64,000 nt of DNA from Kribbella sp. CA-293567 (GCF_027627575.1 NZ_CP114065.1:7130001-7194000); one strand, 5' to 3'; counted from the first letter of the stretch, positions 1 to 64,000 are shown. The notes: generated by a model not told the origin, from the sequence alone. A program made the numbers and translations.

Positions 1-51
1 GCCGGTTCTTCTCCGGTATCGGGAGCCTCGCGGGGATAGTAGGGATCAACC

Positions 52-1362
52 ATGACGAGTACCGGGAGCGGCACCATCCTGACCGTGAGGACGCTGTGCG
101 AAGCGGTCTGGAAGGTGGAGCGGGAGCTGGACCTGCCGGCCTGGCAGATCGACGGGGTCCGTCCGTGGCCGATCATCCGGATGCGCGTCTTCCATGAACT
201 GACCCGCCGCGGCGGCCTGCACGGCGACCCCCACCCGGTACGCCGGACCCGTGCCGACCAGGCCCGGCTCGTCGGCAAGCACGTCGCCGGCACCGTCACC
301 CGCAACCCGTTCCTGGCCCGCGGCTCGTTCGACTCGCTGGTGGTCCCGCATCCGCGCAAGCCCGGTGGCGTCGAGGTCTACACCGACTCGCTGCGCGCGG
401 CACTCGGCAGTTCGGCCCTGGTGCTGGACTCGGGTATCAACGGCACCCCGCTGCCCGACAGCCGCAACCTGGACTTCTTCACCTCCGCGGCCGGGGCTGT
501 CCGCAGCCGCAAGGCGCACGCGCGCTGCGAGGAGATCACCGCGGCCCTGGAGGCAGCGACCGGGGTGCGGGTGCCGATCGCGGCGCTCGTCGCGCGAGAG
601 GTGCCGAAGCACGCCCGGCTCCGCGCGGTCTACCGGGCGTTGCTGAGGCGGCGGCGGATCAAGACCGTGTACGTCGTGGTCGCCTATTTCCACCAGCACC
701 TCGTCGGGGCCGCCCGCGATCTCGGCATCCGGGTCGTGGAGCTCCAGCACGGCGTGATCAGCCCGTACCACCTGGGCTACAGCTATCCGGGCCGTCCTGA
801 TGTCCCGGACCAGCCCGACGAACTCTGGTGCTTCGGCTCGTACTGGACCGATGTCGCCGAGTTGCCGGCCGGGATGAAGGCGTCGGTGGTCGGCGCCTCG
901 TTCATCTCACCGCTGTCGCCGGCCGAGGTGGCGGCCAAAGACCCTCGGTCGGTCGTCTTCCTGTCGCAAGGCACCACCGGCCCGGCGCTTCTCGGCTACG
1001 CCGCGGCACTGGCTGCCGCTCGGCCGGACCTCGACGTGGCCTTCCAGCTGCACCCGAGCGAGCGCAGTACGGACTATGTCGCGCCTGCCGGTGTCCGGTT
1101 GGCAGCCGGCAACACCTTGGCGGTGCTGGCCGCCGCGACGTACCAGGTCGGGGTCTCCACCACCGCGCTCTTCGAGGGCATGGTGCTGGGCTGCCGGACC
1201 GCTGTCGCGAAGCTGCCCGGCCACGAATACCTGACCCCGGCCATCGATCGCGGCGACTCCGCTCTGGTCAGCAGCCCGGATGCGCTGGCCCCCGCCCTCA
1301 GCAGCCTCCCCAATGCCTCCGACCCCGCCACGTACTACGCCCCTCTGCGGCTGCCGCTCTAG
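52..1362 (+). CDS. Capsule/teichoic-type glycosyltransferase-like protein
   Basis: A 436-residue cytosolic protein without signal peptide or membrane segment. The C-terminal half looks like a GT-B fold nucleotide-sugar binding half: QHG near residue 233, LSQGTTGPALLGY near 304, an HPSE motif near 334 and STTALFEGM near 370. A conserved His-Pro and a Ser/Thr-rich loop followed by Glu occur in CDP-glycerol glycerophosphotransferases and polysialyl/capsule transferases, so a role in surface polysaccharide synthesis is plausible. The substrate cannot be read from sequence. ATG at 52 is the first start in frame; the Shine-Dalgarno is weak. The next gene is convergent. The family call is inference from motifs only. 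Confidence 0.6.
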   Translation: MTSTGSGTILTVRTLCEAVWKVERELDLPAWQIDGVRPWPIIRMRVFHELTRRGGLHGDPHPVRRTRADQARLVGKHVAGTVTRNPFLARGSFDSLVVPHPRKPGGVEVYTDSLRAALGSSALVLDSGINGTPLPDSRNLDFFTSAAGAVRSRKAHARCEEITAALEAATGVRVPIAALVAREVPKHARLRAVYRALLRRRRIKTVYVVVAYFHQHLVGAARDLGIRVVELQHGVISPYHLGYSYPGRPDVPDQPDELWCFGSYWTDVAELPAGMKASVVGASFISPLSPAEVAAKDPRSVVFLSQGTTGPALLGYAAALAAARPDLDVAFQLHPSERSTDYVAPAGVRLAAGNTLAVLAAATYQVGVSTTALFEGMVLGCRTAVAKLPGHEYLTPAIDRGDSALVSSPDALAPALSSLPNASDPATYYAPLRLPL

Positions 1363-1385
1363 CTACTGCTCCGGCCGGCTGCCGC

Positions 1386-1955
1386 TCAGGGGTGCCTGCC
1401 GATGAAACCGAGCAGCCTGGCTTGCAGCGGTGCGTCCGCCGGCACCACGACCTCCGGGCCGAAGACCTCGATCCCGGGCCCGAAGGCGCCGGGGGTCCGG
1501 TACCGCTCGATCACCTCCGCCGGGATCGCCGAGTTGCTCGCCCACAGCCGCTCGACGTCGACCGGGTCCATCGTCTCGTCCTGGCCGGTCGCGCGGGCCA
1601 GATCCCAGCCGTGCAGCACCAGATCGTCACTGACGACCTGGTCGATCTGCTCCTCGACCGTCATTCGCCCTGCCGGGGTGTCGCACTCCTGGCCGGCCAG
1701 GTCCGGGGCGGCCAGCACCTGCTCCACCGCCGCCCGTGCGTTCCGGAACGCCGGCAGCGGATCCTCGTCCGGCGGCACGGTCCGGCCCACCGGCCTCAGC
1801 AGGTAACCGTGCATCGCCACGATGTGGTCCACGACGTCCCGCGCCGACCATTTGTCACACGGCGACTGGTTCCCCCACTGTTCCGGCCGCACGCCGGCGA
1901 TCTTCTGCTCGAACGCCTCCGCCCGCCGCCGGTACCGCTCCGCGACCTCGCCCAT
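1386..1955 (-). CDS. DinB-like TIGR03086-type metal-binding protein
   Basis: A 189-residue protein resembling the actinobacterial TIGR03086/mycothiol-dependent maleylpyruvate isomerase N-terminal group within the DinB four-helix superfamily. The opening (about residues 7-50) has the family pattern of an Arg-rich first helix, PEQWGNQSPCDKWSARDVV and then DHIVAMHGYL, which supplies His44 and His49. HGWDLARATG in the second half adds a likely third metal ligand. Relatives bind a divalent metal and some act in thiol-dependent detoxification, but this one cannot be assigned a reaction. It stands alone, tail-to-tail with the upstream gene, and diverges from the aldo/keto reductase at 2180. Confidence 0.75.
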   Translation of the reverse strand: MGEVAERYRRRAEAFEQKIAGVRPEQWGNQSPCDKWSARDVVDHIVAMHGYLLRPVGRTVPPDEDPLPAFRNARAAVEQVLAAPDLAGQECDTPAGRMTVEEQIDQVVSDDLVLHGWDLARATGQDETMDPVDVERLWASNSAIPAEVIERYRTPGAFGPGIEVFGPEVVVPADAPLQARLLGFIGRHP

Positions 1956-2179
1956 CGGTGGTGCCTCCCCAACATCTTCTGTGGTTCTGCTCGAACAGTC
2001 TCCAGCAGCGCCAACCTTTTGGCGAGAGCCGCAGCCGCCGGTGCGATGCTGCTGGGTAACGCCTCGACCAAGACCGTTGCCCTGAGCAACTTTTTGGTAC
2101 TGAATCGTCGAGCATCAACTTTGTCGCCGGCCGCTGGGACTCCGGTTGACGACACCGGCGGCCTCTACTGTGTTGGTTC

Positions 2180-3133
2180 ATGGACACTGTGGAGCTGGGG
2201 CGTACGGGGTTGCGGATCAGTCGGCTGGGTCTCGGGCTCGCCTCGATCGGCGGGATGTTCGCGGCCGTCCCGGAGTCGGAGGCCGTCGCGACGATCGACC
2301 GTGCCTGGGAGCTCGGCGTCCGGCTGTTCGACACCGCACCGGTCTACGGCTACGGGCTGTCGGAGCAGCGCGCCGGGCTGGCGCTGCGCGGGAGACCGCG
2401 GGAGGAGTTCGTTCTCTGCAGCAAGGTCGGCCGGCTGATCGAGCCGGGCGGCCCGGACACCCAGCCGATCTGGGCCGAGCCACCGGCCGGTCTGGGACCC
2501 CGGCTCGACTACTCCTACAGCGCCGTCATCCGCTCGCTGGAGGACAGTCTCGGACGGCTGGGGATCGACCATCTCGACATCCTGCACATCCACGACCCTG
2601 ATCTCGACTTCGCCACCGCCTCCACCGAGGCCCTCCGGGCGTTGCAAGAGCTCCGGATGCGCGGGACGATCAGGGCGATCTCGCTCGGGGTCAACCACGC
2701 CGACGTCGCCGCACGCTTCCTGCGGGAGGTGGGTCCGGCGGGGCCGGACTGCATTCTGCTGGCCGGACGCTACACCTTGCTCGACCGGTCGGGAGCCGAG
2801 GAGCTGCTGCCGCTCTGCCGCTCGCTGGGGGTCGCGGTTCTGGCGGCAGGAGTCTTCCAGGGTGGTGTGCTCGCGGATGCTTCCGACGGCGCACCACACG
2901 GGTACGGCACAGTGCCGGCCGCTCTCGCCGCCCGGATCAGGGCGCTCCGCGAGCTGGCCGACCGGTACGACGTACCGCTGCTGGCCGCCGCTCTTCAGTT
3001 CCCGCTCGGCGACCCCGCGATACCGGCGGTGGTGGTCGGGGCCCGGAGCGCGGCGGAAGTGTCCGAACTCGTTGCCCTGCTGGAGCACGAGATTCCGGAG
3101 CGATTCTGGGCTGCCTACCGAGACGCTTTCTGA
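2180..3133 (+). CDS. Aldo/keto reductase
   Basis: A 317-residue NAD(P)H-dependent aldo/keto reductase with a TIM-barrel layout. The N-terminus VELGRTGLRISRLGLG is typical. The catalytic tetrad is visible: Asp51 and Tyr56 in FDTAPVYGYG, Lys82 in CSKVGR and His138 in HIHDPD. The motif arrangement and a cofactor-binding end with GARSAAEV resemble the D-threo-aldose/L-fucose dehydrogenase group, so a sugar or aldose substrate is possible, though not certain. It starts at ATG 2180 and its 3' end overlaps the convergent monooxygenase-domain gene by 19 bp. Confidence 0.9.
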   Translation: MDTVELGRTGLRISRLGLGLASIGGMFAAVPESEAVATIDRAWELGVRLFDTAPVYGYGLSEQRAGLALRGRPREEFVLCSKVGRLIEPGGPDTQPIWAEPPAGLGPRLDYSYSAVIRSLEDSLGRLGIDHLDILHIHDPDLDFATASTEALRALQELRMRGTIRAISLGVNHADVAARFLREVGPAGPDCILLAGRYTLLDRSGAEELLPLCRSLGVAVLAAGVFQGGVLADASDGAPHGYGTVPAALAARIRALRELADRYDVPLLAAALQFPLGDPAIPAVVVGARSAAEVSELVALLEHEIPERFWAAYRDAF

Positions 3134-3420
3134 ACCGCGGCGACGGTCCCTTCTTCGGCGCTGACCAGGGATTCGATCGCGGCGAAGAAGCGGGCGATGC
3201 CGGGCAGGTTGCCACCCTTCTCGCGGGACGCGGCGAAGTCTTCCGGGCTCTCCCACTCGACGATGTCCAGCCACTCGCCGGCCGGCAATCGGACCAGCTG
3301 GGCCGCGAGGAAACCGGCGCGGTCCGCGGCGAAGTCCGCCAGCATCTCCGGGCGGGCGGCCAGCAGTTCGGCCTCGTGGTCGGCGGCGACCTTGAAGCGG
3401 GTCAGTTCGATCGTGCTCAT
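3115..3420 (-). CDS. Antibiotic biosynthesis monooxygenase (ABM) domain protein
   Basis: A 101-residue single-domain protein with the dimeric alpha+beta barrel pattern of ABM/ferredoxin-like proteins: a beta-strand opening (IELTRFKVAADHEAELLAARPEM in part), a central GFLAAQLVRL strand and the WLDIVEWESPEDF strand-helix turn. Family members include small cofactor-free monooxygenases, heme-degrading enzymes and many of unknown role; no catalytic residue set can be assigned here. It is expressed convergently to the aldo/keto reductase, with overlapping stop regions. Confidence 0.75.
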   Translation of the reverse strand: MSTIELTRFKVAADHEAELLAARPEMLADFAADRAGFLAAQLVRLPAGEWLDIVEWESPEDFAASREKGGNLPGIARFFAAIESLVSAEEGTVAAVQKASR

Positions 3421-3496
3421 CTCAGCTCAACTCCGTCATACATCTTGACAGTCACTCATCATGACCAACTTGCCGGAGCGGTGGTTCCATTCCCGG

Positions 3497-4354
3497 TCAG
3501 CTCCGGTACAGGCGGACGACGCCGTCGCCGGAGCGGACCGTCCAGCCGTCGGTGTGGTAGCCGACGACCTCGCCGGGCTGGGGCGTCCGTTCGCCCGCCG
3601 AGACCAGCTCGACGAGGCGGATCGGCTGCTTGATTCCGGCCACGATCACCCTGGTCTTGGCCTCCAGCACGTTCAGCGCCGCCGACTTCCGGACCAGGAC
3701 CGCGCCCGGATCGGTCAGCCGGAGCACCTGTTCCTCCGGCGTGAACATCGGCGCTTCCGAGGCCAGCGCGGGATCCTGCGGCGATCCCTGCTCCCCGGCG
3801 AACGCCCGGGCGGCTCCCTCCACCAGTACTTCACGCAGCATCTCGCGCCAGGCCTGGAAAATCGCCGGTCCGGCCAGGTCGGCCGGCAGCGGCCGCTCGC
3901 GCTGACTGAGGATCGCGCCGGTGTCGAACTCCGCCTCGGTCCGGTGCAGCGTCGCTCCGACCGTGGTCGCACCCTCGTAGACCAGCCGGACCGGGTTCGG
4001 CCCGCGACCGGCCGGGAGCGGTGACGGGTGCAGGTTCACAGCGCCGTACACCGGGATCTTCAGGATCTCCGCCGGGATCAGCCGCGGGAAGGCGGCCGAG
4101 ATCACCAGATCCGGCTCCAGTGCCGCGATGGCGGCGGCCGCCACGGTGCGGAGCTTGCCGGTCACCAGTACGTCGGCCGTGCGCGGCAGCTCCAGCAGGA
4201 ACGGCTTCGCGGCGGCGTCGTACCGATCGCCGGCCCCGGCCGGCGGCGTCACCACCAGCACGATCTCGTGGCCGTGCTCCTCGGCCCAGCCCGCGATATT
4301 GGCGTAGCCGGGCCAGAACGCGTTCATCGTGACGATCCGCATGGGATCAGTCAA
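3497..4354 (-). CDS. Formyltransferase-fold protein (Fmt/PurN-like), last gene of the MoxR-VWA operon
   Basis: A 285-residue homologue of 10-formyltetrahydrofolate-dependent transferases such as methionyl-tRNA formyltransferase. The catalytic triad is intact: Asn and His in NLHPSPLPAGRGPNP (about residues 108-122) and Asp in FDTGAIL (near 147). It is shorter than a housekeeping Fmt (about 310) and its N-terminus (RIVTMNAFWPGYANIAGW) differs, so a sugar, amino acid or peptide could be the acceptor. I chose the TTG at 4354 because TTGA overlaps the VWA stop with the same 4-nt geometry as the other four junctions of this operon. ATG at 4342 is the alternative. Operon membership suggests a link to the upstream ATPase system, which is inference. 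Confidence 0.8.
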   Translation of the reverse strand: MTDPMRIVTMNAFWPGYANIAGWAEEHGHEIVLVVTPPAGAGDRYDAAAKPFLLELPRTADVLVTGKLRTVAAAAIAALEPDLVISAAFPRLIPAEILKIPVYGAVNLHPSPLPAGRGPNPVRLVYEGATTVGATLHRTEAEFDTGAILSQRERPLPADLAGPAIFQAWREMLREVLVEGAARAFAGEQGSPQDPALASEAPMFTPEEQVLRLTDPGAVLVRKSAALNVLEAKTRVIVAGIKQPIRLVELVSAGERTPQPGEVVGYHTDGWTVRSGDGVVRLYRS

Positions 4355-5514
4355 TCACCCGCCACATTGGCCGCGGCCCACGCCGAGATGTCGTCGCGAC
4401 GGATCGCCGCCGCCATCAGGTCGGGGAACAGCTCCGGCGTACAGGCGAAGGTGGGGACTCCGAGGTCGGCCAGCGCGGCCGCGTTCTCCGCGTCGTACGA
4501 CGGAGTGCCCGAGTCGGACAGCGCGAGCAGCGCGATCAGCTGGACCCCGGACTCGACCAGGTGGCGGGCCCGGCGCAGGAGTTCCTCGCGGATGCCGCCC
4601 TCGTAGAGATCGCTGATCAGCACCATCACCGTCTCGCCCGGCCGGGTGATCAGCTGTTCGCAGTAGGCGACGGCGCGGTTGATGTCGGTGCCGCCGCCGA
4701 GCTGGGTGCCGAACAGGACGTCCACCGGGTCGTCCAGCTCGTCGGTGAGGTCGACGACAGCGGTGTCGAAGACGACGAGGCTGGTCCGCAGGGCGCGCAT
4801 CGATCCGAGGACGGCGCCGAACAGGCCGGCGTAGACGACGGACTCGGCCATCGAGCCGGACTGGTCGATCGCCAGGACGACGTCGCGCTGGACGGCGTGA
4901 TTGCGGCGGGCGTAGCCGACCAGACGGTCCGGCACGATCGTGCCCAGGGCCGGCGAGAAGTGCTTCAGGTTGGCGCGGATCGTGCGGTCCCAGTCGATGT
5001 CGGAGTGCCGCGGCCGGCCGGTGCGACCCGCTCGGTTCAGGGCCCCGCTCACCGCGGCGCGGGTGCGCTCGGCCAGGCGGGCCTCCAGCTCGGCCACCAC
5101 CCGGCCGACCACCTCGCGGGCGGTCTGCTTGGTTTCCTCGGGCATCACCTCGTTCAGCGCGAGCAAGGTGCTGACCAGGTGGACGTCGGGTTCGACGGCG
5201 TTCAGCAGCTCGGGCTCCATCAGCATCCGGGTGATGCCCAGCCGCTCGACCGCATCCCGCTGCATGACCTGGACGACCGTGCTCGGGAAGTACTGCCTGA
5301 TGTCGCCGAGCCAGCGCGCCACCCGGGGCGCCGACGAGCCCAGGCCGGCCGATCGCTTGGTGCCGGGCTCACCCCGCTCGGCGTCGTACAGGGCCGCGAG
5401 CGCCGCGTCGACAGAGCGATCGGCAGCAGACAGCGCCGTACCGGTCTCGGGGTCGGCTTCACTGCCGAGCACCATCCGCCAGCGCCGCAGGCGTTCGTCG
5501 TCGGGCATCGTCAC
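4351..5514 (-). CDS. VWA (CoxE-like) domain protein of the MoxR-VWA operon
   Basis: A 387-residue cytosolic protein. The first 200 residues are helical and unassigned; the last 180 form a von Willebrand factor A domain with a complete metal-ion adhesion site: D217-x-S219-x-S221 (AIDQSGS), Thr276 (GGGTD) and Asp302 (LISDLYEGG). VWA proteins of this type are the classical partners of MoxR ATPases, where the metal site is thought to hold an acidic ligand or client for remodelling. The GTG start overlaps the DUF5682 stop as GTGA, and its own stop overlaps the formyltransferase start. No signal peptide or membrane anchor, so it acts in the cytosol. Confidence 0.9.
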   Translation of the reverse strand: MTMPDDERLRRWRMVLGSEADPETGTALSAADRSVDAALAALYDAERGEPGTKRSAGLGSSAPRVARWLGDIRQYFPSTVVQVMQRDAVERLGITRMLMEPELLNAVEPDVHLVSTLLALNEVMPEETKQTAREVVGRVVAELEARLAERTRAAVSGALNRAGRTGRPRHSDIDWDRTIRANLKHFSPALGTIVPDRLVGYARRNHAVQRDVVLAIDQSGSMAESVVYAGLFGAVLGSMRALRTSLVVFDTAVVDLTDELDDPVDVLFGTQLGGGTDINRAVAYCEQLITRPGETVMVLISDLYEGGIREELLRRARHLVESGVQLIALLALSDSGTPSYDAENAAALADLGVPTFACTPELFPDLMAAAIRRDDISAWAAANVAGD

Positions 5515-7688
5515 ACCCCCAGCAGAAGCTTGACGACCGGCAGGACCGAGGCGGCCAGCAGCTGGTCGAGTTCGTTGTCATCGGCAAGGACCGCGGCGGC
5601 TGGATCGTCCAGCGCTCGGGCCCGCTCACCGATCGACCGTCGCTCCGGCGAGGCAAAGGTTCCGAACGTTCGGCGGAGCAGGGGTAGCGCCTCCAGGAAC
5701 GCCTCGTCGGGGATCGCGGCCAGCCAGGCGTCGACGAGAGTCAGCAGCCGTTCGTCGTGCACCAGCAGGAGTCCGCCGCCGGCCAGGAAGCCTTCGACGT
5801 ACCCCGCGGCGTCGGCGGTCGGCGTACCGGGAGAGAGGGCCCGTCCCAGCCGGAGCGCCACCTCGGCAGCCTCCAGCCGTGACGTGTCGAGCATCAAACG
5901 GGTCAGACGGCCCGCGATCACCGGCGGCACGGACGGCCGATCGCTCAAGCCCTGCAGCGTGTTGAGCCACTCGAGCCGCGCGGGCTCGGCCAGCAAGGCC
6001 GTCGCATCCTGCACGCCGTCGATCAGCTCGAGCACCGAAGCAGCCGCCTCCGGGTCGAGACCGTGAACGGTGCGGGCGAGACCGGCGCACACCCGCGACA
6101 CCATGCGTCCGGCCACCAGACCGAGTCCTTCTGCGGACGAGCCGCGCACATCGCCGTACCTGGCGGAACGCGCGAGAGCGGGCAGCGCCGCCATCAGATG
6201 CCCGACGTCCGCGTCCTTGGCGGCCCGGGTGTCGACGCCCTGCAACAAGGTCGGCAACGCCTCGGCGAGATCGGCCAGCAGCGAGCGTTCCAGCGCAAAG
6301 GTGATCTCGGCGAGGGTGGCGGAGTCCTCGGCCGCCTTGAGCATCGTCGTCGTCGCCGCGCCGAGCACGGTCGTCCCGTGGGCACCGGCAGCCACCAGGT
6401 CGACCTCCAGCCCGGGATCCCAGGCGAGCTTCCAGCTCTCCCGGAAGGTGCCCTGGTTCCGGCGTTCATCGGCGGTCGGCACACCCCAGTCGATGCCGAG
6501 GATCCGCAGCCGGTGCAGCAGCCGGGACTTCTCCAGGTCGTTCGGCTTCCGCAGATCCAGCTCGACCACCCGCTCGGCCGCGTCCCGTTTCAGCCGCAAC
6601 CGCCGAGCCTGCGCGGCGAGATCCGCAGCCACCGGTGCTTGCGGAGTCTCAGCCGGTACTGCGCCGAGCAACTCCCCGACGACCGCCTCGCGCGTCACCA
6701 GGTTGAGCAGTACGTCGTTGCCACCGCACATCACCGCGCGCGTCGCCTCGGTGACCTCGCTCAAGCCGGCCAGCGGGCGCTCCCGCAACGCGGCAAGGGC
6801 ATCGGCCAGCCGCACTGCCTCGATGACGTGAGCACTCGACACCGGCAGGTCCTCGGCCCGCAGTACGTGAGCGACCTTGGTCAGCCAGCGGGTGGTGATC
6901 TGGTCGGGCGCGGTGAAGAGATGGTGGTACCAGCCGGGTGAGGTGACGCCGGCGCCGTACCCGCTGGCCGTGGCCAGCCGGCCGTGTGTCCAGGGCACCC
7001 AGGTACAGGCGACCTTGCGTTTCGGCAAGCCCTTCAGGATCCGCTGGTCGTGCGTTGCCGGTGGCAACGGCGCTTGCAGGGCAGGGACATGCCAGGCGCC
7101 GCAGACCACGGCGATCCGCTCGAACCCCTCTTTGATTGCCTTGCGCAACGTCGTCCGCATAAAGGCCTCGCGCTGCGCCTCCCGCCCGGACGCCTCCTCA
7201 CCGCGGCGCAGTTCGGTCATCGCCTCCGCGATCACCGTGAACGGCTCGGCACCGTCGCGCCGATGCTCGATCACGTCGTCCCACCAGCGCTCGGGATCGT
7301 CGTACCCACCGGCCGCGGCCAGCGTCGCCAGCGGATCGGCCGACATTCCGCGCCGATCCTCCCGCCCGGAACTGCCGAACTGGTACGCCGCGGGCAGGTC
7401 GCAGAACCGCACCGGTACGCCGCTCGCCAGCGCGTGCGTGATCGCCTGCCATTCCGGACTGAACACCGCGAACGGCCAGAACGCGGCGCGGGTCGAGTCA
7501 TCGGCCGCATAGGCCAGCAGAGCCACCGGCGGCACCATCTGCGCGGAGGCGGCCAGCTCGACCACCTTGTCGGCCTCGGGCGGTCCCTCGATCAGCACGA
7601 TGTCGGGTTGCAGCTCCGCCAGCGCGGTCGCGAGCGCCCGGGCGGACCCGGGGCCGTGGTGCCTGATGCCGAAAAGGTGGACGGTCAT
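5511..7688 (-). CDS. DUF5682 family protein of the MoxR-VWA operon
   Basis: A 725-residue protein of the uncharacterised DUF5682 family. It opens with HLFGIRHHGPGSARAL, followed by DIVLIEGPPEAD (about 30-40) and later VVCGAWHVPALQ (about 195). A pairing of a His-rich first strand, an IEGP strand end and a G-x-W-H motif recalls the TraB/EreA/ChaN-like metallohydrolase fold, so a metal-dependent hydrolytic or ligand-binding role is possible (inference). The C-terminal two thirds are helical repeats without recognisable motif. The ATG overlaps the AAA ATPase stop (ATGA) and the stop overlaps the VWA start (GTGA). Confidence 0.85.
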   Translation of the reverse strand: MTVHLFGIRHHGPGSARALATALAELQPDIVLIEGPPEADKVVELAASAQMVPPVALLAYAADDSTRAAFWPFAVFSPEWQAITHALASGVPVRFCDLPAAYQFGSSGREDRRGMSADPLATLAAAGGYDDPERWWDDVIEHRRDGAEPFTVIAEAMTELRRGEEASGREAQREAFMRTTLRKAIKEGFERIAVVCGAWHVPALQAPLPPATHDQRILKGLPKRKVACTWVPWTHGRLATASGYGAGVTSPGWYHHLFTAPDQITTRWLTKVAHVLRAEDLPVSSAHVIEAVRLADALAALRERPLAGLSEVTEATRAVMCGGNDVLLNLVTREAVVGELLGAVPAETPQAPVAADLAAQARRLRLKRDAAERVVELDLRKPNDLEKSRLLHRLRILGIDWGVPTADERRNQGTFRESWKLAWDPGLEVDLVAAGAHGTTVLGAATTTMLKAAEDSATLAEITFALERSLLADLAEALPTLLQGVDTRAAKDADVGHLMAALPALARSARYGDVRGSSAEGLGLVAGRMVSRVCAGLARTVHGLDPEAAASVLELIDGVQDATALLAEPARLEWLNTLQGLSDRPSVPPVIAGRLTRLMLDTSRLEAAEVALRLGRALSPGTPTADAAGYVEGFLAGGGLLLVHDERLLTLVDAWLAAIPDEAFLEALPLLRRTFGTFASPERRSIGERARALDDPAAAVLADDNELDQLLAASVLPVVKLLLGV

Positions 7689-8773
7689 CCGGAGATGTCC
7701 CGGCAGGCCCGGTAGAAGTCGGCCCAGCCGTCGCGTTCGCGGACCACGGTCTCCAGGTACTCCGACCAGACCACGCGATCCGCCGACGGGTCCTTGACCA
7801 CGGCCCCGAGGATGCCGCCGGCCACGTCGTTCGAGCGCAGTACGCCGTCGCCGAAGTGCGTCGCCAGCGCGAGCCCACCGGTCACCACGCTGATCGCCTC
7901 GGCGGTCGACAGCGTTCCCGAGGGTGACTTGACCGCGGTCCGGCCGTCCTCGGTCCGCCCGGAGCGCAGCTCGCGGAACACGGTGACGACCCGGCGGATC
8001 TCCTCCACCGCGTCGTCCTGCTCCGGCAGTTCGAGCGAGGCGCCGAGCTGCGCGACCCGGCGGGAGACGATCGCGACCTCGTCCTCGGCGTCGTCGGGCA
8101 GCGGCAGGACGACCGTGTTGAACCGGCGCCGGAGCGCGCTGGACAGTTCGTTGACGCCCTTGTCGCGATCGTTGGCGGTGGCGATCACGTTGAATCCCTT
8201 GCGGGCCTGGACCTCGGTGCCGAGCTCGGAGATCGGCAGCGCCTTCTCGGACAGGATCGTGATCAGCGCGTCCTGTACGTCGGACGGCATCCGGGTCAGC
8301 TCCTCGATCCGGGCGATCTTCGCGTCGGCCATCGCCCGGAACACCGGGCTGGGCACGAGCGCTGCCTCACTCGGGCCCTGGGCGATCAACTGCGCGTAGT
8401 TCCAGCCGTAGCGAATCGACTCCTCGGCCGTGCCGGCGGTGCCCTGCACGAGCAGCGTCGAGTCCCCGCTGATCGCTGCCGCCAGGTGCTCGCTGACCCA
8501 CGTCTTCGCCGTTCCCGGTACGCCGAGCAGCAGCAACGCGCGATCCGTCGCGAGGGTGGCGACCGCGACCTCGACCAGCCGGCGCGGGCCGACGTACTTG
8601 GGGGTGATCTCGACGTCACCCGCCTTGCCGCCCAGCAGGTAGGTCACCACCGCGGCCGGTGACAGCTTCCACGCGGGTGGCCGGAGCCGGTCGTCGGTGG
8701 CTGCCAGCGCGGCCAGCTCCACGGCGTACTCGTCCTCGGCGTGCGGGCGCAGTACTTCAGGGGTGACGGTCAT
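7685..8773 (-). CDS. MoxR-type AAA+ ATPase
   Basis: A 362-residue AAA+ ATPase of the MoxR branch. Walker A is GVPGTAKT (residues 84-91). The Walker B region reads KIARIEELTR with Glu156-Glu157 where most relatives have Asp-Glu, a conservative change. Sensor 1 is ATAN (197-200) and the Arg-finger region is SSALRRRFN (210-218). MoxR ATPases form hexameric rings that remodel or activate client complexes together with VWA proteins; here the VWA gene lies one gene downstream. Start ATG overlaps the DUF5691 stop as ATGA. The core motor of this operon. Confidence 0.93.
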   Translation of the reverse strand: MTVTPEVLRPHAEDEYAVELAALAATDDRLRPPAWKLSPAAVVTYLLGGKAGDVEITPKYVGPRRLVEVAVATLATDRALLLLGVPGTAKTWVSEHLAAAISGDSTLLVQGTAGTAEESIRYGWNYAQLIAQGPSEAALVPSPVFRAMADAKIARIEELTRMPSDVQDALITILSEKALPISELGTEVQARKGFNVIATANDRDKGVNELSSALRRRFNTVVLPLPDDAEDEVAIVSRRVAQLGASLELPEQDDAVEEIRRVVTVFRELRSGRTEDGRTAVKSPSGTLSTAEAISVVTGGLALATHFGDGVLRSNDVAGGILGAVVKDPSADRVVWSEYLETVVRERDGWADFYRACRDISG

Positions 8774-10164
8774 GACAGCTCCTCGTACAGTTCACGGCGG
8801 AAGTTCAGCGTCTCCACCAGGCGTCGCCGCCAGGTGTCTTCCTCACCGGTCGGTTCGCGGGTGATCGGATGGTCCAGTACTTCGGCCGGTACGGCGCGCG
8901 CCGCGATGCTCGCCAGCCGCGCCGCCGTTCGCGCGGTGCCGGCCTTCGCCAGCTGGTCGAGGATGCTGGTGGCGAGCCCCGGCGGCCACGGAACCGGCAA
9001 CCCGCCGACCAGATCGGCGATGTCGACGCGGGTGCGCAGCAGCTCCACGGCCGGCACCCACTCGTCAGGTGGCAGGATCCGCAGCAGCTCGGCGACCCTG
9101 CCGCCGGTCCTGGCATTCGCGAGCAGCAGCGCCCGGGCCCACTCGGCCGAGCCTTCGCGGACGGCTGCCTGTGACCACGCGACCTGCAACACCTCGGGTG
9201 AGCAGCCTTCGACGTCGAGTTGGAGGTCGTCCAGCTCGAAGGTGGACAGCGGTGCTGCGGCGACCAGCTGCCGGAACCACCAAGCCCGCTTGCCGATTCC
9301 GTCCTGCGGCTGCGGGTCGATGCCGTCGCGCTCCATCGCCGGAGTGACTTCGGTCGGCAGGTCGACGGCAATCACGCCTTGGCTCACGATGAGATGCGAT
9401 CGGACGCGTTGGGCCATCCGCTCGCCGTACTGCGACCCGGGACTCCGCGCAAGCAGGCCGGCCGCGGCCCGGCGTACCTCCTTGGAGCGGTCGTCGAGGG
9501 CTTGCTCCAGGAACTCCTCGTCGGCCGCGGACAGGTTCTCGGTCAGCAGGCCGAGGAAGTCCAGCCGGGCCGGGGCCGGCTCGGTGGGCCAGACCTCTCG
9601 CAGCGCTTCCAGTGCTGCGGCCGGATCTGCCTGACGGCGGGCCCGCAGCCAGCTGCGGCGCTGGGTCGAGTTGCCGTGGGTCCAATGATCGTTGCCCTCG
9701 ACAACAGCTTCGTGGAGGAAGCGCCAGTCGGGGTTGAGATCCGCCAGCCAGCTCGCCCGGCGCCCCGCGGCTTTGACCACCAACGGCCGGTACTCCGCGC
9801 GACCGCGGGCGTAGTCGGCCAGAGCGGGGAGGTGCTCGGGAGGAACGCCCCAGCCCTTGGCATCAGCTGCCCGCAGCCATTCACCCAGAGCAGTGGTCTG
9901 GAAGCCGGTGAGCATCGCTGCGAGCCGGCGGATGGCAGCCGGCCTGGGAAGCGGCTGGTCCTCGCCGTGGGTGGACGGTAGTGGCGTCAGGCCTTCCAGC
10001 GGCGTACGGCCGGCTCGCTTGTAGAGGGTGGCCAGCGCTGCCGCGTCGAGGAGGTTGCCGTCGCCCAACTGCTCCTGGATCGCCGGTGGTAGATCGTCGA
10101 AACGTGCAGGTCTGCGCTCGGTGCCGAGAAGGGCCGAGCTGACCAGGCCGTCCCAGCCCCTCAT
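8770..10164 (-). CDS. DUF5691 family protein of the MoxR-VWA operon
   Basis: A 464-residue protein of the uncharacterised DUF5691 family, recognised by its N-terminal signature WDGLVSSALLGTERR. The rest is Leu/Ala-rich and alpha-helical with HEAT-like character (for example DRSKEVRRAAAGLLARSP), which suggests a scaffold or client-recognition role rather than an enzyme. The reading frame is open up to 10227, but I place the start at ATG 10164: the domain signature begins there and the ATG overlaps the SWIM stop as ATGA, as at the other junctions. Always examine it together with the SWIM and DUF5682 genes, its consistent neighbours here. Confidence 0.85.
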   Translation of the reverse strand: MRGWDGLVSSALLGTERRPARFDDLPPAIQEQLGDGNLLDAAALATLYKRAGRTPLEGLTPLPSTHGEDQPLPRPAAIRRLAAMLTGFQTTALGEWLRAADAKGWGVPPEHLPALADYARGRAEYRPLVVKAAGRRASWLADLNPDWRFLHEAVVEGNDHWTHGNSTQRRSWLRARRQADPAAALEALREVWPTEPAPARLDFLGLLTENLSAADEEFLEQALDDRSKEVRRAAAGLLARSPGSQYGERMAQRVRSHLIVSQGVIAVDLPTEVTPAMERDGIDPQPQDGIGKRAWWFRQLVAAAPLSTFELDDLQLDVEGCSPEVLQVAWSQAAVREGSAEWARALLLANARTGGRVAELLRILPPDEWVPAVELLRTRVDIADLVGGLPVPWPPGLATSILDQLAKAGTARTAARLASIAARAVPAEVLDHPITREPTGEEDTWRRRLVETLNFRRELYEELS

Positions 10165-11486
10165 GAGAGGACCACCGGACGGTCGCCGTGCCAGCAGGTC
10201 ATCGGCTTGAAGCCTGCCCGGTTCCACTCGCCGGCGACGGTGATCGGGTCGCCTGCGGAGACAGCGAGCAGCTGCCAGAGGTCTACCCCTGGCAGGACTT
10301 CCAGCGCGTCACCCGCGCTGTCGACGAAGGCCCACTGATCGCCGTTGCGGGCAGGGCGAACGTCCGCGAGCACCAGTGGCCAGCGCTCGTTCCAAGGATC
10401 GGCTGCCAGCGATTCGACGTACGAGGCGAGGGCCTGTTTGGCGTTGAGGCCGCCTGGGCGCGGGGCAGGGAGACGGTGCGCCGTCTGGGTCAGGAGGGCC
10501 CGCATCGGCAGGGCACCCGGGTAGTAGGAGAGCACGGCCGGCACCAGCTCTCCGGGACGGGCCGGGAGCGGGTCAAGTTGGCGGCCGCCGGCAGCGAAGT
10601 TGAGGATCAGGGCCAGGCGTCCGGTGCTGGAGCCGCGGAGCCAGAGGCGTCGTACGGTCAGGTGGTCGTCGGGCTCGATCACCCGGCCGAGCACCAGCCA
10701 GTCGTCCTCGACCTTCTCTCCCTCGGCCAGCACACGGGCGGTCTCGACGGTCCAGCCGATTCGCGACTGCACAGTGTCGGCCAGCCTCGGTGGGATTTCA
10801 CCGAGCCGAGCGTGGGCCGAGACGATGAGGTGGATCAGGGAGAGCTCTTCGAGCAGCTCGCCGGGCCAGCCGTGACCGCGGCCGACGACGGCGGCGGCCC
10901 GGCGTACGGCGCCTGCTACGCCGGGAGCCTGGGCGTCGACCATCCGCGCGGCCAGACGACTCAGCTCGCCGTAACCGCGCTGCTCGAAACCGCCGAGGCC
11001 GCGGCGTACCTGGTCGTCGAGCCAGCTCTGCAACTCGGCCATGCCTGCCGACACCCGGTCAGCTCGGCGCGTCACCCGCTGCTGAGCCGCCAGCGGATCG
11101 GCCACCTCGCCGGGCTTCCGCTCTGCCTTCTCAGCCGACTTCTCGGCCCGGGACGCCCGATCCTCCAGCCAGCTGGAGGCCCACTCGGCCTCGGCCCTTT
11201 CCGGTACCTGGCCGACGGCGGCGAGCAGCATCAGCGCGAGTGCGTGCTTGCAGGGGAACTTCCTGCTCGGGCACGAACACCTGAACGCCGGGCCGCTCCG
11301 GTCGACGACGGTCTGGTACGGCTTCTTGCCGCTCCCCTGGCACAGGCCCCACAGCGCACGCTCGGAGCTGCCGATCTCCGACCACCGCTGCGGCCGGGCC
11401 AGCCCTTGGGCAGCCTTGGCCGACGCGGCATCGGGCGCCATCGCCAGCACCTGCTCCACGTCCCAGCCCGCCACCGCACCCCCCAC
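10161..11486 (-). CDS. SWIM zinc-finger protein, first gene of the MoxR-VWA operon
   Basis: A 441-residue protein with a SWIM zinc finger: Cys70, Cys72, Cys79 and His81 in CSCPSRKFPCKH, matching the CxCx(n)CxH pattern. SWIM domains bind DNA or protein. The finger is followed by a charged helical linker (about 100-135) and a C-terminal region without known motif that is rich in WPLVL and WAFVDSAGD strands. It leads the six-gene operon; a promoter must lie in the 192-bp gap before glyA, where a dispersed palindromic element also sits. Start is GTG 11486; GTG 11474 is an alternative. Confidence 0.88.
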   Translation of the reverse strand: MGGAVAGWDVEQVLAMAPDAASAKAAQGLARPQRWSEIGSSERALWGLCQGSGKKPYQTVVDRSGPAFRCSCPSRKFPCKHALALMLLAAVGQVPERAEAEWASSWLEDRASRAEKSAEKAERKPGEVADPLAAQQRVTRRADRVSAGMAELQSWLDDQVRRGLGGFEQRGYGELSRLAARMVDAQAPGVAGAVRRAAAVVGRGHGWPGELLEELSLIHLIVSAHARLGEIPPRLADTVQSRIGWTVETARVLAEGEKVEDDWLVLGRVIEPDDHLTVRRLWLRGSSTGRLALILNFAAGGRQLDPLPARPGELVPAVLSYYPGALPMRALLTQTAHRLPAPRPGGLNAKQALASYVESLAADPWNERWPLVLADVRPARNGDQWAFVDSAGDALEVLPGVDLWQLLAVSAGDPITVAGEWNRAGFKPMTCWHGDRPVVLS

Positions 11487-11562
11487 CGCTCAGCCCGTTA
11501 CCCCGCAGATCCTGCCACCCGCCGCCGACACACCACCTCACCTGCCCCGACTTCGGACAGAG

Positions 11563-11649
11563 CGACAGGAAGTAGTGCGCGGCAACTAGTGCACCTGAGC
11601 GGAGGTGGCGGCGATGTGGACAGCGTCTGGCGGTGCACTACCTGTCCGT
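11563..11649. repeat. Imperfect copy of a REP-like palindromic element
   Basis: The 18 bases 11563-11580 (cgacaggaagtagtgcgc) are the exact reverse complement of 51081-51098. A diverged opposite arm (gtgcactacctgtccg) lies at about 11634-11649, giving the same arm-spacer-arm layout as the element at 51010-51103. It sits in the gap between glyA (3' end) and the SWIM-led operon (5' end), so it could be a glyA terminator, part of the operon's control region, or a dispersed repeat. Confidence 0.6.
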
Positions 11650-11678
11650 AGGTACACCGCCCGGCGCGACCTCGGTGC

Positions 11679-12953
11679 TCAGCCCAGCGAGGCGTAGAGC
11701 GGATGGGCGGCAGCCAGTGCGCTGACCGCTTGCCCCAGTACGGCGGCGCGGCGGTCGTCGAAGCCGGGGAGCAGCGCCCGGGCGATGATCTCGGCGACCT
11801 CCTCGAAGGCCGGCTCACCGAAGCCACGGCTGGCCAGGGCCGGTGTCCCGATCCGCAGGCCCGAGGTGACCATCGGCGGCCGAGGGTCGAACGGCACCGC
11901 GTTGCGGTTCACCGTGATGCCGATCTGGTGCAGCCGGTCCTCTGCCTGCCGGCCGTCGAGTTCCGAGTCGCGCAGGTCGGCCAGGACGAGGTGCACGTCG
12001 GTGCCGCCGGAGACGACCGCGACGCCGGCCTGCTCGAGATCGTCGGCCAGCAGGCGATCGGCGAGGATCCTGGCGCCCGCCAGCGAGCGCTTCTGCCGCT
12101 CGCGGAACTCCGGGCTCGCCGCCAGCTTGAAGCCGACCGCCTTGGCGGCGATGACATGCTCCAGCGGCCCGCCCTGCTGGCCGGGGAAGACCGAGCTGTT
12201 GACCTTCTTGGCCAGGTCGGCGTCGTTGGTCAGGATCACCCCACCGCGCGGACCGCCGAGCGTCTTGTGGGTGGTGGTCGTGGTGACGTGCGCGTAGGGC
12301 ACCGGGTTCGGGTGTTCACCAGCCGCGACGAGTCCGGCGAAGTGCGCCATGTCGACCATCAGGTACGCCGAGACGGAGTCCGCGATCCGGCGGAACTCCG
12401 CGAAGTCCAGCACCCGCGGATACGCCGACCAGCCCGCCACGATCAGGGCCGGCTGGTGCTCCTTCGCGAGCCGCTCGACCTCGTCCATGTCGACCCGATG
12501 GTCGTCGGCGCGCACGTGGTAGGGCACCACGTCGTACAGGCGGCCGGAGAAGTTGAGCCGCATGCCGTGGGTGAGGTGGCCGCCATGGGCGAGGTCGAGG
12601 CCCATGATCGTCTGCCCGGGCTGGAGCAGCGCGCTCATCACCGCGGCGTTGGCGGAGGCACCGGAGTGCGGCTGGACATTGGCGAAACCGGCGCCGAACA
12701 ACTCCTTCACCCGGTCCTGGGCGAGGCGTTCGATCACGTCGATGTGCTCGCAGCCGCCGTAGTACCGGCGGCCGGGGTAGCCCTCGGCGTACTTGTTGGT
12801 GGCCACCGAGCCCTGGGCCTGGATCACCGCGAGCGGCGCGAAGTTCTCCGAGGCGATCATCTCCAGCGTGCTCTGCTGGCGGCCGAGCTCGGCCGCCAGC
12901 GCGGCGGCGATCTCGGGGTCGAACTCGGTGAGTGGCGTCTCCAGCACGATCAC
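11679..12953 (-). CDS. glyA: Serine hydroxymethyltransferase
   Basis: A 424-residue cytosolic PLP enzyme interconverting serine and glycine with tetrahydrofolate. Diagnostic sequences include [11 protein letters not shown] near the N-terminus, [18 protein letters not shown], the SGASANAAV stretch and the PLP-lysine motif [14 protein letters not shown] (Lys near residue 230). Length is normal. The GTG start overlaps the gcvH stop (GTGA), so glyA is translationally coupled to gcvH and shares its glycine riboswitch. This links glycine cleavage and glycine/serine exchange in one glycine-responsive unit. Confidence 0.97.
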
Positions 12954-13357
12954 TCACCCCGCTCGATCAGCTCGGTGTACGCCGCGGCGTCGAGCAGCCC
13001 GGCGGGTTCTTCGGTCAGCCGGAGCTTGACCAGCCAGCCGGCGCCGAACGGGTCGCTGTTCAGCAGTCCCGGTTCGGCCACCGCGGCCTCGTTGACCTCG
13101 GCAACCTCTCCACCGGCCGGGGCGTGCAGGTCGCCGACCGACTTGGTGGACTCGATCTCACCGAAGGCGGCGCCCGCGGTGAGCGCGGTACCGACCGGTG
13201 GGAGGTCGAGGAAGATGATGTCGCCGAGCGCGTCGGCGGCGAACGCGGTGACGCCGATCAGCACGAGTCCGCCGGCATCGGGGCACAGCCATTCGTGGCC
13301 CGCGGTGTAGCGGTACCGGTCGTCGCCGGGCAGCGCGCCGGCAGGACTTTGGGGCAT
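12950..13357 (-). CDS. gcvH: Glycine cleavage system H protein
   Basis: A 135-residue lipoyl carrier of the glycine cleavage complex. The lipoylation site is Lys72 in [14 protein letters not shown], and the N-terminal YTAGHEWL and C-terminal WLVKLRL segments are family hallmarks. The frame is open to 13414, but the upstream part would lie in the riboswitch, so I use ATG 13357 (MPQSPAG). The glycine riboswitch ends just upstream, and glyA follows with a 4-nt overlap. gcvT and gcvP are not adjacent here. Confidence 0.95.
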
Positions 13358-13394
13358 GAGGAGGCTCTTTTCCCCCGGCCGTGGCCGGGATGGT

Positions 13395-13612
13395 GGGCCT
13401 CCCCGCTCTGTCATCGGTACCTGAGAGCTTCACCGCCGGTCGGGCGGTTTGCACCGTGGGTGCGGGATCGACTCGATCCCGGCTTTCCAGAGTCGCCTCT
13501 TCCGAGCGGTATCGGGGCCTGAGAGATTCTGGGGAGAGTTGCTCCTCCGGCGTCCCCTCACCTGATGCGGCGGGGACTCTCCCGCCCGGTGTCGACGGCG
13601 CGGTCTTGAGTT
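13395..13612 (-). promoter_or_regulatory. Tandem glycine riboswitch
   Basis: Read on the minus strand, the leader of gcvH carries two glycine-aptamer-like units. Each has the hallmark CUCUCAGG, encoded at 13518-13525 (first aptamer) and 13420-13427 (second), and between them the conserved GAGGCGACUCUGGA-type segment. GC-rich stems flank each aptamer. Glycine riboswitches normally turn on glycine cleavage genes when glycine is abundant, which fits the gcvH-glyA operon beginning at 13357. Boundaries are approximate. Confidence 0.88.
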
Positions 13613-13759
13613 GTCGGAGCTGACAGTAGGCGATGCCCGACCGCTTGTCGAGATGCTCCTCAGCCGCGGAGCACGGCTGGTGCATGGCGCTTCGCGGGCT
13701 GGGTACAGAGGGATTGGTAAGCGACAACCGAGCAATTGTTCGATGGGTAGGAGCGTCTG

Positions 13760-13972
13760 ATGAGCACCAACGACGAGGTACAGCCGGTCCCCGACAAGGA
13801 TCCGGCGGACTGGTCCACCGGGGACGAGCCGATGACCGGGCCGCAGGCGTCGTACCTGAGCACTCTCGCGCAGGAGGCCGGCGAGGAACTGCCGGCCGGC
13901 GAGTTGACGAAGGCCGAGGCGTCGCAGCTGATCGAGGAGCTGCAGGTGCGCACCGGCCGAGGTCAGAGCTGA
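13760..13972 (+). CDS. DUF3072 family protein
   Basis: A 70-residue acidic soluble protein. The core MTGPQASYLSTLAQEAGEELP followed by LTKAEASQLIEELQ (shown in parts) matches DUF3072, a small actinobacterial family of unknown function whose helices resemble a compact SAP-like or helix-hairpin fold. It is monocistronic, reading away from the glycine riboswitch promoter region, with start ATG 13760. Confidence 0.85.
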   Translation: MSTNDEVQPVPDKDPADWSTGDEPMTGPQASYLSTLAQEAGEELPAGELTKAEASQLIEELQVRTGRGQS

Positions 13973-14005
13973 GCCGGTCCGGATCGGGGACTCACTGCCG
14001 ACAGC

Positions 14006-14875
14006 TTAGGCCAGGAGGCTCCGGATCGTCTCGGTGATCTCCGCCGGAGCTTCTTCGGCCATGAAGTGGCCGGCGGTGGTGGTGGAGTGGCGCAGGTCCG
14101 GCGCCCAGGCGGACCAGAGGGCGGCGGCGTCGAAGCCGAGGGCGCTGCCCCAGTCCTGCTGGACCACGGCGACCGGCATCCGCAGCTTGTTGCCGGCGGC
14201 AAGGTCTTCGCGATCGTGCTCGACATCGATTCCCGCGCTCGCGCGGTAGTCGGCAACGATCGAGACCACAGCCTCGCGGGAAGCCGTCAGGTAGGCAGCC
14301 CGGATCTCCGCCGGGATCGCGGCCGGGTCTTTGATCCACAGGTCGAGGAAGTAGCTGAAGAAGGCGTCCGGCGCGGCCGCGATCAGCTCCTCGGGCAAGC
14401 CGGGCGGCTGGGCCATCAGGTAGAGGTGGAAGGCGACAGCGGCGTTGACGCCGTGCATCGCGTCCCACATGTCCAGGGTCGGCAGCACGTCGAGGCAGAC
14501 CAGCTGGGTGATCTTGTCCGGGTGGTCGAGCCCGGCGCGGAAGGCCACCAGAGCACCCCGATCGTGTCCGACCAGCGCGAACTCCGGGTGCCCGAGGGCG
14601 GCGGCCAGGGCCACGATGTCGGCGGCCATCGTGCGTTTCGAGTACGCCGTACCGTCGGTCTCCGCCGGCTTGTCGCTGGCGCCGTAGCCGCGCAGGTCGG
14701 GGCAGATCACCGTGTGGTCGGTCGCCAGCTCGGCGGCGACGTGCCGCCAGATCAAGTGGGTCTGCGGGAAGCCGTGCAGCAGCACGATCGGGGTGCCGGT
14801 GCCGCCGATCGCGGCGTTCAGCGAGACCCCGTCGGCGACCTGCACGTGCTGATAGGTGAAACCAGGAATCTTCAT
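14006..14875 (-). CDS. Alpha/beta hydrolase, haloacetate dehalogenase-like
   Basis: A 289-residue alpha/beta hydrolase. Oxyanion-hole motif LLHGFPQ (32-38), DLRGYGASDKP (60-70), nucleophile elbow GHDRG with Asp105 and a C-terminal AGHFMAEE supplying the catalytic His. An Asp nucleophile, rather than Ser, within GHDRG and the RGYG-S-KP motif are typical of fluoro/haloacetate dehalogenases and epoxide hydrolases. The substrate remains unproven. I start at ATG 14875 (MKIPGF); the frame is open further upstream but that part lacks family similarity and overlaps the divergent regulator at 14934. Confidence 0.85.
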   Translation of the reverse strand: MKIPGFTYQHVQVADGVSLNAAIGGTGTPIVLLHGFPQTHLIWRHVAAELATDHTVICPDLRGYGASDKPAETDGTAYSKRTMAADIVALAAALGHPEFALVGHDRGALVAFRAGLDHPDKITQLVCLDVLPTLDMWDAMHGVNAAVAFHLYLMAQPPGLPEELIAAAPDAFFSYFLDLWIKDPAAIPAEIRAAYLTASREAVVSIVADYRASAGIDVEHDREDLAAGNKLRMPVAVVQQDWGSALGFDAAALWSAWAPDLRHSTTTAGHFMAEEAPAEITETIRSLLA

Positions 14876-14933
14876 GGAAAGAGCCTGCCGCGCGCCGATG
14901 AGCATCCGATGAGCAGAGCTATACGGTGAGCTG

Positions 14934-16727
14934 GTGCAGGTGGCTTTCGGGGTGCTCGGACCGGTGACGGCCTGGCGCGACGGCGCCGAGCTGGCACTGA
15001 GGGGACCTCGGCATCGCGCCGTCCTGGCTCGCCTGATCATCGCCCGCGGCCGGATCGTGCCGGTCAACTCGCTCGTCGACGACCTGTGGACGGTCCCGCC
15101 CGACGGCGCCACCAGCTCCGTCCGCACCTTCGTGGCGGCACTTCGGCGCGCGCTGGAGCCTGACCGGCCGCCGCGCACGCCGCCCGCGCTGCTGATCACC
15201 GAGGGTCCGGGCTATGCCCTGAAAGCAACTGACGTCGACGCTTGGCGCTTCGAGCAGTCGCTGGAGGAGAGCGCCACGCGCCCGCCGCAAGACGCATTGG
15301 CCATGCTCGAAGCGGCAGTCGCCCAGTGGCGAGGTCCGGCCTATGCAGAGTTCGCCGACGCGGTTTGGGCTCATGCAGAGCGCTCCCGGCTGGCGGAGCT
15401 GCGGCTGACCGCCATTGAGCGCCAGGCCGAGGCAAGACTCGCGCTGGGACTTGCTGCGGACGCAGTACCGGCACTGGATGCGCATGTGGCCGAGCACCCG
15501 TGGCGTGAGGACGCCTGGCGGCTGCTGGCGCTGGCGCTGTACCGCTCAGGCCGCCAAGGCGACGCGCTCGCAGTACTGCGTAAAGCGCGCACCCTGCTGG
15601 TCGAGCAACTCGGTGTCGACCCCGGTCCCGCGTTGCAGCGGCTGGAGACGGACATCCTCAACCAGGCCGACCACCTGGATCCGCACGCAGCAGGGCAGGT
15701 GTGGGCACAGGCCACTGCGGCCTATGACCGGGCAGTGAGTTCCACTGCCCGCGCACGGCTGGAGTCGACCGTCGGGCTGCTCCGCAATCTCGCGGTGACC
15801 GGCGGCAGCGGCTTGGAGGCTGCCCGCGAACACAGGCTGGCCGCCATCACCGCGGCCGAGGAGCTGGGCGATCCGAACCTGACGGCTCGGGTGATCGGCC
15901 TGTACGACGTACCGGCGATCTGGACGCGCTCTGACGACCAACGCCAAGCCGACGAGATCGTGGCGGCAGCGGAGCGCGCCCTGTCAGCGACCACGCAGGA
16001 AGCGGCCCGTGCTCGGCTTCTGGCGACAGTGGCGGTCGAATCGCGTGGCCGCAACAGCACCCGTGGCCTGGCCGCGGCCCGAGAAGCAGTGGAGATCTCC
16101 CGGCGGCTGGAGGACCCAGCCTTGCTGGCCTTCGCCTTGAACGGCCTGTTCATGCAGACCTTCTACCGGGCAGGCCTGGCACCCGAGCGCGACCAGATCG
16201 GCTCCGAACTCATCACGCTGGCCGGCCGCCACGACCTGACCACGTACGAAGTACTGGGCCACCTGATTCGGCTGCAGGCTCTCAGTGCGCTGGGCGACTT
16301 CGCCGCGGCCGATGCGCAGGCTCAGGCCGCCGACGAGCTGGCGGAACGCTTCGAGCTGCCACTGGTCGCGGTGTTCACCACCTGGTACCTCGCGATGCGG
16401 GCGGCTGACGAAACGGCGTACCGGAGGGCCGCGACGCTGCTGGACACGGCCGGCATGCCCGGCTTGGCGGACGGGCTACTGCCGCTGGCGCTGCAGTCGC
16501 TCGGGTCCGGCGGCTCAGCAGCGACTCCGCGCCCGGGCCTCTTGCTGGAAGCTCAGTGGTGCCTGGTCGCGCGACAAGCGATCGAACAGGACGACCTGCC
16601 GACGATGCGGGACGCGCTGGCAGCGCTGACGCCTGCGGCAGGTCAACTGGCGGCCGGCAGCGGCTTGGTGAACTTCGGGCCCATCGACGGCTACCTGGCA
16701 GAGCTCAGCCGCCGCCTCAGCAACTAG
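14934..16727 (+). CDS. SARP/AfsR-type transcriptional regulator (BTAD) without NTPase domain
   Basis: A 597-residue regulator. Residues 1-95 form an OmpR-like winged helix (FGVLGPVTAWRDG start, LVDDLW, GYAL). Residues 95-245 are the bacterial transcriptional activation domain (YAEFADAVWAHAERSRLAELRL in part, LGVDPGPALQRLE). The remaining 350 residues are TPR-like helices. No Walker A is visible, so it lacks the NB-ARC ATPase of full-length AfsR. SARPs activate secondary metabolism genes, but no biosynthetic cluster lies here; the only close neighbour is the divergent alpha/beta hydrolase, 58 bp away. GTG start. Confidence 0.88.
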   Translation: MQVAFGVLGPVTAWRDGAELALRGPRHRAVLARLIIARGRIVPVNSLVDDLWTVPPDGATSSVRTFVAALRRALEPDRPPRTPPALLITEGPGYALKATDVDAWRFEQSLEESATRPPQDALAMLEAAVAQWRGPAYAEFADAVWAHAERSRLAELRLTAIERQAEARLALGLAADAVPALDAHVAEHPWREDAWRLLALALYRSGRQGDALAVLRKARTLLVEQLGVDPGPALQRLETDILNQADHLDPHAAGQVWAQATAAYDRAVSSTARARLESTVGLLRNLAVTGGSGLEAAREHRLAAITAAEELGDPNLTARVIGLYDVPAIWTRSDDQRQADEIVAAAERALSATTQEAARARLLATVAVESRGRNSTRGLAAAREAVEISRRLEDPALLAFALNGLFMQTFYRAGLAPERDQIGSELITLAGRHDLTTYEVLGHLIRLQALSALGDFAAADAQAQAADELAERFELPLVAVFTTWYLAMRAADETAYRRAATLLDTAGMPGLADGLLPLALQSLGSGGSAATPRPGLLLEAQWCLVARQAIEQDDLPTMRDALAALTPAAGQLAAGSGLVNFGPIDGYLAELSRRLSN

Positions 16728-16748
16728 CTGAAGCGGGCCCCACAGTGG

Positions 16749-17003
16749 TCAGGGCTTGCGGACGGACTGCTGGTCGACCCAGACCAGGTGGCCGTGGTGA
16801 CTGACCAGCACCTCACCGCCGCGCCGGGCCAGCGCCTGACCGGCGATCCAGCGACCTCCCAGCTGGACCTGGACGGCTTCTGGCCGGACGTTCGAGGGAC
16901 GCACCGGGGTGGCAACAGACATGGCACCAGACTTCTGAACAGGGGCGGTCACGGATTTGCGGCGTCGCACCGCAGGAACGGGGTGGTGGTGCAGATCGGT
17001 CAT
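16749..17003 (-). CDS. Small basic protein of unknown function
   Basis: An 84-residue soluble protein starting MTDLHHHPVPAVRRR, with a basic N-terminus and a beta-rich end (VQVQLGGRWIAGQALARR, VLVSHHGHLVWVD). ATG 17003 is preceded by GAGGAC at good spacing; the frame extends to 17039. I do not recognise a family. It is convergent with the SARP-like gene and reads out of the gap before the STAS-ANTAR gene. Confidence 0.6.
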   Translation of the reverse strand: MTDLHHHPVPAVRRRKSVTAPVQKSGAMSVATPVRPSNVRPEAVQVQLGGRWIAGQALARRGGEVLVSHHGHLVWVDQQSVRKP

Positions 17004-17272
17004 AGTCGTCCTCGGCAGGGACCGCAGTCGTCGACGCATCGAACGCCGGCTGGCTGCTCAACCAGAGCCCACCTTACAACCGGTGACCAGCTACGACCCA
17101 GCGGTATCCCGAACTGTCCGGACTCCGGTTGCCCGCGGTTCATCTCCAACCAGGTAAGGACTTTTCGAAGAATCCGTCCCTAATCCACCCTCGACACGTC
17201 GGCCCGCTTCACCTACCGTGAGCCCAGGTTCAGAGGTCGAGCCGATGCCGCGCCTGCCGCGAGGACGCCGAC

Positions 17273-17989
17273 TTGCCGCCTCCCGAACCGCCCACCTCAC
17301 CGTCGGCAGCCGTCGACCGGCTGCTGGTTCCCGGGCCCGGTCTCGACGTCCGCTTCGAGTTCAGCCCGGCGCTGCTGATCGCCCGGCTGACAGGCCGGTT
17401 GCACGGAGCCGTTCAGGCGCACCTGCCGCAGACCTTCCGGCACGCGCTCGGCCGCCGGCCCCAGCGGCTACTGGTCGACGCCTCCGGGCTGGTGACCTGC
17501 GATGCGGCCGGCCTGGCCGTCCTGCTCGACGCCATCACCCCGGAGGACCTGGCCGTGCCGGCGGCGATCAGTGGCCTGAGCCCGGTCTACCGCCGCATGC
17601 TGACCCTGGTCTGCGCCGACCGTGAGGAGCCGGTCCCGGTCTTCGACCGCCTGGAAGAAGCGATCCGGGTGCTCCTGTCGACCCCGGGTCCGGCCGCGCC
17701 GGATCCCGGCGAACTGCTGGCCGAAGTCCGCGCCTTGTACCGCGCGATGCTCACCCGCGGCGCCGTCGACCAGGCCTGTGGCGTGCTGATGATGGTCTAC
17801 CGGCTGGACGCCGACGCGGCGGCAGCGATGCTGGTCTGGCATGCCCGTCGCGCCGGCCTGTCGGTCGACGAAGTGTCGAACCACCTGCTGACCGCCGTCC
17901 AGGACCTCCGATCGGAACCGCTGACGACGGCCCGCGCCGACGCCCTGCTGGCAGAGCTCGTCTATCGGCGCCCGAACGCTCAGCTGTAG
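17273..17989 (+). CDS. STAS-like/ANTAR fusion regulator
   Basis: A 238-residue two-domain protein. The N-terminal 110 residues resemble a STAS domain (ALLIARLTGRLHG, RLLVDASGLVTCDAAGLAVLLDA), though the usual phosphorylated Ser position reads Asp-Ala. The C-terminal part (about 140-215) has an ANTAR pattern (AVDQACGVLMMVYRLDADAA and LSVDEVSNHLL), a three-helix RNA-binding antiterminator domain. A STAS-ANTAR join would couple an anti-sigma-type switch to transcription antitermination. Start TTG 17273 has a GAGGA Shine-Dalgarno 8 nt upstream. The 3' end overlaps the convergent VOC gene by 10 bp. Confidence 0.75.
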   Translation: MPPPEPPTSPSAAVDRLLVPGPGLDVRFEFSPALLIARLTGRLHGAVQAHLPQTFRHALGRRPQRLLVDASGLVTCDAAGLAVLLDAITPEDLAVPAAISGLSPVYRRMLTLVCADREEPVPVFDRLEEAIRVLLSTPGPAAPDPGELLAEVRALYRAMLTRGAVDQACGVLMMVYRLDADAAAAMLVWHARRAGLSVDEVSNHLLTAVQDLRSEPLTTARADALLAELVYRRPNAQL

Positions 17990-18351
17990 TCAGGCAGCTG
18001 CTGTAGCGCCCAGCCGTTGCCGTCAGGGTCCTCGAAGAAGACGAACGTGCCCCACGGAAACTCCTGTACCTCGCTGACCTCGACTCCGCGACCGACCAAC
18101 TCCTCCCGGGCCGCGGCGACGTCGGCGACGACGAGCTGCAGTCCACGCACCGAGCCGGGCTCGGCCTGCGGCGTCCCCGTGCCGATGGCGATCGAGCAGG
18201 CCGAGCCGGGTGGGGTCAGCTGGACGAACCTCAACTCGTCGGTGACTTGGTGGTCGTGGTCGGCGTTGAAACCGACCTGCTCGGTGTAGAACTGCTTCGC
18301 CCGGTCCACGTCCGACACCGGTACCGAGACCAGTTCGAGTTTCCAGTCCAT
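17980..18351 (-). CDS. VOC (glyoxalase/dioxygenase fold) protein
   Basis: A 123-residue vicinal-oxygen-chelate protein with two beta-alpha-beta-beta-beta modules: LVSVPVSDVDRAKQFYTEQ at the start and GLQLVVADVAAAREEL in the middle, ending in FFEDPDGNGWALQQL. The DPDGNGW end is characteristic. The first metal ligand of classical glyoxalase I is not obvious, so substrate and activity are unknown. Start ATG 18351; it diverges from the holin-X gene at 18406. Confidence 0.88.
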   Translation of the reverse strand: MDWKLELVSVPVSDVDRAKQFYTEQVGFNADHDHQVTDELRFVQLTPPGSACSIAIGTGTPQAEPGSVRGLQLVVADVAAAREELVGRGVEVSEVQEFPWGTFVFFEDPDGNGWALQQLPDYS

Positions 18352-18405
18352 CGTGCCTGCCTCCTGTGGTTGCTTGGCGACATCATCGGTGGGTACCAGG
18401 TCACC

Positions 18406-18840
18406 ATGACCATGCAGCGCGAGAACACCGAGACCGACCGCCAGGAGCAACAGATCGGCACTCTGGTGGCCCAGCTCAGCAATGATGTGAGCCGGCTGGT
18501 TCGCGACGAGCTGCAACTGGCCAAGGCCGAGCTCAAGGACAAGGGCAAGGAGGCCGGCATCGGTTTCGGCCTGTTCGGCGGCGCCGGCACGGTCGCCGTG
18601 TACGGCGTCGGCGCGCTGGTCGCCGCTGCCATCCTCGGCCTCGCGACCGCCGTACCGGCCTGGTTGTCGGCGTTGATCATCGCGTTGGTGCTGTTCGCCG
18701 TCGCCGGGGTCGCCGCGCTGCTCGGCAAGAAGCACGTCACCCAGGCCACGCCGCCGATGCCGGAGCAGGCCGTCGAAGGCGTGCACGAGGACATCGAGGC
18801 ACTCAAGGGCCACCGGCCGGAACGGAAGGTCACCGCATGA
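18406..18840 (+). CDS. Actinobacterial holin-X family membrane protein
   Basis: A 144-residue membrane protein of the Act_Hol-X (phage holin superfamily) type. The N-terminal amphipathic part (residues 15-50) includes LVRDELQLAKAELKDKGKEAG, followed by two transmembrane segments (about 52-75 and 80-105) and a polar tail. Despite the name these are chromosomal envelope proteins in actinobacteria. It is the first of three overlapping genes with DUF3618 and DUF4235, a common actinobacterial membrane-stress module. No phage genes are nearby. Confidence 0.85.
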   Translation: MTMQRENTETDRQEQQIGTLVAQLSNDVSRLVRDELQLAKAELKDKGKEAGIGFGLFGGAGTVAVYGVGALVAAAILGLATAVPAWLSALIIALVLFAVAGVAALLGKKHVTQATPPMPEQAVEGVHEDIEALKGHRPERKVTA

Positions 18841-19178
18841 CCACCACTGCGAAGCACACCGGCCTGACCGAGACCGAAGCCCTGCGGGCCGATCTGGAGA
18901 TGACCCGGCAGCACTTGGCCGACACCGTCCAGGAGCTGAGCCGTCAACTCAACGTGCCTCGTCGGCTGAAAGAGTCGGCGGCCAGCGCCGGGCACCGCGC
19001 AGTACAGGCGGCCAGTACTGCGGGCTGGCGCGCGAAGGACAGCGCACGGAACCTGCCGGCCCGGGCGAAGCAGATGCCGGTGGCAGCCCGGCAGCATCCG
19101 AGGGCCGCTGCCGCTGTCGGTGGTGCCGTAGCCCTCGGGGTCGGCGCAGCCGCGTGGCTCGTGGGGCGTGGCCGGTGA
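18837..19178 (+). CDS. DUF3618 family protein
   Basis: A 113-residue protein. The N-terminal 40 residues (LRADLEMTRQHLADTVQEL) are the DUF3618 helical signature, followed by a basic Ala-rich linker and one C-terminal transmembrane helix (AAAVGGAVALGVGAAAWLVG). Starts with an ATGA overlap on the holin-X stop and its own stop overlaps the DUF4235 start, indicating coupled translation. Function unknown. Confidence 0.88.
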   Translation: MTTTAKHTGLTETEALRADLEMTRQHLADTVQELSRQLNVPRRLKESAASAGHRAVQAASTAGWRAKDSARNLPARAKQMPVAARQHPRAAAAVGGAVALGVGAAAWLVGRGR

Positions 19179-19453
19179 AGAACAACAAGGCCGCCCAGCT
19201 CGCCTACCGCCCGTTCGGACTGCTCGGCGGTATCGCCGGTGGTCTGGTTGCCGGCGCCGTCTTCAAGCAGGTCTGGCGCCGGATCAGCGACCAGGACGAC
19301 GCGCCTGACGCGCTCCAGGCGGAGTACCCGTGGCGTGAGGTCCTGCTCGCCGCCGCGCTCCAGGGCGCCGTGTACGCCATGGTCAAGGCCGCGGTGGACC
19401 GTGGCGGCGCCAAGGCGTTCGAGCGGTGGACCGGGGAGTGGCCCGGAAACTGA
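19175..19453 (+). CDS. DUF4235 family membrane protein
   Basis: A 92-residue protein with two hydrophobic segments (FGLLGGIAGGLVAGAVF and VLLAAALQGAVYAMVKAAV) separated by the conserved VWRRISDQDDAP loop typical of DUF4235. GTG 19175 overlaps the preceding TGA (GTGA); an earlier in-frame start at 19154 would lie inside the DUF3618 gene. Third gene of the envelope module; function unknown. Confidence 0.88.
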   Translation: MKNNKAAQLAYRPFGLLGGIAGGLVAGAVFKQVWRRISDQDDAPDALQAEYPWREVLLAAALQGAVYAMVKAAVDRGGAKAFERWTGEWPGN

Positions 19454-19527
19454 AGATGTGTGCTCCGCCGCTCGCATGAAGTGAGAGCGGAAGGGCACTG
19501 GAAAAGAAGCAAGTACTGGTTGCCATT

Positions 19528-19559
19528 GGCCCCGGCGTTGAGCAGACAGCGTCGGGGCC
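19528..19559 (+). terminator. Hairpin terminator after the DUF4235 gene
   Basis: A 10-bp stem (ggccccggcg with cgtcggggcc, one G-U pair) and a 12-nt loop, 75 bp downstream of the three-gene membrane module. There is no T-run, as is usual for high-GC actinomycetes. Confidence 0.6.
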
Positions 19560-19730
19560 GTCGCCTGTCCGGGTCAGGTGCTGTCGGGCAAACGGCCGAC
19601 AGGTGACCGCGGTTTCTTCGTTCTGTGTAAGGGATGCGTGTTCTCGTCGCCGAGCCCTCGACGCGCGCCGGTCCGGCCCACTACCGTCGCAGGCTTCTGG
19701 CGGTCGAAGGTGGGGAAGGTCCCGAGAGGT

Positions 19731-20594
19731 ATGGATGTCGATCTACGGCTGGTGCGGTACTTCCTGGTGATGGCGGAGGAACTGCATTTCACCGCCGCGG
19801 CCCGCCGGCTCTACGTGTCACAACCGGCGTTGAGCAACCAGATCCGCCGGCTCGAGTCCCAACTGGGCGCGCAGTTGTTCAACCGGTCGCCTCGCGGGGT
19901 GACGATGACCGCCGCCGGCGATGCCTTCCTGCCGCATGCCCGCGGCGCTCTCGCCGCGATCAGGTCGGGTATCGCCGATGCCACCGCCGCCGCGGCCCGC
20001 GACCAGGTGCTGCGCATCGACCTGATGCAGACCAACCTGGTCACCCCGCGCGCGGTGCTCGCTCGACTGCGCGACCGGTTGCCGTCGTTCCGGCTGGAGA
20101 TCAGCAACCGTGGCACCCGCGAGCAACAGCAGCGGCTGCTTGCCGGGGAGCTCGATCTCGCACTGTGCGGTTCCACGGCTCGCTGTCCCGACGGGGTCAT
20201 GCAGCGGATCATCCGCCGGGAGGCGCTCGGCGTAGCGCTGCCGGAGAGTCATCCGCTCGCTTCCGCGGAGTCGGTCGCGGTGCGGGAACTGACCGACGAG
20301 CTGCACTACCTGCCGCCGGACGATCTCGCACCGGAGTGGAACGAGTTCGTGCTGGCCTGCTGCCGCACCGCCGGATTCGCGCCGCGCAGGCATCCCGCGC
20401 GCTCGAGCTCCGTGGCCGACCTGGTGCGGGCCGGCGAATGCGTCGCGGTGGGGCTGCTCTCGACGCCGTACCCGGCCGGGGTGGTGGTCCGGCCACTCGC
20501 GGCCGGCGTTCCGCCGTACGGGTGGTCGCTGCGGTGGCGTGACTCTCCGCGCACCCCCGCCGCGGCCCTCGCGGTACTCCGCACTCTGGACTAG
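19731..20594 (+). CDS. LysR family transcriptional regulator
   Basis: A 287-residue LysR regulator. The N-terminal winged helix (VRYFLVMAEELHFTAAARRL, VSQPALSNQIRRLE) occupies residues 3-62; the rest is the periplasmic-binding-like effector domain. Start ATG 19731 (MDVDLRLVRYF) fits the family; the frame is open upstream. No divergent target gene adjoins it, which is unusual for LysR proteins, so the regulon cannot be guessed. Confidence 0.92.
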   Translation: MDVDLRLVRYFLVMAEELHFTAAARRLYVSQPALSNQIRRLESQLGAQLFNRSPRGVTMTAAGDAFLPHARGALAAIRSGIADATAAAARDQVLRIDLMQTNLVTPRAVLARLRDRLPSFRLEISNRGTREQQQRLLAGELDLALCGSTARCPDGVMQRIIRREALGVALPESHPLASAESVAVRELTDELHYLPPDDLAPEWNEFVLACCRTAGFAPRRHPARSSSVADLVRAGECVAVGLLSTPYPAGVVVRPLAAGVPPYGWSLRWRDSPRTPAAALAVLRTLD

Positions 20595-20807
20595 CGCCAT
20601 CATCCGACCGGATAGCGAACGCGATCTTCGTGGGGCGTTTCTTCAACCAGTGTTGATGTTTCCGGCCGGTCTCGACCCTGCGAGTTGATGAATTTCGACC
20701 CTCGAATGCATAACTTCGGGATTCATGGGGTAGGAATGACCTCACAGATATTGACCGCGGTCCAGACATGTGCCGCGCCGTGACTCACCGTCGCGAGGTC
20801 AAGAATC

Positions 20808-21620
20808 ATGGTTACCGTACTTGCTGAACCGAAGTTGCACCGCGATCCGAAGCAACAGCGCGATGTGATCACCCGGGACCTTCTCACCCGGCGCGCCGAA
20901 GCCACCGACGAGACCGTCCGGCAGTCCCTGCTGGAAGAAGCCATCGAGTTGAATCTCGGGATCGCCCACAGCATTGCCGGCCGTTTCCGCGGCCGCGGTG
21001 TCGAGGCCGACGACCTGGATCAGGTCGCCTACCTGGGGCTGCTCAAAGCTGCCCGTAGCTATCGTCCCGACACCGAGACCCCCTTCCTCGCCTACGCCGT
21101 ACCGACCATCCGCGGCGAGGTGAAGCGGTACTTCCGGGACTGTTCCTGGACGGTCCGCATCCCGCGCCGGCTGCAGGAACTGCAGGGCTCGATCGCCTCC
21201 GTGCGGCCGCAGCTCGTGCAGGATCTGCAGCGCGATCCCACCCTGGAGGAGCTGGCCGAGGCGGTCGGCACGAACGTCGCCGAGATCGAGGCCGCGCTGG
21301 CCGCGGACGGCTGCTTCTCCGTGCTCTCCCTGGACCGGCCGCTGGACGGCGAATCCACCGCGAGCCTCGCCGACACCATCGCCGACGAGGCCGACAGCGA
21401 GTTCGAGCGGACCGAGGCGATCGCGATGCTCGAACCGGTCCTGAACGACCTCACCCCGCGCGAACGCAAGATCCTCGAACTGCGGTTCGTCGAGGGTCAC
21501 ACCCAGGCCGACATCGGCGCCGAGATCGGCGTCAGCCAGATGCAGGTCTCCCGGCTGCTGCGCGGCATCCTGGACCGGCTGCGCGACCAGATCGAGCCTC
21601 CCGCCGTGACCGCCGCCTGA
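20808..21620 (+). CDS. SigB/SigF-type (group 3) sigma factor
   Basis: A 270-residue sigma-70 family factor with regions 2, 3 and 4. Region 2 reads DDLDQVAYLGLLKAARSY and AYAVPTIRGEVKRYFRD; region 3 VRIPRRLQELQ; region 4 LTPRERKILELRFVEGHTQADIGAEIG with MQVSRLLRGI as recognition helix. These match the stress and sporulation-type SigB/SigF group of actinobacteria, normally controlled by anti-sigma kinases and STAS antagonists, of which STAS-domain genes occur near 40.5-42 kb though not adjacent. The 213-bp upstream gap is AT-richer and likely holds its promoter. Confidence 0.93.
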   Translation: MVTVLAEPKLHRDPKQQRDVITRDLLTRRAEATDETVRQSLLEEAIELNLGIAHSIAGRFRGRGVEADDLDQVAYLGLLKAARSYRPDTETPFLAYAVPTIRGEVKRYFRDCSWTVRIPRRLQELQGSIASVRPQLVQDLQRDPTLEELAEAVGTNVAEIEAALAADGCFSVLSLDRPLDGESTASLADTIADEADSEFERTEAIAMLEPVLNDLTPRERKILELRFVEGHTQADIGAEIGVSQMQVSRLLRGILDRLRDQIEPPAVTAA

Positions 21621-21712
21621 TCCTCCCGCCAGGTTCGGTAACGACCTCCCCGCGGTGGTCCGCCGTAGACTTGTCTGCGCGCGGATCACCGGCGGAGAGG
21701 AACCACGCCCGG

Positions 21713-22219
21713 ATGCCCAGAGCCCCCGTCTTCGTCGTCCAGCTGCACGACGCGCGGCGACTGCACTACGACGTACGGCTCGAGGTCGACGGCGTCCTGA
21801 AGTCCTGGGCGGTACCCCGTGGCCCGTCGCTCGATCCGGCGGTCAAGCGGCTCGCGGTGCCGACCGATGACCACGCGATGGACTACGCGACGTACGAAGG
21901 CGTTCACGCGGGTGCGCGGTACGGGAGCGGTGCCGTGATCATCTGGGACGCCGGGGAGTACCAGAACCAGACGCGGGACAAAGAACGCAAGCTGGTCGAT
22001 CCTGCGGAGGCGATCGAGCGGGGACACTTCCGATTCGCCTTGCACGGTGTGAAGTTGACCGGCTCGTGGGCGTTCACCCGGACCGGCCGCGCCGGCGACT
22101 GGCTGCTCGTCAAGGTCCGCGACGAGGCAGCCGATCCGTTGCTCGACCTGACCACGGCCGAGCCGCGCTCCATCATCAGTGGCCTGACCATCGAAGAGCT
22201 GGCAGCCACCGCAAGCTGA
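21713..22219 (+). CDS. Stand-alone LigD-type 3'-phosphoesterase domain protein
   Basis: A 168-residue protein equivalent to the phosphoesterase module of bacterial NHEJ ligase LigD. The metal and phosphate ligands are visible in VVQLHDARRLHYDVRLE and TDDHAMDYATYEG, followed by GSGAVIIWDAGEY and the LTGSWAFTRT strand. LigD phosphoesterase trims 3'-ribonucleotides and 3'-phosphates at breaks. No ligase or polymerase domain is attached or adjacent. I use ATG 21713; TTG 21671 is possible. Confidence 0.88.
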   Translation: MPRAPVFVVQLHDARRLHYDVRLEVDGVLKSWAVPRGPSLDPAVKRLAVPTDDHAMDYATYEGVHAGARYGSGAVIIWDAGEYQNQTRDKERKLVDPAEAIERGHFRFALHGVKLTGSWAFTRTGRAGDWLLVKVRDEAADPLLDLTTAEPRSIISGLTIEELAATAS

Positions 22220-22231
22220 AGCTTCGCCGGC

Positions 22232-22876
22232 CTACCAGCCGTCCACGTGGAGAACCTCGTCCACCGGCTGACGTGGAGCCGGCTTGAAGGTGTCGCCGGT
22301 GTAGTAGGCGGTCGGCAGGAGCACGGACTGCCGAATGTCTTCTGGCAGCCCCAGCAGGTCAGAGATCTCTTGCTCGTAGGCCAGGTGCAGGGTGGTCCAA
22401 GCAGTGCCGAGGCCGCGCGCTCTGGCGGCCAGGCAGTACTGCCAAGCGGCGGGCAGGATCGAGCCCCACAGGCCCGCCTGATTGCCCGCGCCCAGTGACT
22501 TCGCCTGGAGGCAGGGGATGACCAGAACGGGCACTTGCCCCATCCGGTCGCCGAGGTAGGCGACACTCGAGCCGACTCGCTGCTGGACCGAAGCCCGGTC
22601 CGGATCGTCGGCGTGCAGCCGTCCGGCCGCCCCTGGGGATTCCAGGTACGACGCGACCGAGCGCCGGTAGTACTCCCCGATCGCTGTTCGCTTCTCCGGG
22701 TCCGTGATCACCAGCCAGTGCCACGTCTGCCGATTGCTCCCGGACGGCGCCTGGAGCGCGACCTCGATGCACTCGCGGACCAGGTCCATCGGCACCGGTC
22801 GCTCCAGGTCGAGCCGCTTGCGGACCGTGCGGGTGGTGGTGAGCAGTTCGTCCGGCGTCAGGTCGAGTGTGGTCAC
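22232..22876 (-). CDS. Nitroreductase family protein
   Basis: A 214-residue FMN-dependent oxidoreductase. Family signatures: RTVRKRLDLERPV at the start, LQAPSGSNRQTWHW (FMN contact), ILPAAWQYCLAARARGLGTAW and LPTAYYTGD near the end. Such enzymes reduce nitro groups, quinones or halogenated tyrosine; the physiological substrate is unknown. Convergent with the phosphoesterase gene, only 12 bp apart. Confidence 0.9.
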   Translation of the reverse strand: MTTLDLTPDELLTTTRTVRKRLDLERPVPMDLVRECIEVALQAPSGSNRQTWHWLVITDPEKRTAIGEYYRRSVASYLESPGAAGRLHADDPDRASVQQRVGSSVAYLGDRMGQVPVLVIPCLQAKSLGAGNQAGLWGSILPAAWQYCLAARARGLGTAWTTLHLAYEQEISDLLGLPEDIRQSVLLPTAYYTGDTFKPAPRQPVDEVLHVDGW

Positions 22877-22908
22877 CGAACCAGTTTGTCAGCCCGCGTG
22901 ACCTCGTC

Positions 22909-23529
22909 CTACTCGAACGGGCTGGGGTCCCCCGCGCCGACCCGGACGATCTCGGGGGTGTCCTCGGAGAAGTCGATCACCGTGGTCGGCTCGGTGCCGC
23001 AGTCGCCGGAGTCGATCACGGCGTCGATCTGGTGGTCGAGCAGTTCCTTGATCTCCCAGCCCTGGGTCATCGGCTCTTCCTGGTCCGGCAGCAGCAGGGT
23101 GCTCGACAGCAGCGGCTCGCCGAGTTCCTCGAGCAGGGCCTGGGTGACGACATGGTCGGGGATGCGGACGCCGACCGTCTTCTTCTTCGGGTGCAGCAGC
23201 CGGCGCGGGACCTCTTTGGTCGCCGGCAGGATGAAGGTGTAGCTGCCCGGCGTCGCGGCCTTGATCGAGCGGAACACCGCGTTGTTGATGTGCACGAACT
23301 GCCCGAGCTGGGAGAAGTCCTGGCAGACCAGGGTGAAGTGGTGCCGGTCGTCGAGTTGCCGGATGGTCCGGATCCGGTCCAGTCCGTCCTTGTTGCCCAG
23401 CTGGCAGCCGAGCGCGAAACAGGAGTCGGTCGGATAGGCGACCAGGCCGCCGCCGCGGATCAGGTCGACCACCTGACCGATGGCTCGCTTCTGCGGGTTG
23501 TCCGGGTGCACGTCGAAATACCTGGCCAT
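22909..23529 (-). CDS. YciO/Sua5-family (YrdC domain) protein
   Basis: A 206-residue YrdC-fold protein, closest in pattern to YciO-type L-threonylcarbamoyladenylate synthase homologues: AIGQVVDLIRGGGLVAYPTDSC at the N-terminus, KRxR-like KKKTVGVRIPDH and SSTLLLP in the middle. Sua5/TsaC makes the t6A modification intermediate of tRNA; YciO members have weaker or separate roles. Normally single copy per type. Lies 32 bp upstream of the nitroreductase gene on the same strand. Confidence 0.88.
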   Translation of the reverse strand: MARYFDVHPDNPQKRAIGQVVDLIRGGGLVAYPTDSCFALGCQLGNKDGLDRIRTIRQLDDRHHFTLVCQDFSQLGQFVHINNAVFRSIKAATPGSYTFILPATKEVPRRLLHPKKKTVGVRIPDHVVTQALLEELGEPLLSSTLLLPDQEEPMTQGWEIKELLDHQIDAVIDSGDCGTEPTTVIDFSEDTPEIVRVGAGDPSPFE

Positions 23530-23544
23530 TCTCCGACCCTAGCG

Positions 23545-23613
23545 CTAAAGCAGCAGGCTGAGCGCCAGCGTGGTGAGGGCGAAGACGGTGATCAGGATCG
23601 GACGGGCGTTCAT
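23545..23613 (-). CDS. Possible 22-residue small membrane peptide
   Basis: A short frame starting ATG 23613 directly behind the terminator hairpin at 23623-23660 encodes an Asn-Ala-Arg-Pro start followed by about 17 hydrophobic residues (ILITVFALTTLALSLLL) and stops 15 bp before the YciO start. The single-span hydrophobic composition resembles small membrane peptides, or a leader peptide for the YciO gene. There is no clear Shine-Dalgarno because the hairpin precedes it; it may be chance. Confidence 0.3.
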   Translation of the reverse strand: MNARPILITVFALTTLALSLLL

Positions 23614-23622
23614 CAGACACAT

Positions 23623-23660
23623 ACTCCAAGCCGTTCCCGGTACTGGGAACGGCTTGGAGT
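23623..23660 (-). terminator. Strong hairpin terminator after the S41 peptidase gene
   Basis: A perfect 16-bp inverted repeat (actccaagccgttccc and gggaacggcttggagt) with a 6-nt loop, 35 bp downstream of the S41 peptidase stop. No poly-T run on the transcribed side; likely works as an actinobacterial hairpin-only terminator. Confidence 0.85.
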
Positions 23661-23695
23661 GTAGATCAGGGACAGGTCCGGGGTGCCCCGATGGA

Positions 23696-25081
23696 CTACC
23701 TGACCAGCAGCTTCAGGGCCGTCCGGTTGGCCGTGTCACGCCCGGCCGCGAACTCGGCCGGCGTGAAGACCGGGGTCCGCAGGTCCGGCGGGAGGCCGGG
23801 TCCGTCGTAGCTCTTCCGGTCCCGGGTGCGGAACTCCTCGTTCGGCACGATGAACTGCCAGCCGTTCGGCAGCGTCCGGACCAGTACGTCGGAGAAGACG
23901 CCCTGGGTGTTCTGGCCGATCCGGATCGGTCGCGGCGTGCGGTTGGCCATCGCCTGGGTGAAGGTCTCGCCGGCGCTCATCTGCGAGCCGCTGGTCAGGA
24001 TCGTGATCGGTCCGGTGTACTTCGTCCGCTCGGACGGGTGGACGAACAGCGGCTGGGCAGTGGTGAACGCGGCCGGGTCGGACGGGTCGTTGCGAGCCCG
24101 CTTGCTGTAGGCGAAGAACCGCTTGCCGGTGAGTCGCGACGCCAGGTCGAGGCCGAGCTGGTCGGAGCCGCCACCGTTGATCCGCAGATCGATGATCAGG
24201 CCGCGCAGGCTCCTCGCCCGCTGCTCGGTGAGGATCTGGTCGAGCGTGTCGTCGAGGATCTTCCGCTCGGCGTTGTAGTCGGGCACGTCGCCGTAGCCCA
24301 GGAACGCGATCACCCGGAGGTAGCCGACGCGGCCCGGCAGATCGGCGTACCCGATCCGGTCGTTCGCGTACGACGTGAAGCGCGCACCCTTCAGCGTCGC
24401 CTTCTCGATGTACGGCCGGATCCGCGCCTCGAGTTCCTCCGTCGGCAAGGTGGTGCCCGGCCGGACGCCGGGAAAGCTCCTGGTCTCGCTGCGGAGCGCG
24501 GTGTGCGCGTCACCGAGCGGCTTGATCATCGCGGTCAGCAGGTCGAACAACGCGTCCTCGGACATGGTCGGCTTCACCTGTGGCCGATAGGTGGCACGGA
24601 CCTTGTCCCAGTCGATGCCCTTGGCCCGGAAGAACGGGTAGTTCTCGGCGTACGTCGACCAGAACTGGTCGAAGACGGCGAGCGGCCCGGTGGCGCCGGG
24701 CACCGTGCAGAGCCGTGGGAGTTTCGCCAGCCGATGCAGGTGTTTGCTGCCGACGTTGCCCTCGACCCGCATCACCGCGCGGTCCCGGCGGCCGCGGAAG
24801 GTGAAGGCCTGCTGCTCGTCGGCGGTGAAGCGATCGCCGGACCGGGTGTACACGGCGGCCGGCGTACAGCTGATCGAGGTGGTCGAGGTGGTCGAGAACA
24901 GCCTGGCCTTACCGTTGTCAATAGCAACGACCGTGCCGTAGCCGTCCATCCGCCAGATACCGTCCGTGGAGGTTGCGGCACTGGCTGCCGACGGAACCGA
25001 CAGCGGCGCCACAGCGAGTCCGGCGACGATCCCGACCGCCACCAGGGCCCTGCGCGCGGGGCGCAACGAGGTGATGTTCAT
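23696..25081 (-). CDS. Secreted S41 family peptidase (tail-specific protease-like)
   Basis: A 461-residue exported protein. ATG 25081 gives a Sec signal peptide (Arg-rich start, hydrophobic AVGIVAGLAVAPL, cleavage after AASA). Residues 300-430 form the S41 core: LIIDLRINGGGSDQ and the nucleophile region LTSGSQMSAGETF, where Ser in MSAGE is the expected catalytic residue. No PDZ domain is obvious; an N-terminal lipocalin-like strand region precedes it. Family members degrade or process extracellular peptides. Located 73 bp downstream of the sortase gene on the same strand. Confidence 0.9.
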   Translation of the reverse strand: MNITSLRPARRALVAVGIVAGLAVAPLSVPSAASAATSTDGIWRMDGYGTVVAIDNGKARLFSTTSTTSISCTPAAVYTRSGDRFTADEQQAFTFRGRRDRAVMRVEGNVGSKHLHRLAKLPRLCTVPGATGPLAVFDQFWSTYAENYPFFRAKGIDWDKVRATYRPQVKPTMSEDALFDLLTAMIKPLGDAHTALRSETRSFPGVRPGTTLPTEELEARIRPYIEKATLKGARFTSYANDRIGYADLPGRVGYLRVIAFLGYGDVPDYNAERKILDDTLDQILTEQRARSLRGLIIDLRINGGGSDQLGLDLASRLTGKRFFAYSKRARNDPSDPAAFTTAQPLFVHPSERTKYTGPITILTSGSQMSAGETFTQAMANRTPRPIRIGQNTQGVFSDVLVRTLPNGWQFIVPNEEFRTRDRKSYDGPGLPPDLRTPVFTPAEFAAGRDTANRTALKLLVR

Positions 25082-25154
25082 GCGGGCAACTCTGGTCCGT
25101 CGCCACGGCCCCGGACAGGGAGCGACCACTACGCCAGGGGTAGGCCTACCTCCA

Positions 25155-25799
25155 CTACTTCGCCAGTCCCAGCGGCGTCGCGCTGACCACCAGGTTCTTC
25201 TCGTAGCCGCCCCGAGCCCGATCGTAGGCACCCGTGCACGTGATCAGTACCAGCCGATGGTCACCGGTCTGGTCGAACGCGCCGCTCTCCGTCGCCAGTG
25301 CGCCCTTCAGCACCGAGGTCACCGAGTCCACCCGGTACGACGCACTGTGGTCGCCGCCGCGCAGTACGACGACCTCGCCCGGCTTGGCCTTCAGCAGCCG
25401 CGCGAAGAACCCGACCCCCTCCTTGGCGGAGTCGACGTGTCCCGCGATCACCACCGAGCCGAACGGATCACCCGCCTGCGCTCCACCGTCCCACCAGCCG
25501 ACCCGCCGAACGTGCTCCGGTACGACGAGTTGGCCGCCGACCGTAGCCGCGGGCAGGACATCGGCCCGAGCGCCACCCGGCAGGACGAGCTCCGTCGGCA
25601 CGAACCTGACCCGCTGGCTCGCGGCCGGCGTACCGACTCTGCCCGGCGGCACCTCGCCGGGCAGCACGGACGACGACGGCTCCGGCTGACCTGCAGCCGG
25701 AGTACCGCCGTCATTCGCACCAGCACTCGGGACCGCCTCGTTCACTTGCGCGGCGCACCCCTCCAGGGCCACGCAGCCGAACAACAACAGTCCGAGCAA
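25155..25799 (-). CDS. Class F sortase
   Basis: A 214-residue sortase. The catalytic His lies in VIAGHVDS, Cys in VLITCTGAYD and Arg in RARGGYEKNLVV, the three residues required for transpeptidation. An N-terminal hydrophobic segment ends in LEGC, so it may be a lipoprotein rather than simply membrane-anchored, although Glu at the -2 position makes the lipobox weak. TTG 25799 starts 9 nt after the DUF4397 stop. Class F sortases often sit beside DUF4397 proteins in actinobacteria, suggesting enzyme and substrate. Confidence 0.9.
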   Translation of the reverse strand: MLGLLLFGCVALEGCAAQVNEAVPSAGANDGGTPAAGQPEPSSSVLPGEVPPGRVGTPAASQRVRFVPTELVLPGGARADVLPAATVGGQLVVPEHVRRVGWWDGGAQAGDPFGSVVIAGHVDSAKEGVGFFARLLKAKPGEVVVLRGGDHSASYRVDSVTSVLKGALATESGAFDQTGDHRLVLITCTGAYDRARGGYEKNLVVSATPLGLAK

Positions 25800-25807
25800 G
25801 ATCCGCT

Positions 25808-26647
25808 TCAGCGACGTACCGCCTTGCTGACCGTCACGGTCAGCGCCAGGGCGCCCGCGAGCAGCAGAAGGACCAGCGGCAGCGCCGGGCCCTGCCGTTC
25901 CCCGGTCAGGCCGAGCTCGGCGGCCTGGCCGCCGGTGCCGGTGTTGACCAAGCCGGGCTTGTCGCTCCCGGCGCCGGGCAGTTTCAGCGTCGCGACCGCG
26001 ACATTCATGGTCTTCGAAGTCGGCTCGCCGACCGCGAAAACGCGGGTCAGATATCCGGCCCGGACCGGCAGGTCCAAGGGGCCGAGAACAACCGGCGTGG
26101 TCGTGCCGGCCGGCACGATATCGACCTGGTAGGTATCGGCCGGAACGACTACGTCGAGTGATTCCCCGTTCGCCACGTTGGCAAATAGCACCTTGCCGTT
26201 CACCCGGATGTCGGCCGGCCCGACCGCGGCGGTGTGCGCGACCCGGACCGCACCCTTGTCCCGCGGCACGGCGGTCAGCTTGTTGACATAGGTGGTGATC
26301 ACCGGAGCTGCCGTCGGCGACGCCGGACGGTGGATGACGACGTCCAGGTTGTTGTCCACGGCCACCGTCACCTGCCGCTCGAGGACCACCTTTCCGCCTT
26401 CCTTCGCAGTGATCCTGCGAGCACCGGCTGCCACGGTCAGCGGGCCGACGACCTCGGTCGCTTTGACGCCCGAGGCAACCGTCCTGCCGTCGACAGCGAT
26501 GTCGACGGTCCGTCCGGGCAGCCCCTGGATCACGTGCAGTACGCCGGTGCCGGCCGCCTGAGCCGGCACCGCAACCAGCGCGCCGAGGCCTGCGACGGTC
26601 ACCGCCAGCACGACCGAAATCACTGTGCGAAATCGCGGACCTGGCAT
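25808..26647 (-). CDS. DUF4397 surface protein with C-terminal anchor
   Basis: A 279-residue exported protein. Signal peptide to about AQAA (residue 31), two beta-rich DUF4397 repeats (VLHVIQGLPGRTVDIAVDG; VRVAHTAAVGPADIRVNGK), then a C-terminal transmembrane helix ending in KAVRR. An LVNTG pentapeptide, resembling a sortase signal (LPxTG/LAxTG), precedes the helix by about 25 residues. With the class F sortase next downstream, covalent attachment to the wall is likely, though the motif is non-canonical. Start ATG 26647. Confidence 0.85.
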   Translation of the reverse strand: MPGPRFRTVISVVLAVTVAGLGALVAVPAQAAGTGVLHVIQGLPGRTVDIAVDGRTVASGVKATEVVGPLTVAAGARRITAKEGGKVVLERQVTVAVDNNLDVVIHRPASPTAAPVITTYVNKLTAVPRDKGAVRVAHTAAVGPADIRVNGKVLFANVANGESLDVVVPADTYQVDIVPAGTTTPVVLGPLDLPVRAGYLTRVFAVGEPTSKTMNVAVATLKLPGAGSDKPGLVNTGTGGQAAELGLTGERQGPALPLVLLLLAGALALTVTVSKAVRR

Positions 26648-26847
26648 TCTCGATAATATTGTCCTGATTTTGTCAGGCCTGAGGACAACTCTTGGAGATT
26701 GCCCGGACACGCTGCGTTTCCGCATTTTCCCATCCCTTCGGGGAATGCATAAGTATTTGCCTCGAAAGGCGAATTCCGGCGTATCGTATGCGGAAGTTGA
26801 TCCGGCCACCAGAGGAAGTGTCCGGGTCCGGTGGGGGGCGGTGCCGC
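26648..26847. promoter_or_regulatory. AT-rich divergent promoter region
   Basis: The 200-bp gap between the DUF4397 and lipoprotein genes is clearly richer in A/T than its surroundings (for example ataatattgtcctgatttt). It contains short palindromes such as cctgattttgtcagg (26663-26677). It likely carries divergent promoters and regulator sites; no known riboswitch fold was recognised. Confidence 0.45.
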
Positions 26848-27576
26848 ATGTCCGCACGCAGATCGATCCACAGTCCGGTGACGGCCCTGGCCGCACTGGT
26901 GCTGGGGCTCGGTGTGATCGCAGGCTGTTCAGCGAACGAACAGGCTGGTACTCCGGTCGCGCCCAGCCCGGGCCCGCTGGCCAACGGTGGCGGGGCAGCA
27001 CCGGTTCAGCCGGCGCCGACGGCAGAGGGACCAGGGCTGACCGCGCCCGGCATCCACCTGGCCGCCGTACCGCGAGGTGACGGCAGTTTCGACATCACCG
27101 AGGACGTCGTACTGCGCTCGGAGGTCACGCTCGTCCGTCTGGAGTTGCCGCCCTCGGCAGAGCGCCTGGTCGGGATGATGCGCAAGACCCGGCCGGTCGC
27201 GACCAGCCTGAAGGTGACTGCCGACGATGAGCAGGCACTGGAGACAACGCAACTGGCCGCGGCCCGCGAACTGACGCTGCCGGTCGCCGCGACGCGCTTC
27301 CGCCTGGTCTACCGGCTGTCCGGGTCGAGCGTGCGCAGCCTGCCGTCCGAGGCCGGACGCGCATCCGCCGCGATCAGGCCGCTGACGGCCGGTGTCGACG
27401 GCACCCTGCCGACGAACTTCCGGATCTCGGGCGGCGGCCTGCTCAACGCGAGCTGCCCCGAGCGGACCGAGACCCGTTGCGCCGTAGGCGAGCCACCCGG
27501 CCTCGGCATCCAGCAGGGCATCCCCGCCGACCAGGCTCTCGCAGTACTGCAGCTGAATCTTCCCATGCAACCCTGA
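26848..27576 (+). CDS. Secreted lipoprotein of unknown function
   Basis: A 242-residue lipoprotein. ATG 26848 gives a basic start (MSARRS), hydrophobic core and lipobox VIAGC, followed by a Pro/Gly-rich linker and a beta-rich domain (about 60-200; VVLRSEVTLVRLELPPSAE, ARELTLPVAATRFRLVYRLSG in parts). Two Cys (in NASCPERTETRC) probably form a disulphide outside the cell. A GGGGGG Shine-Dalgarno precedes the start; an earlier in-frame start at 26692 would place the signal peptide internally. No family recognised. Divergent from the DUF4397/sortase pair. Confidence 0.8.
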   Translation: MSARRSIHSPVTALAALVLGLGVIAGCSANEQAGTPVAPSPGPLANGGGAAPVQPAPTAEGPGLTAPGIHLAAVPRGDGSFDITEDVVLRSEVTLVRLELPPSAERLVGMMRKTRPVATSLKVTADDEQALETTQLAAARELTLPVAATRFRLVYRLSGSSVRSLPSEAGRASAAIRPLTAGVDGTLPTNFRISGGGLLNASCPERTETRCAVGEPPGLGIQQGIPADQALAVLQLNLPMQP

Positions 27577-27629
27577 CCTCCGCTGCGGACCGCTCCGGGC
27601 GACTGTTTTGAAGCGCTTAGGCTGTAGCC

Positions 27630-29120
27630 ATGGTGGACGCGCGGCCTGAGGCTCGAATCGCATTCGGTACCGCCCGGGCCCGGTGGGTGCTGGCCGCCAC
27701 CGCCCTGGGCTCCGGGATGGCCTTCCTGGACGGCACGGTCGTCAATGTCGCACTCCCCTCCATGGGCGAGGACCTCGGTGCCGAGATCTCCGGCCTGCAG
27801 TGGATCGTCAACGGCTACCTGCTGATGCTGGCCTCGCTGATCCTGCTCAGCGGCTCGCTCGGCGATCGCCTCGGCCGCCGCCGCACCTACATCGCCGGCG
27901 TCGTCTGGTTCGCGATCGCCTCGCTGATCTGCGCGATCGCACCGAACGTGGAGGTGATGATCGCCGGCCGCATCCTGCAGGGCATCGGCGGCGCGCTCCT
28001 CACCCCCGGCAGCCTCGCCATCCTGCAGACCAGCTTCCGGCCGTCCGACCGCGCCAAGGCGGTCGGCACCTGGTCCGGCCTCACCTCGGTCGCCGCGGCG
28101 GTCGGACCGTTCGTCGGCGGCTCTCTGGTGGACAGCGGCTCCTGGCGCTGGATCTTCGTCATCAACCTGCCGATCGCCGCGGCCACCGTGCTGGTCACCC
28201 TGCGGCACGTACCGGAGACCCGCGACGAGACCGCGACCGGCAAGCTCGACGTCGCCGGTGCCGCCCTGGCGACGATCGGCCTGGCCGGATTCACCTTCGG
28301 CCTGATCAGCGCCGGCGACCGAGGCTTCGGTGACGCGCTGGTGCTGACCACCTTGGCGATCGGCCTCCTCGGCCTCGTGGCTTTCGTCGAGGTCGAGCGC
28401 CGCAGCTCGCACCCGATGCTGCCGCCGGGAATCTTCGGCAACCTGCGGTTCACCGGTGCCAACCTGGTCACCGTCGCCGTCTACAGCGCCCTCGGTACGG
28501 CCACCTTCCTGCTGGTCGTCTACCTCCAGACCGCCCTCGGGTACGACGCCCTGACGGCGGGCGCCTCGCTGCTGCCGATGACGCTGCTGATGCTGGGCCT
28601 GTCCGGCTACGCCGGCGCCTTGTCGGAGAAGATCGGCGCTCGCATCCACATGACGGTCGGCCCGCTGTTCATGGCCGGTGGTTTCCTGCTGATGATGCGG
28701 GTCGAGCCGGGCGCGAAGTACCTCACCGCGGTCCTGCCGTCCGTCGTCGTTCTCGGCATCGGCCTGGTGTGCACGGTGGCTCCCCTGACGGCCACCGTGC
28801 TGTCCGCGGTCGAGGACGACCACGCCGGGGTCGCCTCCGGCGTCAACAACGCCATCGCCCGTACCGCGCAACTACTAGCGGTCGCCGCGATCCCGTTGGC
28901 GGCAGGCATCACCGGCGACTCGTACCGGGATCCCGCCGCCTTCAGTGACGGGTTCCGGACGGCCATGTGGATCTCCGCCGGTCTCGCCGTGGCCGGCGCG
29001 GTACTGGCCTGGGTGACGCTTGCCCCGCGCAAGGATCCGGGTCGGCCGGTGGACCAGCAGAACTACCCGCACTGCTCGCTGGTCTCACCGCCTCCGCCGA
29101 GCGCGACTACGACACCGTGA
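27630..29120 (+). CDS. MFS multidrug exporter, DHA2 (14-TM) family
   Basis: A 496-residue inner membrane transporter with 14 predicted helices. It has the DHA2 signature FLDGTVVNVALPSM in helix 1, LGDRLGRRRTY (motif A) after helix 2, and the ILQGIGGALLTPGSLAIL helix. EmrB/QacA-type pumps export drugs or secondary metabolites with proton antiport. No adjacent regulator is visible. The C-terminal tail is Pro-rich. Its 3' end overlaps the convergent ceramidase gene by 14 bp. Confidence 0.92.
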   Translation: MVDARPEARIAFGTARARWVLAATALGSGMAFLDGTVVNVALPSMGEDLGAEISGLQWIVNGYLLMLASLILLSGSLGDRLGRRRTYIAGVVWFAIASLICAIAPNVEVMIAGRILQGIGGALLTPGSLAILQTSFRPSDRAKAVGTWSGLTSVAAAVGPFVGGSLVDSGSWRWIFVINLPIAAATVLVTLRHVPETRDETATGKLDVAGAALATIGLAGFTFGLISAGDRGFGDALVLTTLAIGLLGLVAFVEVERRSSHPMLPPGIFGNLRFTGANLVTVAVYSALGTATFLLVVYLQTALGYDALTAGASLLPMTLLMLGLSGYAGALSEKIGARIHMTVGPLFMAGGFLLMMRVEPGAKYLTAVLPSVVVLGIGLVCTVAPLTATVLSAVEDDHAGVASGVNNAIARTAQLLAVAAIPLAAGITGDSYRDPAAFSDGFRTAMWISAGLAVAGAVLAWVTLAPRKDPGRPVDQQNYPHCSLVSPPPPSATTTP

Positions 29121-31107
29121 AGGTCCGCGACATCCCGGTGAACGGCGTGATCGTGCCGTTCAGCGCCTTCGAGTCCCCGTGGTGGAGGATCCGGTAAGTA
29201 CCGGGTTCGGTCGCCTTCCAGGTGATCGTGGCCTTCGAATCGGCCACTCCGGTGCGCGCCCACTGGTAGCGGGTGTCCCAGTCACCATCGTCGGCGACTC
29301 GTTGCCACTGGCCACCGACCTGCCGCTGCACCTCGAGGAACGTGCCGTTGCGGTGCAGGTTGTTCTTCGGGTGACCGGTCACGAAGGAGACCGCCACGGT
29401 CGCGCCCCGCTGGTACTGCGGTGCGGCGTCGGTCAGCACCTGGCCGAACGACTTGAACAACGGCGGGCTGTCGAACACCACTCCGGTCTGCAGATTGAGC
29501 TCCGCGGTGGCCGGCTTCGGGGGATGCGTTCCCGCCGCGACCGGCGTACCGGCTTCGAGTGCTCTGGCCAGCCCCGCGAACTCCTGCTGGTACGCCGGCA
29601 GCGTGTACTTGCCGAACAGCGTCGAGCCACCCTCGTACTGCTGGAGCTGGTACTCCTCCGGGGTCGTCACGTACTGGCTGTAGGCGTTCGCGTAGCCCTG
29701 GATCAACACGTTCTCCAGCGGTACGCCGACCTCCGCCGCCACCGTACGCCGAAGCCGCAGGCCGGCCACGATGGTCACCTCACCCGGCACCGCGACCAGG
29801 TAGAACTGGCCGAGCTTCACCAGCTGGATCGGCACGATGTCGGGCGTGGCCTGCAGCAACCCGGTCGGCACCGCGGCGAGCTTCGGCGACTGGCAGCTGA
29901 TCAGCCACGGCGGGACGTCGACGTTGAAAGGCTTGAGCAGCTCGAAGAACGGGTTCGTCACGCCCTCGGGGATGATCGCGATCCCGGGCCCGTCCTCGAC
30001 GCTGCCGGCCAGGGTCGAGGCACCGACCACGCCCGGGCAGGTGCGATGCGGCTGACCGTCCGGCGTGTACTGCGGGGCGACCTGGACAGCCGACATGTCG
30101 ACATATCGCATCCGGGCGTCGATGCTGCCGGTGATCGTTGCCCGAGGCCCGTTGTAGGCCTGGGCCGCGGCCTGCTGCTGGCGGTCGCCGAGGATCTGCT
30201 CGTTCAGCAGCGGGTCCTCGGTCGGGCCGGAACCCGCCCGGAGGTTGAGGTTCGGCGACATGTCACCGGCGTTGGTGTTGGGGAACGCGGCGACGAAGCC
30301 CTGGCTCTCGTCGAGGTACCGCACGCCCTTCTCGTCGTGCTCCCAGCGATAGGCGGCGTAGCCCTTGTTGTCCGGGCTGATCAGCGTGTTCTCGTTGGTG
30401 ATCGAGGTCGCGTGGGTGGCGAACCAGCTGATCGCGCCGATCTCGTTGCCGCCCTGCTGGAAGCGCAGTACGGTCACCGCCGGGTCGATCGCCTGCGGGA
30501 ACGCGGCCCGGTCGGCGGCCGGGTTCTGCTCGAAGGCGACCCGGGACCTGTTCACGCTCGCGTTGGTCAGGGTCGACCGGCCGAGGCTGATGGTGCCCGG
30601 GGCGAGATTCTGGTGCGCCTCGGTGACCGCTTCGACGGTGGCGTCGAAGGCCTGCTTCTGGAAGCCGAGGATGGACAGGTTGTAGGCCAGGTTGTGCGAC
30701 TGGCCGCCCGGCCCGCTGTGCGTGTGAGTTGCCGAGAGCAACAAGTTGCGGGTGGTGTAGAGCGTGCCGTACTTCGCCTGCAGCTTGGCCAGTACCGCGT
30801 CCCGTTGCGCCTGGAAGATCATCCCCAGGTCGGCGTTCACGTAGGCCACCCGCTGACCGCTCGCCTGCTCGACGGTCACGAACGCCCGGGCCCGCAACCG
30901 CTGGTGCAGGCCGGTGGTGTTCTGGCCGAACTTCGAGTAGCCCATCATCCCGTTCTCGGCGGCCGGCCCGGTGACGTCGGAGATCCCCCGGCCGACCAGG
31001 TACGGCGAGTCGGCCGCCTGGGCGGGAACGGTCCGATCGACGCTCACCACCCCGATGGCGACGAGCGCGAGAGCTAGTACGGCGACGAGCGGGCGGGGGC
31101 GGCGCAT
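29107..31107 (-). CDS. Secreted neutral/alkaline ceramidase
   Basis: A 666-residue exported enzyme, the usual size for bacterial neutral ceramidase. Signal peptide MRRPRPLVAVLALALV to AQA, then DITGPAAE-type start, zinc ligands in SATHTHSGPGG (about 130), the nucleophile motif NTNAGDMSPN (Ser about 280) and a C-terminal beta-sandwich domain. It hydrolyses the amide bond of ceramide and similar N-acyl lipids outside the cell. Actinomycetes do not make ceramides themselves, so host, fungal or plant lipids are the probable target. ATG 31107 is used; the frame is open to 31362. Confidence 0.92.
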   Translation of the reverse strand: MRRPRPLVAVLALALVAIGVVSVDRTVPAQAADSPYLVGRGISDVTGPAAENGMMGYSKFGQNTTGLHQRLRARAFVTVEQASGQRVAYVNADLGMIFQAQRDAVLAKLQAKYGTLYTTRNLLLSATHTHSGPGGQSHNLAYNLSILGFQKQAFDATVEAVTEAHQNLAPGTISLGRSTLTNASVNRSRVAFEQNPAADRAAFPQAIDPAVTVLRFQQGGNEIGAISWFATHATSITNENTLISPDNKGYAAYRWEHDEKGVRYLDESQGFVAAFPNTNAGDMSPNLNLRAGSGPTEDPLLNEQILGDRQQQAAAQAYNGPRATITGSIDARMRYVDMSAVQVAPQYTPDGQPHRTCPGVVGASTLAGSVEDGPGIAIIPEGVTNPFFELLKPFNVDVPPWLISCQSPKLAAVPTGLLQATPDIVPIQLVKLGQFYLVAVPGEVTIVAGLRLRRTVAAEVGVPLENVLIQGYANAYSQYVTTPEEYQLQQYEGGSTLFGKYTLPAYQQEFAGLARALEAGTPVAAGTHPPKPATAELNLQTGVVFDSPPLFKSFGQVLTDAAPQYQRGATVAVSFVTGHPKNNLHRNGTFLEVQRQVGGQWQRVADDGDWDTRYQWARTGVADSKATITWKATEPGTYRILHHGDSKALNGTITPFTGMSRTFTVS

Positions 31108-31226
31108 GGCGTCTCCTTCTGCACGGACGAAAGCTGAGCCAAATTCATCTTCATCGGAGAGTACTGGGCTGCTCGCGCACTGTGAAGACCTGCTATTTAA
31201 CACACTCGTGTCGTATGGTGCTCCGC

Positions 31227-32063
31227 ATGACCTGGTTGCGAGCCGCTCTCGGCACCCTCGCCATGGCTTTGGCACTCGGCACGGCCTCGACCGCCGGTAC
31301 TGCGCTTGCGGACGCTCCGACGTGGCTCGAGCGCTTGCTGCCCGCCCTGCTTTGCGCGGCAATCGCAGTACTGCTGATCCGGCCTTGGCGGCGCAGATCG
31401 GAGTTGGGCCTGACCGGTGGCCTGCGCCCGTTTCTGATCGGGTTCGCCGTCACCGGCGGCAGCGCGGCCCTGATGCTGGGCAGCGGCACTGCACTTGGCT
31501 GGTTCAGATGGGGTTCGTTCGATCTCTCGGCGGTGCTGCTCTTCCTGCTGACCAATGCCGTCATCGCCTTGCTCTTGGAGGCCATCCCCGAAGAGCTGAC
31601 GTTGCGCGGCCACACCTACAGCACCCTGCGCGCCGTACACCGTCCTTGGATCGCGGCCACCGGCACCACTTTCCTGTTCCTGCTGGCGCCAGGGCTGGCC
31701 AGCGTGGTCCAGTCCGTCCTCAGTCGTCTGATCGGCGTCGCCGCGCCGGCTCCCAGCCTCGCGCCACCGGGTGAGGACCCGATCAGCTACTTCGTCCTGC
31801 TCACCGTCTTCGGCTTCACCCTGATCGCCGCCCGCACCTGCACCGGCTCCCTGTACGCGAGCATCGCCACTCACCTCACCTTCCTGACCGTCAACCGCCT
31901 GACCCTTTTCGGTGCCGACCGCGACGCAGGATGGTCCGCGGAGACGACCACCCCCGATGCGGTCCTGCTCATCCCCGGCTACCTGTTGCTCGCGACGGCC
32001 GGCTATCTCGTGATCAAGCGCTCGAACGCGCGTCGCCGGTTTGGCGGGCCGCCGGAACGGTGA
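31227..32063 (+). CDS. CPBP-family intramembrane metalloprotease
   Basis: A 278-residue multi-pass membrane protein with about seven hydrophobic helices. The CPBP/Rce1 motif is present: EAIPEELTLRG supplies the EExxxR pattern (about residue 120) and LYASIATHLTFL near 215 the conserved His. Family members cleave within membranes, for example in prenyl protein processing or bacteriocin immunity; target unknown. Start ATG 31227 (MTWLRAAL); ATG 31215 is an alternative. Reads away from the ceramidase gene. Confidence 0.82.
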   Translation: MTWLRAALGTLAMALALGTASTAGTALADAPTWLERLLPALLCAAIAVLLIRPWRRRSELGLTGGLRPFLIGFAVTGGSAALMLGSGTALGWFRWGSFDLSAVLLFLLTNAVIALLLEAIPEELTLRGHTYSTLRAVHRPWIAATGTTFLFLLAPGLASVVQSVLSRLIGVAAPAPSLAPPGEDPISYFVLLTVFGFTLIAARTCTGSLYASIATHLTFLTVNRLTLFGADRDAGWSAETTTPDAVLLIPGYLLLATAGYLVIKRSNARRRFGGPPER

Positions 32064-32137
32064 AACTGGTAACGATTGCTGTCGAGGCACCGCCCCGTGC
32101 CGTCGGCAGCACGTCGCCGTGTGGAGGGGGTCGGGCC

Positions 32138-32623
32138 TTGGACTTCTCGGTGCTCGCTGCGGACGACTGGGAGACTGTCCGGGACGTCCGGCTCCAAGCC
32201 CTCAAGGACTCTCCGGCCGCCTACATCTCCAGCTACGAAGCGACCGCGGCCCGAACGGAGGCCGACTGGCGGCAGACCTTCGCCGACGGCCTCTGGATCG
32301 TCGCCCAACGAGGCTGCCGCATCATCGGGCTGGCGAGGTCCTTGCGGGTCGACGACCGGCCACCCGACGAACGGCACCTCGAATCGATCTGGGTCGATCC
32401 GCGGTACCGCCGCAGCGGCGTGATGCGGGCGATCCTGCGCTACCTGACCGAACTGGAGCCCGACGTCCACGTCTGGCTGTTGTGGGTGGTCGATCGCAAT
32501 CTGGACGCACGCACGGTCTACGAGCGGCTGGGCTTCCGCGCCACCGGCGAGCGTCAGCTACTGACCGACGAGTCCGGCCGCACGGAGCTTCGGCTGAAAC
32601 GGAGCACGCTTCCGGCTCCCTGA
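32138..32623 (+). CDS. GNAT family N-acetyltransferase
   Basis: A 161-residue acetyltransferase. The acetyl-CoA loop appears as IWVDPRYRRSGVMRAIL and the C-terminal strand-helix as NLDARTVYERLGFRATGERQ. I choose TTG 32138 because ggaggggg lies 8 nt upstream and the protein then begins as GNAT proteins do (LDFSVLAADDWETVRDVRL). GTG 32060, overlapping the protease stop as GTGA, would add 26 residues. The substrate is unknown. Its 3' end overlaps the convergent glycosyltransferase gene by 66 bp. Confidence 0.88.
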   Translation: MDFSVLAADDWETVRDVRLQALKDSPAAYISSYEATAARTEADWRQTFADGLWIVAQRGCRIIGLARSLRVDDRPPDERHLESIWVDPRYRRSGVMRAILRYLTELEPDVHVWLLWVVDRNLDARTVYERLGFRATGERQLLTDESGRTELRLKRSTLPAP

Positions 32624-33784
32624 CGAGCTCCCGTAGCCGCAGCGAATCGGCTGGGCGAGCCCGAGCTCGTCGAAGGCGTCCCGTTCGCTGAGTCCCGTGG
32701 CACTTCTGGCCATCAGGTACTGCCAGTCGTGTTCGTCGGCCCGCCAGCGCTGGATGAACTCGACACAGTCGGCCGGTGTGATCTGCTGGAGGTACTTCTC
32801 CGCGTAGCGCAGGGATTCGAGCGCCTGCAGTCCCCGCCGGTACTTCGTCGCGTCAGCGGTGGCCTGCAGCTTCTCGAGTTCTTCCGCGGTCTGGGTGATC
32901 ATCTCGTGGCGTGCTTCGCTGAAGCGTTGCCAGTGGCTGTGGCCCGCCGCCGCCAGCTGCTCGGAGAAACTCAGGCCCTGGGTGCTCTCGAACAACGCAT
33001 AGAGCCCTTCGGCCAGCAGATCACCGAACTCCTCCCGCGCCGCCCGCAGCGGGTCGGCGAACGGCTTGTACTCGTCCTGCCGGACCTCACCGATCTTCGC
33101 CAGCGACCGCTGAGCGGCATAGCGGGAGAAGAAGAACCAGTCCTCGTTGTAGACGTCGGGGAAGTACGGGAAGTCGGGGTGCTGGGTGTTGACCCCGAGC
33201 ACGGCCCCACTGACGAAGACGTCCTGACTGAAGCCGGCCTCACGGCGGGCGTGGCAGACCACGGAGTTGTCGGGGAACTCCCGGCTCGCCATCGACACCA
33301 CCGGGTGGCTGTCGAGATAGCCGACCAGCCGATCGACCTGCGGCGTACGGATCTGTGAGATGTCGTCGTCGACGAAGAGGATCTTGCGCCAGCCGCGCAG
33401 CCGGGCCAGGCGCAGGCCGAGATTGCGTTTGACGCTGAGATCGCTCGATCGGCCCGCGCTGAGTTCCTTGAACCGCTGGTGGGAGGTCAGCTGGGAGGCC
33501 GACGACAGCAACTGGTGGCTGTCGTCGACCTGGACGACCAGCGCCTGGGCGCCGAAGGTCTTGTTCACCCGGTCGGCGATGTTGTCCGCCTTGGCCTGCA
33601 GGCTGCAGAGGATGACCAGCGGCACCGAAAGTCTGGCCGACAGGTCGATCGCACTCTGCGGTACGGCGCGGGCGGCCGGGACGACGATCGCGTCGAGGCG
33701 GCTGCGCGTCGACGGAACCGATCCGGCCGAGACGTCCCGTAACAGTGAGGCGTGGGACTGGTGATGGCTGAGCTGGCGGCTCAC
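32558..33784 (-). CDS. GT-A fold glycosyltransferase-like protein
   Basis: A 408-residue protein with GT-A features: KRNLGLRLARLRGWRKILFV leading to the acidic motif DDD (139-141), which normally binds the metal-nucleotide, and YNEDWFFF (212-219), which carries the usual acidic catalytic pair. The first 90 residues form a Rossmann-like half (SVPLVILCS). The C-terminal third is helical. No membrane segment, so a cytosolic acceptor is likely. GTG 33784 overlaps the upstream HTH gene stop (GTGA), so the two are coupled. Specific acceptor and sugar unknown. Confidence 0.72.
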   Translation of the reverse strand: MSRQLSHHQSHASLLRDVSAGSVPSTRSRLDAIVVPAARAVPQSAIDLSARLSVPLVILCSLQAKADNIADRVNKTFGAQALVVQVDDSHQLLSSASQLTSHQRFKELSAGRSSDLSVKRNLGLRLARLRGWRKILFVDDDISQIRTPQVDRLVGYLDSHPVVSMASREFPDNSVVCHARREAGFSQDVFVSGAVLGVNTQHPDFPYFPDVYNEDWFFFSRYAAQRSLAKIGEVRQDEYKPFADPLRAAREEFGDLLAEGLYALFESTQGLSFSEQLAAAGHSHWQRFSEARHEMITQTAEELEKLQATADATKYRRGLQALESLRYAEKYLQQITPADCVEFIQRWRADEHDWQYLMARSATGLSERDAFDELGLAQPIRCGYGSSSGSRKRAPFQPKLRAAGLVGQ

Positions 33785-34860
33785 CGGCCGGCCTGCGTCT
33801 CGTCCGGAGACCACTGGTACAGCCGGTTCTCGGCGATCTCCAGGTCGGGCGAGATCGCCTCGCCGTTCATCACCGGCACCCGCAGCAGCAGCGCGAACAG
33901 TCCGTCGGGGAACTCTCGGGAAAGGAAGGCCTCGTTGCGCTCCCGGACCGCGGCGTCGCTCAGCACCCGCACCGCTCCGAGCACACCCCGGCTGTAGATG
34001 CCGTTGCAGATGGTCACCGTGCGGCTGTGGTTGAAGGGGTTCCGGACCCGGGCCAGCAGCGCGACGTCCTCGGCCAGCTCGGTACCGTCGTCGAACTCCT
34101 CCCACAAGGGCCGGAAGTCACCGCCGCCGGGGCCGCTGGCTCTGAAGATCTCGCCTTCGTTCAGATCCTCCACCCCGACCTGGGAGACCGGCAGCTCGCT
34201 CAGCGTCTTGAGCAGCCGTTTGGTCACCTGGTTCCAGGCGATTCCACCGAGCACGACCACATGGCCGGACATGTCGTCGGCCACCACCTCGGAGGGCAGC
34301 CGGTGGTTCACCTTCAGATCCGGGTTGGAGGCGCGGATGTGGCCCCAGAGCTCGATCAGCGCGTCCAGGTCGGCGTACCGGTACATCCGGGTGAAGTTCG
34401 CGTGCGTCTCCGCGGCCAGCGGAGAGCGTCCCTCGACCGGCGCCTCGGGACAGATGATCGTGATCGGGCCGCTCTCGAAGTCCCAGGTGTAGGAGCCGCC
34501 AGGAGACGAACTCGGCCCGCCGCCCTGGCCCCGCACCGCGTCGCGGAGGGCGATCAGGTCGTGGTGCAGAGCGTGGAAGTTCGTCCGCTCCTCCGGCGTC
34601 AACTGGTTCTCGGGGATCAGGTGCGGGGTGCCCTCGGTCGACCGGTCGGTACAGAAGAACAGCGCGTACGAGCGCAGCCGGTCGGCCGGCGGCAGCTTGG
34701 GATTGGTCAGCGACTCCCACGAACTGATGGTCGCCACGGCCACCCGGGAGTCGTCGCTGAGCGCCCGCGCGAGCATTGACTGCGTCAGCACGGGCTCTTG
34801 GTCGTCCCGCAGACCGCGGAGCCTCTTGGCGAGGCGGACGGCCTCTGACGAGGGGGCCAC
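33781..34860 (-). CDS. XRE-type HTH protein with C-terminal sensor-like domain
   Basis: A 359-residue protein. Residues about 5-70 form an XRE-like DNA-binding region (AVRLAKRLRGLRD, LTQSMLARALSDDSRVAVATIS). The rest is a Rossmann-like domain with GPITIICPE (start of the fold), DDMSGHVVVLGGIAWNQVTKR (glycine-rich loop) and VSQVGVEDL; it may bind a nucleotide or sugar. I start at GTG 34860, with gggag 5 nt upstream; earlier frames reach 34890. It is co-translated with the GT-A gene and probably controls the adjacent divergent region, which carries a direct repeat. Confidence 0.65.
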   Translation of the reverse strand: MAPSSEAVRLAKRLRGLRDDQEPVLTQSMLARALSDDSRVAVATISSWESLTNPKLPPADRLRSYALFFCTDRSTEGTPHLIPENQLTPEERTNFHALHHDLIALRDAVRGQGGGPSSSPGGSYTWDFESGPITIICPEAPVEGRSPLAAETHANFTRMYRYADLDALIELWGHIRASNPDLKVNHRLPSEVVADDMSGHVVVLGGIAWNQVTKRLLKTLSELPVSQVGVEDLNEGEIFRASGPGGGDFRPLWEEFDDGTELAEDVALLARVRNPFNHSRTVTICNGIYSRGVLGAVRVLSDAAVRERNEAFLSREFPDGLFALLLRVPVMNGEAISPDLEIAENRLYQWSPDETQAGR

Positions 34861-34943
34861 ATTCACTCCCGAAAGTCGGCACCCGCACACGTCGCGGGCG
34901 CTGCACCGGTCACGCTACACCTATTTCCACCAGCAAATACCAC

Positions 34944-35129
34944 TTCTACCACTGGTGTACTCAGCTGCGTGTTGGTCCTACCACCGGGAGAATCGGCCCT
35001 GTCGACGCCTGCACTGCCTTCGCTCGATCGGAGCTCTCAGTAGCGCAACACCCTCGATAAGTAATCGACGCGCCTTATATTGACCCGATTCCACCGGGGT
35101 TCTACCGTAGTACCTGAAACTGCGTGTTG
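34944..35129. promoter_or_regulatory. Direct-repeat region between divergent genes (candidate operators)
   Basis: Two related 30-31 bp blocks at 34944-34974 and 35100-35129 share ttctacc at one end and ctgcgtgttg at the other, 20-21 bp apart. They lie in the 385-bp AT-richer gap between the HTH gene and the gene at 35246. Such spaced repeats are typical of regulator binding sites or promoter duplications. Confidence 0.5.
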
Positions 35130-35245
35130 CCAAGTGAAGCCATTCCTGAACCGTATCGCGGAATGGCCTTGGGGTCGCTGTTCACCTGTTGAGGCGTTCA
35201 AGCTGTCCCGTCCCTGGCGGGTGCGTTCGACGGAAGCGGGTGCTC

Positions 35246-36076
35246 ATGACCAGGTCAGCTGTCAAGGCGCCGACGTACTCCGACCCGATCCTGCTGCTGG
35301 AGGCCGGCAACTGGCGGCACGCCTTCGGGCAGCTCCGTCAGGGCAACCTCTACGACGCCCGGCTGGGAGCCGATCTGCGCACCGTCGCCCGGGCCATGGG
35401 CTACCGGGCCGCCGGCAACCACAGCAAGGCATGGACCACGCTGGCCGTCGCGGCGAAAAGCCTTCGCGACCGGCAACGGAACCTGCCTGTCCTGCCCTTC
35501 AGGAACTCCGAGGTCGTCCAGCTCGCGCTGCCGCTCCGGCCGGAGCCGGGCCATCCGGCCCAGGCCGCGTTCCGCACCATTCAGCTGATCTGCCGCGAGC
35601 AGGGTGAGCTGAGGCTGCTGCGGCGGCGAGCCGGCGACTGCCCGGAGGGCCTGACGGAGGACCAGCACATCCTGGTCCTCGCAACCGTCGAGTACCTCAC
35701 CTGGGTCGACGCCGACCCGGGGACCTGGCAGCCGCAGACGCCGCCGGACGAAGAGGGCGCGGCGGTCGAGGACCGGATCTCCGAATTCATCGACCGCCGC
35801 CGGGAGGCCTTGCTGCGCAGCGCCACCGACGTACGCCGGCTGTCCCGCCCGACTGCGGGCGAGATGACCCGCGCGGTCTGGGACCGGGCCGGCCAGTACC
35901 GCGGACTGCGTGGACTGGCCCTGACCGAGCTCTCCCAGCGCGGTCGACCCGCCTGGGTGGAGCCTGCCCTCGCCGACCTGTTGCCCGCGCGGGTCTGGGC
36001 CCTGAACGCCTGGATGGCAGCGCAGGCACTTCAGAACAGCGAAGCCTTTACGTGGTCTTTACGAGGCAACGGTTGA
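35246..36076 (+). CDS. Unrecognised protein in HTH/GT locus
   Basis: A 276-residue soluble protein, alpha-helical and Arg/Leu-rich, with no membrane segment and no motif I recognise. It contains repeated Trp/Arg-rich helices (GNWRHAFGQLRQGNLYDARL, DRRREALLRSATDVRRL) that suggest a helical-repeat (TPR-like) fold. ATG 35246 is used; the frame is open from 35189. It faces the HTH sensor gene across the repeat region and is followed, 65 bp on, by the gene at 36142; the two may be co-transcribed. Confidence 0.6.
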   Translation: MTRSAVKAPTYSDPILLLEAGNWRHAFGQLRQGNLYDARLGADLRTVARAMGYRAAGNHSKAWTTLAVAAKSLRDRQRNLPVLPFRNSEVVQLALPLRPEPGHPAQAAFRTIQLICREQGELRLLRRRAGDCPEGLTEDQHILVLATVEYLTWVDADPGTWQPQTPPDEEGAAVEDRISEFIDRRREALLRSATDVRRLSRPTAGEMTRAVWDRAGQYRGLRGLALTELSQRGRPAWVEPALADLLPARVWALNAWMAAQALQNSEAFTWSLRGNG

Positions 36077-36141
36077 GTTCTAACCTTTGGGAACAAACTG
36101 CTTGCTTCACAGTGACCGGGCGGCGCGAGAGTGAGGTCCCC

Positions 36142-37416
36142 ATGATTGCCTTCGTGACCGCGCCGGAGAGCACGGACCGCGGCGCCTCGCCCGAAATCCT
36201 CGTCACCACAGGGGAATCCGACGATCTGGTCGAGCCGACCTCGATCGGGACCGGGATCAGCGTGAGCGTCGATCTGGCCGGACCACACCACTGGCGCTCC
36301 GTCTCGATCGCTCGCTGGGACGAGGCGGACCCGGCCCTGCTGGACTCCCTGATCGGCTCGGCGGCCAGGCAACGACTGGCCGGTCTGCGCGAGGAACTGC
36401 GCGCGGCGGGCGGTACTCGTCGCGAGTTCGAGCTGTCGTCGGCGCTCGCGGCGCCGAGTGTCTGGCTCAGGGTCGCGGTCCTCGACGCGCTGGACCGCTG
36501 GCTGCATCTCGAACTCGACCAGGCGTTGCTGGACGCCGAGCGCGGAGTCGCCCGGAGCCAGGCCGCGGCGACGCTGCCGCACGGTCCGCTGCGGGCACGA
36601 CTCGTCGGCGAGGCACTGACGATCGCCCGGGAGGCCGCGATCGGGCTCTCCGCTCAGCTGTCCACGCTGGCCGACACTGCCTCGGCGGTTCCAGCGGATC
36701 TGTTCTCCGGCCTCGGGCGTCTGGTCAACGGCTATGCGACGCTGGCGCGAGAGGTTGCCAGCGGCCCCGAAAAGGAGCTGGCGGGTGTGGCGAAGGCCTG
36801 GCAGCGACTGAAGGGCCAGGTATCGATCGCCCACCGCCCGGGGGGCAGTTTCCTCAACGGCGCGGCGATCAACGGAGCGGCGACCCGGCCGCCTACCGAC
36901 AGCCGGGCGCTGACCAGCCTGGTGGATCCGCGGCAGTTGCGGGCCCGACTGGTCGGTCCGGGTGCCGAGATCCGGCAGGAGTTGGTCAGCGGAGAATCCG
37001 GGCAAGGGGTGCTCGTCACCGTGCCCGCCTTCGGCCGACGGTTGCCGTCTGCAATCATCACCGACCGGCTGCTCGTTCGTCTCGTGGACAGCAAATCAGG
37101 CCAGGTGCACCAACCGGCGCTGCTGAACCTGATGACCGGCCGGGAGGCTGCCCTGCTCGGCTTCGACGTACCGGTCTTCGCTCGGGTGCTGCCGCTGCCT
37201 TCGACGTCCCCGGAGCACCTGCGCGCCGACATCTTCGACGCGGACAGCGAGCGAACGCCGGCGCGCGCCGACTCCGACAGCGGACTGCTAGGCGCCCTGC
37301 GGGCGGTCTCGACGCTTCGCACCAAGAGGATCGCGGCGGCCGCGGCCGGTCTCGACGGCGGTCCCGGCGAGCCCCTGGTGGCCGAACTGGCCGCCGTTCA
37401 CGCGCAAGCCGGCTGA
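36142..37416 (+). CDS. Unrecognised protein in HTH/GT locus
   Basis: A 424-residue soluble protein. No signal peptide; long helices (about 70-200, Ala/Leu/Arg-rich with LDALDRWLHLELDQALLDAE) and a beta-rich C-terminal half (VTVPAFGRRLPSAIITDRL in part). I recognise no domain. ATG 36142 has gagg 5 nt upstream. Same strand as the gene at 35246. Reported because it is intact and long; function cannot be stated. Confidence 0.65.
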   Translation: MIAFVTAPESTDRGASPEILVTTGESDDLVEPTSIGTGISVSVDLAGPHHWRSVSIARWDEADPALLDSLIGSAARQRLAGLREELRAAGGTRREFELSSALAAPSVWLRVAVLDALDRWLHLELDQALLDAERGVARSQAAATLPHGPLRARLVGEALTIAREAAIGLSAQLSTLADTASAVPADLFSGLGRLVNGYATLAREVASGPEKELAGVAKAWQRLKGQVSIAHRPGGSFLNGAAINGAATRPPTDSRALTSLVDPRQLRARLVGPGAEIRQELVSGESGQGVLVTVPAFGRRLPSAIITDRLLVRLVDSKSGQVHQPALLNLMTGREAALLGFDVPVFARVLPLPSTSPEHLRADIFDADSERTPARADSDSGLLGALRAVSTLRTKRIAAAAAGLDGGPGEPLVAELAAVHAQAG

Positions 37417-37481
37417 CCTCGGTTCCGTGGAGGCGATGCCGTCCTGGCATCGTCCGGTGCGGATCCCCTACTGGGTATGGC

Positions 37482-38216
37482 CTACTGGGGTTTCGCCAGG
37501 TAGTGCGCCCGAAGTTCCTTGGGCAGGTGCTCGATCGCGTAGCGGAGCATGGTTCGCGGCATCCTGGCGGCATGCGTGTCGAGGAAGACGAAGAGGTCGT
37601 CGGGAGTGGTGCGCTTGGCGGCTTCGCGTAGCATCCAGCCGGAAGCCTTGTGGATCAGGTCCTCCGGGTCGTCCAGGACCAGTTCGGCCAGGGCGAAGGT
37701 GTCGGCGGTGCGGCCGGCCATGATCAGCTTGTGCGTCGCGACCAGCGCGATCCGGCGCTCCCAGAGGTTGCTAGAAGCAATCAGTTCGTACAGCGGATCG
37801 CGGGGACGGTCGAGCAACCGGGCCCCGACGATCTGCGCGGCGCTGCAGTCGACCAGGTCCCAGTTGTCGACGTACCTCGTGTTGCGGAGGTAGAGCTCGT
37901 AGATCGCCTGCAGTTCGGCGGGGTTCGCGGTACGGGGCTTGAGGGATCGGGTGGCGCGGTCGGCCAGCCAGCAGAGGATGGCCAGACGGTGCTCGTGGAC
38001 AGGGTCGGCCAGCGCCTTCTCCACCTCGGGTAGCGGCAGCTCGAGGCGGAGGTACGGCTTCAGGAGGAGGCGCAGAGTGGACAACTTGACGCCGATCATC
38101 CGATCGCCATCACCGTAGCCGCCCGGTTTGACCTGGAAGTAGCGCGCGAGAATCTCGGCGGTCGCCGGATCCGCCGCCCGGTCGATCTCCCGGAGCAGGT
38201 CGTCGATCGCGCTCAG
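37482..38216 (-). CDS. AlkD-type DNA alkylation repair protein with CTG start
   Basis: A 244-residue protein of the AlkD/HEAT-repeat DNA glycosylase family (MIGVKLSTLRLLLKPYL, then YVDNWDLVDCSAAQIVG, the helix carrying the Trp and Asp used in damaged-base excision). The first ATG is at 38099, but the frame continues upstream through LLREIDRAADPATAEILARY and YFQVKPGGYGDGDRM, which matches family N-termini. The only start candidate is CTG 38216 (LSAIDDLL), preceded by aaggaa. It begins 1 nt after the DUF305 stop, so the pair is probably co-transcribed. Confidence 0.85.
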   Translation of the reverse strand: MSAIDDLLREIDRAADPATAEILARYFQVKPGGYGDGDRMIGVKLSTLRLLLKPYLRLELPLPEVEKALADPVHEHRLAILCWLADRATRSLKPRTANPAELQAIYELYLRNTRYVDNWDLVDCSAAQIVGARLLDRPRDPLYELIASSNLWERRIALVATHKLIMAGRTADTFALAELVLDDPEDLIHKASGWMLREAAKRTTPDDLFVFLDTHAARMPRTMLRYAIEHLPKELRAHYLAKPQ

Positions 38217-38217
38217 G

Positions 38218-38865
38218 TCAGAGTTCCTTCAGGAGTTGCCGCATCGTGGTGATCTCCTTGGACTGGGTGACGCTGACGTCCTGCGCCACCTCACCGACGC
38301 GGAGATCGGAGCCGTTCGCCGCCTGCCGGCCGCTCATCAGCACCGCTCCCTGATGATGCTTGATCATCAGGTTCAGGAACAGCTCGTCGAAGGCCCGGCC
38401 GCGGGTCTGTTGCAGCGTGGTGAGCTCGTCGCGGGTGGCCATCCCCGGCATCTTGGAGTGGTCCTCGTGCTGGACGTGCTCCAGGTCCGGCGGGGTCTGG
38501 CCCGCGGAGGTGAGCAGTTGCCGCATCGACTCGATCTCCGGCTTCTGGCCGACCCTGATCCGCTCGGCCAGCGCCTTGACCCGCGCGTTCTTGGCTGCGG
38601 TGGGCGCCCAGCCGGCCATCTGCAACGCCTGGGTGTGGTGGATCATCATGTCGCTCAGGAAGCTGGTGTCGTCCGGGTCGACGGTCCGCTCGACCTCCGG
38701 CAGGGCAGAGACCGTCCGGTTCGGACCGCCCGGCGTACCGGGCACGATCACCGGTGGGCCGGACGGGGTCGGCGCGGCCTGCGGCTCGGGATCGGAGCTG
38801 CAGCCGGCGAGCGGCAGGGCGAGCAGCAGCACGGCCATCGGCCGGCGATAGGCGGAAAAGTTCAC
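38218..38865 (-). CDS. DUF305 lipoprotein
   Basis: A 215-residue lipoprotein. GTG 38865 gives a short signal peptide with lipobox PLAGC (Cys22), then a Pro-rich linker and a DUF305 domain whose two His-rich helices are clear: LSDMMIHHTQALQMAG and FLNLMIKHHQGAVLM. DUF305 proteins are ferritin-like four-helix bundles, often near copper or metal-stress genes, probably binding metal by the His pairs. Gap of 1 nt to the AlkD-like gene downstream; divergent from the LVIVD protein at 38970. Confidence 0.9.
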   Translation of the reverse strand: MNFSAYRRPMAVLLLALPLAGCSSDPEPQAAPTPSGPPVIVPGTPGGPNRTVSALPEVERTVDPDDTSFLSDMMIHHTQALQMAGWAPTAAKNARVKALAERIRVGQKPEIESMRQLLTSAGQTPPDLEHVQHEDHSKMPGMATRDELTTLQQTRGRAFDELFLNLMIKHHQGAVLMSGRQAANGSDLRVGEVAQDVSVTQSKEITTMRQLLKEL

Positions 38866-38969
38866 CGAGTCCTCACTCCCAGTCGCAAATCGCTTCCGGA
38901 CCGTGTCTATCACGCTTACCCTGAAGGGCCGAGAGAAATCTTCGAACAACTTCACGAAGGGACCGAGGC

Positions 38970-40361
38970 ATGCGCATGGGCCGCCCCCGCACGCTCGCCA
39001 GTCTCACCTTTGGCCTCAGCCTGTTCGCCGTGCTGGTCGCCGGCAGCACCGCGAACGCCGAAGTACCGGCGCCACCGGACACCGGCGCCACGAAGAGCGA
39101 CAACATCACCCACCTGGCCAGCGTGCCGCTGAGCGGGCCCCTGGCCGACGGGGTCCACACCGACATCGCGTTCGTCGGCAACCTCGCCTACGTCGGCAAC
39201 TACGCCGGATTCGTGATCTACGACATCGGCAACCCGGCCCGGCCACGGCTGGTCAGCCAGGTGTCCTGCCCCGGCAGCCAGAACGACATCAGCGTCTCCG
39301 ACGGGCTGCTGTTCCTCAGCACGGACTCCTCCCGCAGCGACAACTCCTGCCAGAGCGTGGCGCAGTCGGCCACGATCAAGGAGTCGTGGGAGGGGATCAA
39401 GATCTTCGACGTGAAGGACCCGGCGAACCCCCGGTTCGTCGCCGCCGTCGAGACGAGTTGCGGCTCGCACACGCACACGCTGGTCCCGGACCGGTCCAAG
39501 CGGGCGATCTACGTCTACAACTCGTCGTACAACCCGAACGCCACCTTCCCCGACTGTCAGCCGCCGAACGACAAGGTCGACATTGTCAAGGTGCCGATCA
39601 AGCACCCGGAGCAGGCAGCCGTGGTGGCTTCGCCGGTGCTGTTCCCGGACGGCGGCTTCCCGGGCGCTCCCAGCCCGGTCCCCGGCGGCCCGAACCGTAG
39701 CGCGACCAGTGGCTGCCACGACATCACCGCCTTCCCGTCGAAGGGCATCGCGGCCGCGGCCTGTATGGGCGACGGCGTACTGCTGGACATCTCCAAGCCG
39801 GAGCGGCCGAAGGTGCTGGACCGGATCCAGGACCCGAACTTCGCCTTCTGGCACGGTGCCACCTTCAACGCCGACGGCAGCAAGGTCGTCTTCATGGACG
39901 AACTCGGCGGCGGAGGCGGCGCGATGTGCAACGCCGAGGTCGGCCCGAACCGCGGGGCGACGGCGATCTTCGACATCAACCGGAAGAAGCTGGAGTTCCG
40001 CAGCTACTACAAGATCGACCGGCACCAGGCGGCCGGGGAGAACTGTGTCGCGCACAACGGCTCGCTGATCCCGGTCAAGGGCCGCGACCTGATGGTGCAG
40101 GCGTGGTACCAGGGCGGCTTCTCGGTCTGGGACTTCACCGACTCCGCCCACCCGAAGGAGATCGGGTACTTCGACCGTCCGCCGAACGAGCCGGCCTCCT
40201 TCGGCGGCTACTGGTCGGCGTACTACTACAACGGCCACATCTACGGCACCGAAACGGTCAAGGCCTTCGACGTCTTCCGGATCGACGACCGGCGGACCGA
40301 CCCGGCCAAGCGGGTCCGGCTGAAGGAGCTGAACGTCCAGACTCAGCCCGCTTTCCGGTAA
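38970..40361 (+). CDS. Secreted LVIVD-repeat beta-propeller protein
   Basis: A 463-residue exported protein with signal peptide (VAGSTANA at the end of the hydrophobic core) and a beta-propeller made of LVIVD-like repeats such as YVGNYAGFVIYDIGNPARP, GIKIFDVKDPANPRFV, GVLLDISKPERPKVL and GFSVWDFTDSAHPKEIG. Conserved His in SHTHTLVPD and FAFWHGATFN could hold a metal. The family is common in actinobacteria but has no proven activity. Gene is divergent from the DUF305 lipoprotein; both are exported. Confidence 0.85.
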   Translation: MRMGRPRTLASLTFGLSLFAVLVAGSTANAEVPAPPDTGATKSDNITHLASVPLSGPLADGVHTDIAFVGNLAYVGNYAGFVIYDIGNPARPRLVSQVSCPGSQNDISVSDGLLFLSTDSSRSDNSCQSVAQSATIKESWEGIKIFDVKDPANPRFVAAVETSCGSHTHTLVPDRSKRAIYVYNSSYNPNATFPDCQPPNDKVDIVKVPIKHPEQAAVVASPVLFPDGGFPGAPSPVPGGPNRSATSGCHDITAFPSKGIAAAACMGDGVLLDISKPERPKVLDRIQDPNFAFWHGATFNADGSKVVFMDELGGGGGAMCNAEVGPNRGATAIFDINRKKLEFRSYYKIDRHQAAGENCVAHNGSLIPVKGRDLMVQAWYQGGFSVWDFTDSAHPKEIGYFDRPPNEPASFGGYWSAYYYNGHIYGTETVKAFDVFRIDDRRTDPAKRVRLKELNVQTQPAFR

Positions 40362-40498
40362 GCGGTTCCATCGCGCTCCGGGGTCCACCGGCCAACAACC
40401 GTTGTGACCCCGGAGCGTTCGGGCATACGGTGTACCAGGGCTGTTGTCCACCGCGCCAGGACCGACCGGCGTCGCGGGAGCACCCGGGGGAGAACAGC

Positions 40499-40888
40499 GT
40501 GACGAGCCAGCACGACGGCCTCGACGGCGAGATGATCCGGACCACGTTCGGCGCCGTCACCGAGCAGCACCAGCCCGGCGTTCTGGTGGTCCGGCTGTCC
40601 GGTGAGATCGACATCGCCACCACCGAGCCCGCGGCCGAGGCGATCCGGGCGGCGATCGCGCCACCGGCCCGGCTGGTGCTGATCGACGTGTCCGCGGTGA
40701 CGTTCTGCAGTTCGGCGGGGCTGGGCAACCTGGTCGAGGCCCGGCAACTGGCCGGGCAGCATGGCATCGATCTCGCACTGGTCGGGGTCGGCCGGCCGGT
40801 GGACCGGCCGCTCACCATCACCGGTCTCGGTCGCGACTTCTCGATCTTCGCCTCGGTGGAAGACGCGCTGCAGAACCGCGAGCGCTGA
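40499..40888 (+). CDS. STAS-domain anti-sigma factor antagonist
   Basis: A 129-residue SpoIIAA/RsbV-like protein. The STAS fold is shown by VLVVRLSGEIDIATTEPAA, VLIDVSAVTFCSSAGLGNLVEA. The Ser before AG in CSSAGL is the usual phosphorylation site by an anti-sigma kinase. GTG 40499 has ggggga upstream. It probably regulates a sigma factor of the SigB/F type, one of which lies at 20808, although no direct link is shown. Confidence 0.9.
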   Translation: MTSQHDGLDGEMIRTTFGAVTEQHQPGVLVVRLSGEIDIATTEPAAEAIRAAIAPPARLVLIDVSAVTFCSSAGLGNLVEARQLAGQHGIDLALVGVGRPVDRPLTITGLGRDFSIFASVEDALQNRER

Positions 40889-40918
40889 CGCCGCAGCCGG
40901 CGTGGTCGCGGCGTCGCG

Positions 40919-41085
40919 GCGGTACGGGCGGGCGCGGTACGCGGTACGAGCGGGCGCGGTACGCGGTAGAGGCAGGCGCGGTACGGGCGGGCGCGCAGCG
41001 GGCGGACGCGGTACGGGCGTAGCGGGCGAGCGCGGTACGGGCGGGCGGTCGCGGACCGTACGCGGTTCGGCGCAGCGGGCGGAGT
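40919..41085. repeat. Degenerate GC-rich short repeats between STAS genes
   Basis: About 165 bp of imperfect tandem repeats built on gcggtacgggcgggc-like units between the two STAS genes. There is no convincing reading frame or known element. May be a slipped-strand tract or recombination scar. Confidence 0.6.
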
Positions 41086-41209
41086 ACGGGGCGCTTGCAG
41101 GGTTGACGACGCCCGAGGAGGGGAACGCTGTGTGACTGCTGGTCCCTCACCGCGCGATGGCATCGTTGCCGCACGCGGAGGGTCCGGCAGCCTGGGGAGG
41201 GTGAGGTCG

Positions 41210-41998
41210 ATGGGGCGAGGCAGTGCGTTGAAGATCAGGGTCCAGACCGTCGGGGAGGCGGTGCTGGTCAGCCCTTCGGGGACGCTGGAGCTCACCACCG
41301 CGCCACAGTTGCGCACGTTCCTGGCCCGGCGGCTGGCCGACCAGCCCGGCGCGGTGATCGTGCTGCTGCAGGACCTGGTGCTGGCCAAGTCGCACTCGCT
41401 CAGCGTCTTCACCACTCTGGCCCGGCAGGTCGCCGACTGGTCCGGCGTACCGTTGCTGCTGGTCACCGGCCGGAATCGCAGTCGCGAACTGCAGCGGCAC
41501 TCGGAGCTGATCTCCCGTTTCATCCCCGTCCATCCCGACCTCGCGTCGGCGCTGGCGGCGATGCACAACCCGCCGGCCCGGCAGCTCAGCCGGCTCCGGC
41601 TGGCGCCCGAGCCGCACAGCGCGGCGACCGCGCGCCGGTTCGTCGCCTCGGTCTGTGAGTTGTGGCACTGCGAGGAGGTCGCCGAGGACGCGGTGGCGAT
41701 CGTGTCCGAGCTGGTCGCCAACGTGGTCCGGCACGCGAAGACCGATGCCGATCTCCGGCTGGAGCTCCGGCGTCAGCGGCTGACCGTCAGCGTCGCCGAC
41801 GGCAGTCCTCTCCTTCCCGTACGCCGCCCGCCGGGCGTTCGCGAGAACGGCCTCGGCCTCGGCATCGTGACCGCGTTGTCGAGCGCGTGGGGCGCCAGTC
41901 CGACCTCGAGCGGCGGGAAGGTCATCTGGGCCACGATCGGCCTGCGATCGCCGAACGCCCGGGTGGCGATCAACAACAGCTGGCGCAACGGTCTGTGA
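41210..41998 (+). CDS. STAS/HATPase fusion, RsbW-like anti-sigma regulator
   Basis: A 262-residue protein. The N-terminal 100 residues form a STAS-like domain (VLVSPSGTLELTTAPQLRTF, VIVLLQDLVLA) and the C-terminal part an ATP-binding domain of the HATPase_c/anti-sigma type: N-box EDAVAIVSELVANVVRHA, glycine-rich NGLGLGIVTAL. Fusing a STAS-like domain to a serine kinase module in one chain is uncommon; it might self-regulate or act on the STAS protein at 40499. ATG 41210 preceded by gtgaggtcg. Confidence 0.8.
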   Translation: MGRGSALKIRVQTVGEAVLVSPSGTLELTTAPQLRTFLARRLADQPGAVIVLLQDLVLAKSHSLSVFTTLARQVADWSGVPLLLVTGRNRSRELQRHSELISRFIPVHPDLASALAAMHNPPARQLSRLRLAPEPHSAATARRFVASVCELWHCEEVAEDAVAIVSELVANVVRHAKTDADLRLELRRQRLTVSVADGSPLLPVRRPPGVRENGLGLGIVTALSSAWGASPTSSGGKVIWATIGLRSPNARVAINNSWRNGL

Positions 41999-42122
41999 CC
42001 GGACCCGCACGCTGCGCGGGCAATCGTGGTCCGAGCGGCATGCGTAGTCCAGCGCTCAGTGGTGCGGCGCTTTGCTCACGATGAAAGCCAATGAGGGTCT
42101 ATTTGCCGATCGTGGCCCTACC

Positions 42123-43160
42123 ATGACGCCTGTGAGCGGGGAAAACAGGAAGCAGCAGAGCCGGCCGACCGTGCAGGACGTCGCCCGGGAGGCCGGCGTT
42201 TCGCCGTCGACTGTGTCGCGCGCCCTGCACACCCGGGGGTACGCCTCGCCGGAGGTCCGTGAGCGGGTGCAGCAGGCGGCGCAGCGGCTCGGCTACGTGC
42301 CGAACCACATGGCCCGGAACCTGCGCAGCCGGACCTCGACCGCGATCGGCGTCCTGATCTCCGACCTGCGGAACCCGTTCTACGCCGATCTGGCCGCCGG
42401 GATCGAGGAGGTGCTGCGGCTCGAGGGGCACCAGATGATCCTGGTGAACGACAACGGCGACCCCGAAGAAGAGATGCACGCGGCCGAGACGCTGCTGGCC
42501 ATGCAGGTCGCCGGAGTGATCGTCACCCCGGTCGCCGCGGCCTGCCCGAAGATGCTGCAGGACAACGGCATCCACGTCGTCTCCGCGGACCGGCAGCTCG
42601 GGCGCGGCGGCGACGCCGTACTGAGTGACAACAAGGCCGGTGCGCGAGAGCTCACCGAGCACCTGCTCGGGCTGGGGCACGAGCGGATCGGCCTGTTGAT
42701 CGACGAGACCAAGTGGTCGACCGGAGCGGGCCGGCTGGCGGGGTTCCGGGCGGCGTACGAGGCGGCTGGGCTGGAGCTCGACGAAGACCTGATCGTCTTC
42801 ACCAGCTTCGACGCCGCCGCGGCCAAGGAGACCACCCGCGAACTGCTCGACCAGCACGACGTGACCGCCATCCTGTCGGCGAACAACGTGCTGGCCCAGG
42901 GCGCGCTGGCCGAACTGAAGCGCCGGAGACTCCGGATACCGAACAAAATCAGCCTCGCCGCGTACGACGATGTTCCGTGGATGTCACTGGTTCAACCGGG
43001 GATCACCACGGTGGATCAGCACACAGTGGATCTGGGCCGTAGCTGTGCGCAACTGTTGCTGGCCAGAATCCGCGACGAACTGCCCGCACGGCGGCGAATT
43101 GTCCGGGTCGCGCCGCGTCTGGTGGTCCGCGGATCCACCGGTCCCGCTCCCAGAAACTGA
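42123..43160 (+). CDS. LacI family transcriptional regulator
   Basis: A 345-residue regulator. The LacI-type DNA-binding domain (TVQDVAREAGVSPSTVSRAL, hinge LGYVPNHMARNLRSR) is followed by a sugar-binding-like domain with ATG-like starts STAIGVLISDLRNPFYADL and TTVDQHTVDLG. Typical effectors are sugars or sugar phosphates. ATG 42123 is used; the frame is open from 42072. The SIS-domain gene follows 22 bp downstream, so an operon is likely, and the effector might be a sugar phosphate. Confidence 0.92.
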   Translation: MTPVSGENRKQQSRPTVQDVAREAGVSPSTVSRALHTRGYASPEVRERVQQAAQRLGYVPNHMARNLRSRTSTAIGVLISDLRNPFYADLAAGIEEVLRLEGHQMILVNDNGDPEEEMHAAETLLAMQVAGVIVTPVAAACPKMLQDNGIHVVSADRQLGRGGDAVLSDNKAGARELTEHLLGLGHERIGLLIDETKWSTGAGRLAGFRAAYEAAGLELDEDLIVFTSFDAAAAKETTRELLDQHDVTAILSANNVLAQGALAELKRRRLRIPNKISLAAYDDVPWMSLVQPGITTVDQHTVDLGRSCAQLLLARIRDELPARRRIVRVAPRLVVRGSTGPAPRN

Positions 43161-43182
43161 CTTTCTGGCGTACCACCGGCCT

Positions 43183-43767
43183 ATGACACAACTCCATGTA
43201 GACCGGGTCATCGCCAGGCAGCTCGAACGTCACACCGAGGTCGCCTATGCGATGCACAGCCAGCTGGACGCGATCCAAGCGGTCGCCGACGAGCTCATCC
43301 GCCGACTCGACTCGGGCGGAGTGCTCTACACCTACGGCAACGGCGGGTCCGCTGCCGACGCACAACACCTGGTCGGTGAACTCATCGGCCGTTACCTGAG
43401 GGAACGGCGGCCGCTGCCGGCCGTCGCACTGGTCGGGGACGCAGCGGTGACGAGCTGCATCGCCAACGACTACGGGTACGAGGACGTCTTCTCCCGGCAG
43501 GTCCAGGCGCTGGTCCGGCCGGGAGACATGGTGGTCGGGTTCAGCACGTCCGGGACCTCACCGACCGTGGTGAAGGGTCTGGCCGCGGCTCGTTCGGCCG
43601 GGGCCTGCTCGGTGGCGTTCACCTCCCGGCGCGGGATCGGGCTGGCCGCGGCGGCCGACCTCGCGATCGTCGTACCGGCCGAGGAGACCGCCCGGATCCA
43701 GGAAATGCACCTCCTCGCCCTGCACATGGTCAGTGAACTCGTCGACCAGTGGGCGGCCGCCTTCTAG
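43183..43767 (+). CDS. SIS-domain sugar-phosphate isomerase, GmhA-like
   Basis: A 194-residue SIS (sugar isomerase) domain protein. YTYGNGGSAADAQHLVGELIGRY and VVGFSTSGTSPTVVKGLAAA are the phosphosugar-binding loops; AAEETARIQEMHLLALHM near the end matches sedoheptulose 7-phosphate isomerase. GmhA starts heptose synthesis. In a Gram-positive actinomycete this would not serve LPS but may feed heptose in a glycan or in secondary metabolism; other ketose phosphates are possible. Coupled behind a LacI regulator. Confidence 0.88.
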   Translation: MTQLHVDRVIARQLERHTEVAYAMHSQLDAIQAVADELIRRLDSGGVLYTYGNGGSAADAQHLVGELIGRYLRERRPLPAVALVGDAAVTSCIANDYGYEDVFSRQVQALVRPGDMVVGFSTSGTSPTVVKGLAAARSAGACSVAFTSRRGIGLAAAADLAIVVPAEETARIQEMHLLALHMVSELVDQWAAAF

Positions 43768-43951
43768 ACCACCGGAGCCGAGCCGGGTGGAACGCCCCAC
43801 CCGGCTCGTCCGGCTCGTCCGGCCCGCCCGGACGCCGTACTGCAATCTTCGATCGCGTCACCACCGCGTGTCCGGAACAGTTGATGCGATAGCGTCCTGT
43901 GTCCGGTACCGGGCACTTTGTCCGGAGAATGGCCTTTGTGAAGGAATGAGA

Positions 43952-44680
43952 ATGGCTGAGAGCGCCAAGATCATCGTGGTGGTGCCCACCTACAACGAGC
44001 GGGAGAACCTGCCCGTCCTGGCGGCGCTGCTGTCCGACCTGAAGCTGCCCGGGCTGCAGATGCTGGTGGTCGACGACAACTCCCCCGACGGCACCGGCGA
44101 CGTGGCCGACGAGCTGGCCAAGGCGTCCCCCGAGCAGGTCTCGGTGCTGCACCGGACGGAGAAGGACGGCCTCGGCCGCGCCTACATCGCCGGCATCAGC
44201 CGCGCGCTGGACGAGAACGCCGACATCGTCATCCAGATGGACGCCGACCTGTCCCACCCCGCCTCCGTGCTGCCGATCATGGTGGAAACCCTGCAGACCA
44301 CCGACGCCGCCGTGGTGATCGGCTCCCGCTACGTCGAAGGCGGCTCCGCCGCGGCCGAATGGGCCTGGCACCGCCGCCTGCTGTCGGCCTTCGCGAACGT
44401 CTACGTGAACACGATCCTGCGCCTGCACGTCAAGGACGCCACCGCCGGCTTCAAGGCCTGGAAGGCCGACACCCTGCGGGCCATCGACGTCTCCACGATC
44501 CGCAGCAACGGCTACTCGTTCCAGGTCGAGATGAACTACCGCGCCGTCCGCCAGGGCAAGCGAATCGCGGAGGTTCCGATCCGCTTCGAAGAGCGGACTG
44601 TGGGGGCGTCGAAGATGAGCTTGAAGGTGCAGCTCGAGTCGGCGCTGATGCCGTGGAAGTTGCTGTTCAAGCGGTCTTGA
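43952..44680 (+). CDS. Polyprenol monophosphomannose synthase, Ppm1-type catalytic domain
   Basis: A 242-residue GT2 enzyme. GT-A motif VVVPTYNERENLP at residues 9-21, metal-binding DAD at 97-99 (IQMDADLSHP), and VDDNSPDGTGDVAD. Transfers mannose from GDP-mannose to polyprenol phosphate on the inner membrane face, giving the donor for lipomannan, glycosylated proteins and wall glycans. The C-terminal lipoprotein acyltransferase domain fused to it in mycobacteria is absent, as in many actinomycetes. Start ATG 43952 with AAGGA at 43941-43945; ATG 43946 is an alternative. Confidence 0.9.
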   Translation: MAESAKIIVVVPTYNERENLPVLAALLSDLKLPGLQMLVVDDNSPDGTGDVADELAKASPEQVSVLHRTEKDGLGRAYIAGISRALDENADIVIQMDADLSHPASVLPIMVETLQTTDAAVVIGSRYVEGGSAAAEWAWHRRLLSAFANVYVNTILRLHVKDATAGFKAWKADTLRAIDVSTIRSNGYSFQVEMNYRAVRQGKRIAEVPIRFEERTVGASKMSLKVQLESALMPWKLLFKRS

Positions 44681-44720
44681 GCTGAGGGTGGTTTCAGCCG
44701 CTCGGGCTTGGCGGGGCGGG

Positions 44721-44807
44721 TTCTCGCCGGGCGGGTTTTGGTGGGCAGCTTCTCGCCGGGCGGGTTTTGGTGGGCGCGTTCTCGCCGGGCGCGTTGTGGC
44801 CGGACGG
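44721..44807. repeat. 29-bp tandem repeat, three units
   Basis: Three units start at 44721, 44750 and 44779, each beginning ttctcgccgggcg, with exact 29-bp period. The first two are almost identical; the third is diverged. No spacers between units, so it is not a CRISPR array. Confidence 0.8.
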
Positions 44808-44923
44808 ATTGTTGGCGTGCGCGGCAGGCAGGCGGCTTGGCGGGCGCTCTAGCTCAGTAGGCGACCGGCTCAGAAGCTTACTGGCGGCCGCCTGACGGGC
44901 GTGCGGCCCGGCTGTGGCTTCGC

Positions 44924-45023
44924 TGGCGTGCATTGCAGCGATCCCTGGCGCGCTTCGCGGCTACTGGCCTACCGGCGCTCCTCTACGCCTGCCTGAGCGC
45001 TTACTGGTTCGTCTGCGTGACTT
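44924..45023. repeat. 100-bp imperfect direct repeat, copy 1
   Basis: This block and 45288-45387 align end to end over 100 bp with the same spacing of shared words (ggcgtgcatt, cagcgatcc, accggcgctcctct, gcctgcctgagcgc, tgcgtgact) and scattered substitutions. The copies are 364 bp apart in a gene-free region. Confidence 0.75.
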
Positions 45024-45112
45024 AACCGCCTGCCTGAGCGCCTACTGGCTCACCGGCGTGACTTAACCGCCTGCCTGAGCGCCTGGCTCGCATGCGTGAC
45101 TTAACCGCCTGC
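45016..45112. repeat. cgtgacttaaccgcctgc repeats, three copies
   Basis: The 18-mer cgtgacttaaccgcctgc occurs at 45016-45033, 45057-45074 and 45095-45112, separated by gagcgcctggct-like linkers. It abuts copy 1 of the 100-bp repeat and belongs to the same repetitive zone. No gene assigned. Confidence 0.75.
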
Positions 45113-45287
45113 TACGCGCGGCTCGGCGGGCGCGGCTCAGCACGGCTGAACCCTCCAGCTCCACCCCATACGCCGTGGCGGCCTCGCCGGGATCCCTCGA
45201 CAGGCAGCTTGGTGGCGCGGCCACGTGCGTGAGTAAGTGCGACTCGGCGGGTTGGTGAGCGTGCGGCTCGGCGGCCTGCGGGTTCAT

Positions 45288-45387
45288 TGGCGTGCATTCC
45301 AGCGATCCCCGACGTGCTTCGCGACTGCCGGCTCACCGGCGCTCCTCTGCGCCTGCCTGAGCGCCTACTGGCTCGCCTGCGTGACTC
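45288..45387. repeat. 100-bp imperfect direct repeat, copy 2
   Basis: Partner of the block at 44924-45023. The region between the copies holds shorter related words, suggesting a degraded tandem array rather than an insertion. The whole stretch 44700-45440 contains no reading frame I can support. Confidence 0.75.
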
Positions 45388-45441
45388 ACGGCCTGCTGCG
45401 GCTGCTAACCGCCGTGAGCAGCGGCGTACCGGCGTACCGGC

Positions 45442-45792
45442 TCAGCCGTAACCCAACTCATGCAACCGCGCATCATCGATCCCGAAGTGATGCGCGATCT
45501 CATGCACCACGGTGATGTTCACCTCATCAACGACATCCTCGACCGTCTCGCAGATCTCCAACGTCGGATTGCGGTAAACGGTGATCCGATCCGGCAGCAC
45601 CCCGCCGTAGTAGTGCCCGCGCTCGGTCAACGGAATGCCCTCGTAGATCCCGAGCAGATGCGGATCGCTCGCCGGCGCATCGTCCTCGACGAACACAGCC
45701 ACATTGTCGATCAGCGCGGCCAACTCCGGCGGCACCTGATCCAGCGCCTCCGACACCAGCACCTCGAAATCAGCCCGGCTCATCTCGATCAC
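45442..45792 (-). CDS. Zincin-like metallopeptidase family protein
   Basis: A 116-residue minimal metallopeptidase. The zinc-binding site is HEIAHHFGID near residue 100; DNVAVFVEDDAP and LGIYEGIPLTERGHYYGGVLPDRI are the family hallmarks. Single-domain proteins of this type are common in actinobacteria, activity unproven. GTG 45792 is used because MIEMSRADFE fits family N-termini; ATG 45783 and an open frame to 45876 are alternatives. Lies between repetitive DNA and the C-rich tract. Confidence 0.85.
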   Translation of the reverse strand: MIEMSRADFEVLVSEALDQVPPELAALIDNVAVFVEDDAPASDPHLLGIYEGIPLTERGHYYGGVLPDRITVYRNPTLEICETVEDVVDEVNITVVHEIAHHFGIDDARLHELGYG

Positions 45793-45879
45793 CGCCCCAG
45801 CGTAGTGATGCGCTCCACACCACCTTCCGCCCACCACGTCCCGCCGTATGACGAAGCGCACATCCACGTCACCCACACC

Positions 45880-46020
45880 CTCCCCGCCCGCCTACATCCA
45901 TCCCACCTACCCCCTCCCCACCCGCCTACGCCCACCCTCACGACGCCGCCTTTTCACCACCCCACAAGGCGATCCAACCCCTCCCTCCCCCGCCTGCAGC
46001 CCCCCACTTCCCCGCTCCCC
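45880..46020. repeat. C-rich (G-rich on minus strand) low-complexity tract
   Basis: About 140 bp strongly biased to C with little G on this strand. At 45902-45923 four C-runs of three or more with loops of 1-5 bases could form a G-quadruplex on the minus strand. It separates the metallopeptidase gene from the tRNA promoter. Confidence 0.6.
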
Positions 46021-46031
46021 AAGAACTCGTT

Positions 46032-46060
46032 TTGGACCTCAGCGAACTCTCCTCTATGCT
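46032..46060 (+). promoter_or_regulatory. Promoter of the tRNA operon
   Basis: TTGGAC at 46032-46037 and TATGCT at 46055-46060 with a 17-bp spacer, near-consensus for a vegetative sigma factor. The first tRNA starts 39 bp after the -10 box. Confidence 0.8.
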
Positions 46061-46098
46061 TACGGCTGTCCCTAGGAGCTTCGGCTCCCGCGGTCCGA

Positions 46099-46171
46099 GT
46101 CCCCATCGTCTAGTGGCCTAGGACGCTGCCCTTTCAAGGCGGTAACGCGGGTTCGAATCCCGTTGGGGATA
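46099..46171 (+). tRNA. tRNA-Glu (UUC)
   Basis: 73-nt cloverleaf. Acceptor arms gtcccca and tggggat pair with a terminal G-U; anticodon loop ctttcaa gives TTC; T arm ggttcgaatcc is canonical. No encoded CCA. First tRNA of the operon. Confidence 0.95.
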
Positions 46172-46229
46172 CGGTCGAAAGACCAAAGTGAACAAGCTCG
46201 AATGATGGTGTAGCATCATCGAGTTGCTA

Positions 46230-46303
46230 GGCCCAGTAGCGCAGTTGGTTAGCGTGCCGCCCTGTCACGGCGGAGGTCGCGGGTTCGAGTCCCGTCTGGG
46301 TCG
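46230..46303 (+). tRNA. tRNA-Asp (GUC)
   Basis: 74-nt cloverleaf with acceptor ggcccag/ctgggtc, anticodon loop ctgtcac (GTC) and T arm ggttcgagtcc. Preceded by a small hairpin (atgatg/catcat, about 46203-46220) that may guide RNA processing. Second tRNA of the operon. Confidence 0.95.
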
Positions 46304-46354
46304 CCAGGAGAGTGGCGGCAGGTGTCCACACACCGCCGCCATTATTTCTCTCCC

Positions 46355-46427
46355 GGTCAGGTAGCTCAGCTGGTAGAGCGTCCGCCTGAAAAGCGGAAGG
46401 TCGGCGGTTCGAGACCGCCCCTGACCA
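46355..46427 (+). tRNA. tRNA-Phe (GAA)
   Basis: 73-nt cloverleaf with acceptor ggtcagg/cctgacc, anticodon loop ctgaaaa (GAA) and T arm ggttcgagacc. Last tRNA before the terminator at 46443. Confidence 0.95.
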
Positions 46428-46442
46428 CACATCTCATCACCA

Positions 46443-46470
46443 CCCTCTCCGTCGTTCGGAGAGGGTTTTT
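46443..46470 (+). terminator. Rho-independent terminator of the tRNA operon
   Basis: Perfect 9-bp stem ccctctccg/cggagaggg, 5-nt loop, followed directly by tttttcttt. A classical intrinsic terminator, rare in this GC-rich window, 16 bp after tRNA-Phe. Confidence 0.93.
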
Positions 46471-46953
46471 CTTTCCCACGCGCACTTCGCAGCCGACCTC
46501 CGTCGCTCCGCTCCTCCGGCCACCCGCTGCGCCTGCTCCCGCCCACCCTCCGGCTAGCGCCGGCGGAGGCTTTGGCTGGCGCCGGGTCTATTAGCCGACG
46601 CCGGATTCTGCGGCTGCGCCGCGCTGCGCGCTCTGGGCCTGACGGTCCGCTTGCTTGGGACACGCCAGAGCAGCGCACGTCAGGTGTCGAGCTTGCGCCC
46701 ATGGAGATGCGAGCGCTCTTGATGTAGGTCGTCACGGCCGGACCATCGAATGGGCAGTGAACGGTGCTAGCCAGCCGTCGGATGCCTGAATCAGGCTGGC
46801 TGCTCGTTCATGTCCGGGGTCTCCGGTGTCAGTTCGGGCCGGCGGTCGTGATCCAGAAGGCTCATTCGGCAAACTCAACTGGCTGGCGTGTTCTGTGCTT
46901 AGCGACCTGCGCCTCGCAATGGCTCCTCTGCCGCCGCGGTTAGCCTTCGGTTC
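46471..46953. other. Gene-free stretch after the tRNA operon
   Basis: No supported gene. Frames on the minus strand here only translate tRNA and terminator complement. I find no copy of a tRNA 3' end that would mark an attachment site. Confidence 0.6.
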
Positions 46954-47553
46954 ATGAACGACACCAGCGAGGACATCCAGTGGTCGGATGCGGCGCGCGA
47001 GCGTTACGTGCAGAGCGCGGAAGAGTTGATTGCGGCGCTCAGAGCACACGTCGCGCTCACGATCGAGCGCAGTGGTCGCGAGCGCGAGCTTGGTCCGTAC
47101 TTTTCCTCTAGCGAGTCACTTGAGGAGGCTGCTGAGGCCTTTAATGAGTCCGAGCTCGATTGGTGCGGCTCCTTCCCGTTGAGCCTTTCGGGTGAAGACC
47201 TCGATGAGTTTGACGATGAGGATGACGAGTCCGATGACGTTGTTGGCCCGCGGTCGGTTCTGTCTGGCTTCGTTCGTTGGGATTTCACGGTCACTGATGA
47301 GGCGGCCGTGATCGGGGCTGGAAGGGACGCCTATCGGAGTTTGTGGCCCTCAGGTACCGACGAAGACGTAGTCCTAGCTGTCCCGGATATTGTGCGGGCT
47401 GCCGCTGAGATCGTTCATGTCGATGAGTGGGCGGGGCTCGAGAACGCTCCTGGTCTGGATCGGCGGGCGGAGTGGTGGACTTTTGTCTGGCATGACGGCG
47501 AGTCCGATGCCTCGGATGAGGAGGATCCCTTCGCGATCGTGCGCGCGACCTGA
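46954..47553 (+). CDS. Acidic protein of unknown function
   Basis: A 199-residue soluble, strongly acidic protein with an Asp/Glu-rich stretch (residues 81-98: EDLDEFDDEDDESDD) and W-rich C-terminal part (EWWTFVWHDGE). No family recognised. Codon use is looser than in most neighbours (ttt, aat, agt, ttg appear often), a possible sign of recent transfer. ATG 46954 has no clear Shine-Dalgarno, so a leaderless transcript is possible. Confidence 0.6.
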   Translation: MNDTSEDIQWSDAARERYVQSAEELIAALRAHVALTIERSGRERELGPYFSSSESLEEAAEAFNESELDWCGSFPLSLSGEDLDEFDDEDDESDDVVGPRSVLSGFVRWDFTVTDEAAVIGAGRDAYRSLWPSGTDEDVVLAVPDIVRAAAEIVHVDEWAGLENAPGLDRRAEWWTFVWHDGESDASDEEDPFAIVRAT

Positions 47554-47651
47554 CTTGGTGACTCCCCACGCCGGTGAGGCAGGCCGACTGCGGAGAGTGA
47601 TCGTAGGCTGACAGGTAGGACCCGTCCGTCCATGCCTGGGGAGGCCTTGTT

Positions 47652-48257
47652 ATGCCGAAACTTCGTCGTACTGCGTTGCTGATCGCGTTGACCACCGCGC
47701 TTGTCGGTTTGACCGCGTCGCCGGCTGCCGCCGCGCCGGTGTTGGCCAGCGGGTTTGAGGATCCGCTGATTTCGGGCGGTTACAAGGAGTACGTCGCGGG
47801 TCAGCAGTTCGGGGGCTGGACTGTGGCCTCGGGGACCGTCGACTCCGTTTCGTACTGGCAGAACGCCGAAGGGCGGCAATCGCTTGATATGAACGGGACG
47901 TCAGCCGGGTCGGTTGCGCGTACGTTGCCGGCGCAGCTGCTCACGACGTACAAGGTCACCTATGCCGTGGCCGGTAATCCGGAGGGTCTGCCGACCATCA
48001 AGAGCGGCAAGGTGTCCGTCAACGGGCAGCAGGTGGATACCTTTACCGTCAGTGTGGCGGGGAAGAACATCGGCAACATGGGGTGGGTCTACCGCAGCTT
48101 CTACTTCACCAATCTGCTGTCGAGTTCGACGGTGCTGCAGTTCACCAGTACCACCGCGCCGACCAGGTGGGGGCCGGTGCTCGATGACGTCAAGGTGGAG
48201 AGTTGTCTGCTGATTCTCTGCCCGGCCTCGGCTTCCACGGTGAACAAGATCCGCTGA
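47652..48257 (+). CDS. Secreted DUF642/choice-of-anchor C family protein
   Basis: A 201-residue exported protein. Signal peptide (KLRRTALLIALTTALVGL then ASPAAAA), then a beta-sandwich starting with LASGFEDPLISGGYKEYVAGQQFGGW (in parts), which matches the choice-of-anchor C / DUF642 pattern GFE..P......F..YAPG....W. Such domains bind carbohydrate in plants. One Cys pair near the C-terminus. Strong Shine-Dalgarno GGGGAGG. Confidence 0.75.
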   Translation: MPKLRRTALLIALTTALVGLTASPAAAAPVLASGFEDPLISGGYKEYVAGQQFGGWTVASGTVDSVSYWQNAEGRQSLDMNGTSAGSVARTLPAQLLTTYKVTYAVAGNPEGLPTIKSGKVSVNGQQVDTFTVSVAGKNIGNMGWVYRSFYFTNLLSSSTVLQFTSTTAPTRWGPVLDDVKVESCLLILCPASASTVNKIR

Positions 48258-48274
48258 CGAAGCGTCCACCTGCC

Positions 48275-48306
48275 GGAGTACTCGTGAGAATTTCATCGAG
48301 TACTCC
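48275..48306 (+). terminator. Hairpin after the DUF642-type gene
   Basis: A perfect 10-bp inverted repeat (ggagtactcg and cgagtactcc), 12-nt loop, 18 bp after the stop codon. No T-run. Confidence 0.65.
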
Positions 48307-48378
48307 GCTGATCAGCCAGACCACGCGCCTCTGTGACTAGCGCGAGCGGCCGCACAACGCCTTACTTACAAGGGAACA

Positions 48379-48861
48379 ATGACTGACCAACCGATCACCC
48401 TCCGCCCGGTCGCCCACGTTATCGGCGGCCGAGCGGAGCCCACCGACGACTACTGGGGCGGCACCCAAGCCATCATCCGCATCGACGACCCACGCCTTGA
48501 CACCGACTCCACCAGAGGCCTCGAAGACTTCTCCCACCTCGAAATCGTCTTCCACTTCCACCTGACCGACCAGTCCGATCTCCACCTCGGCGCCCGCTCC
48601 GCTCGCAACAACCCCGACTGGCCAGCGGCAGGCACCTTCGCACACCGCAACATGCGCCGCCTCAACTGGCTAGGCGTCTCCCGCTGCCGCCTCCTCAAAG
48701 TCGACGGCCTCGACCTCCACGTCGAAGACCTCGACGCCGTCGACGGCACCCCGATTCTCGACATCAAGCCTTGGTTCAACGAGTTCGGTCCCCGCGGCAC
48801 CACCCACCAGCCGAGCTGGCCAACCGAAATGCTCACCAGCTACTTCGCCCCACACGAATAA
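48379..48861 (+). CDS. TrmO/TsaA-domain (tRNA N6-methyladenosine) methyltransferase-like protein
   Basis: A 160-residue protein of the TrmO/TsaA family, SAM-dependent enzymes that methylate t6A37 in tRNA. The beta-barrel opens with ITLRPVAHVIGGRA; DFSHLEIVFHFH and AGTFAHRNMRRLNWLGVSRCRLL match the family SAM-binding loop, although the usual R-S-P-x-R-P-N reads RNMRRLN. A small variant. ATG 48379 with aaggga upstream. Not next to other tRNA genes, but the YciO homologue (t6A pathway type) occurs at 22909. Confidence 0.82.
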   Translation: MTDQPITLRPVAHVIGGRAEPTDDYWGGTQAIIRIDDPRLDTDSTRGLEDFSHLEIVFHFHLTDQSDLHLGARSARNNPDWPAAGTFAHRNMRRLNWLGVSRCRLLKVDGLDLHVEDLDAVDGTPILDIKPWFNEFGPRGTTHQPSWPTEMLTSYFAPHE

Positions 48862-48907
48862 TTCGAAATGCGGATAAAGCCGCCGGCGACCATCACCGGC
48901 CGTCGAG

Positions 48908-49759
48908 TCAGCCTGTTCCCGTGTCGGAGGTTGGAGAGGGTGAAATCTCTCGTAGTTGGTGGAGGAGGTCTTTTCCGGATTGCCTGCCGTTGGGGAACTG
49001 GTCGCCGAGTTCCCAGCGCCAGGCTGCGACTATGGCCAGGACGAGTTGTCTGCAGTCGTTGAGCAGGTCTTGGTTGATGTGGGGGTAATGCTTGCCGACT
49101 TCTTCGGGGGCGTGGGCCAGGTCGAACTCGATCGGGCCGTGGCAGGACGTTTCGAGGTCGATGAACAATGGGCCGCTTTTGGTGGTGAGCAGGTTGCCTG
49201 GGTGTGGTTCGCCGTGGAGTAGTTGTTCCGGGGCGCCGTGGTGCTCGATTGCTTGTCGCAGGGCGGCCAGCTTGCTGCTGAGGAACTCGCGGTCTGCATT
49301 GGGAAGCTCTGGTGAGCGATGCGGGGTGGCAACTACTGCTTGTGCTTCGGCGATTCGATCCGTGAACCGTGGGCTCGCGATCTCGACTTTGCGCATGCCT
49401 GTGTGCAGGCGTTCCAGCGCTTTGGCGTAGTCGGCTGGTGAGACTTCAGGTGTCACAGGATCGTAGTACGTCCAGAGCGTCACGGCGAAGCCGTCGCGTG
49501 TGTGGACGAGTGGGTCTACTCGGGGCTCTAGTTCGCCTACTGGGCAGCCGACCTCGGCGAGGCGTTGAGCGAGTTCGACTTCGAGTTGTGCGACCTCTTG
49601 TCCTACATGGGCTACTCGGGCGAAGACGTTGCAGGGCGTCAGGTGCAGCGCGAGCTTGTTCGAGTTGTGGAGGACGGTGGCGTCGTTGGTCGGCAGGTTG
49701 AGCGATGCGGCGATCGAGGTCGCAGCTGCGATCGCGCGCGTGCGGTCGGAGGTCTCCAT
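48908..49759 (-). CDS. Aminoglycoside phosphotransferase-like kinase
   Basis: A 283-residue protein with the APH/choline kinase fold. Catalytic loop LLHGEPHPGNLL (HGxxHxxN pattern) near residue 197 and metal ligand FIDLETSCHG near 215, with conserved hydrophobic N-lobe. The substrate may be an antibiotic, a sugar alcohol or another hydroxyl compound. Codon use is less GC-biased at third positions than most neighbours, so it may be acquired. Start ATG 49759. Confidence 0.85.
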   Translation of the reverse strand: METSDRTRAIAAATSIAASLNLPTNDATVLHNSNKLALHLTPCNVFARVAHVGQEVAQLEVELAQRLAEVGCPVGELEPRVDPLVHTRDGFAVTLWTYYDPVTPEVSPADYAKALERLHTGMRKVEIASPRFTDRIAEAQAVVATPHRSPELPNADREFLSSKLAALRQAIEHHGAPEQLLHGEPHPGNLLTTKSGPLFIDLETSCHGPIEFDLAHAPEEVGKHYPHINQDLLNDCRQLVLAIVAAWRWELGDQFPNGRQSGKDLLHQLREISPSPTSDTGTG

Positions 49760-50035
49760 GGTCTGGTCAGGCTACGTTCGCGAACTTGATCGGTCGCCTT
49801 GATTTCGGTGAGCGACGGGAGCTTGTCCGTCTCGACGCCGCGGCGGTGATTGACGGCCGGGTCGGGGATCGGGAAGGATGGGGATCCGGCGCGGCCCGCG
49901 CCTCACCTTCGTCGACCGGCCCCAGCCTGGTCCTCTTCAGAAGGCAAAGGGATCTCGGATCTCGGGTCGCTCGTCCTGGTCAGCTGCCCCGGGCGAGATC
50001 GCTGGGGGATCGCGTGCGGGTGCGTGGAAGGCCAG

Positions 50036-50998
50036 ATGACAGCGCACAGGAGCTTCAAGCGACGGGTTCGTGCCCGCGCCGCCAAGACGGGCGAGTCCTA
50101 CACTGCTGCCCTTCGGCACTTCCGTCCGACTCCTTCAGGAGAAGACATGCCGGAAGAAATCCCTCAGACCAGCCTGCGGATCGCCGTTGCCCAGTCGACG
50201 GTTCGCGAGGATCCCACCGACGTCGCGGGACTGCATGCGAGCGCGGAGGAAGTACGGCGGTTCATGACCGAAGCGGCCGAGGCGGGTGCCCGTCTGGTGC
50301 ACTTCAGTGAGGGCGCGCTCTGCTTTCCCAGCAAAGTCGTGATGTCCGAGCTCGGACCGGACGAGGTCGGGCCGTCCGACTGGAGCAAGGCCGAGTGGGC
50401 CGTGCTGCAGGAGGAGCTGGACCGGATCGTCGCGCTCTCGGGTGAGCTCGGGATCTGGACCGTGATCCCGTCGGTGCACCAACTGCCGGCGCCGGCTCGG
50501 CCGTACAACAGCATGTACGTCGTATCGGATCAGGGGAAGCTCATCAGCCGGTACGACGAACGCCGGTTGTCGACCACCAAGGTCAGCTTCATGTACAGCG
50601 AGGGCGACCAACCGGTCACCTTCGACGTCGAAGGCTGGCGGTTCGGTCTCGCACTGGGACTGGACATGCTGTTCCCGGAGATCTTCACCGAGTACGACCG
50701 ACTTGAGGTCGACGCCGTCCTGGCCTCCTACGCATCCGTCGGCGTTTCGCGGAACGCGCAGGTGGGCGTGCAGGCTCGGGGCGCCGCCGCGAACACCACC
50801 TGCTGGGTGAGCATCGCAACGGCGGCCAATCCCGGTTCCGGTCTGGAGTCCGGGGTGATCGATCCCCGCGGTGACTGGGTTGCCGAAGGCCCCGCCTCGG
50901 GTACGCCGGCGCTCGTGATGGCCGAACTGCAGCGTGACGACACGACCCAGCTCGGCCGGGACTTCCGGCGCAGGACCCGGGAACGCGTCAGCTCCTAG
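50036..50998 (+). CDS. Nitrilase-fold protein lacking catalytic Cys and Lys
   Basis: A 320-residue carbon-nitrogen hydrolase homologue. N-terminal basic helix (SFKRRVRARAAKTGESYTAA, seen in other actinobacterial proteins) precedes the fold. The Glu of the E-K-C triad is likely Glu92 (HFSEGALCF). The lysine position in YDERRLS reads Glu175, and the nucleophile position in ALGLDMLFPE reads Gly208 where active members have Cys. If the alignment holds, it is catalytically dead and may bind a ligand. ATG 50036 has ggaagg upstream; ATG 50147 is an alternative. Confidence 0.78.
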   Translation: MTAHRSFKRRVRARAAKTGESYTAALRHFRPTPSGEDMPEEIPQTSLRIAVAQSTVREDPTDVAGLHASAEEVRRFMTEAAEAGARLVHFSEGALCFPSKVVMSELGPDEVGPSDWSKAEWAVLQEELDRIVALSGELGIWTVIPSVHQLPAPARPYNSMYVVSDQGKLISRYDERRLSTTKVSFMYSEGDQPVTFDVEGWRFGLALGLDMLFPEIFTEYDRLEVDAVLASYASVGVSRNAQVGVQARGAAANTTCWVSIATAANPGSGLESGVIDPRGDWVAEGPASGTPALVMAELQRDDTTQLGRDFRRRTRERVSS

Positions 50999-51009
50999 CG
51001 ATCGCCGTG

Positions 51010-51103
51010 CACAACGACAGGAAGTAGTCCCGGCCGGCCGCTGGGCCCACGCTCAGCGGCTGGTCCGGGATCGCGATTCAGCGCACTACTTCCTGTCGTT
51101 GTG
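51010..51103. repeat. 19-bp perfect inverted repeat, REP-like element
   Basis: cacaacgacaggaagtagt (51010-51028) recurs inverted at 51085-51103 with a 56-bp spacer. It lies between the convergent nitrilase-like and hydrolase genes and includes the hydrolase stop (TAG within tactt). The inner 18 bases 51081-51098 match a site at 11563-11580. The spacer is too long for a usual terminator. Confidence 0.85.
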
Positions 51104-52210
51104 TCCGCAGACAGCCTCGTCCAGGAAGGCCTTCACGGCGTCGTCCACATCACCGTCATGGTTGGGCGTGAGCGCGAGGGTGGCCTGACGACGCCCGTCT
51201 TCGGTCGAGAACGACCAGACGTTGTAGGCCAGGGCGTCACCGTCGTTGCCGTAGACACGGACACCGCACTCGGTGTCCCGCCAGGCCAGCCCGAGTCCGT
51301 ACTTCTTGGTCTCCGTGCCCGGTGTCTTCATCTCGTCGAGCAGGTGCCGCGGCAGCAGGTCGCCGGCGAGCAGCGCGGCAAAGAACTTGTTGAGGTCCTG
51401 GTTCGTGGAGATCATCTCGCCACCCGCGCCCATCACCGACGGGTTCATCTCCGTGTAGTCGACCAGACGGACGCCATCGGCGTACTCGATCGGCACGTAG
51501 CCCCGCGGATGCGGCCCTCGGATCCACGGCGAGGTGCCCGGCAGTTCGGTGTCCCGCAGCTTCAGAGGCCGGATGATCCGGCGCTCGATCGCTTTGGCGT
51601 AGGGCTTCCCGGTCACCTTCTCGATCACCTGGCCGAGCAGCAGGTAGCCGGTGTTCGAGTACGCGTACGTCGTACCGGGTGTCTCGGAGGTCGGCGGGTG
51701 CACCAACGCCTGCCGGATCTGCTCCTCGGGGTTCCAGGTGCGCCACCGGTTGGCCAGGAACGCCTGGCTCGGCGGGAACGGGATCGTGTAGAGGTAGTCG
51801 TACAGCCCGCTCGTGTGGTTGAGCAGCTGGCGCAGGGTGATGTTCTGGCCGTTGGGCACGACTCCCGGCAGCCACTTCTCCACGGGGTCATCCAGCCGCA
51901 AGCGCCGCTCGTCGGCCAACTGCAGCACGACAGTGGCGACAAACGTCTTGGTGACACTCCCGATCCGGTACCGCCCGTCGACCGGCACCGCGCGCGTCGT
52001 CCCCAGTACGGCGGCCCCGCTGGTTCCTCGCCAGACGCGGTCCCCGGTGCGCACCTCGGCCAGCGCGCCCACCGAGCCCGCGGCAACCACCTGGTCCAAC
52101 CGTTGCTGCAGCTCCCCTTGCGCCGGCTTGGCACTGCTACTGGCATTGGCGACTCCTGGCACGGCAACCACCACCATCGCAGTGGCCAGTATCTTCAGTA
52201 CTCGCTTCAT
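51086..52210 (-). CDS. Secreted serine hydrolase, beta-lactamase/DD-peptidase family
   Basis: A 374-residue exported penicillin-binding-fold hydrolase. Signal peptide (MKRVLKILATAMVVVAVPG, cleavage near ANA). SxxK is Ser85-Val-Thr-Lys88 (GSVTKTF); YxN is Tyr184-Ser-Asn186; the third motif is probably GND near 335. Class C-like carboxypeptidases and esterases share this set, so substrate is open. ATG 52210 is used; the frame is open to 52270. The last codons lie in the inverted repeat. Confidence 0.9.
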   Translation of the reverse strand: MKRVLKILATAMVVVAVPGVANASSSAKPAQGELQQRLDQVVAAGSVGALAEVRTGDRVWRGTSGAAVLGTTRAVPVDGRYRIGSVTKTFVATVVLQLADERRLRLDDPVEKWLPGVVPNGQNITLRQLLNHTSGLYDYLYTIPFPPSQAFLANRWRTWNPEEQIRQALVHPPTSETPGTTYAYSNTGYLLLGQVIEKVTGKPYAKAIERRIIRPLKLRDTELPGTSPWIRGPHPRGYVPIEYADGVRLVDYTEMNPSVMGAGGEMISTNQDLNKFFAALLAGDLLPRHLLDEMKTPGTETKKYGLGLAWRDTECGVRVYGNDGDALAYNVWSFSTEDGRRQATLALTPNHDGDVDDAVKAFLDEAVCGHNDRK

Positions 52211-52329
52211 CTCGGGCCTTCCTCTGAACAGTTCGTCGGTCCACCCTGCGGCGAAGAACTCGGCGGTCACATCGGGGAGCGCCCCTGAGAGTCCCGGAGG
52301 TCACCAGTAGGGCGTGAGAGGATCGCGCG

Positions 52330-52797
52330 GTGAGAGTGCGAGCGGGTTTGCTGCGCTGGGGATACCGGGCGCTGCGCCTGTGGTGGAAGGTGCGGCAGCC
52401 GTCGTCGTACGGCGTCAAAGTTCTGCTGGTCCACCCCGATGATCCGTCGCGCTGCCTGGTCGTGCGGCACTCGTACGTCGATCGCCAGTGGTGGGCGCTG
52501 CCCGGCGGCGGCTACAACCCGAAGCGTGAGACCGCGGAGGCGGCCGCGATCCGTGAGGTGGCCGAGGAGCTGTCGCTGACCATCACCCGGACTCCAGTGG
52601 TGCTGAACACCCTGATCACGGACCGCGAAGGCAAGATCGACAGCCTGACGATCTTCCTCGCCGAGCCGACGTCGGCGAAGTTCCGCCTCAACCCGGAATT
52701 GTCCGAGGCTCGCTGGGTCTCCATGACGCTGGCCGAGCTACCGCCGGATTCCTCTGTGTCGCGCTGGCTCAAGCTGGCCCTGGCCGCCAAGACCTAG
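52330..52797 (+). CDS. NUDIX hydrolase
   Basis: A 155-residue protein with a full Nudix box (residues 61-83): GYNPKRETAEAAAIREVAEEL, Gly61, Glu67 and the REVAEE helix with metal-binding Glu. Two Trp/Arg-rich helices precede it (RWGYRALRLWWK). Hydrolyses nucleoside diphosphate-linked compounds; specificity unknown. GTG 52330 start. Ten bp separate it from the next gene. Confidence 0.93.
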   Translation: MRVRAGLLRWGYRALRLWWKVRQPSSYGVKVLLVHPDDPSRCLVVRHSYVDRQWWALPGGGYNPKRETAEAAAIREVAEELSLTITRTPVVLNTLITDREGKIDSLTIFLAEPTSAKFRLNPELSEARWVSMTLAELPPDSSVSRWLKLALAAKT

Positions 52798-52806
52798 GGT
52801 TGGGGT

Positions 52807-53649
52807 ATGCCGAGGAAACTGCGTAAGGGTCAGACAGCCGAGCTGTACGTCGTAGAAGTTGCCAGCGGCAAGCGAACGCTGGTGTTCTCCTCCACCGAGT
52901 TGTTGTTCGAGGCCCCTAACTGGACCGGTCACGAGTTGATCGTCAACGGGGACGGCGGATTGTTCCGGTTGTTGGTGAGTGGCGGTGAGCTCGAGCGGAT
53001 CGAGCTCGGTGGGGTGCCGGAGATCAACAACGACCATGTGGTCAGCCCGGACGGCTCGACGGTTTACGTGTCGGCGGAGGACGGACACCTGTACGCCGTA
53101 CCGCTGGCCGGCGGCACGGGCCGGCGGGTGAGCAACGAGCACGGCGTTCACCATTACCTGCATGGGGTTTCGCCCGATGGGGAGCGGCTGGCCTATATCG
53201 GGCTGAAGAGCCGGGACGAGCTGCGGATCACCAACGTCTACACGGTTCCGGTGGCCGGCGGGGTGGATGTCCAGGTCACCGACGACGAGTTCGCGGACGA
53301 CGGCGCGGAGTACGGGCCTGACGGGGAGTGGATCTACTTCAACTCCGAGCGGGCGGGGCACGCGCAGTTGTTCAGGATCAAGGGCGAAACCGTCGAGCAG
53401 TTGACCTTCGACGAGCGGGTGAACTGGTTCCCGCATCCTTCCCCGGATGGTTCGTGCATCGCTTACGTCAGCTTTCCCCCTGGCACAGAAGGCCATCCGG
53501 CCGACGTGGCGGACGTCCGGGTCCGGGTGCTGGAGAACGGACAGATCCGGGAAGTGGCCCAGCTCTCCGGCGGCCAAGGCACGATGAACGTGCCGAGCTG
53601 GTCGCCGGACAGCCGGTACTTCGCGTACGTCGCCTACCCGATCAGCTAG
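52807..53649 (+). CDS. TolB-like beta-propeller protein
   Basis: A 280-residue WD40-like (PD40) propeller without signal peptide. Blades carry SPDGSTVYVSAEDG, SPDGERLAYIGLKS and GPDGEWIYFNSERAG, ending in SPDSRYFAYV. Such proteins occur as binding scaffolds or with prolyl peptidases; here no enzyme domain is attached. Located 9 bp after the NUDIX stop and probably in one operon with it. Confidence 0.82.
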   Translation: MPRKLRKGQTAELYVVEVASGKRTLVFSSTELLFEAPNWTGHELIVNGDGGLFRLLVSGGELERIELGGVPEINNDHVVSPDGSTVYVSAEDGHLYAVPLAGGTGRRVSNEHGVHHYLHGVSPDGERLAYIGLKSRDELRITNVYTVPVAGGVDVQVTDDEFADDGAEYGPDGEWIYFNSERAGHAQLFRIKGETVEQLTFDERVNWFPHPSPDGSCIAYVSFPPGTEGHPADVADVRVRVLENGQIREVAQLSGGQGTMNVPSWSPDSRYFAYVAYPIS

Positions 53650-53728
53650 CCGAGCGCCCTGGTACTCCGAACGGCTCCTGTGGATGAGCAGAAACGTCAG
53701 GCGGCTTCTACCGAGTAGTCTTCGGACT

Positions 53729-54019
53729 GTGACCGCGCAGCCGCATCAGGAGTCGCCGGAGGACCCGGCGGAGATTCTGCGTGTGCTGCCCTCGAAGTGG
53801 CATCCACAGTTCCTGGCGGAGTACCACGGGGCGCTCGATGCGGCGCACGAGGTCTGGCGCTTCCAGCAACTGCGCGAGGTACTGCAGTTGTGGCACCTCC
53901 GAGCCGCGGCCTACTCGAGACCTGGGTTCGAGGAAGCCGCGCAAGCCGCCCGCGAAGGGCGCGACGACGAGTTCACGTCCGCGGACCAAGTCATCCCCGG
54001 CTGGGCCGAACGACAATGA
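53729..54019 (+). CDS. DUF6247-like antitoxin candidate
   Basis: A 96-residue helical protein resembling DUF6247: ILRVLPSKWHPQFLAEYHGALDAA, then LQLWHLRAAAYSRPGFEEAAQAAR (in parts). The last codons overlap the start of the RelE/ParE-like gene (ATGA). An antitoxin-first, toxin-second layout with overlap is usual for type II systems. GTG 53729; an earlier start at 53684 is possible. Confidence 0.7.
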   Translation: MTAQPHQESPEDPAEILRVLPSKWHPQFLAEYHGALDAAHEVWRFQQLREVLQLWHLRAAAYSRPGFEEAAQAAREGRDDEFTSADQVIPGWAERQ

Positions 54020-54261
54020 CCTACCGCGTGGACTTCCACGCGGCCGCCTTCGCACAGCTGGACGGACTACCGTCCGAGGCGTTCGACGCCTTGGTGGACC
54101 ACGTCGTCAAGCTCGTGGACGCCCCGTGGGACGCTCAGTTGCTGTCACCGGACGAACCCCAGTTCCGCCAGAGTCAGTTCGGCGGGTCCGGGCTGATCTC
54201 GTTCCATCTCGATGATCACCGGCGACTTCTCCGGATCTTCGACGTGACCTGGGTCGGTTAG
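54016..54261 (+). CDS. RelE/ParE-like toxin candidate
   Basis: An 81-residue protein with ParE/RelE outline: strand TYRVDFHAAAFAQL, helix FDALVDHVVKLVDAPW, then GLISFHLDDHRRLLRIFDVTWV ending the sheet. RRLLRIFDV near the C-terminus resembles the R-x-L-Y strand of the toxin family. Smaller than many members. The 4-nt overlap with the upstream gene supports an antitoxin-toxin pair; toxicity is unproven. Confidence 0.7.
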   Translation: MTYRVDFHAAAFAQLDGLPSEAFDALVDHVVKLVDAPWDAQLLSPDEPQFRQSQFGGSGLISFHLDDHRRLLRIFDVTWVG

Positions 54262-54304
54262 ACCACGTTCAACGCCCCCGCCTGCTGGGCGAGGGCGATG
54301 AACA

Positions 54305-55732
54305 TCAGGCCGCGGCGGCGGCTTCGGTCAGTTGTTCTGAGGTGGGTTGCAGTTGGGGAGAGGCCAGGGTCAGGAAGACGTTGGCTACGGCGAAGCCGGC
54401 GGCTACCAGGAGGCCGCGTTGGAAGCCGTCAACCAGGGCCTGTTGCTGGGGGACGCCGGCGGCGAGGGATTCAGTCGTGCGGGTGATCGAGAGGGTGGTG
54501 ACGATCGCGAGGCCCAGGGCGCCGCCTACCTGGTACATCGCGTTCACGACGCCTGACGCGGCGCCGGCCTCGTGGTTCTCCACCTCTGAGACGGCGGTGA
54601 TCTGACCCGGTACGCCGACGCCGAGGATGCCGAAGCCGAAGATGAGCAGGCCGGGCAGGATCTGCGTCGCGTAGCTACCGGTCGCGTCGGCCTGGGAGAG
54701 CAGCAGGAGACCGATCACGCTGAGTACGGCGCCCGACAGTTGCACGGTGCGGGTGCCGACCGTCTGGACGAGCTGCGAAGCCAGTACTGCGGCGACGATC
54801 GCCGCGCCGCCCATCGGCAGGAAGTGCACGCCGGCCTCGAGCGCGGAGTCGCCGCGCACCTGCTGCAGGAAGATCGCGGTCAGGAAGAACATCGACAGGA
54901 AGCCCGCGCCGTTCAGGGCCAGCGCTCCGCTCGACACGCTCAACGCCCTCGACCGGAACAGCCGCAGCGGCACCAGCGGGGCCTTCGACCGCGCCTCGAC
55001 CAGCACGAAGGCGGCCAGCAGAACGACCCCGCCGGCCAGGAAGAAGATGACCTCGCCCGAACCCCAGCCCTTCGGCTCGGACCGGACGACGCCGTACACG
55101 ACGGCCAGCAGACCCGAAGTAGCCAGTACTGCGCCCGCCGTGTCGAAGGCGCGGGTGCCGTTCTCGTTGTGCCGCGTGTCGCGGACGTAGATCGGGATGA
55201 GCGCGACCAGCAGGGCCACGATCGGCACGTTCACGAAGAAGATCCACTGCCAGCTCAGCGAGTCGACCAGCAGTCCGCCGGCCACCACTCCGAGTGTGCC
55301 GCCGAGGCCGGCCAGACCGCCCCAGACGCCCATCGCGATGTTGCGCTCCCGGCCGTGCGCGAAGGTGACGGTCAGGATCGCCAGCGCCGCGGGTGACAGC
55401 AACGCGCCGCCGAGCCCCTGGACCGCGCGGGCGCCGATCAGGAACTCGGGCGAGTTCGCGAACCCCGCCACCAGCGAGGTGATGCCGAACAGCACCAGTC
55501 CGGCGACGAAGACCCGGCGCGGCCCGAGCAGGTCGGCCATCCGGCCGCCGAGCAGCAGGAAGCCGCCGAACAGCAGCGTGTAGGCGTTGATCACCCACTG
55601 CAGGGAGTCGGCGGAGAAGTTCAGGTCCTTCTGGATGTCGGGCAGCGCGACGTTCACGATCGTCACGTCGAGCACCACGATGAACTGCGCTAGGGCCAGC
55701 ACCGCAAGGGTGGCCCAGGGACTGCGTCGCAT
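54305..55732 (-). CDS. MFS exporter, DHA2 (14-TM) family
   Basis: A 475-residue 14-helix drug exporter. Helix 1 VVLDVTIVNVALPDIQ, LGGRMADLLGPRRVF (motif A), and VQGLGGALLSPAALAIL are signatures. Divergent from and probably repressed by the TetR gene at 55815, with a repeated operator in the 82-bp gap. Together they form a drug-inducible efflux unit. Confidence 0.93.
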   Translation of the reverse strand: MRRSPWATLAVLALAQFIVVLDVTIVNVALPDIQKDLNFSADSLQWVINAYTLLFGGFLLLGGRMADLLGPRRVFVAGLVLFGITSLVAGFANSPEFLIGARAVQGLGGALLSPAALAILTVTFAHGRERNIAMGVWGGLAGLGGTLGVVAGGLLVDSLSWQWIFFVNVPIVALLVALIPIYVRDTRHNENGTRAFDTAGAVLATSGLLAVVYGVVRSEPKGWGSGEVIFFLAGGVVLLAAFVLVEARSKAPLVPLRLFRSRALSVSSGALALNGAGFLSMFFLTAIFLQQVRGDSALEAGVHFLPMGGAAIVAAVLASQLVQTVGTRTVQLSGAVLSVIGLLLLSQADATGSYATQILPGLLIFGFGILGVGVPGQITAVSEVENHEAGAASGVVNAMYQVGGALGLAIVTTLSITRTTESLAAGVPQQQALVDGFQRGLLVAAGFAVANVFLTLASPQLQPTSEQLTEAAAAA

Positions 55733-55748
55733 GTCTTCCTCACAGGTC

Positions 55749-55803
55749 TACGGCGTATGTATACGTTGTATGTGTACGTCGTAAACCGTAGGTCTACGTT
55801 GTA
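55749..55803. promoter_or_regulatory. TetR operator array (four TAC-N3-GTA sites)
   Basis: TAC-N3-GTA half-sites at 55749-55757, 55762-55770, 55775-55783 and 55795-55803, all reading tacg-n-n-gta. The first three are spaced 13 bp, the last 20 bp. They fill the gap between the divergent MFS exporter and TetR genes, so regulator binding would block both promoters. Confidence 0.75.
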
Positions 55804-55814
55804 AACTTGTCAAC

Positions 55815-56495
55815 GTGACTCCCACCAGCAGCCAGACCAGCAAGCGGCTCGACCCGGCCCTGCTCGCCACCAACGCGCTGGCGATCGCCGACGCCGAAGG
55901 ACTGGAGGCGCTCACCATCCGCCGGCTGGCGCAGGCGCACGACGTCACGCCGATGGCGCTCTACCGGCATTTCAGCGACAAGGACGACCTGCTCGCGGCG
56001 GTCGGCGACCGGATCCTGGCCGACCTCGCGCTGCCCGAACCGACCGATCAGCCCTGGGATGCGCAGCTGCGCGGCGTACTGGATGCGTTCGTCGCCGCCC
56101 TCCGACCACACCCGAAGGCAGCCGGGCTGACTCTGTTCCGCATTCTCGTCTCACCGGCCGGCCTGGCGATGGCCGAGCGGACGATGGAACTGCTGACCCA
56201 GGGCGGCTTCTCCGCCGACGACGCCGCGGAGGTCGGCCGGCAGTCGATCTGCTCGCTGATCACCCTGGTCACCACCGAGCCCGGCGCCAACGAGGACACC
56301 GACCCCGTCACCCGCGAGGACGCCCTTCGCGGCAAGCGCGCCGCCCTCGCCGCCCTGTCACCGCACCGCTATCCGCTGATCACCGCGGCGGCGGACACGC
56401 TGATCTGCCCGACCTCCACCGACCGGTACTACGCCCTCGGCATCGATCTCGTGGTCGCCGGCATTCGCGGCGTGCTGACGGTCCGGGAAGCCTGA
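55815..56495 (+). CDS. TetR family repressor of the adjacent exporter
   Basis: A 226-residue TetR protein. HTH region ALTIRRLAQAHDVTPMALYRHF (in part) at residues 25-65; the ligand domain is of the TetR_C type with a TetR-like Leu-rich dimer interface. GTG 55815 without a clear Shine-Dalgarno, possibly leaderless. Position and operator repeats indicate it represses the exporter and itself. Confidence 0.9.
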   Translation: MTPTSSQTSKRLDPALLATNALAIADAEGLEALTIRRLAQAHDVTPMALYRHFSDKDDLLAAVGDRILADLALPEPTDQPWDAQLRGVLDAFVAALRPHPKAAGLTLFRILVSPAGLAMAERTMELLTQGGFSADDAAEVGRQSICSLITLVTTEPGANEDTDPVTREDALRGKRAALAALSPHRYPLITAAADTLICPTSTDRYYALGIDLVVAGIRGVLTVREA

Positions 56496-56546
56496 ACCCC
56501 GGTACGCTCCGGAGCGGAGTCAGTCCATTACACGGAGGGTTCAGCC

Positions 56547-56729
56547 ATGGCGGCCAAGTTCGAGCTGTACGAAGACAAGTCGGGCGGATTCCGGTTCCGC
56601 CTCAAGGCCGGCAACGGCGAGGTGATCGCGGTCAGCGAGAGCTACAAGACCAAGGACGGCGCGCTGAACGGGATCGAGTCCGTGAAGAAGAACGCCGGCG
56701 ACGCGAACCTCGACGACCAGACTTCCTAG
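56547..56729 (+). CDS. DUF1508 (YegP) family protein
   Basis: A 60-residue single-repeat YegP-like protein: KFELYEDKSGGFRFRLKAGNG, EVIAVSESYKTKDGALNGI. Two-repeat versions exist in proteobacteria. Small, beta-alpha fold, function unknown; often stress associated. Strong GGAGGG Shine-Dalgarno. Confidence 0.9.
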   Translation: MAAKFELYEDKSGGFRFRLKAGNGEVIAVSESYKTKDGALNGIESVKKNAGDANLDDQTS

Positions 56730-56749
56730 TCCTCGGTAGTAGTACGGAA

Positions 56750-56792
56750 CAGAACGGCAGGAACTCCCCGAAGCGGAGCTCCTGCCGTTCTG
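56750..56792. terminator. Bidirectional hairpin terminator
   Basis: An 18-bp stem (cagaacggcaggaactcc with ggagctcctgccgttctg, one G-U pair), 7-nt loop, between the convergent DUF1508 and YciI genes. Confidence 0.85.
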
Positions 56793-56816
56793 TCGTTCTG
56801 CCGTCGCCGGCCGGGA

Positions 56817-57176
56817 TCAGAGGCCCAGCTCGTGGACTACCTCCCGGACCTCGACACCGAGCCCCTCGATCGAGGCGTCCGGGATCATCGCGGCCAGCTC
56901 GTGTGCCCGTTCCGCGGTGGCACAGTCGAGTAGGTAGTACCCGGCGAGAAACTCCTTCGCCTCCAGGAACGGCCCATCCGTCACCGCCGGTACGCCGCCG
57001 CGCACCTTGACCACCGCGGTCTTGGCCGGCTCGGCGAGAGCGACCGTGCTGTGGAACTCCCCGGACTCCTGCACCGTCTGCAGGAACTTCTCGTGCCCAC
57101 TGAAGATCGCCTGCTGCTCGTCCTCGGTCAGCGCGTTCAGGACGTCGGGGTTGATGTTCAGTACCACCAGGTATTT
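56817..57176 (-). CDS. YciI-like (DGPF domain) protein
   Basis: A 119-residue alpha+beta barrel protein of the YCII/DGPF family: YLVVLNINPD at the start and VTDGPFLEAKEFLAGYYLLDC in the middle. Used in actinomycetes beside ECF sigma factors or as small enzymes; no partner here. GTG 57176 is preceded by aaggaga at 6 nt; the frame is open to 57194. Confidence 0.88.
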   Translation of the reverse strand, partial: KYLVVLNINPDVLNALTEDEQQAIFSGHEKFLQTVQESGEFHSTVALAEPAKTAVVKVRGGVPAVTDGPFLEAKEFLAGYYLLDCATAERAHELAAMIPDASIEGLGVEVREVVHELGL

Positions 57177-57267
57177 CACGAAGCTCTCCTTCACCGGCGG
57201 CTCCCGAACGGAAGCCTCTCGCCATCAGTACGGAGCGGGCGCTGCCACCTTGACATAGCGTCGTGTC

Positions 57268-58230
57268 ATGACTGAGCTGACTTTCGCGGACGTGCAGGCC
57301 GCGGCCGGACGGATCGAAGGCGTCGCCCACCGTACGCCGGTGCTGACCTCGCGCACGCTGAACGAGCGGGTGGGCGCGGAGGTCTATCTCAAGGCCGAGA
57401 ACTTCCAGCGGATCGGCGCCTTCAAGTTCCGCGGCGCCTTCAACGCGATCAGCCGGCTCTCCCCCGAGCAGCTCGCCAGGGGCGTCGCGGCGTACTCGTC
57501 GGGCAATCACGCCCAGGCGGTCGCGCTGGCCGCCAGGCTGGCCGGGACCACCGCGGTGATGCTGATGCCGAAGGACGCGCCGCCGACCAAGATCGCGGCC
57601 ACGCGCGGGTACGGCGCAGAAGTGGTGACCTACGACCGCTACACCCAGGACCGGACCGCGCTGGGCAAGCAGTTGTCGGCGGAACGCGGCTTGACCCTCA
57701 TCCCGCCGTACGACCACTACGACGTGATGGCCGGTCAGGGCACGGTCGCACTGGAGCTGATCGAGGAGGTCGGGCCGCTCGGCGCGCTGCTGGTACCGAT
57801 CGGTGGCGGCGGGCTGATCGCCGGCTGCGCGACCGCGGCGACCGCGCTGTCGCCGGGGATCCGGGTGATCGGCGTCGAACCGGAAGCCGGCGATGACACG
57901 GCCCGGTCGCTGAAGGCCGGCGAGCGGGTGCAGATCGACATCCCGCGAACGATCGCCGACGGCCAGGCGATCGCGACGCCGGGCGAGCTGACCTTCCCGA
58001 TCGTGCAGCGACTGGTCGACAGCATCGAACTGGTCAGCGACGACGAGATCCGGGCCGCGATGACGTTCGTCTTCGAACGGCTGAAGATCGTTGTGGAGCC
58101 CAGCGGCGCCTGCGCCCTGGCGGCCCTGCTGGCCGGCCGGATCAAGAACCTTCCCGACCGCGTCGGCGTGGTGGTTTCAGGCGGCAACGTGGGCCTGGAG
58201 CGCTGGCTGCAGGTGCTCGGAAAGCGCTGA
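57268..58230 (+). CDS. PLP-dependent threonine/serine (or hydroxyaspartate) dehydratase
   Basis: A 320-residue fold-type II PLP enzyme. Lys53 in AFKFRGAFNA binds PLP; SSGNHAQAVAL holds the phosphate-facing loop; PIGGGGLIAG (about 178-187) is the PLP-phosphate glycine loop. Lack of a C-terminal ACT domain and the GAFKFRG sequence place it near serine racemase and threo-3-hydroxyaspartate ammonia-lyase. Product could be pyruvate/2-oxobutanoate or oxaloacetate. Start ATG 57268. Confidence 0.9.
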   Translation: MTELTFADVQAAAGRIEGVAHRTPVLTSRTLNERVGAEVYLKAENFQRIGAFKFRGAFNAISRLSPEQLARGVAAYSSGNHAQAVALAARLAGTTAVMLMPKDAPPTKIAATRGYGAEVVTYDRYTQDRTALGKQLSAERGLTLIPPYDHYDVMAGQGTVALELIEEVGPLGALLVPIGGGGLIAGCATAATALSPGIRVIGVEPEAGDDTARSLKAGERVQIDIPRTIADGQAIATPGELTFPIVQRLVDSIELVSDDEIRAAMTFVFERLKIVVEPSGACALAALLAGRIKNLPDRVGVVVSGGNVGLERWLQVLGKR

Positions 58231-58340
58231 GCCAAGGGCAGCCTGAGTACTCACTGTGCTCACCGTCACAGACCGCCACCACGGGTTGTGACCGGGGTCA
58301 CACGAATCTACTCAGTGGCCGCCTGAGACACGCTCAAACG

Positions 58341-58379
58341 GGCTCAGGACACCTGGTGTTCACCACAGGTCCCTGAGCC
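58341..58379 (+). terminator. Hairpin after the dehydratase gene
   Basis: ggctcagg pairs with ctgagcc over an inner stem (acctggtg/caccacaggt with mismatches). About 110 bp after the stop codon and upstream of the riboswitch promoter. Moderate support. Confidence 0.45.
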
Positions 58380-58496
58380 GTCAGAGAGCTGTTCAGGGCC
58401 GTTCGGGAGGGTCTCTGCCGATTTGAGGGTTTGCGTCGTGATCGTTCTGTTATACAGTCGTCGGCGGTTCGACAAATGCGCCGAACTGCGAGTGTG

Positions 58497-58672
58497 TCAA
58501 CGCCGAGTCCTGCCAGGCACACCCGCTCCCCTCGAACAACCATGGCAGGAGTGGGGGACCCAGGAAGTTGGGGTCCGACCGTGAGTGGTCGGGTCCCTGG
58601 GGTGAAGTCCGCGGGAGCGGACCGGGCTATTGACTCTCAGCCCGAACCCGACAGCTAACTTCACAGGCGTCG
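58497..58672 (+). promoter_or_regulatory. c-di-AMP (ydaO/yuaA) riboswitch
   Basis: The leader of the NlpC/P60 gene carries the conserved blocks of this class: aacgccgagtcctgcca near the start, gggggacccaggaagt, ggggtgaagtccgcg, cccgaacccgacagctaac and gcaggcgtcg-like end. Such riboswitches sense cyclic di-AMP and turn off cell-wall hydrolase and osmolyte genes in actinobacteria. A TATACA -10-like box lies at 58451-58456. Boundaries approximate. Confidence 0.88.
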
Positions 58673-58682
58673 GGAGACAACC

Positions 58683-59546
58683 ATGCCCGTCACTGCCCGA
58701 CGGACAGCGCTTCAGGGCGCCGTCAGTCAGTCCAGCGATGCCAGCACCCGGCCCACCGGCCGCACCCTGGCGAAGCACCGCAAGACCAACAAGTCCGCGG
58801 CCGCCCCTCGCGCCGCGGCAGCCGTCCTCTCGGTCGGCCTCGCAGTCGGTGGTGGAGCCGCGATCAGCGTGGTCACCGCTCCGACGACCGCCTCCGCGGC
58901 GACCACCGCCAAGCTCACGGCCGGCCAGGTCCGCGGCAGCACGACCATCGCCAGTCGCCCCCTGATTCGCTTCCGCGACTCGGGCTCCACGGTCAAGTAC
59001 ATCCAGAAGACCCTGCGCCTTCCGCAGGACCGGTACTTCGGCAACAGCACTGTCGCCGCGGTGAAGAAGTTCCAGCGTTCCTGGGGCATCAGCGCCACCG
59101 GCTACATGAGCAAGCCGACCTGGAACCGCCTCACCTGGGCCGCCAAGCACGGCGTGCTCTACGGCAAGAAGGGCGCCGTCAGCAGCACCACGACGACGTT
59201 CCGCGCGAAGGTTCTGCGTGAGGCCGCGAAGCTCAAGGGCACGCCGTACCGCTACGGCGGCACGACCACCCGCGGTTTCGACTGCTCCGGTTACACCGGT
59301 TACGTGTACAAGAAGGCCGGGAAGAAGCTGCCCCGTACGTCGCGTCAGCAGTACAGCGCGACGAAGCACATCAGCAAGGCCGCCGCGAAGCCGGGCGACC
59401 TGGTGTTCTTCCGCAGTGGCGGTGGCGGCGTCTACCACGTCGGCATCTACGCGGGTAAGGGGCTGCTCTGGCACGCCTCCAAGCCGGGCAAGCCGATTGC
59501 CAAGGCGAAGATCTGGACCAGCAGCGTGGCCTACGGCCGCGCCTGA
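58683..59546 (+). CDS. NlpC/P60 cell-wall hydrolase with PG-binding domain
   Basis: A 287-residue secreted endopeptidase. Basic N-terminus and hydrophobic AAAVLSVGLAVGGGAAISVV form a long signal peptide; a peptidoglycan-binding domain spans about 95-150 (STVKYIQKTLRLP, STVAAVKKFQ); the C40 catalytic domain follows with Cys201 (FDCSGY), His252 and His264. Cleaves peptide stems in peptidoglycan. Controlled by the c-di-AMP riboswitch just upstream; ATG 58683 has gggaga. Confidence 0.93.
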   Translation: MPVTARRTALQGAVSQSSDASTRPTGRTLAKHRKTNKSAAAPRAAAAVLSVGLAVGGGAAISVVTAPTTASAATTAKLTAGQVRGSTTIASRPLIRFRDSGSTVKYIQKTLRLPQDRYFGNSTVAAVKKFQRSWGISATGYMSKPTWNRLTWAAKHGVLYGKKGAVSSTTTTFRAKVLREAAKLKGTPYRYGGTTTRGFDCSGYTGYVYKKAGKKLPRTSRQQYSATKHISKAAAKPGDLVFFRSGGGGVYHVGIYAGKGLLWHASKPGKPIAKAKIWTSSVAYGRA

Positions 59547-59593
59547 GTTCCAGCCCGTCAGCGGCACCGGCTCCCCCCTCGGTCCGCTGACCT

Positions 59594-59650
59594 GACAACC
59601 GGTCGTGCGTCGCCACCCCCACCCCTCCCGGCGGCGCCCGACCGGTTGTC
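59594..59650. terminator. Hairpin between convergent hydrolase and response regulator
   Basis: Perfect 12-bp inverted repeat gacaaccggtcg and cgaccggttgtc with a 33-nt loop. Likely bidirectional terminator. Confidence 0.75.
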
Positions 59651-59665
59651 CACGTCCGGACGACG

Positions 59666-60322
59666 TCAGAGATCCAGCAGCCCCGCGTCGTGCGCGAGGA
59701 TCGCGACCTGGACCCGGTTGGTCGCGTCGAGCTTCACCAGCACCCGCGAGACATGCGCCTTCACGGTCGCCTCGCTCATGAACAGGGCCCGCCCGATGTC
59801 GGCGTTCGACAGGCCGCGCGCGATCGAGGCCAGGACTTCGCGTTCCCGGTCGGTGAGCGCGGTCAGCCGCTCCCGGGCGCTGCGCTGCCGGTCGGTCCGC
59901 GGATCCGCCGCGAAGTGCCCGATCAGCCGCCGCGTCACCGTGGGCGACAGCATCGCGTCGCCACCGGCCACCACCCGCACGGCCTGGACCAGCTCCCGCG
60001 GCGGAGTGTCCTTGAGCAGGAACCCGCTCGCGCCGGCCTGCAGCGCGCGGAACACGTAGTCGTCCAGATCGAACGTCGTCAGCACGATGACCTTCGGCGG
60101 ATCGGTCAGCGCCTGAACCTGCCGGGTCGCGGCCAGCCCGTCCAGCCGCGGCATCCGGATGTCCATCAGCACCACGTCGGGCCGGTGCTCGCGAACCATC
60201 GCGGCAGCGTCCGCGCCGTCCTCGGCCTCCGCCACCACCTCGAGGTCGTCGGCCGACTCCAGGATCATCTTCAGCCCGGCCCGGACCAGCGCCTCGTCGT
60301 CCACGATCAACAGCCGCGTCAT
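59666..60322 (-). CDS. NarL/LuxR-type response regulator
   Basis: A 218-residue response regulator. Receiver domain residues 3-120 with phospho-acceptor Asp54 (LMDIRMPRLDG) and Thr/Lys at expected positions; LuxR-type HTH at about 150-212 (LTDREREVLASIARGLSN, ATVKAHVSRVL). Partner of the kinase at 60368, 45 bp upstream on the same strand. Confidence 0.94.
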   Translation of the reverse strand: MTRLLIVDDEALVRAGLKMILESADDLEVVAEAEDGADAAAMVREHRPDVVLMDIRMPRLDGLAATRQVQALTDPPKVIVLTTFDLDDYVFRALQAGASGFLLKDTPPRELVQAVRVVAGGDAMLSPTVTRRLIGHFAADPRTDRQRSARERLTALTDREREVLASIARGLSNADIGRALFMSEATVKAHVSRVLVKLDATNRVQVAILAHDAGLLDL

Positions 60323-60367
60323 CGCTCTCCATTTCCCTTGGCTCTACGAACTCCGACCGCACCCCGG

Positions 60368-61507
60368 TCAGTAGGGCAACCAGGCCTCGACCTGCCACCC
60401 GCCACCCTGGGTCGGCCCGGCTTCCAGCCGCCCGCCGGACAGCGTCACGCGCTCGCGCAGCCCGACCAGCCCCGCACCCGAGCCCGGCAACAGTGAATCA
60501 GCCGCCACCGGCCGCACGTTGGTCACCCGCACGGTCACGCCGGTCCCGGGCGCGCCGTCCACCAGTACTTCGGTGGAGACACCCCGCGCGTGCTTGTGCA
60601 CATTGGTCAGACCCTCCTGCACGACCCGATAGACCGTCCGCCCGACCAGAGCCGGTACGTCGTCCGGCAGCGTCAGCGAGCTCGTCACCTGTACGCCGGC
60701 CGCGCGCGACGCCTCGACCAGCCTGGCCAGGTCGGCGGCGCGTGGTATCGGCGCCAGGTCGGCGCCGGTCTGGCTCAGGTCGGTTCGCAGTACGCCGAGA
60801 ACCTCGCGGAGATCCTCCATCGCCTGCCGGGCGGTCTCGCGGATCAGGCCGGCCGAGCTCTCCACCTTCTCGGGGCCGACCCCCGGGTTCACCTCGAGCC
60901 CGCCGGCGTGCAGCGCGATCAGCGACACCTTGTGCGCCAGCACGTCGTGCATCTCCTGGGCGATCCGGGCCCGTTCACCCAGCCGGGCCTGGTCGGCGCG
61001 CAGTTCGCGCTCCGACTCGGCCCGCTCGGCCCGGTCCCGCAGCGACGCCATCAGGTCGCGCCGGGCGCCGATGTAGGCACCGATCGCCACCCAGATACCT
61101 AGCGCGAACGGCCCGGTGAGGAGCGGGACGGTGGGATCGTTGTCGGCCGGCAGGCTCGAGACGACGTACGCGACATACGCCGCGAAGGTCAGGGCCCCCA
61201 GCACCAGGTCGCGCCGCCGGATCGCCAGCGTCAGCAACGCCAGGCCGACCGGCGCGCTGACGGTGGCGACGCCGAGCGCGACCACGGCGATCACCGTGAC
61301 CACGACCGGGAACCTCCGGCGCCACCACAGCGCCAGCGAGGCGACGGTGCCGAGGCCGACCACCAGCCAGTTGCTGGGCTGCCAGCCCGACTGGCCGGAG
61401 GAGGCCTGGGCGACGATCGTCAGCAGGCTGATCCCGACGAACATCAGGTCACGGAAGCGCGGGGCACGCCGGACGAACCAGGCGTACCAGCGCTTCAGCC
61501 GTTGCAT
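60368..61507 (-). CDS. Sensor histidine kinase, NarL-system/DesK type
   Basis: A 379-residue membrane kinase. Four hydrophobic segments within residues 20-150; HisKA_3 helix RARIAQEMHDVLAHKVSLIA with phospho-His187; HATPase_c with VQEGLTNVHKHA and GAGLVGLRERV. Senses an unknown signal, likely in the membrane or lipid state, and phosphorylates the downstream regulator. Divergent from the ABC exporter, a usual target for such pairs. Confidence 0.93.
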   Translation of the reverse strand: MQRLKRWYAWFVRRAPRFRDLMFVGISLLTIVAQASSGQSGWQPSNWLVVGLGTVASLALWWRRRFPVVVTVIAVVALGVATVSAPVGLALLTLAIRRRDLVLGALTFAAYVAYVVSSLPADNDPTVPLLTGPFALGIWVAIGAYIGARRDLMASLRDRAERAESERELRADQARLGERARIAQEMHDVLAHKVSLIALHAGGLEVNPGVGPEKVESSAGLIRETARQAMEDLREVLGVLRTDLSQTGADLAPIPRAADLARLVEASRAAGVQVTSSLTLPDDVPALVGRTVYRVVQEGLTNVHKHARGVSTEVLVDGAPGTGVTVRVTNVRPVAADSLLPGSGAGLVGLRERVTLSGGRLEAGPTQGGGWQVEAWLPY

Positions 61508-61668
61508 TGCGTCAGCCTAGTCCGGTCAGGTCAGGACTTACGTCCGTCTTCCGTTGACGACGTGTCTCCCCCTTCCGGTGGGGGTCCGGGGACCGCCGCG
61601 ACGACTTAAGTAGGGGGTCACACAGGACGGTCGGTCGATGTGAGGAGAGGGCCGGAAACGGTTGAGTA

Positions 61669-62565
61669 GTGGACATGATCACCGTCGAGAACCTGAGCAA
61701 GCGCTACGGCAGCGCCACGGCCGTCAACAACGTCTCCTTCACCGTCGAGCCCGGCAGCATCACCGGCTTCCTCGGCCCGAACGGCGCCGGCAAGTCCACC
61801 ACGCTGCGGATGCTGACGGGGCTGACCCCGCCGAGCGCGGGTCACGCCACGATCGCGGGCAAGAAGTACTCCGACCTGCCGAACCCGGGGCGCGTCGTCG
61901 GCGTCATGCTGGACGCCGCGGCGCAGCACCCGGGCCGCACCGGCCGCGAGACGCTGCAGCTCAACGCGTCGCTGCTCGGCGTACCGAAAAGCCGGGCGGA
62001 CGAGATGCTGGACGCCGTCGGTCTCACGCCGGCCGCCAAGCGCCGGGTCGGTCAGTACTCGCTGGGCATGCGGCAGCGGCTCGGCATCGCGGCCGCGCTG
62101 CTCGGTGACCCGGCCGCGCTGATCCTGGACGAGCCGGCCAACGGGATGGACCCCGAGGGCATCCGCTGGATGCGTGGGCTGCTGCAGGACTTCGCTTCCC
62201 GCGGCGGCACGGTGATCCTGTCCAGCCACCTGCTCGGCGAGGTCCAGGCGACCGTCGACCGGCTGGTCGTCATCGGCGGCGGCAAGATCGTTGCCGACGG
62301 CTCCCTGGAGGAGCTGCTGGCCGGCAGCGGCACGCTCGTTCGTGGTCTCGACCCGATCGGCCTGAACCAGGCGCTGACCGCCGCCGGACTGAACCTCGAG
62401 CCGCTGCACGACGGCGCGCTCCGCGTCGACGCCTCCGCCGAGCAGGTCGGCCGTGCCGCCGCTGCCGCCGGCCAGGTCCTGCTCGAACTCCGCGAGAGCG
62501 ACGGCGCCGGCCTGGAGGAGCTCTTCTTCCAGCTCACCGCCGCCCCCACCGCCGTCGCTGCCTGA
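61669..62565 (+). CDS. ABC exporter ATP-binding protein
   Basis: A 298-residue ABC ATPase. Walker A GPNGAGKS (36-43), signature YSLGMRQRLG near 130 and Walker B ALILDEPANGMDP near 150. Followed by the permease at 62607, so a two-gene exporter of the DrrA/CcmA-like group; export target may be a drug or lipid. GTG 61669 or ATG 61675 start. Divergent two-component genes lie upstream. Confidence 0.93.
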   Translation: MDMITVENLSKRYGSATAVNNVSFTVEPGSITGFLGPNGAGKSTTLRMLTGLTPPSAGHATIAGKKYSDLPNPGRVVGVMLDAAAQHPGRTGRETLQLNASLLGVPKSRADEMLDAVGLTPAAKRRVGQYSLGMRQRLGIAAALLGDPAALILDEPANGMDPEGIRWMRGLLQDFASRGGTVILSSHLLGEVQATVDRLVVIGGGKIVADGSLEELLAGSGTLVRGLDPIGLNQALTAAGLNLEPLHDGALRVDASAEQVGRAAAAAGQVLLELRESDGAGLEELFFQLTAAPTAVAA

Positions 62566-62606
62566 CCCCCAACTTCTTCTTCCTAGACCTTCTGGAGCTT
62601 TCCACC

Positions 62607-63422
62607 ATGGCTGTTTCCGAAATCACTTCTCCGGTCGTCGCGGCGGCTCCGGGCAAGCACCGCGCGGCGGTCGCCACCTCGCTGCCGCCCGCCCGCGGCC
62701 AGTCGTTCCTCAAGCTCGTCACGATCGAACTGCGCAAGTCCGTGAACACCCGCAGTGGCCGGTTCCTGATCCTGGGCATCCTGGCCTTGGCGCTGGCCGC
62801 GCTGACCTGGCAGCTCACCCACATGGAAGACGGCAAACAGGCGTTCGAGAGCTATCTCGGCGCCGCCGCGACCGGTGTCCTGCTGCTGCTGCCCGTGATC
62901 GGCGTGATGGCGATGACGAGTGAGTGGACCCAGCGCACCGCGCTGACCACGTTCACGTTGTCGCCGCGCCGGATCCGGGTGCAGCTCGCCAAGTTCGCCT
63001 CGGCGATCGTGCTCAGCGTCGTGGTTCTGAGCGCCACGGTCGTGCTTTCCCTGGCCGGCACCGCCCTCGGCGGCTCGCTGAGCGGCGACGGAGCGTCGTA
63101 CGCCGGCATCGGGGGTTCCCTGGCCGGCGCCTACCTGACCACCGCGCTGAACGTCGTGATGGGTGCCGCCTTCGGTGCGGTGATCGCCCAGACCGCGGTC
63201 GCGATCCTGGTCTTCTTCGTCGCTCCGACCGCCTGGTCGCTGGCCGGGCCGGCGCTGTTCAAGAGCAACGCCGACTACCTGGACGTGTTCGGCGCCTTCG
63301 GCCGGATCTCCGAGCGCGAGCTGAACGGGATGGTGCCGCAGACGCTCACCGCACTCGCGATCTGGATCGTCCTGCCGACCATCGTCGGACTGTGGGCAAG
63401 CTCACGTCGTGAGGTGAAGTAG
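62607..63422 (+). CDS. ABC-2 type permease
   Basis: A 271-residue permease with about six hydrophobic segments (ILGILALALAALTW, AAATGVLLLLPVIGVMAM, IVLSVVVLSATVVLSLAG, and so on) and a conserved EWTQRTALTTFTLSPRR loop usual for ABC-2 exporters. Forms the transporter with the upstream ATPase. GGAGC Shine-Dalgarno. Confidence 0.9.
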   Translation: MAVSEITSPVVAAAPGKHRAAVATSLPPARGQSFLKLVTIELRKSVNTRSGRFLILGILALALAALTWQLTHMEDGKQAFESYLGAAATGVLLLLPVIGVMAMTSEWTQRTALTTFTLSPRRIRVQLAKFASAIVLSVVVLSATVVLSLAGTALGGSLSGDGASYAGIGGSLAGAYLTTALNVVMGAAFGAVIAQTAVAILVFFVAPTAWSLAGPALFKSNADYLDVFGAFGRISERELNGMVPQTLTALAIWIVLPTIVGLWASSRREVK

Positions 63423-63447
63423 CAGCCCCGTCAGGGGCGAAAGACGC

Positions 63448-63487
63448 GGGAGGCCTGGCCGGTTTGAGGGGACCGGCTGGGCCTCCC
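63448..63487 (+). terminator. Hairpin after the ABC exporter operon
   Basis: gggaggcctggccggt pairs with accggctgggcctccc, with one internal mismatch pair, loop of 8 nt. About 25 bp after the permease stop. Confidence 0.7.
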
Positions 63488-63639
63488 GGCCCTGTTGCCG
63501 GACCTCTTCGGGGGTCCAGTCAGGGGGCGGTGCGTGTGTCGGACACCGGCTCCGGGTAACCTAGAACCACGATTACTGACGACTGATCCGTGGACGCCAC
63601 GCTGCGTACCCGGTTGACTTGTGCGAGGGGGTCGACGCT

Positions 63640-63828
63640 ATGGGGCGCGGCCGTGCAAAGGCCAAGCAGACGAAGGTCGCACGCGACCTGAAGTACCGCA
63701 CCTGGGACACCGACTTGGACCAGCTCAAAAAAGAGCTGTCCGGCGGGGACGAGGGCGGTACCTCTGCGAACGGCAACAACGACGCTGACGTCGGCGATGA
63801 CGCCGACGACTACCACCCCCGTCGGTAA
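63640..63828 (+). CDS. DUF3073 family protein
   Basis: A 62-residue protein with highly conserved basic start MGRGRAKAKQTKVARDLKY and acidic tail (DDADD). DUF3073 is nearly universal in actinobacteria, function unknown. ATG 63640 has gagggggt upstream; the frame is open to 63619. Confidence 0.93.
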   Translation: MGRGRAKAKQTKVARDLKYRTWDTDLDQLKKELSGGDEGGTSANGNNDADVGDDADDYHPRR

Positions 63829-63844
63829 AGCTGCAGCACTTCGA

Positions 63845-63875
63845 CCTGCCCGGCGCCTCGGGGCGCTTGGGCAGG
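63845..63875 (+). terminator. Hairpin after the DUF3073 gene
   Basis: cctgccc and gcgcc pair with ggcgc and gggcagg around a short loop, 17 bp after the stop. Followed by ttgattgc, a weak T-containing run. Confidence 0.65.
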
Positions 63876-64000
63876 TTGATTGCGCTTAGCCGACGTAGTT
63901 CCACCACACGGCAGGTCAGGTCTTCCCAGCCTGCCCTTTTCCGAAGCATTGGCAGTCCGGATCGTCCTTCGGCGCCCTGAGCCCAGCCCAGGCACCGAAG

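Follow-up and report, generated by a model that had tools for sequence, protein, structure and literature searches.

The DUF5682 protein encoded in a conserved five-gene locus of Kribbella sp. CA-293567 carries an N-terminal domain that looks like the TraB/TIKI family, judged by its predicted fold and by invariant sequence motifs, and this recognition is the main new result of the present analysis. The locus lies in the window, the whole stretch of 64,000 nucleotides that was analysed, and its genes encode a SWIM zinc-finger protein, a DUF5691 protein, a MoxR ATPase, the DUF5682 protein and a VWA protein. This five-gene system is real and widespread across phyla, and its MoxR, DUF5682, VWA and SWIM components have counterparts in yehLMPQ of Escherichia coli. 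In this system an ATP-powered ring probably acts on a partner whose domain resembles a protease (TraB/TIKI type), as suggested by structural models and by analogy with studied MoxR-VWA pairs.

Organization of the locus and its conservation

The genes occupy window positions 3497-11486 on the minus strand, with the order SWIM, DUF5691, MoxR, DUF5682 and VWA running from 11486 to 4351 and a formyltransferase gene after them. The first gene (10161-11486) encodes a SWIM protein of 441 aa (PF04434, E 6e-6), a conserved neighbour in the survey loci, whose zinc ligands CSCPSRKFPCKH (11244-11279) are intact. It is followed by genes for a DUF5691 alpha-solenoid protein of 464 aa (8770-10164, ATG start at 10164; PF18944, 4e-117, and structural model), a MoxR AAA+ ATPase of 362 aa (7685-8773; AAA_5/MoxR PF07728, 2e-37), a DUF5682 protein of 725 aa (5511-7688; PF18934, 3e-267) and a CoxE-type VWA protein (4351-5514; VWA_CoxE PF05762, 8e-54). 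The formyltransferase matches Formyl_trans_N (PF00551, 3e-19). The window DUF5682 is 84-86% identical to Kribbella homologues, its nearest named relatives.

Five consecutive 4-nt stop/start overlaps had been described in the first-pass annotation. The three ATGA overlaps at the SWIM/DUF5691, DUF5691/MoxR and MoxR/DUF5682 junctions are certain, whereas GTGA (DUF5682/VWA) and TTGA (VWA/formyltransferase) hinge on the choice of a GTG or TTG start. Alternative ATG starts are found 2 nt past the upstream stop for VWA (5508, in place of GTG 5514) and 8 nt past it for the formyltransferase (4342), and these ATG starts are likelier; both junctions are tight with either choice. The VWA/formyltransferase overlap is not conserved, because the open frame of the formyltransferase in a relative (G036) begins after the VWA stop. 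A scan for promoters and terminators gave nothing informative at this G+C. The same annotation had proposed a six-gene operon, of which the genes, their order and the five-family set stand. The formyltransferase was rejected as a sixth member and is regarded as a passenger: it adjoins the operon in 5 of 37 Kribbella genomes and lies beside the VWA gene in none of 80 relatives' loci. Downstream of it, an ABM monooxygenase gene is located at 3115-3420 (minus strand), and a relative of this gene follows the VWA gene within about 600 bases in five of seven other Kribbella loci. A serine hydroxymethyltransferase gene lies upstream of the operon (11679-12953, minus strand); a search of other Kribbella loci gave no match for it.

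A conservation survey of the neighbourhood, which had been suggested as a check, was carried out on 95 loci, comprising 80 from a species-genome collection together with plasmid, E. coli, phage-record and window loci. All five genes keep one order in 63 of the 95, and in 15 more the SWIM-DUF5691 pair is divergently transcribed; since the loci were picked by a DUF5682 match, these counts describe the surroundings of DUF5682 and not random genomes. The set is found with the same order in five phyla (Actinomycetota, Cyanobacteriota, Bacteroidota, Deinococcota and Pseudomonadota), and it belongs to the core in Kribbella (37/37 genomes). Some copies are located on plasmids. We call the arrangement of the window type A. 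In type B, DUF4132 and YehQ-like SWIM genes surround MoxR-DUF5682-VWA; this type occurs in E. coli, Iodobacter, Agrobacterium and four Actinomycetota genomes, one of which is a Kribbella that also carries type A. Type C, from Actinomycetota (L181-L184), is a distant VWA-MoxR-DUF5682 set in which VWA has a long N-terminal extension; in L181, large open reading frames without a Pfam family are found beside it.

Several loci show individual features. In Fusobacterium, a 637-aa protein without any Pfam family over the cut-off takes the DUF5691 position (L065:4941-6854, plus strand). TnpB-like frames separate MoxR from DUF5682 in Kribbella steppae (L074:8700-9995, minus strand) and in Nonomuraea soli (L118:8665-10356, minus strand), apparently as independent insertions at the same operon junction. 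One record filed as phage, an 'UNVERIFIED' faecal scaffold (L070, MT835988.1), carries MoxR-DUF5682-VWA and may be bacterial DNA.

Natural fusions are observed at two places of the system. SWIM and DUF5691 share one open frame in 11 loci (L062, L071, L087, L105, L112, L115, L117, L132, L136, L143 and L147), a list that leaves out other loci flagged by the script in which the two genes are in different frames. DUF5682 and VWA are joined in a single protein in L069, L174, L176, L178 and L179. These fusions point to two contacting modules. Furthermore, among 296 genomes of the host phylum, all 18 that carry DUF5691 above the cut-off are among the 21 with DUF5682 (hypergeometric P ~5e-26, ignoring phylogeny).

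The DUF5682 and SWIM-DUF5691 proteins

The structural model of DUF5682 (mean pLDDT 88.8) consists of an alpha/beta N-domain and a long helical C-terminal part that forms an alpha-solenoid. Residues 1-213 of the model match chain 7w5z_E (VIA Z 9.1, rmsd 5.2, 182 residues), which carries the name 'TraB family protein'; a TraB-family subunit has been described in ciliate complex IV (PMC10060162). In the viral structure library BFVD, the best match again belongs to the TraB family (probability 1.00, E 2.8e-3). A Foldseek search of the PDB with full DUF5682 gave no match below E 0.001, because the C-terminal solenoid dominates. No match was found in a PDB sequence search with DUF5682, and YbaP gave no meaningful match against the PDB.

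Two GX2H motifs and a conserved glutamate are found in DUF5682. The first motif is GIRH (G7-H10, 7659-7670) and the second is GAWH (G197-H200, 7089-7100), with H10, E34, G197 and H200 invariant in 94/94 proteins and G7 in 93/94. H10, E34, E79, E174 and H200 are invariant across phyla. Such a pair of motifs with a conserved glutamate reportedly marks the TIKI/TraB family, a definition said to go back to Bazan et al. in 2013. The direct link between the sequences is modest: hhalign of DUF5682 against TraB proteins gives probability 74 and E 2.8e-5 over just 34 columns around motif 1. The N-domain resembles the TIKI/TraB/PrgY family in predicted fold and in motifs, but in contrast to that family it continues into a long alpha-solenoid and goes together with a MoxR-VWA pair, and its peptidase activity is putative; several TraB-family members are themselves called potential metalloproteases (PMC12329661). 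We regard it as a putative metallopeptidase domain that looks TraB/TIKI-like, with the neighbouring erythromycin esterase family staying a candidate. The earlier description of DUF5682 as metallohydrolase-like agrees with this putative assignment.

The predicted structure of DUF5691 is an all-helical solenoid, which is consistent with the scaffold role proposed for it before. The natural SWIM-DUF5691 fusion of L112 was modelled at 92.7 and shows a zinc-finger and beta-rich part followed by a helical solenoid.

The MoxR-VWA pair and the E. coli counterpart

The earlier annotation had read the locus as one system, and the locus survey bears this out for a conserved set of five families with the MoxR-VWA pair at its centre. 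Walker, MIDAS and SWIM residues had all been taken as intact. This holds for the P-loop, the MIDAS and the SWIM ligands, but at Walker B the acidic residues read EE in place of DE (8300-8305), invariant in 93/93 MoxR proteins examined. The P-loop has the form GxPGTAK[TS] in all 93, with GVPGTAKT in the window (8501-8524). The MIDAS motifs of the window VWA read DQSGS...GGGTD...ISDL, with DQSGS at 4852-4866. Beyond the VWA profile, the C-terminal extension in the survey loci has a median of 7 and a maximum of 22 aa.

The nearest MoxR relatives with solved structures are NorQ and Midasin. Work on NorQD describes a VWA finger that reaches into the pore of NorQ and a MIDAS site that is likely to bind the target; iron insertion is proposed to follow from a twisting of the adaptor driven by ATP turnover (PMC13036017, PMC9976466). 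The window system shares with NorQ-NorD and CbbQ-CbbO a MoxR AAA+ ATPase and a MIDAS-bearing VWA partner. However, the targets of those machines are nitric oxide reductase and Rubisco, while the adjacent partner here is a predicted TraB-fold protein, and the Walker B EE pair also sets the window MoxR apart from them. No CO dehydrogenase genes adjoin the locus as would be expected of a CoxD-CoxE pair; its flanks are serine hydroxymethyltransferase, formyltransferase and ABM monooxygenase.

Seven subfamilies of MoxR ATPases are distinguished, one of them named after YehL (PMC3893208). In E. coli K-12, yehL, yehM, yehP and yehQ in a row encode MoxR, DUF5682, VWA_CoxE and SWIM proteins, with yehI (DUF4132; L002:2280-5912, plus strand) upstream. 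The window MoxR shares 42% identity with YehL, DUF5682 29% with YehM and VWA 39% with YehP. Over 355 columns, the match of MoxR to YehL (E 2e-79) identifies an orthologue, and DUF5682, CoxE-type VWA and SWIM genes adjoin MoxR as in the YehL type. Both systems thus share the MoxR-DUF5682-VWA core in the same order and a SWIM protein. They differ in that yehQ stands last and its product has two SWIM-like motifs, whereas the SWIM gene of the window stands first, and in that YehI holds the slot of the window DUF5691. DUF4132 is a trait of type B and does not define the subfamily. A profile comparison of YehQ, built on only three YehQ rows, found no relation to the window SWIM or DUF5691 protein. 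Type B loci of other organisms also come with DUF4132 genes, and yehI is therefore probably part of the yeh system. Of 5426 complete E. coli genomes, 5301 (97.7%) contain yehLMPQ DNA, and in 5162 of these a single location covers 80% or more of the query. The literature found on yehLMPQ function consists of genome reports and a butanol-tolerance study that lists yehQ.

Possible mechanism and alternative readings

As the best model, held tentatively and with somewhat less than even confidence, we favour a housekeeping or stress-type remodelling machine of the YehL type in which DUF5682 is the dedicated enzymatic partner of the MoxR-VWA pair. MoxR would form an ATP-driven ring whose pore would receive a finger of the VWA protein, on the pattern of NorD and NorQ. 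The VWA protein would hold the client via its MIDAS site and may link MoxR to DUF5682, by analogy with NorQD and in keeping with the VWA-DUF5682 fusions. The force generated could remodel, metallate or open DUF5682, a putative metallohydrolase and most likely a peptidase, and the SWIM-DUF5691 module may recognise or present the substrate. The Walker B EE pair is unusual and weighs against this model.

Several alternatives concern the role of DUF5682. As with NorQD, CoxDE and RavA-ViaA, the locus could encode a chaperone that inserts a cofactor into a metalloenzyme whose gene lies elsewhere, with DUF5682 as an adaptor or regulator and not the client. We consider this a real but minority possibility. 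In its favour, metal-dependent or respiratory enzymes are the targets of those MoxR-VWA pairs that have been studied (PMC13036017, PMC9976466, PMC3893208), and the window VWA is of the CoxE type. Against it, the survey loci show no conserved metalloenzyme gene next to the operon; the conserved fifth family is DUF5682, which retains an invariant putative metal site. Going further than the remodelling machine, a new ATP-dependent proteolytic machine, in which the MoxR ring and VWA would gate a TraB/TIKI-fold metallopeptidase and SWIM-solenoid proteins would choose the substrates, seems rather doubtful. It is unlikely that DUF5682 is a catalytically inactive TraB-fold scaffold in a machine that only assembles or disassembles complexes. 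Much of the protein is indeed solenoid and the activity of several TraB-fold members is unproven (PMC12329661), but the five invariant histidine and glutamate residues are hard to square with scaffolding alone. That the five genes are mere neighbours without a shared function is most improbable. An interaction of their products is predicted, and against the reading as mere neighbours stand the order kept across phyla, the two kinds of gene fusion and the strict co-occurrence of DUF5691 with DUF5682.

A stress, quality-control or conflict role had been considered before, and its conflict part, a phage-defence system in which DUF5682 would be the effector, akin to the MoxR-vWA ternary systems, is quite unlikely and disfavoured here. 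The locus and the ternary systems share a MoxR-vWA pair with further components, such pairs occur in predicted conflict systems, and the P-loop resembles the GXXXTAKS form (Kaur et al. 2020, PMC7159879); in addition, core genes are able to hold defence roles and plasmid-borne copies exist. Phage defence is nevertheless disfavoured because the locus is core in both Kribbella and E. coli, and no relatives of it were found in 2.9 million viral contigs. PADLOC returned only marginal matches (HEAT-ARM_XIII 2.8e-4, IetA 0.007) and no clear defence model. Variable effectors are lacking as well, since the VWA length is constant and no effector domain is fused to VWA. The third component of the ternary systems is likewise missing: no VMAP, iSTAND, FtsH or beta-propeller Pfam domain is found in the five proteins, and the bpMoxR match is below its cut-off.

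The literature searched yielded no paper that mentions DUF5682 or DUF5691 by name. The present comparison assigns DUF5691 and DUF4132 to the same slot in the YehL-type system. Together with the TraB/TIKI-like appearance of DUF5682 and the core status of the genes in E. coli, this makes the function testable in K-12. If the hydrolase model is true, the system would represent a class of ATP-driven protein machine absent from the papers found; if the proteolytic reading were true, most E. coli and many other bacteria would possess such a machine.
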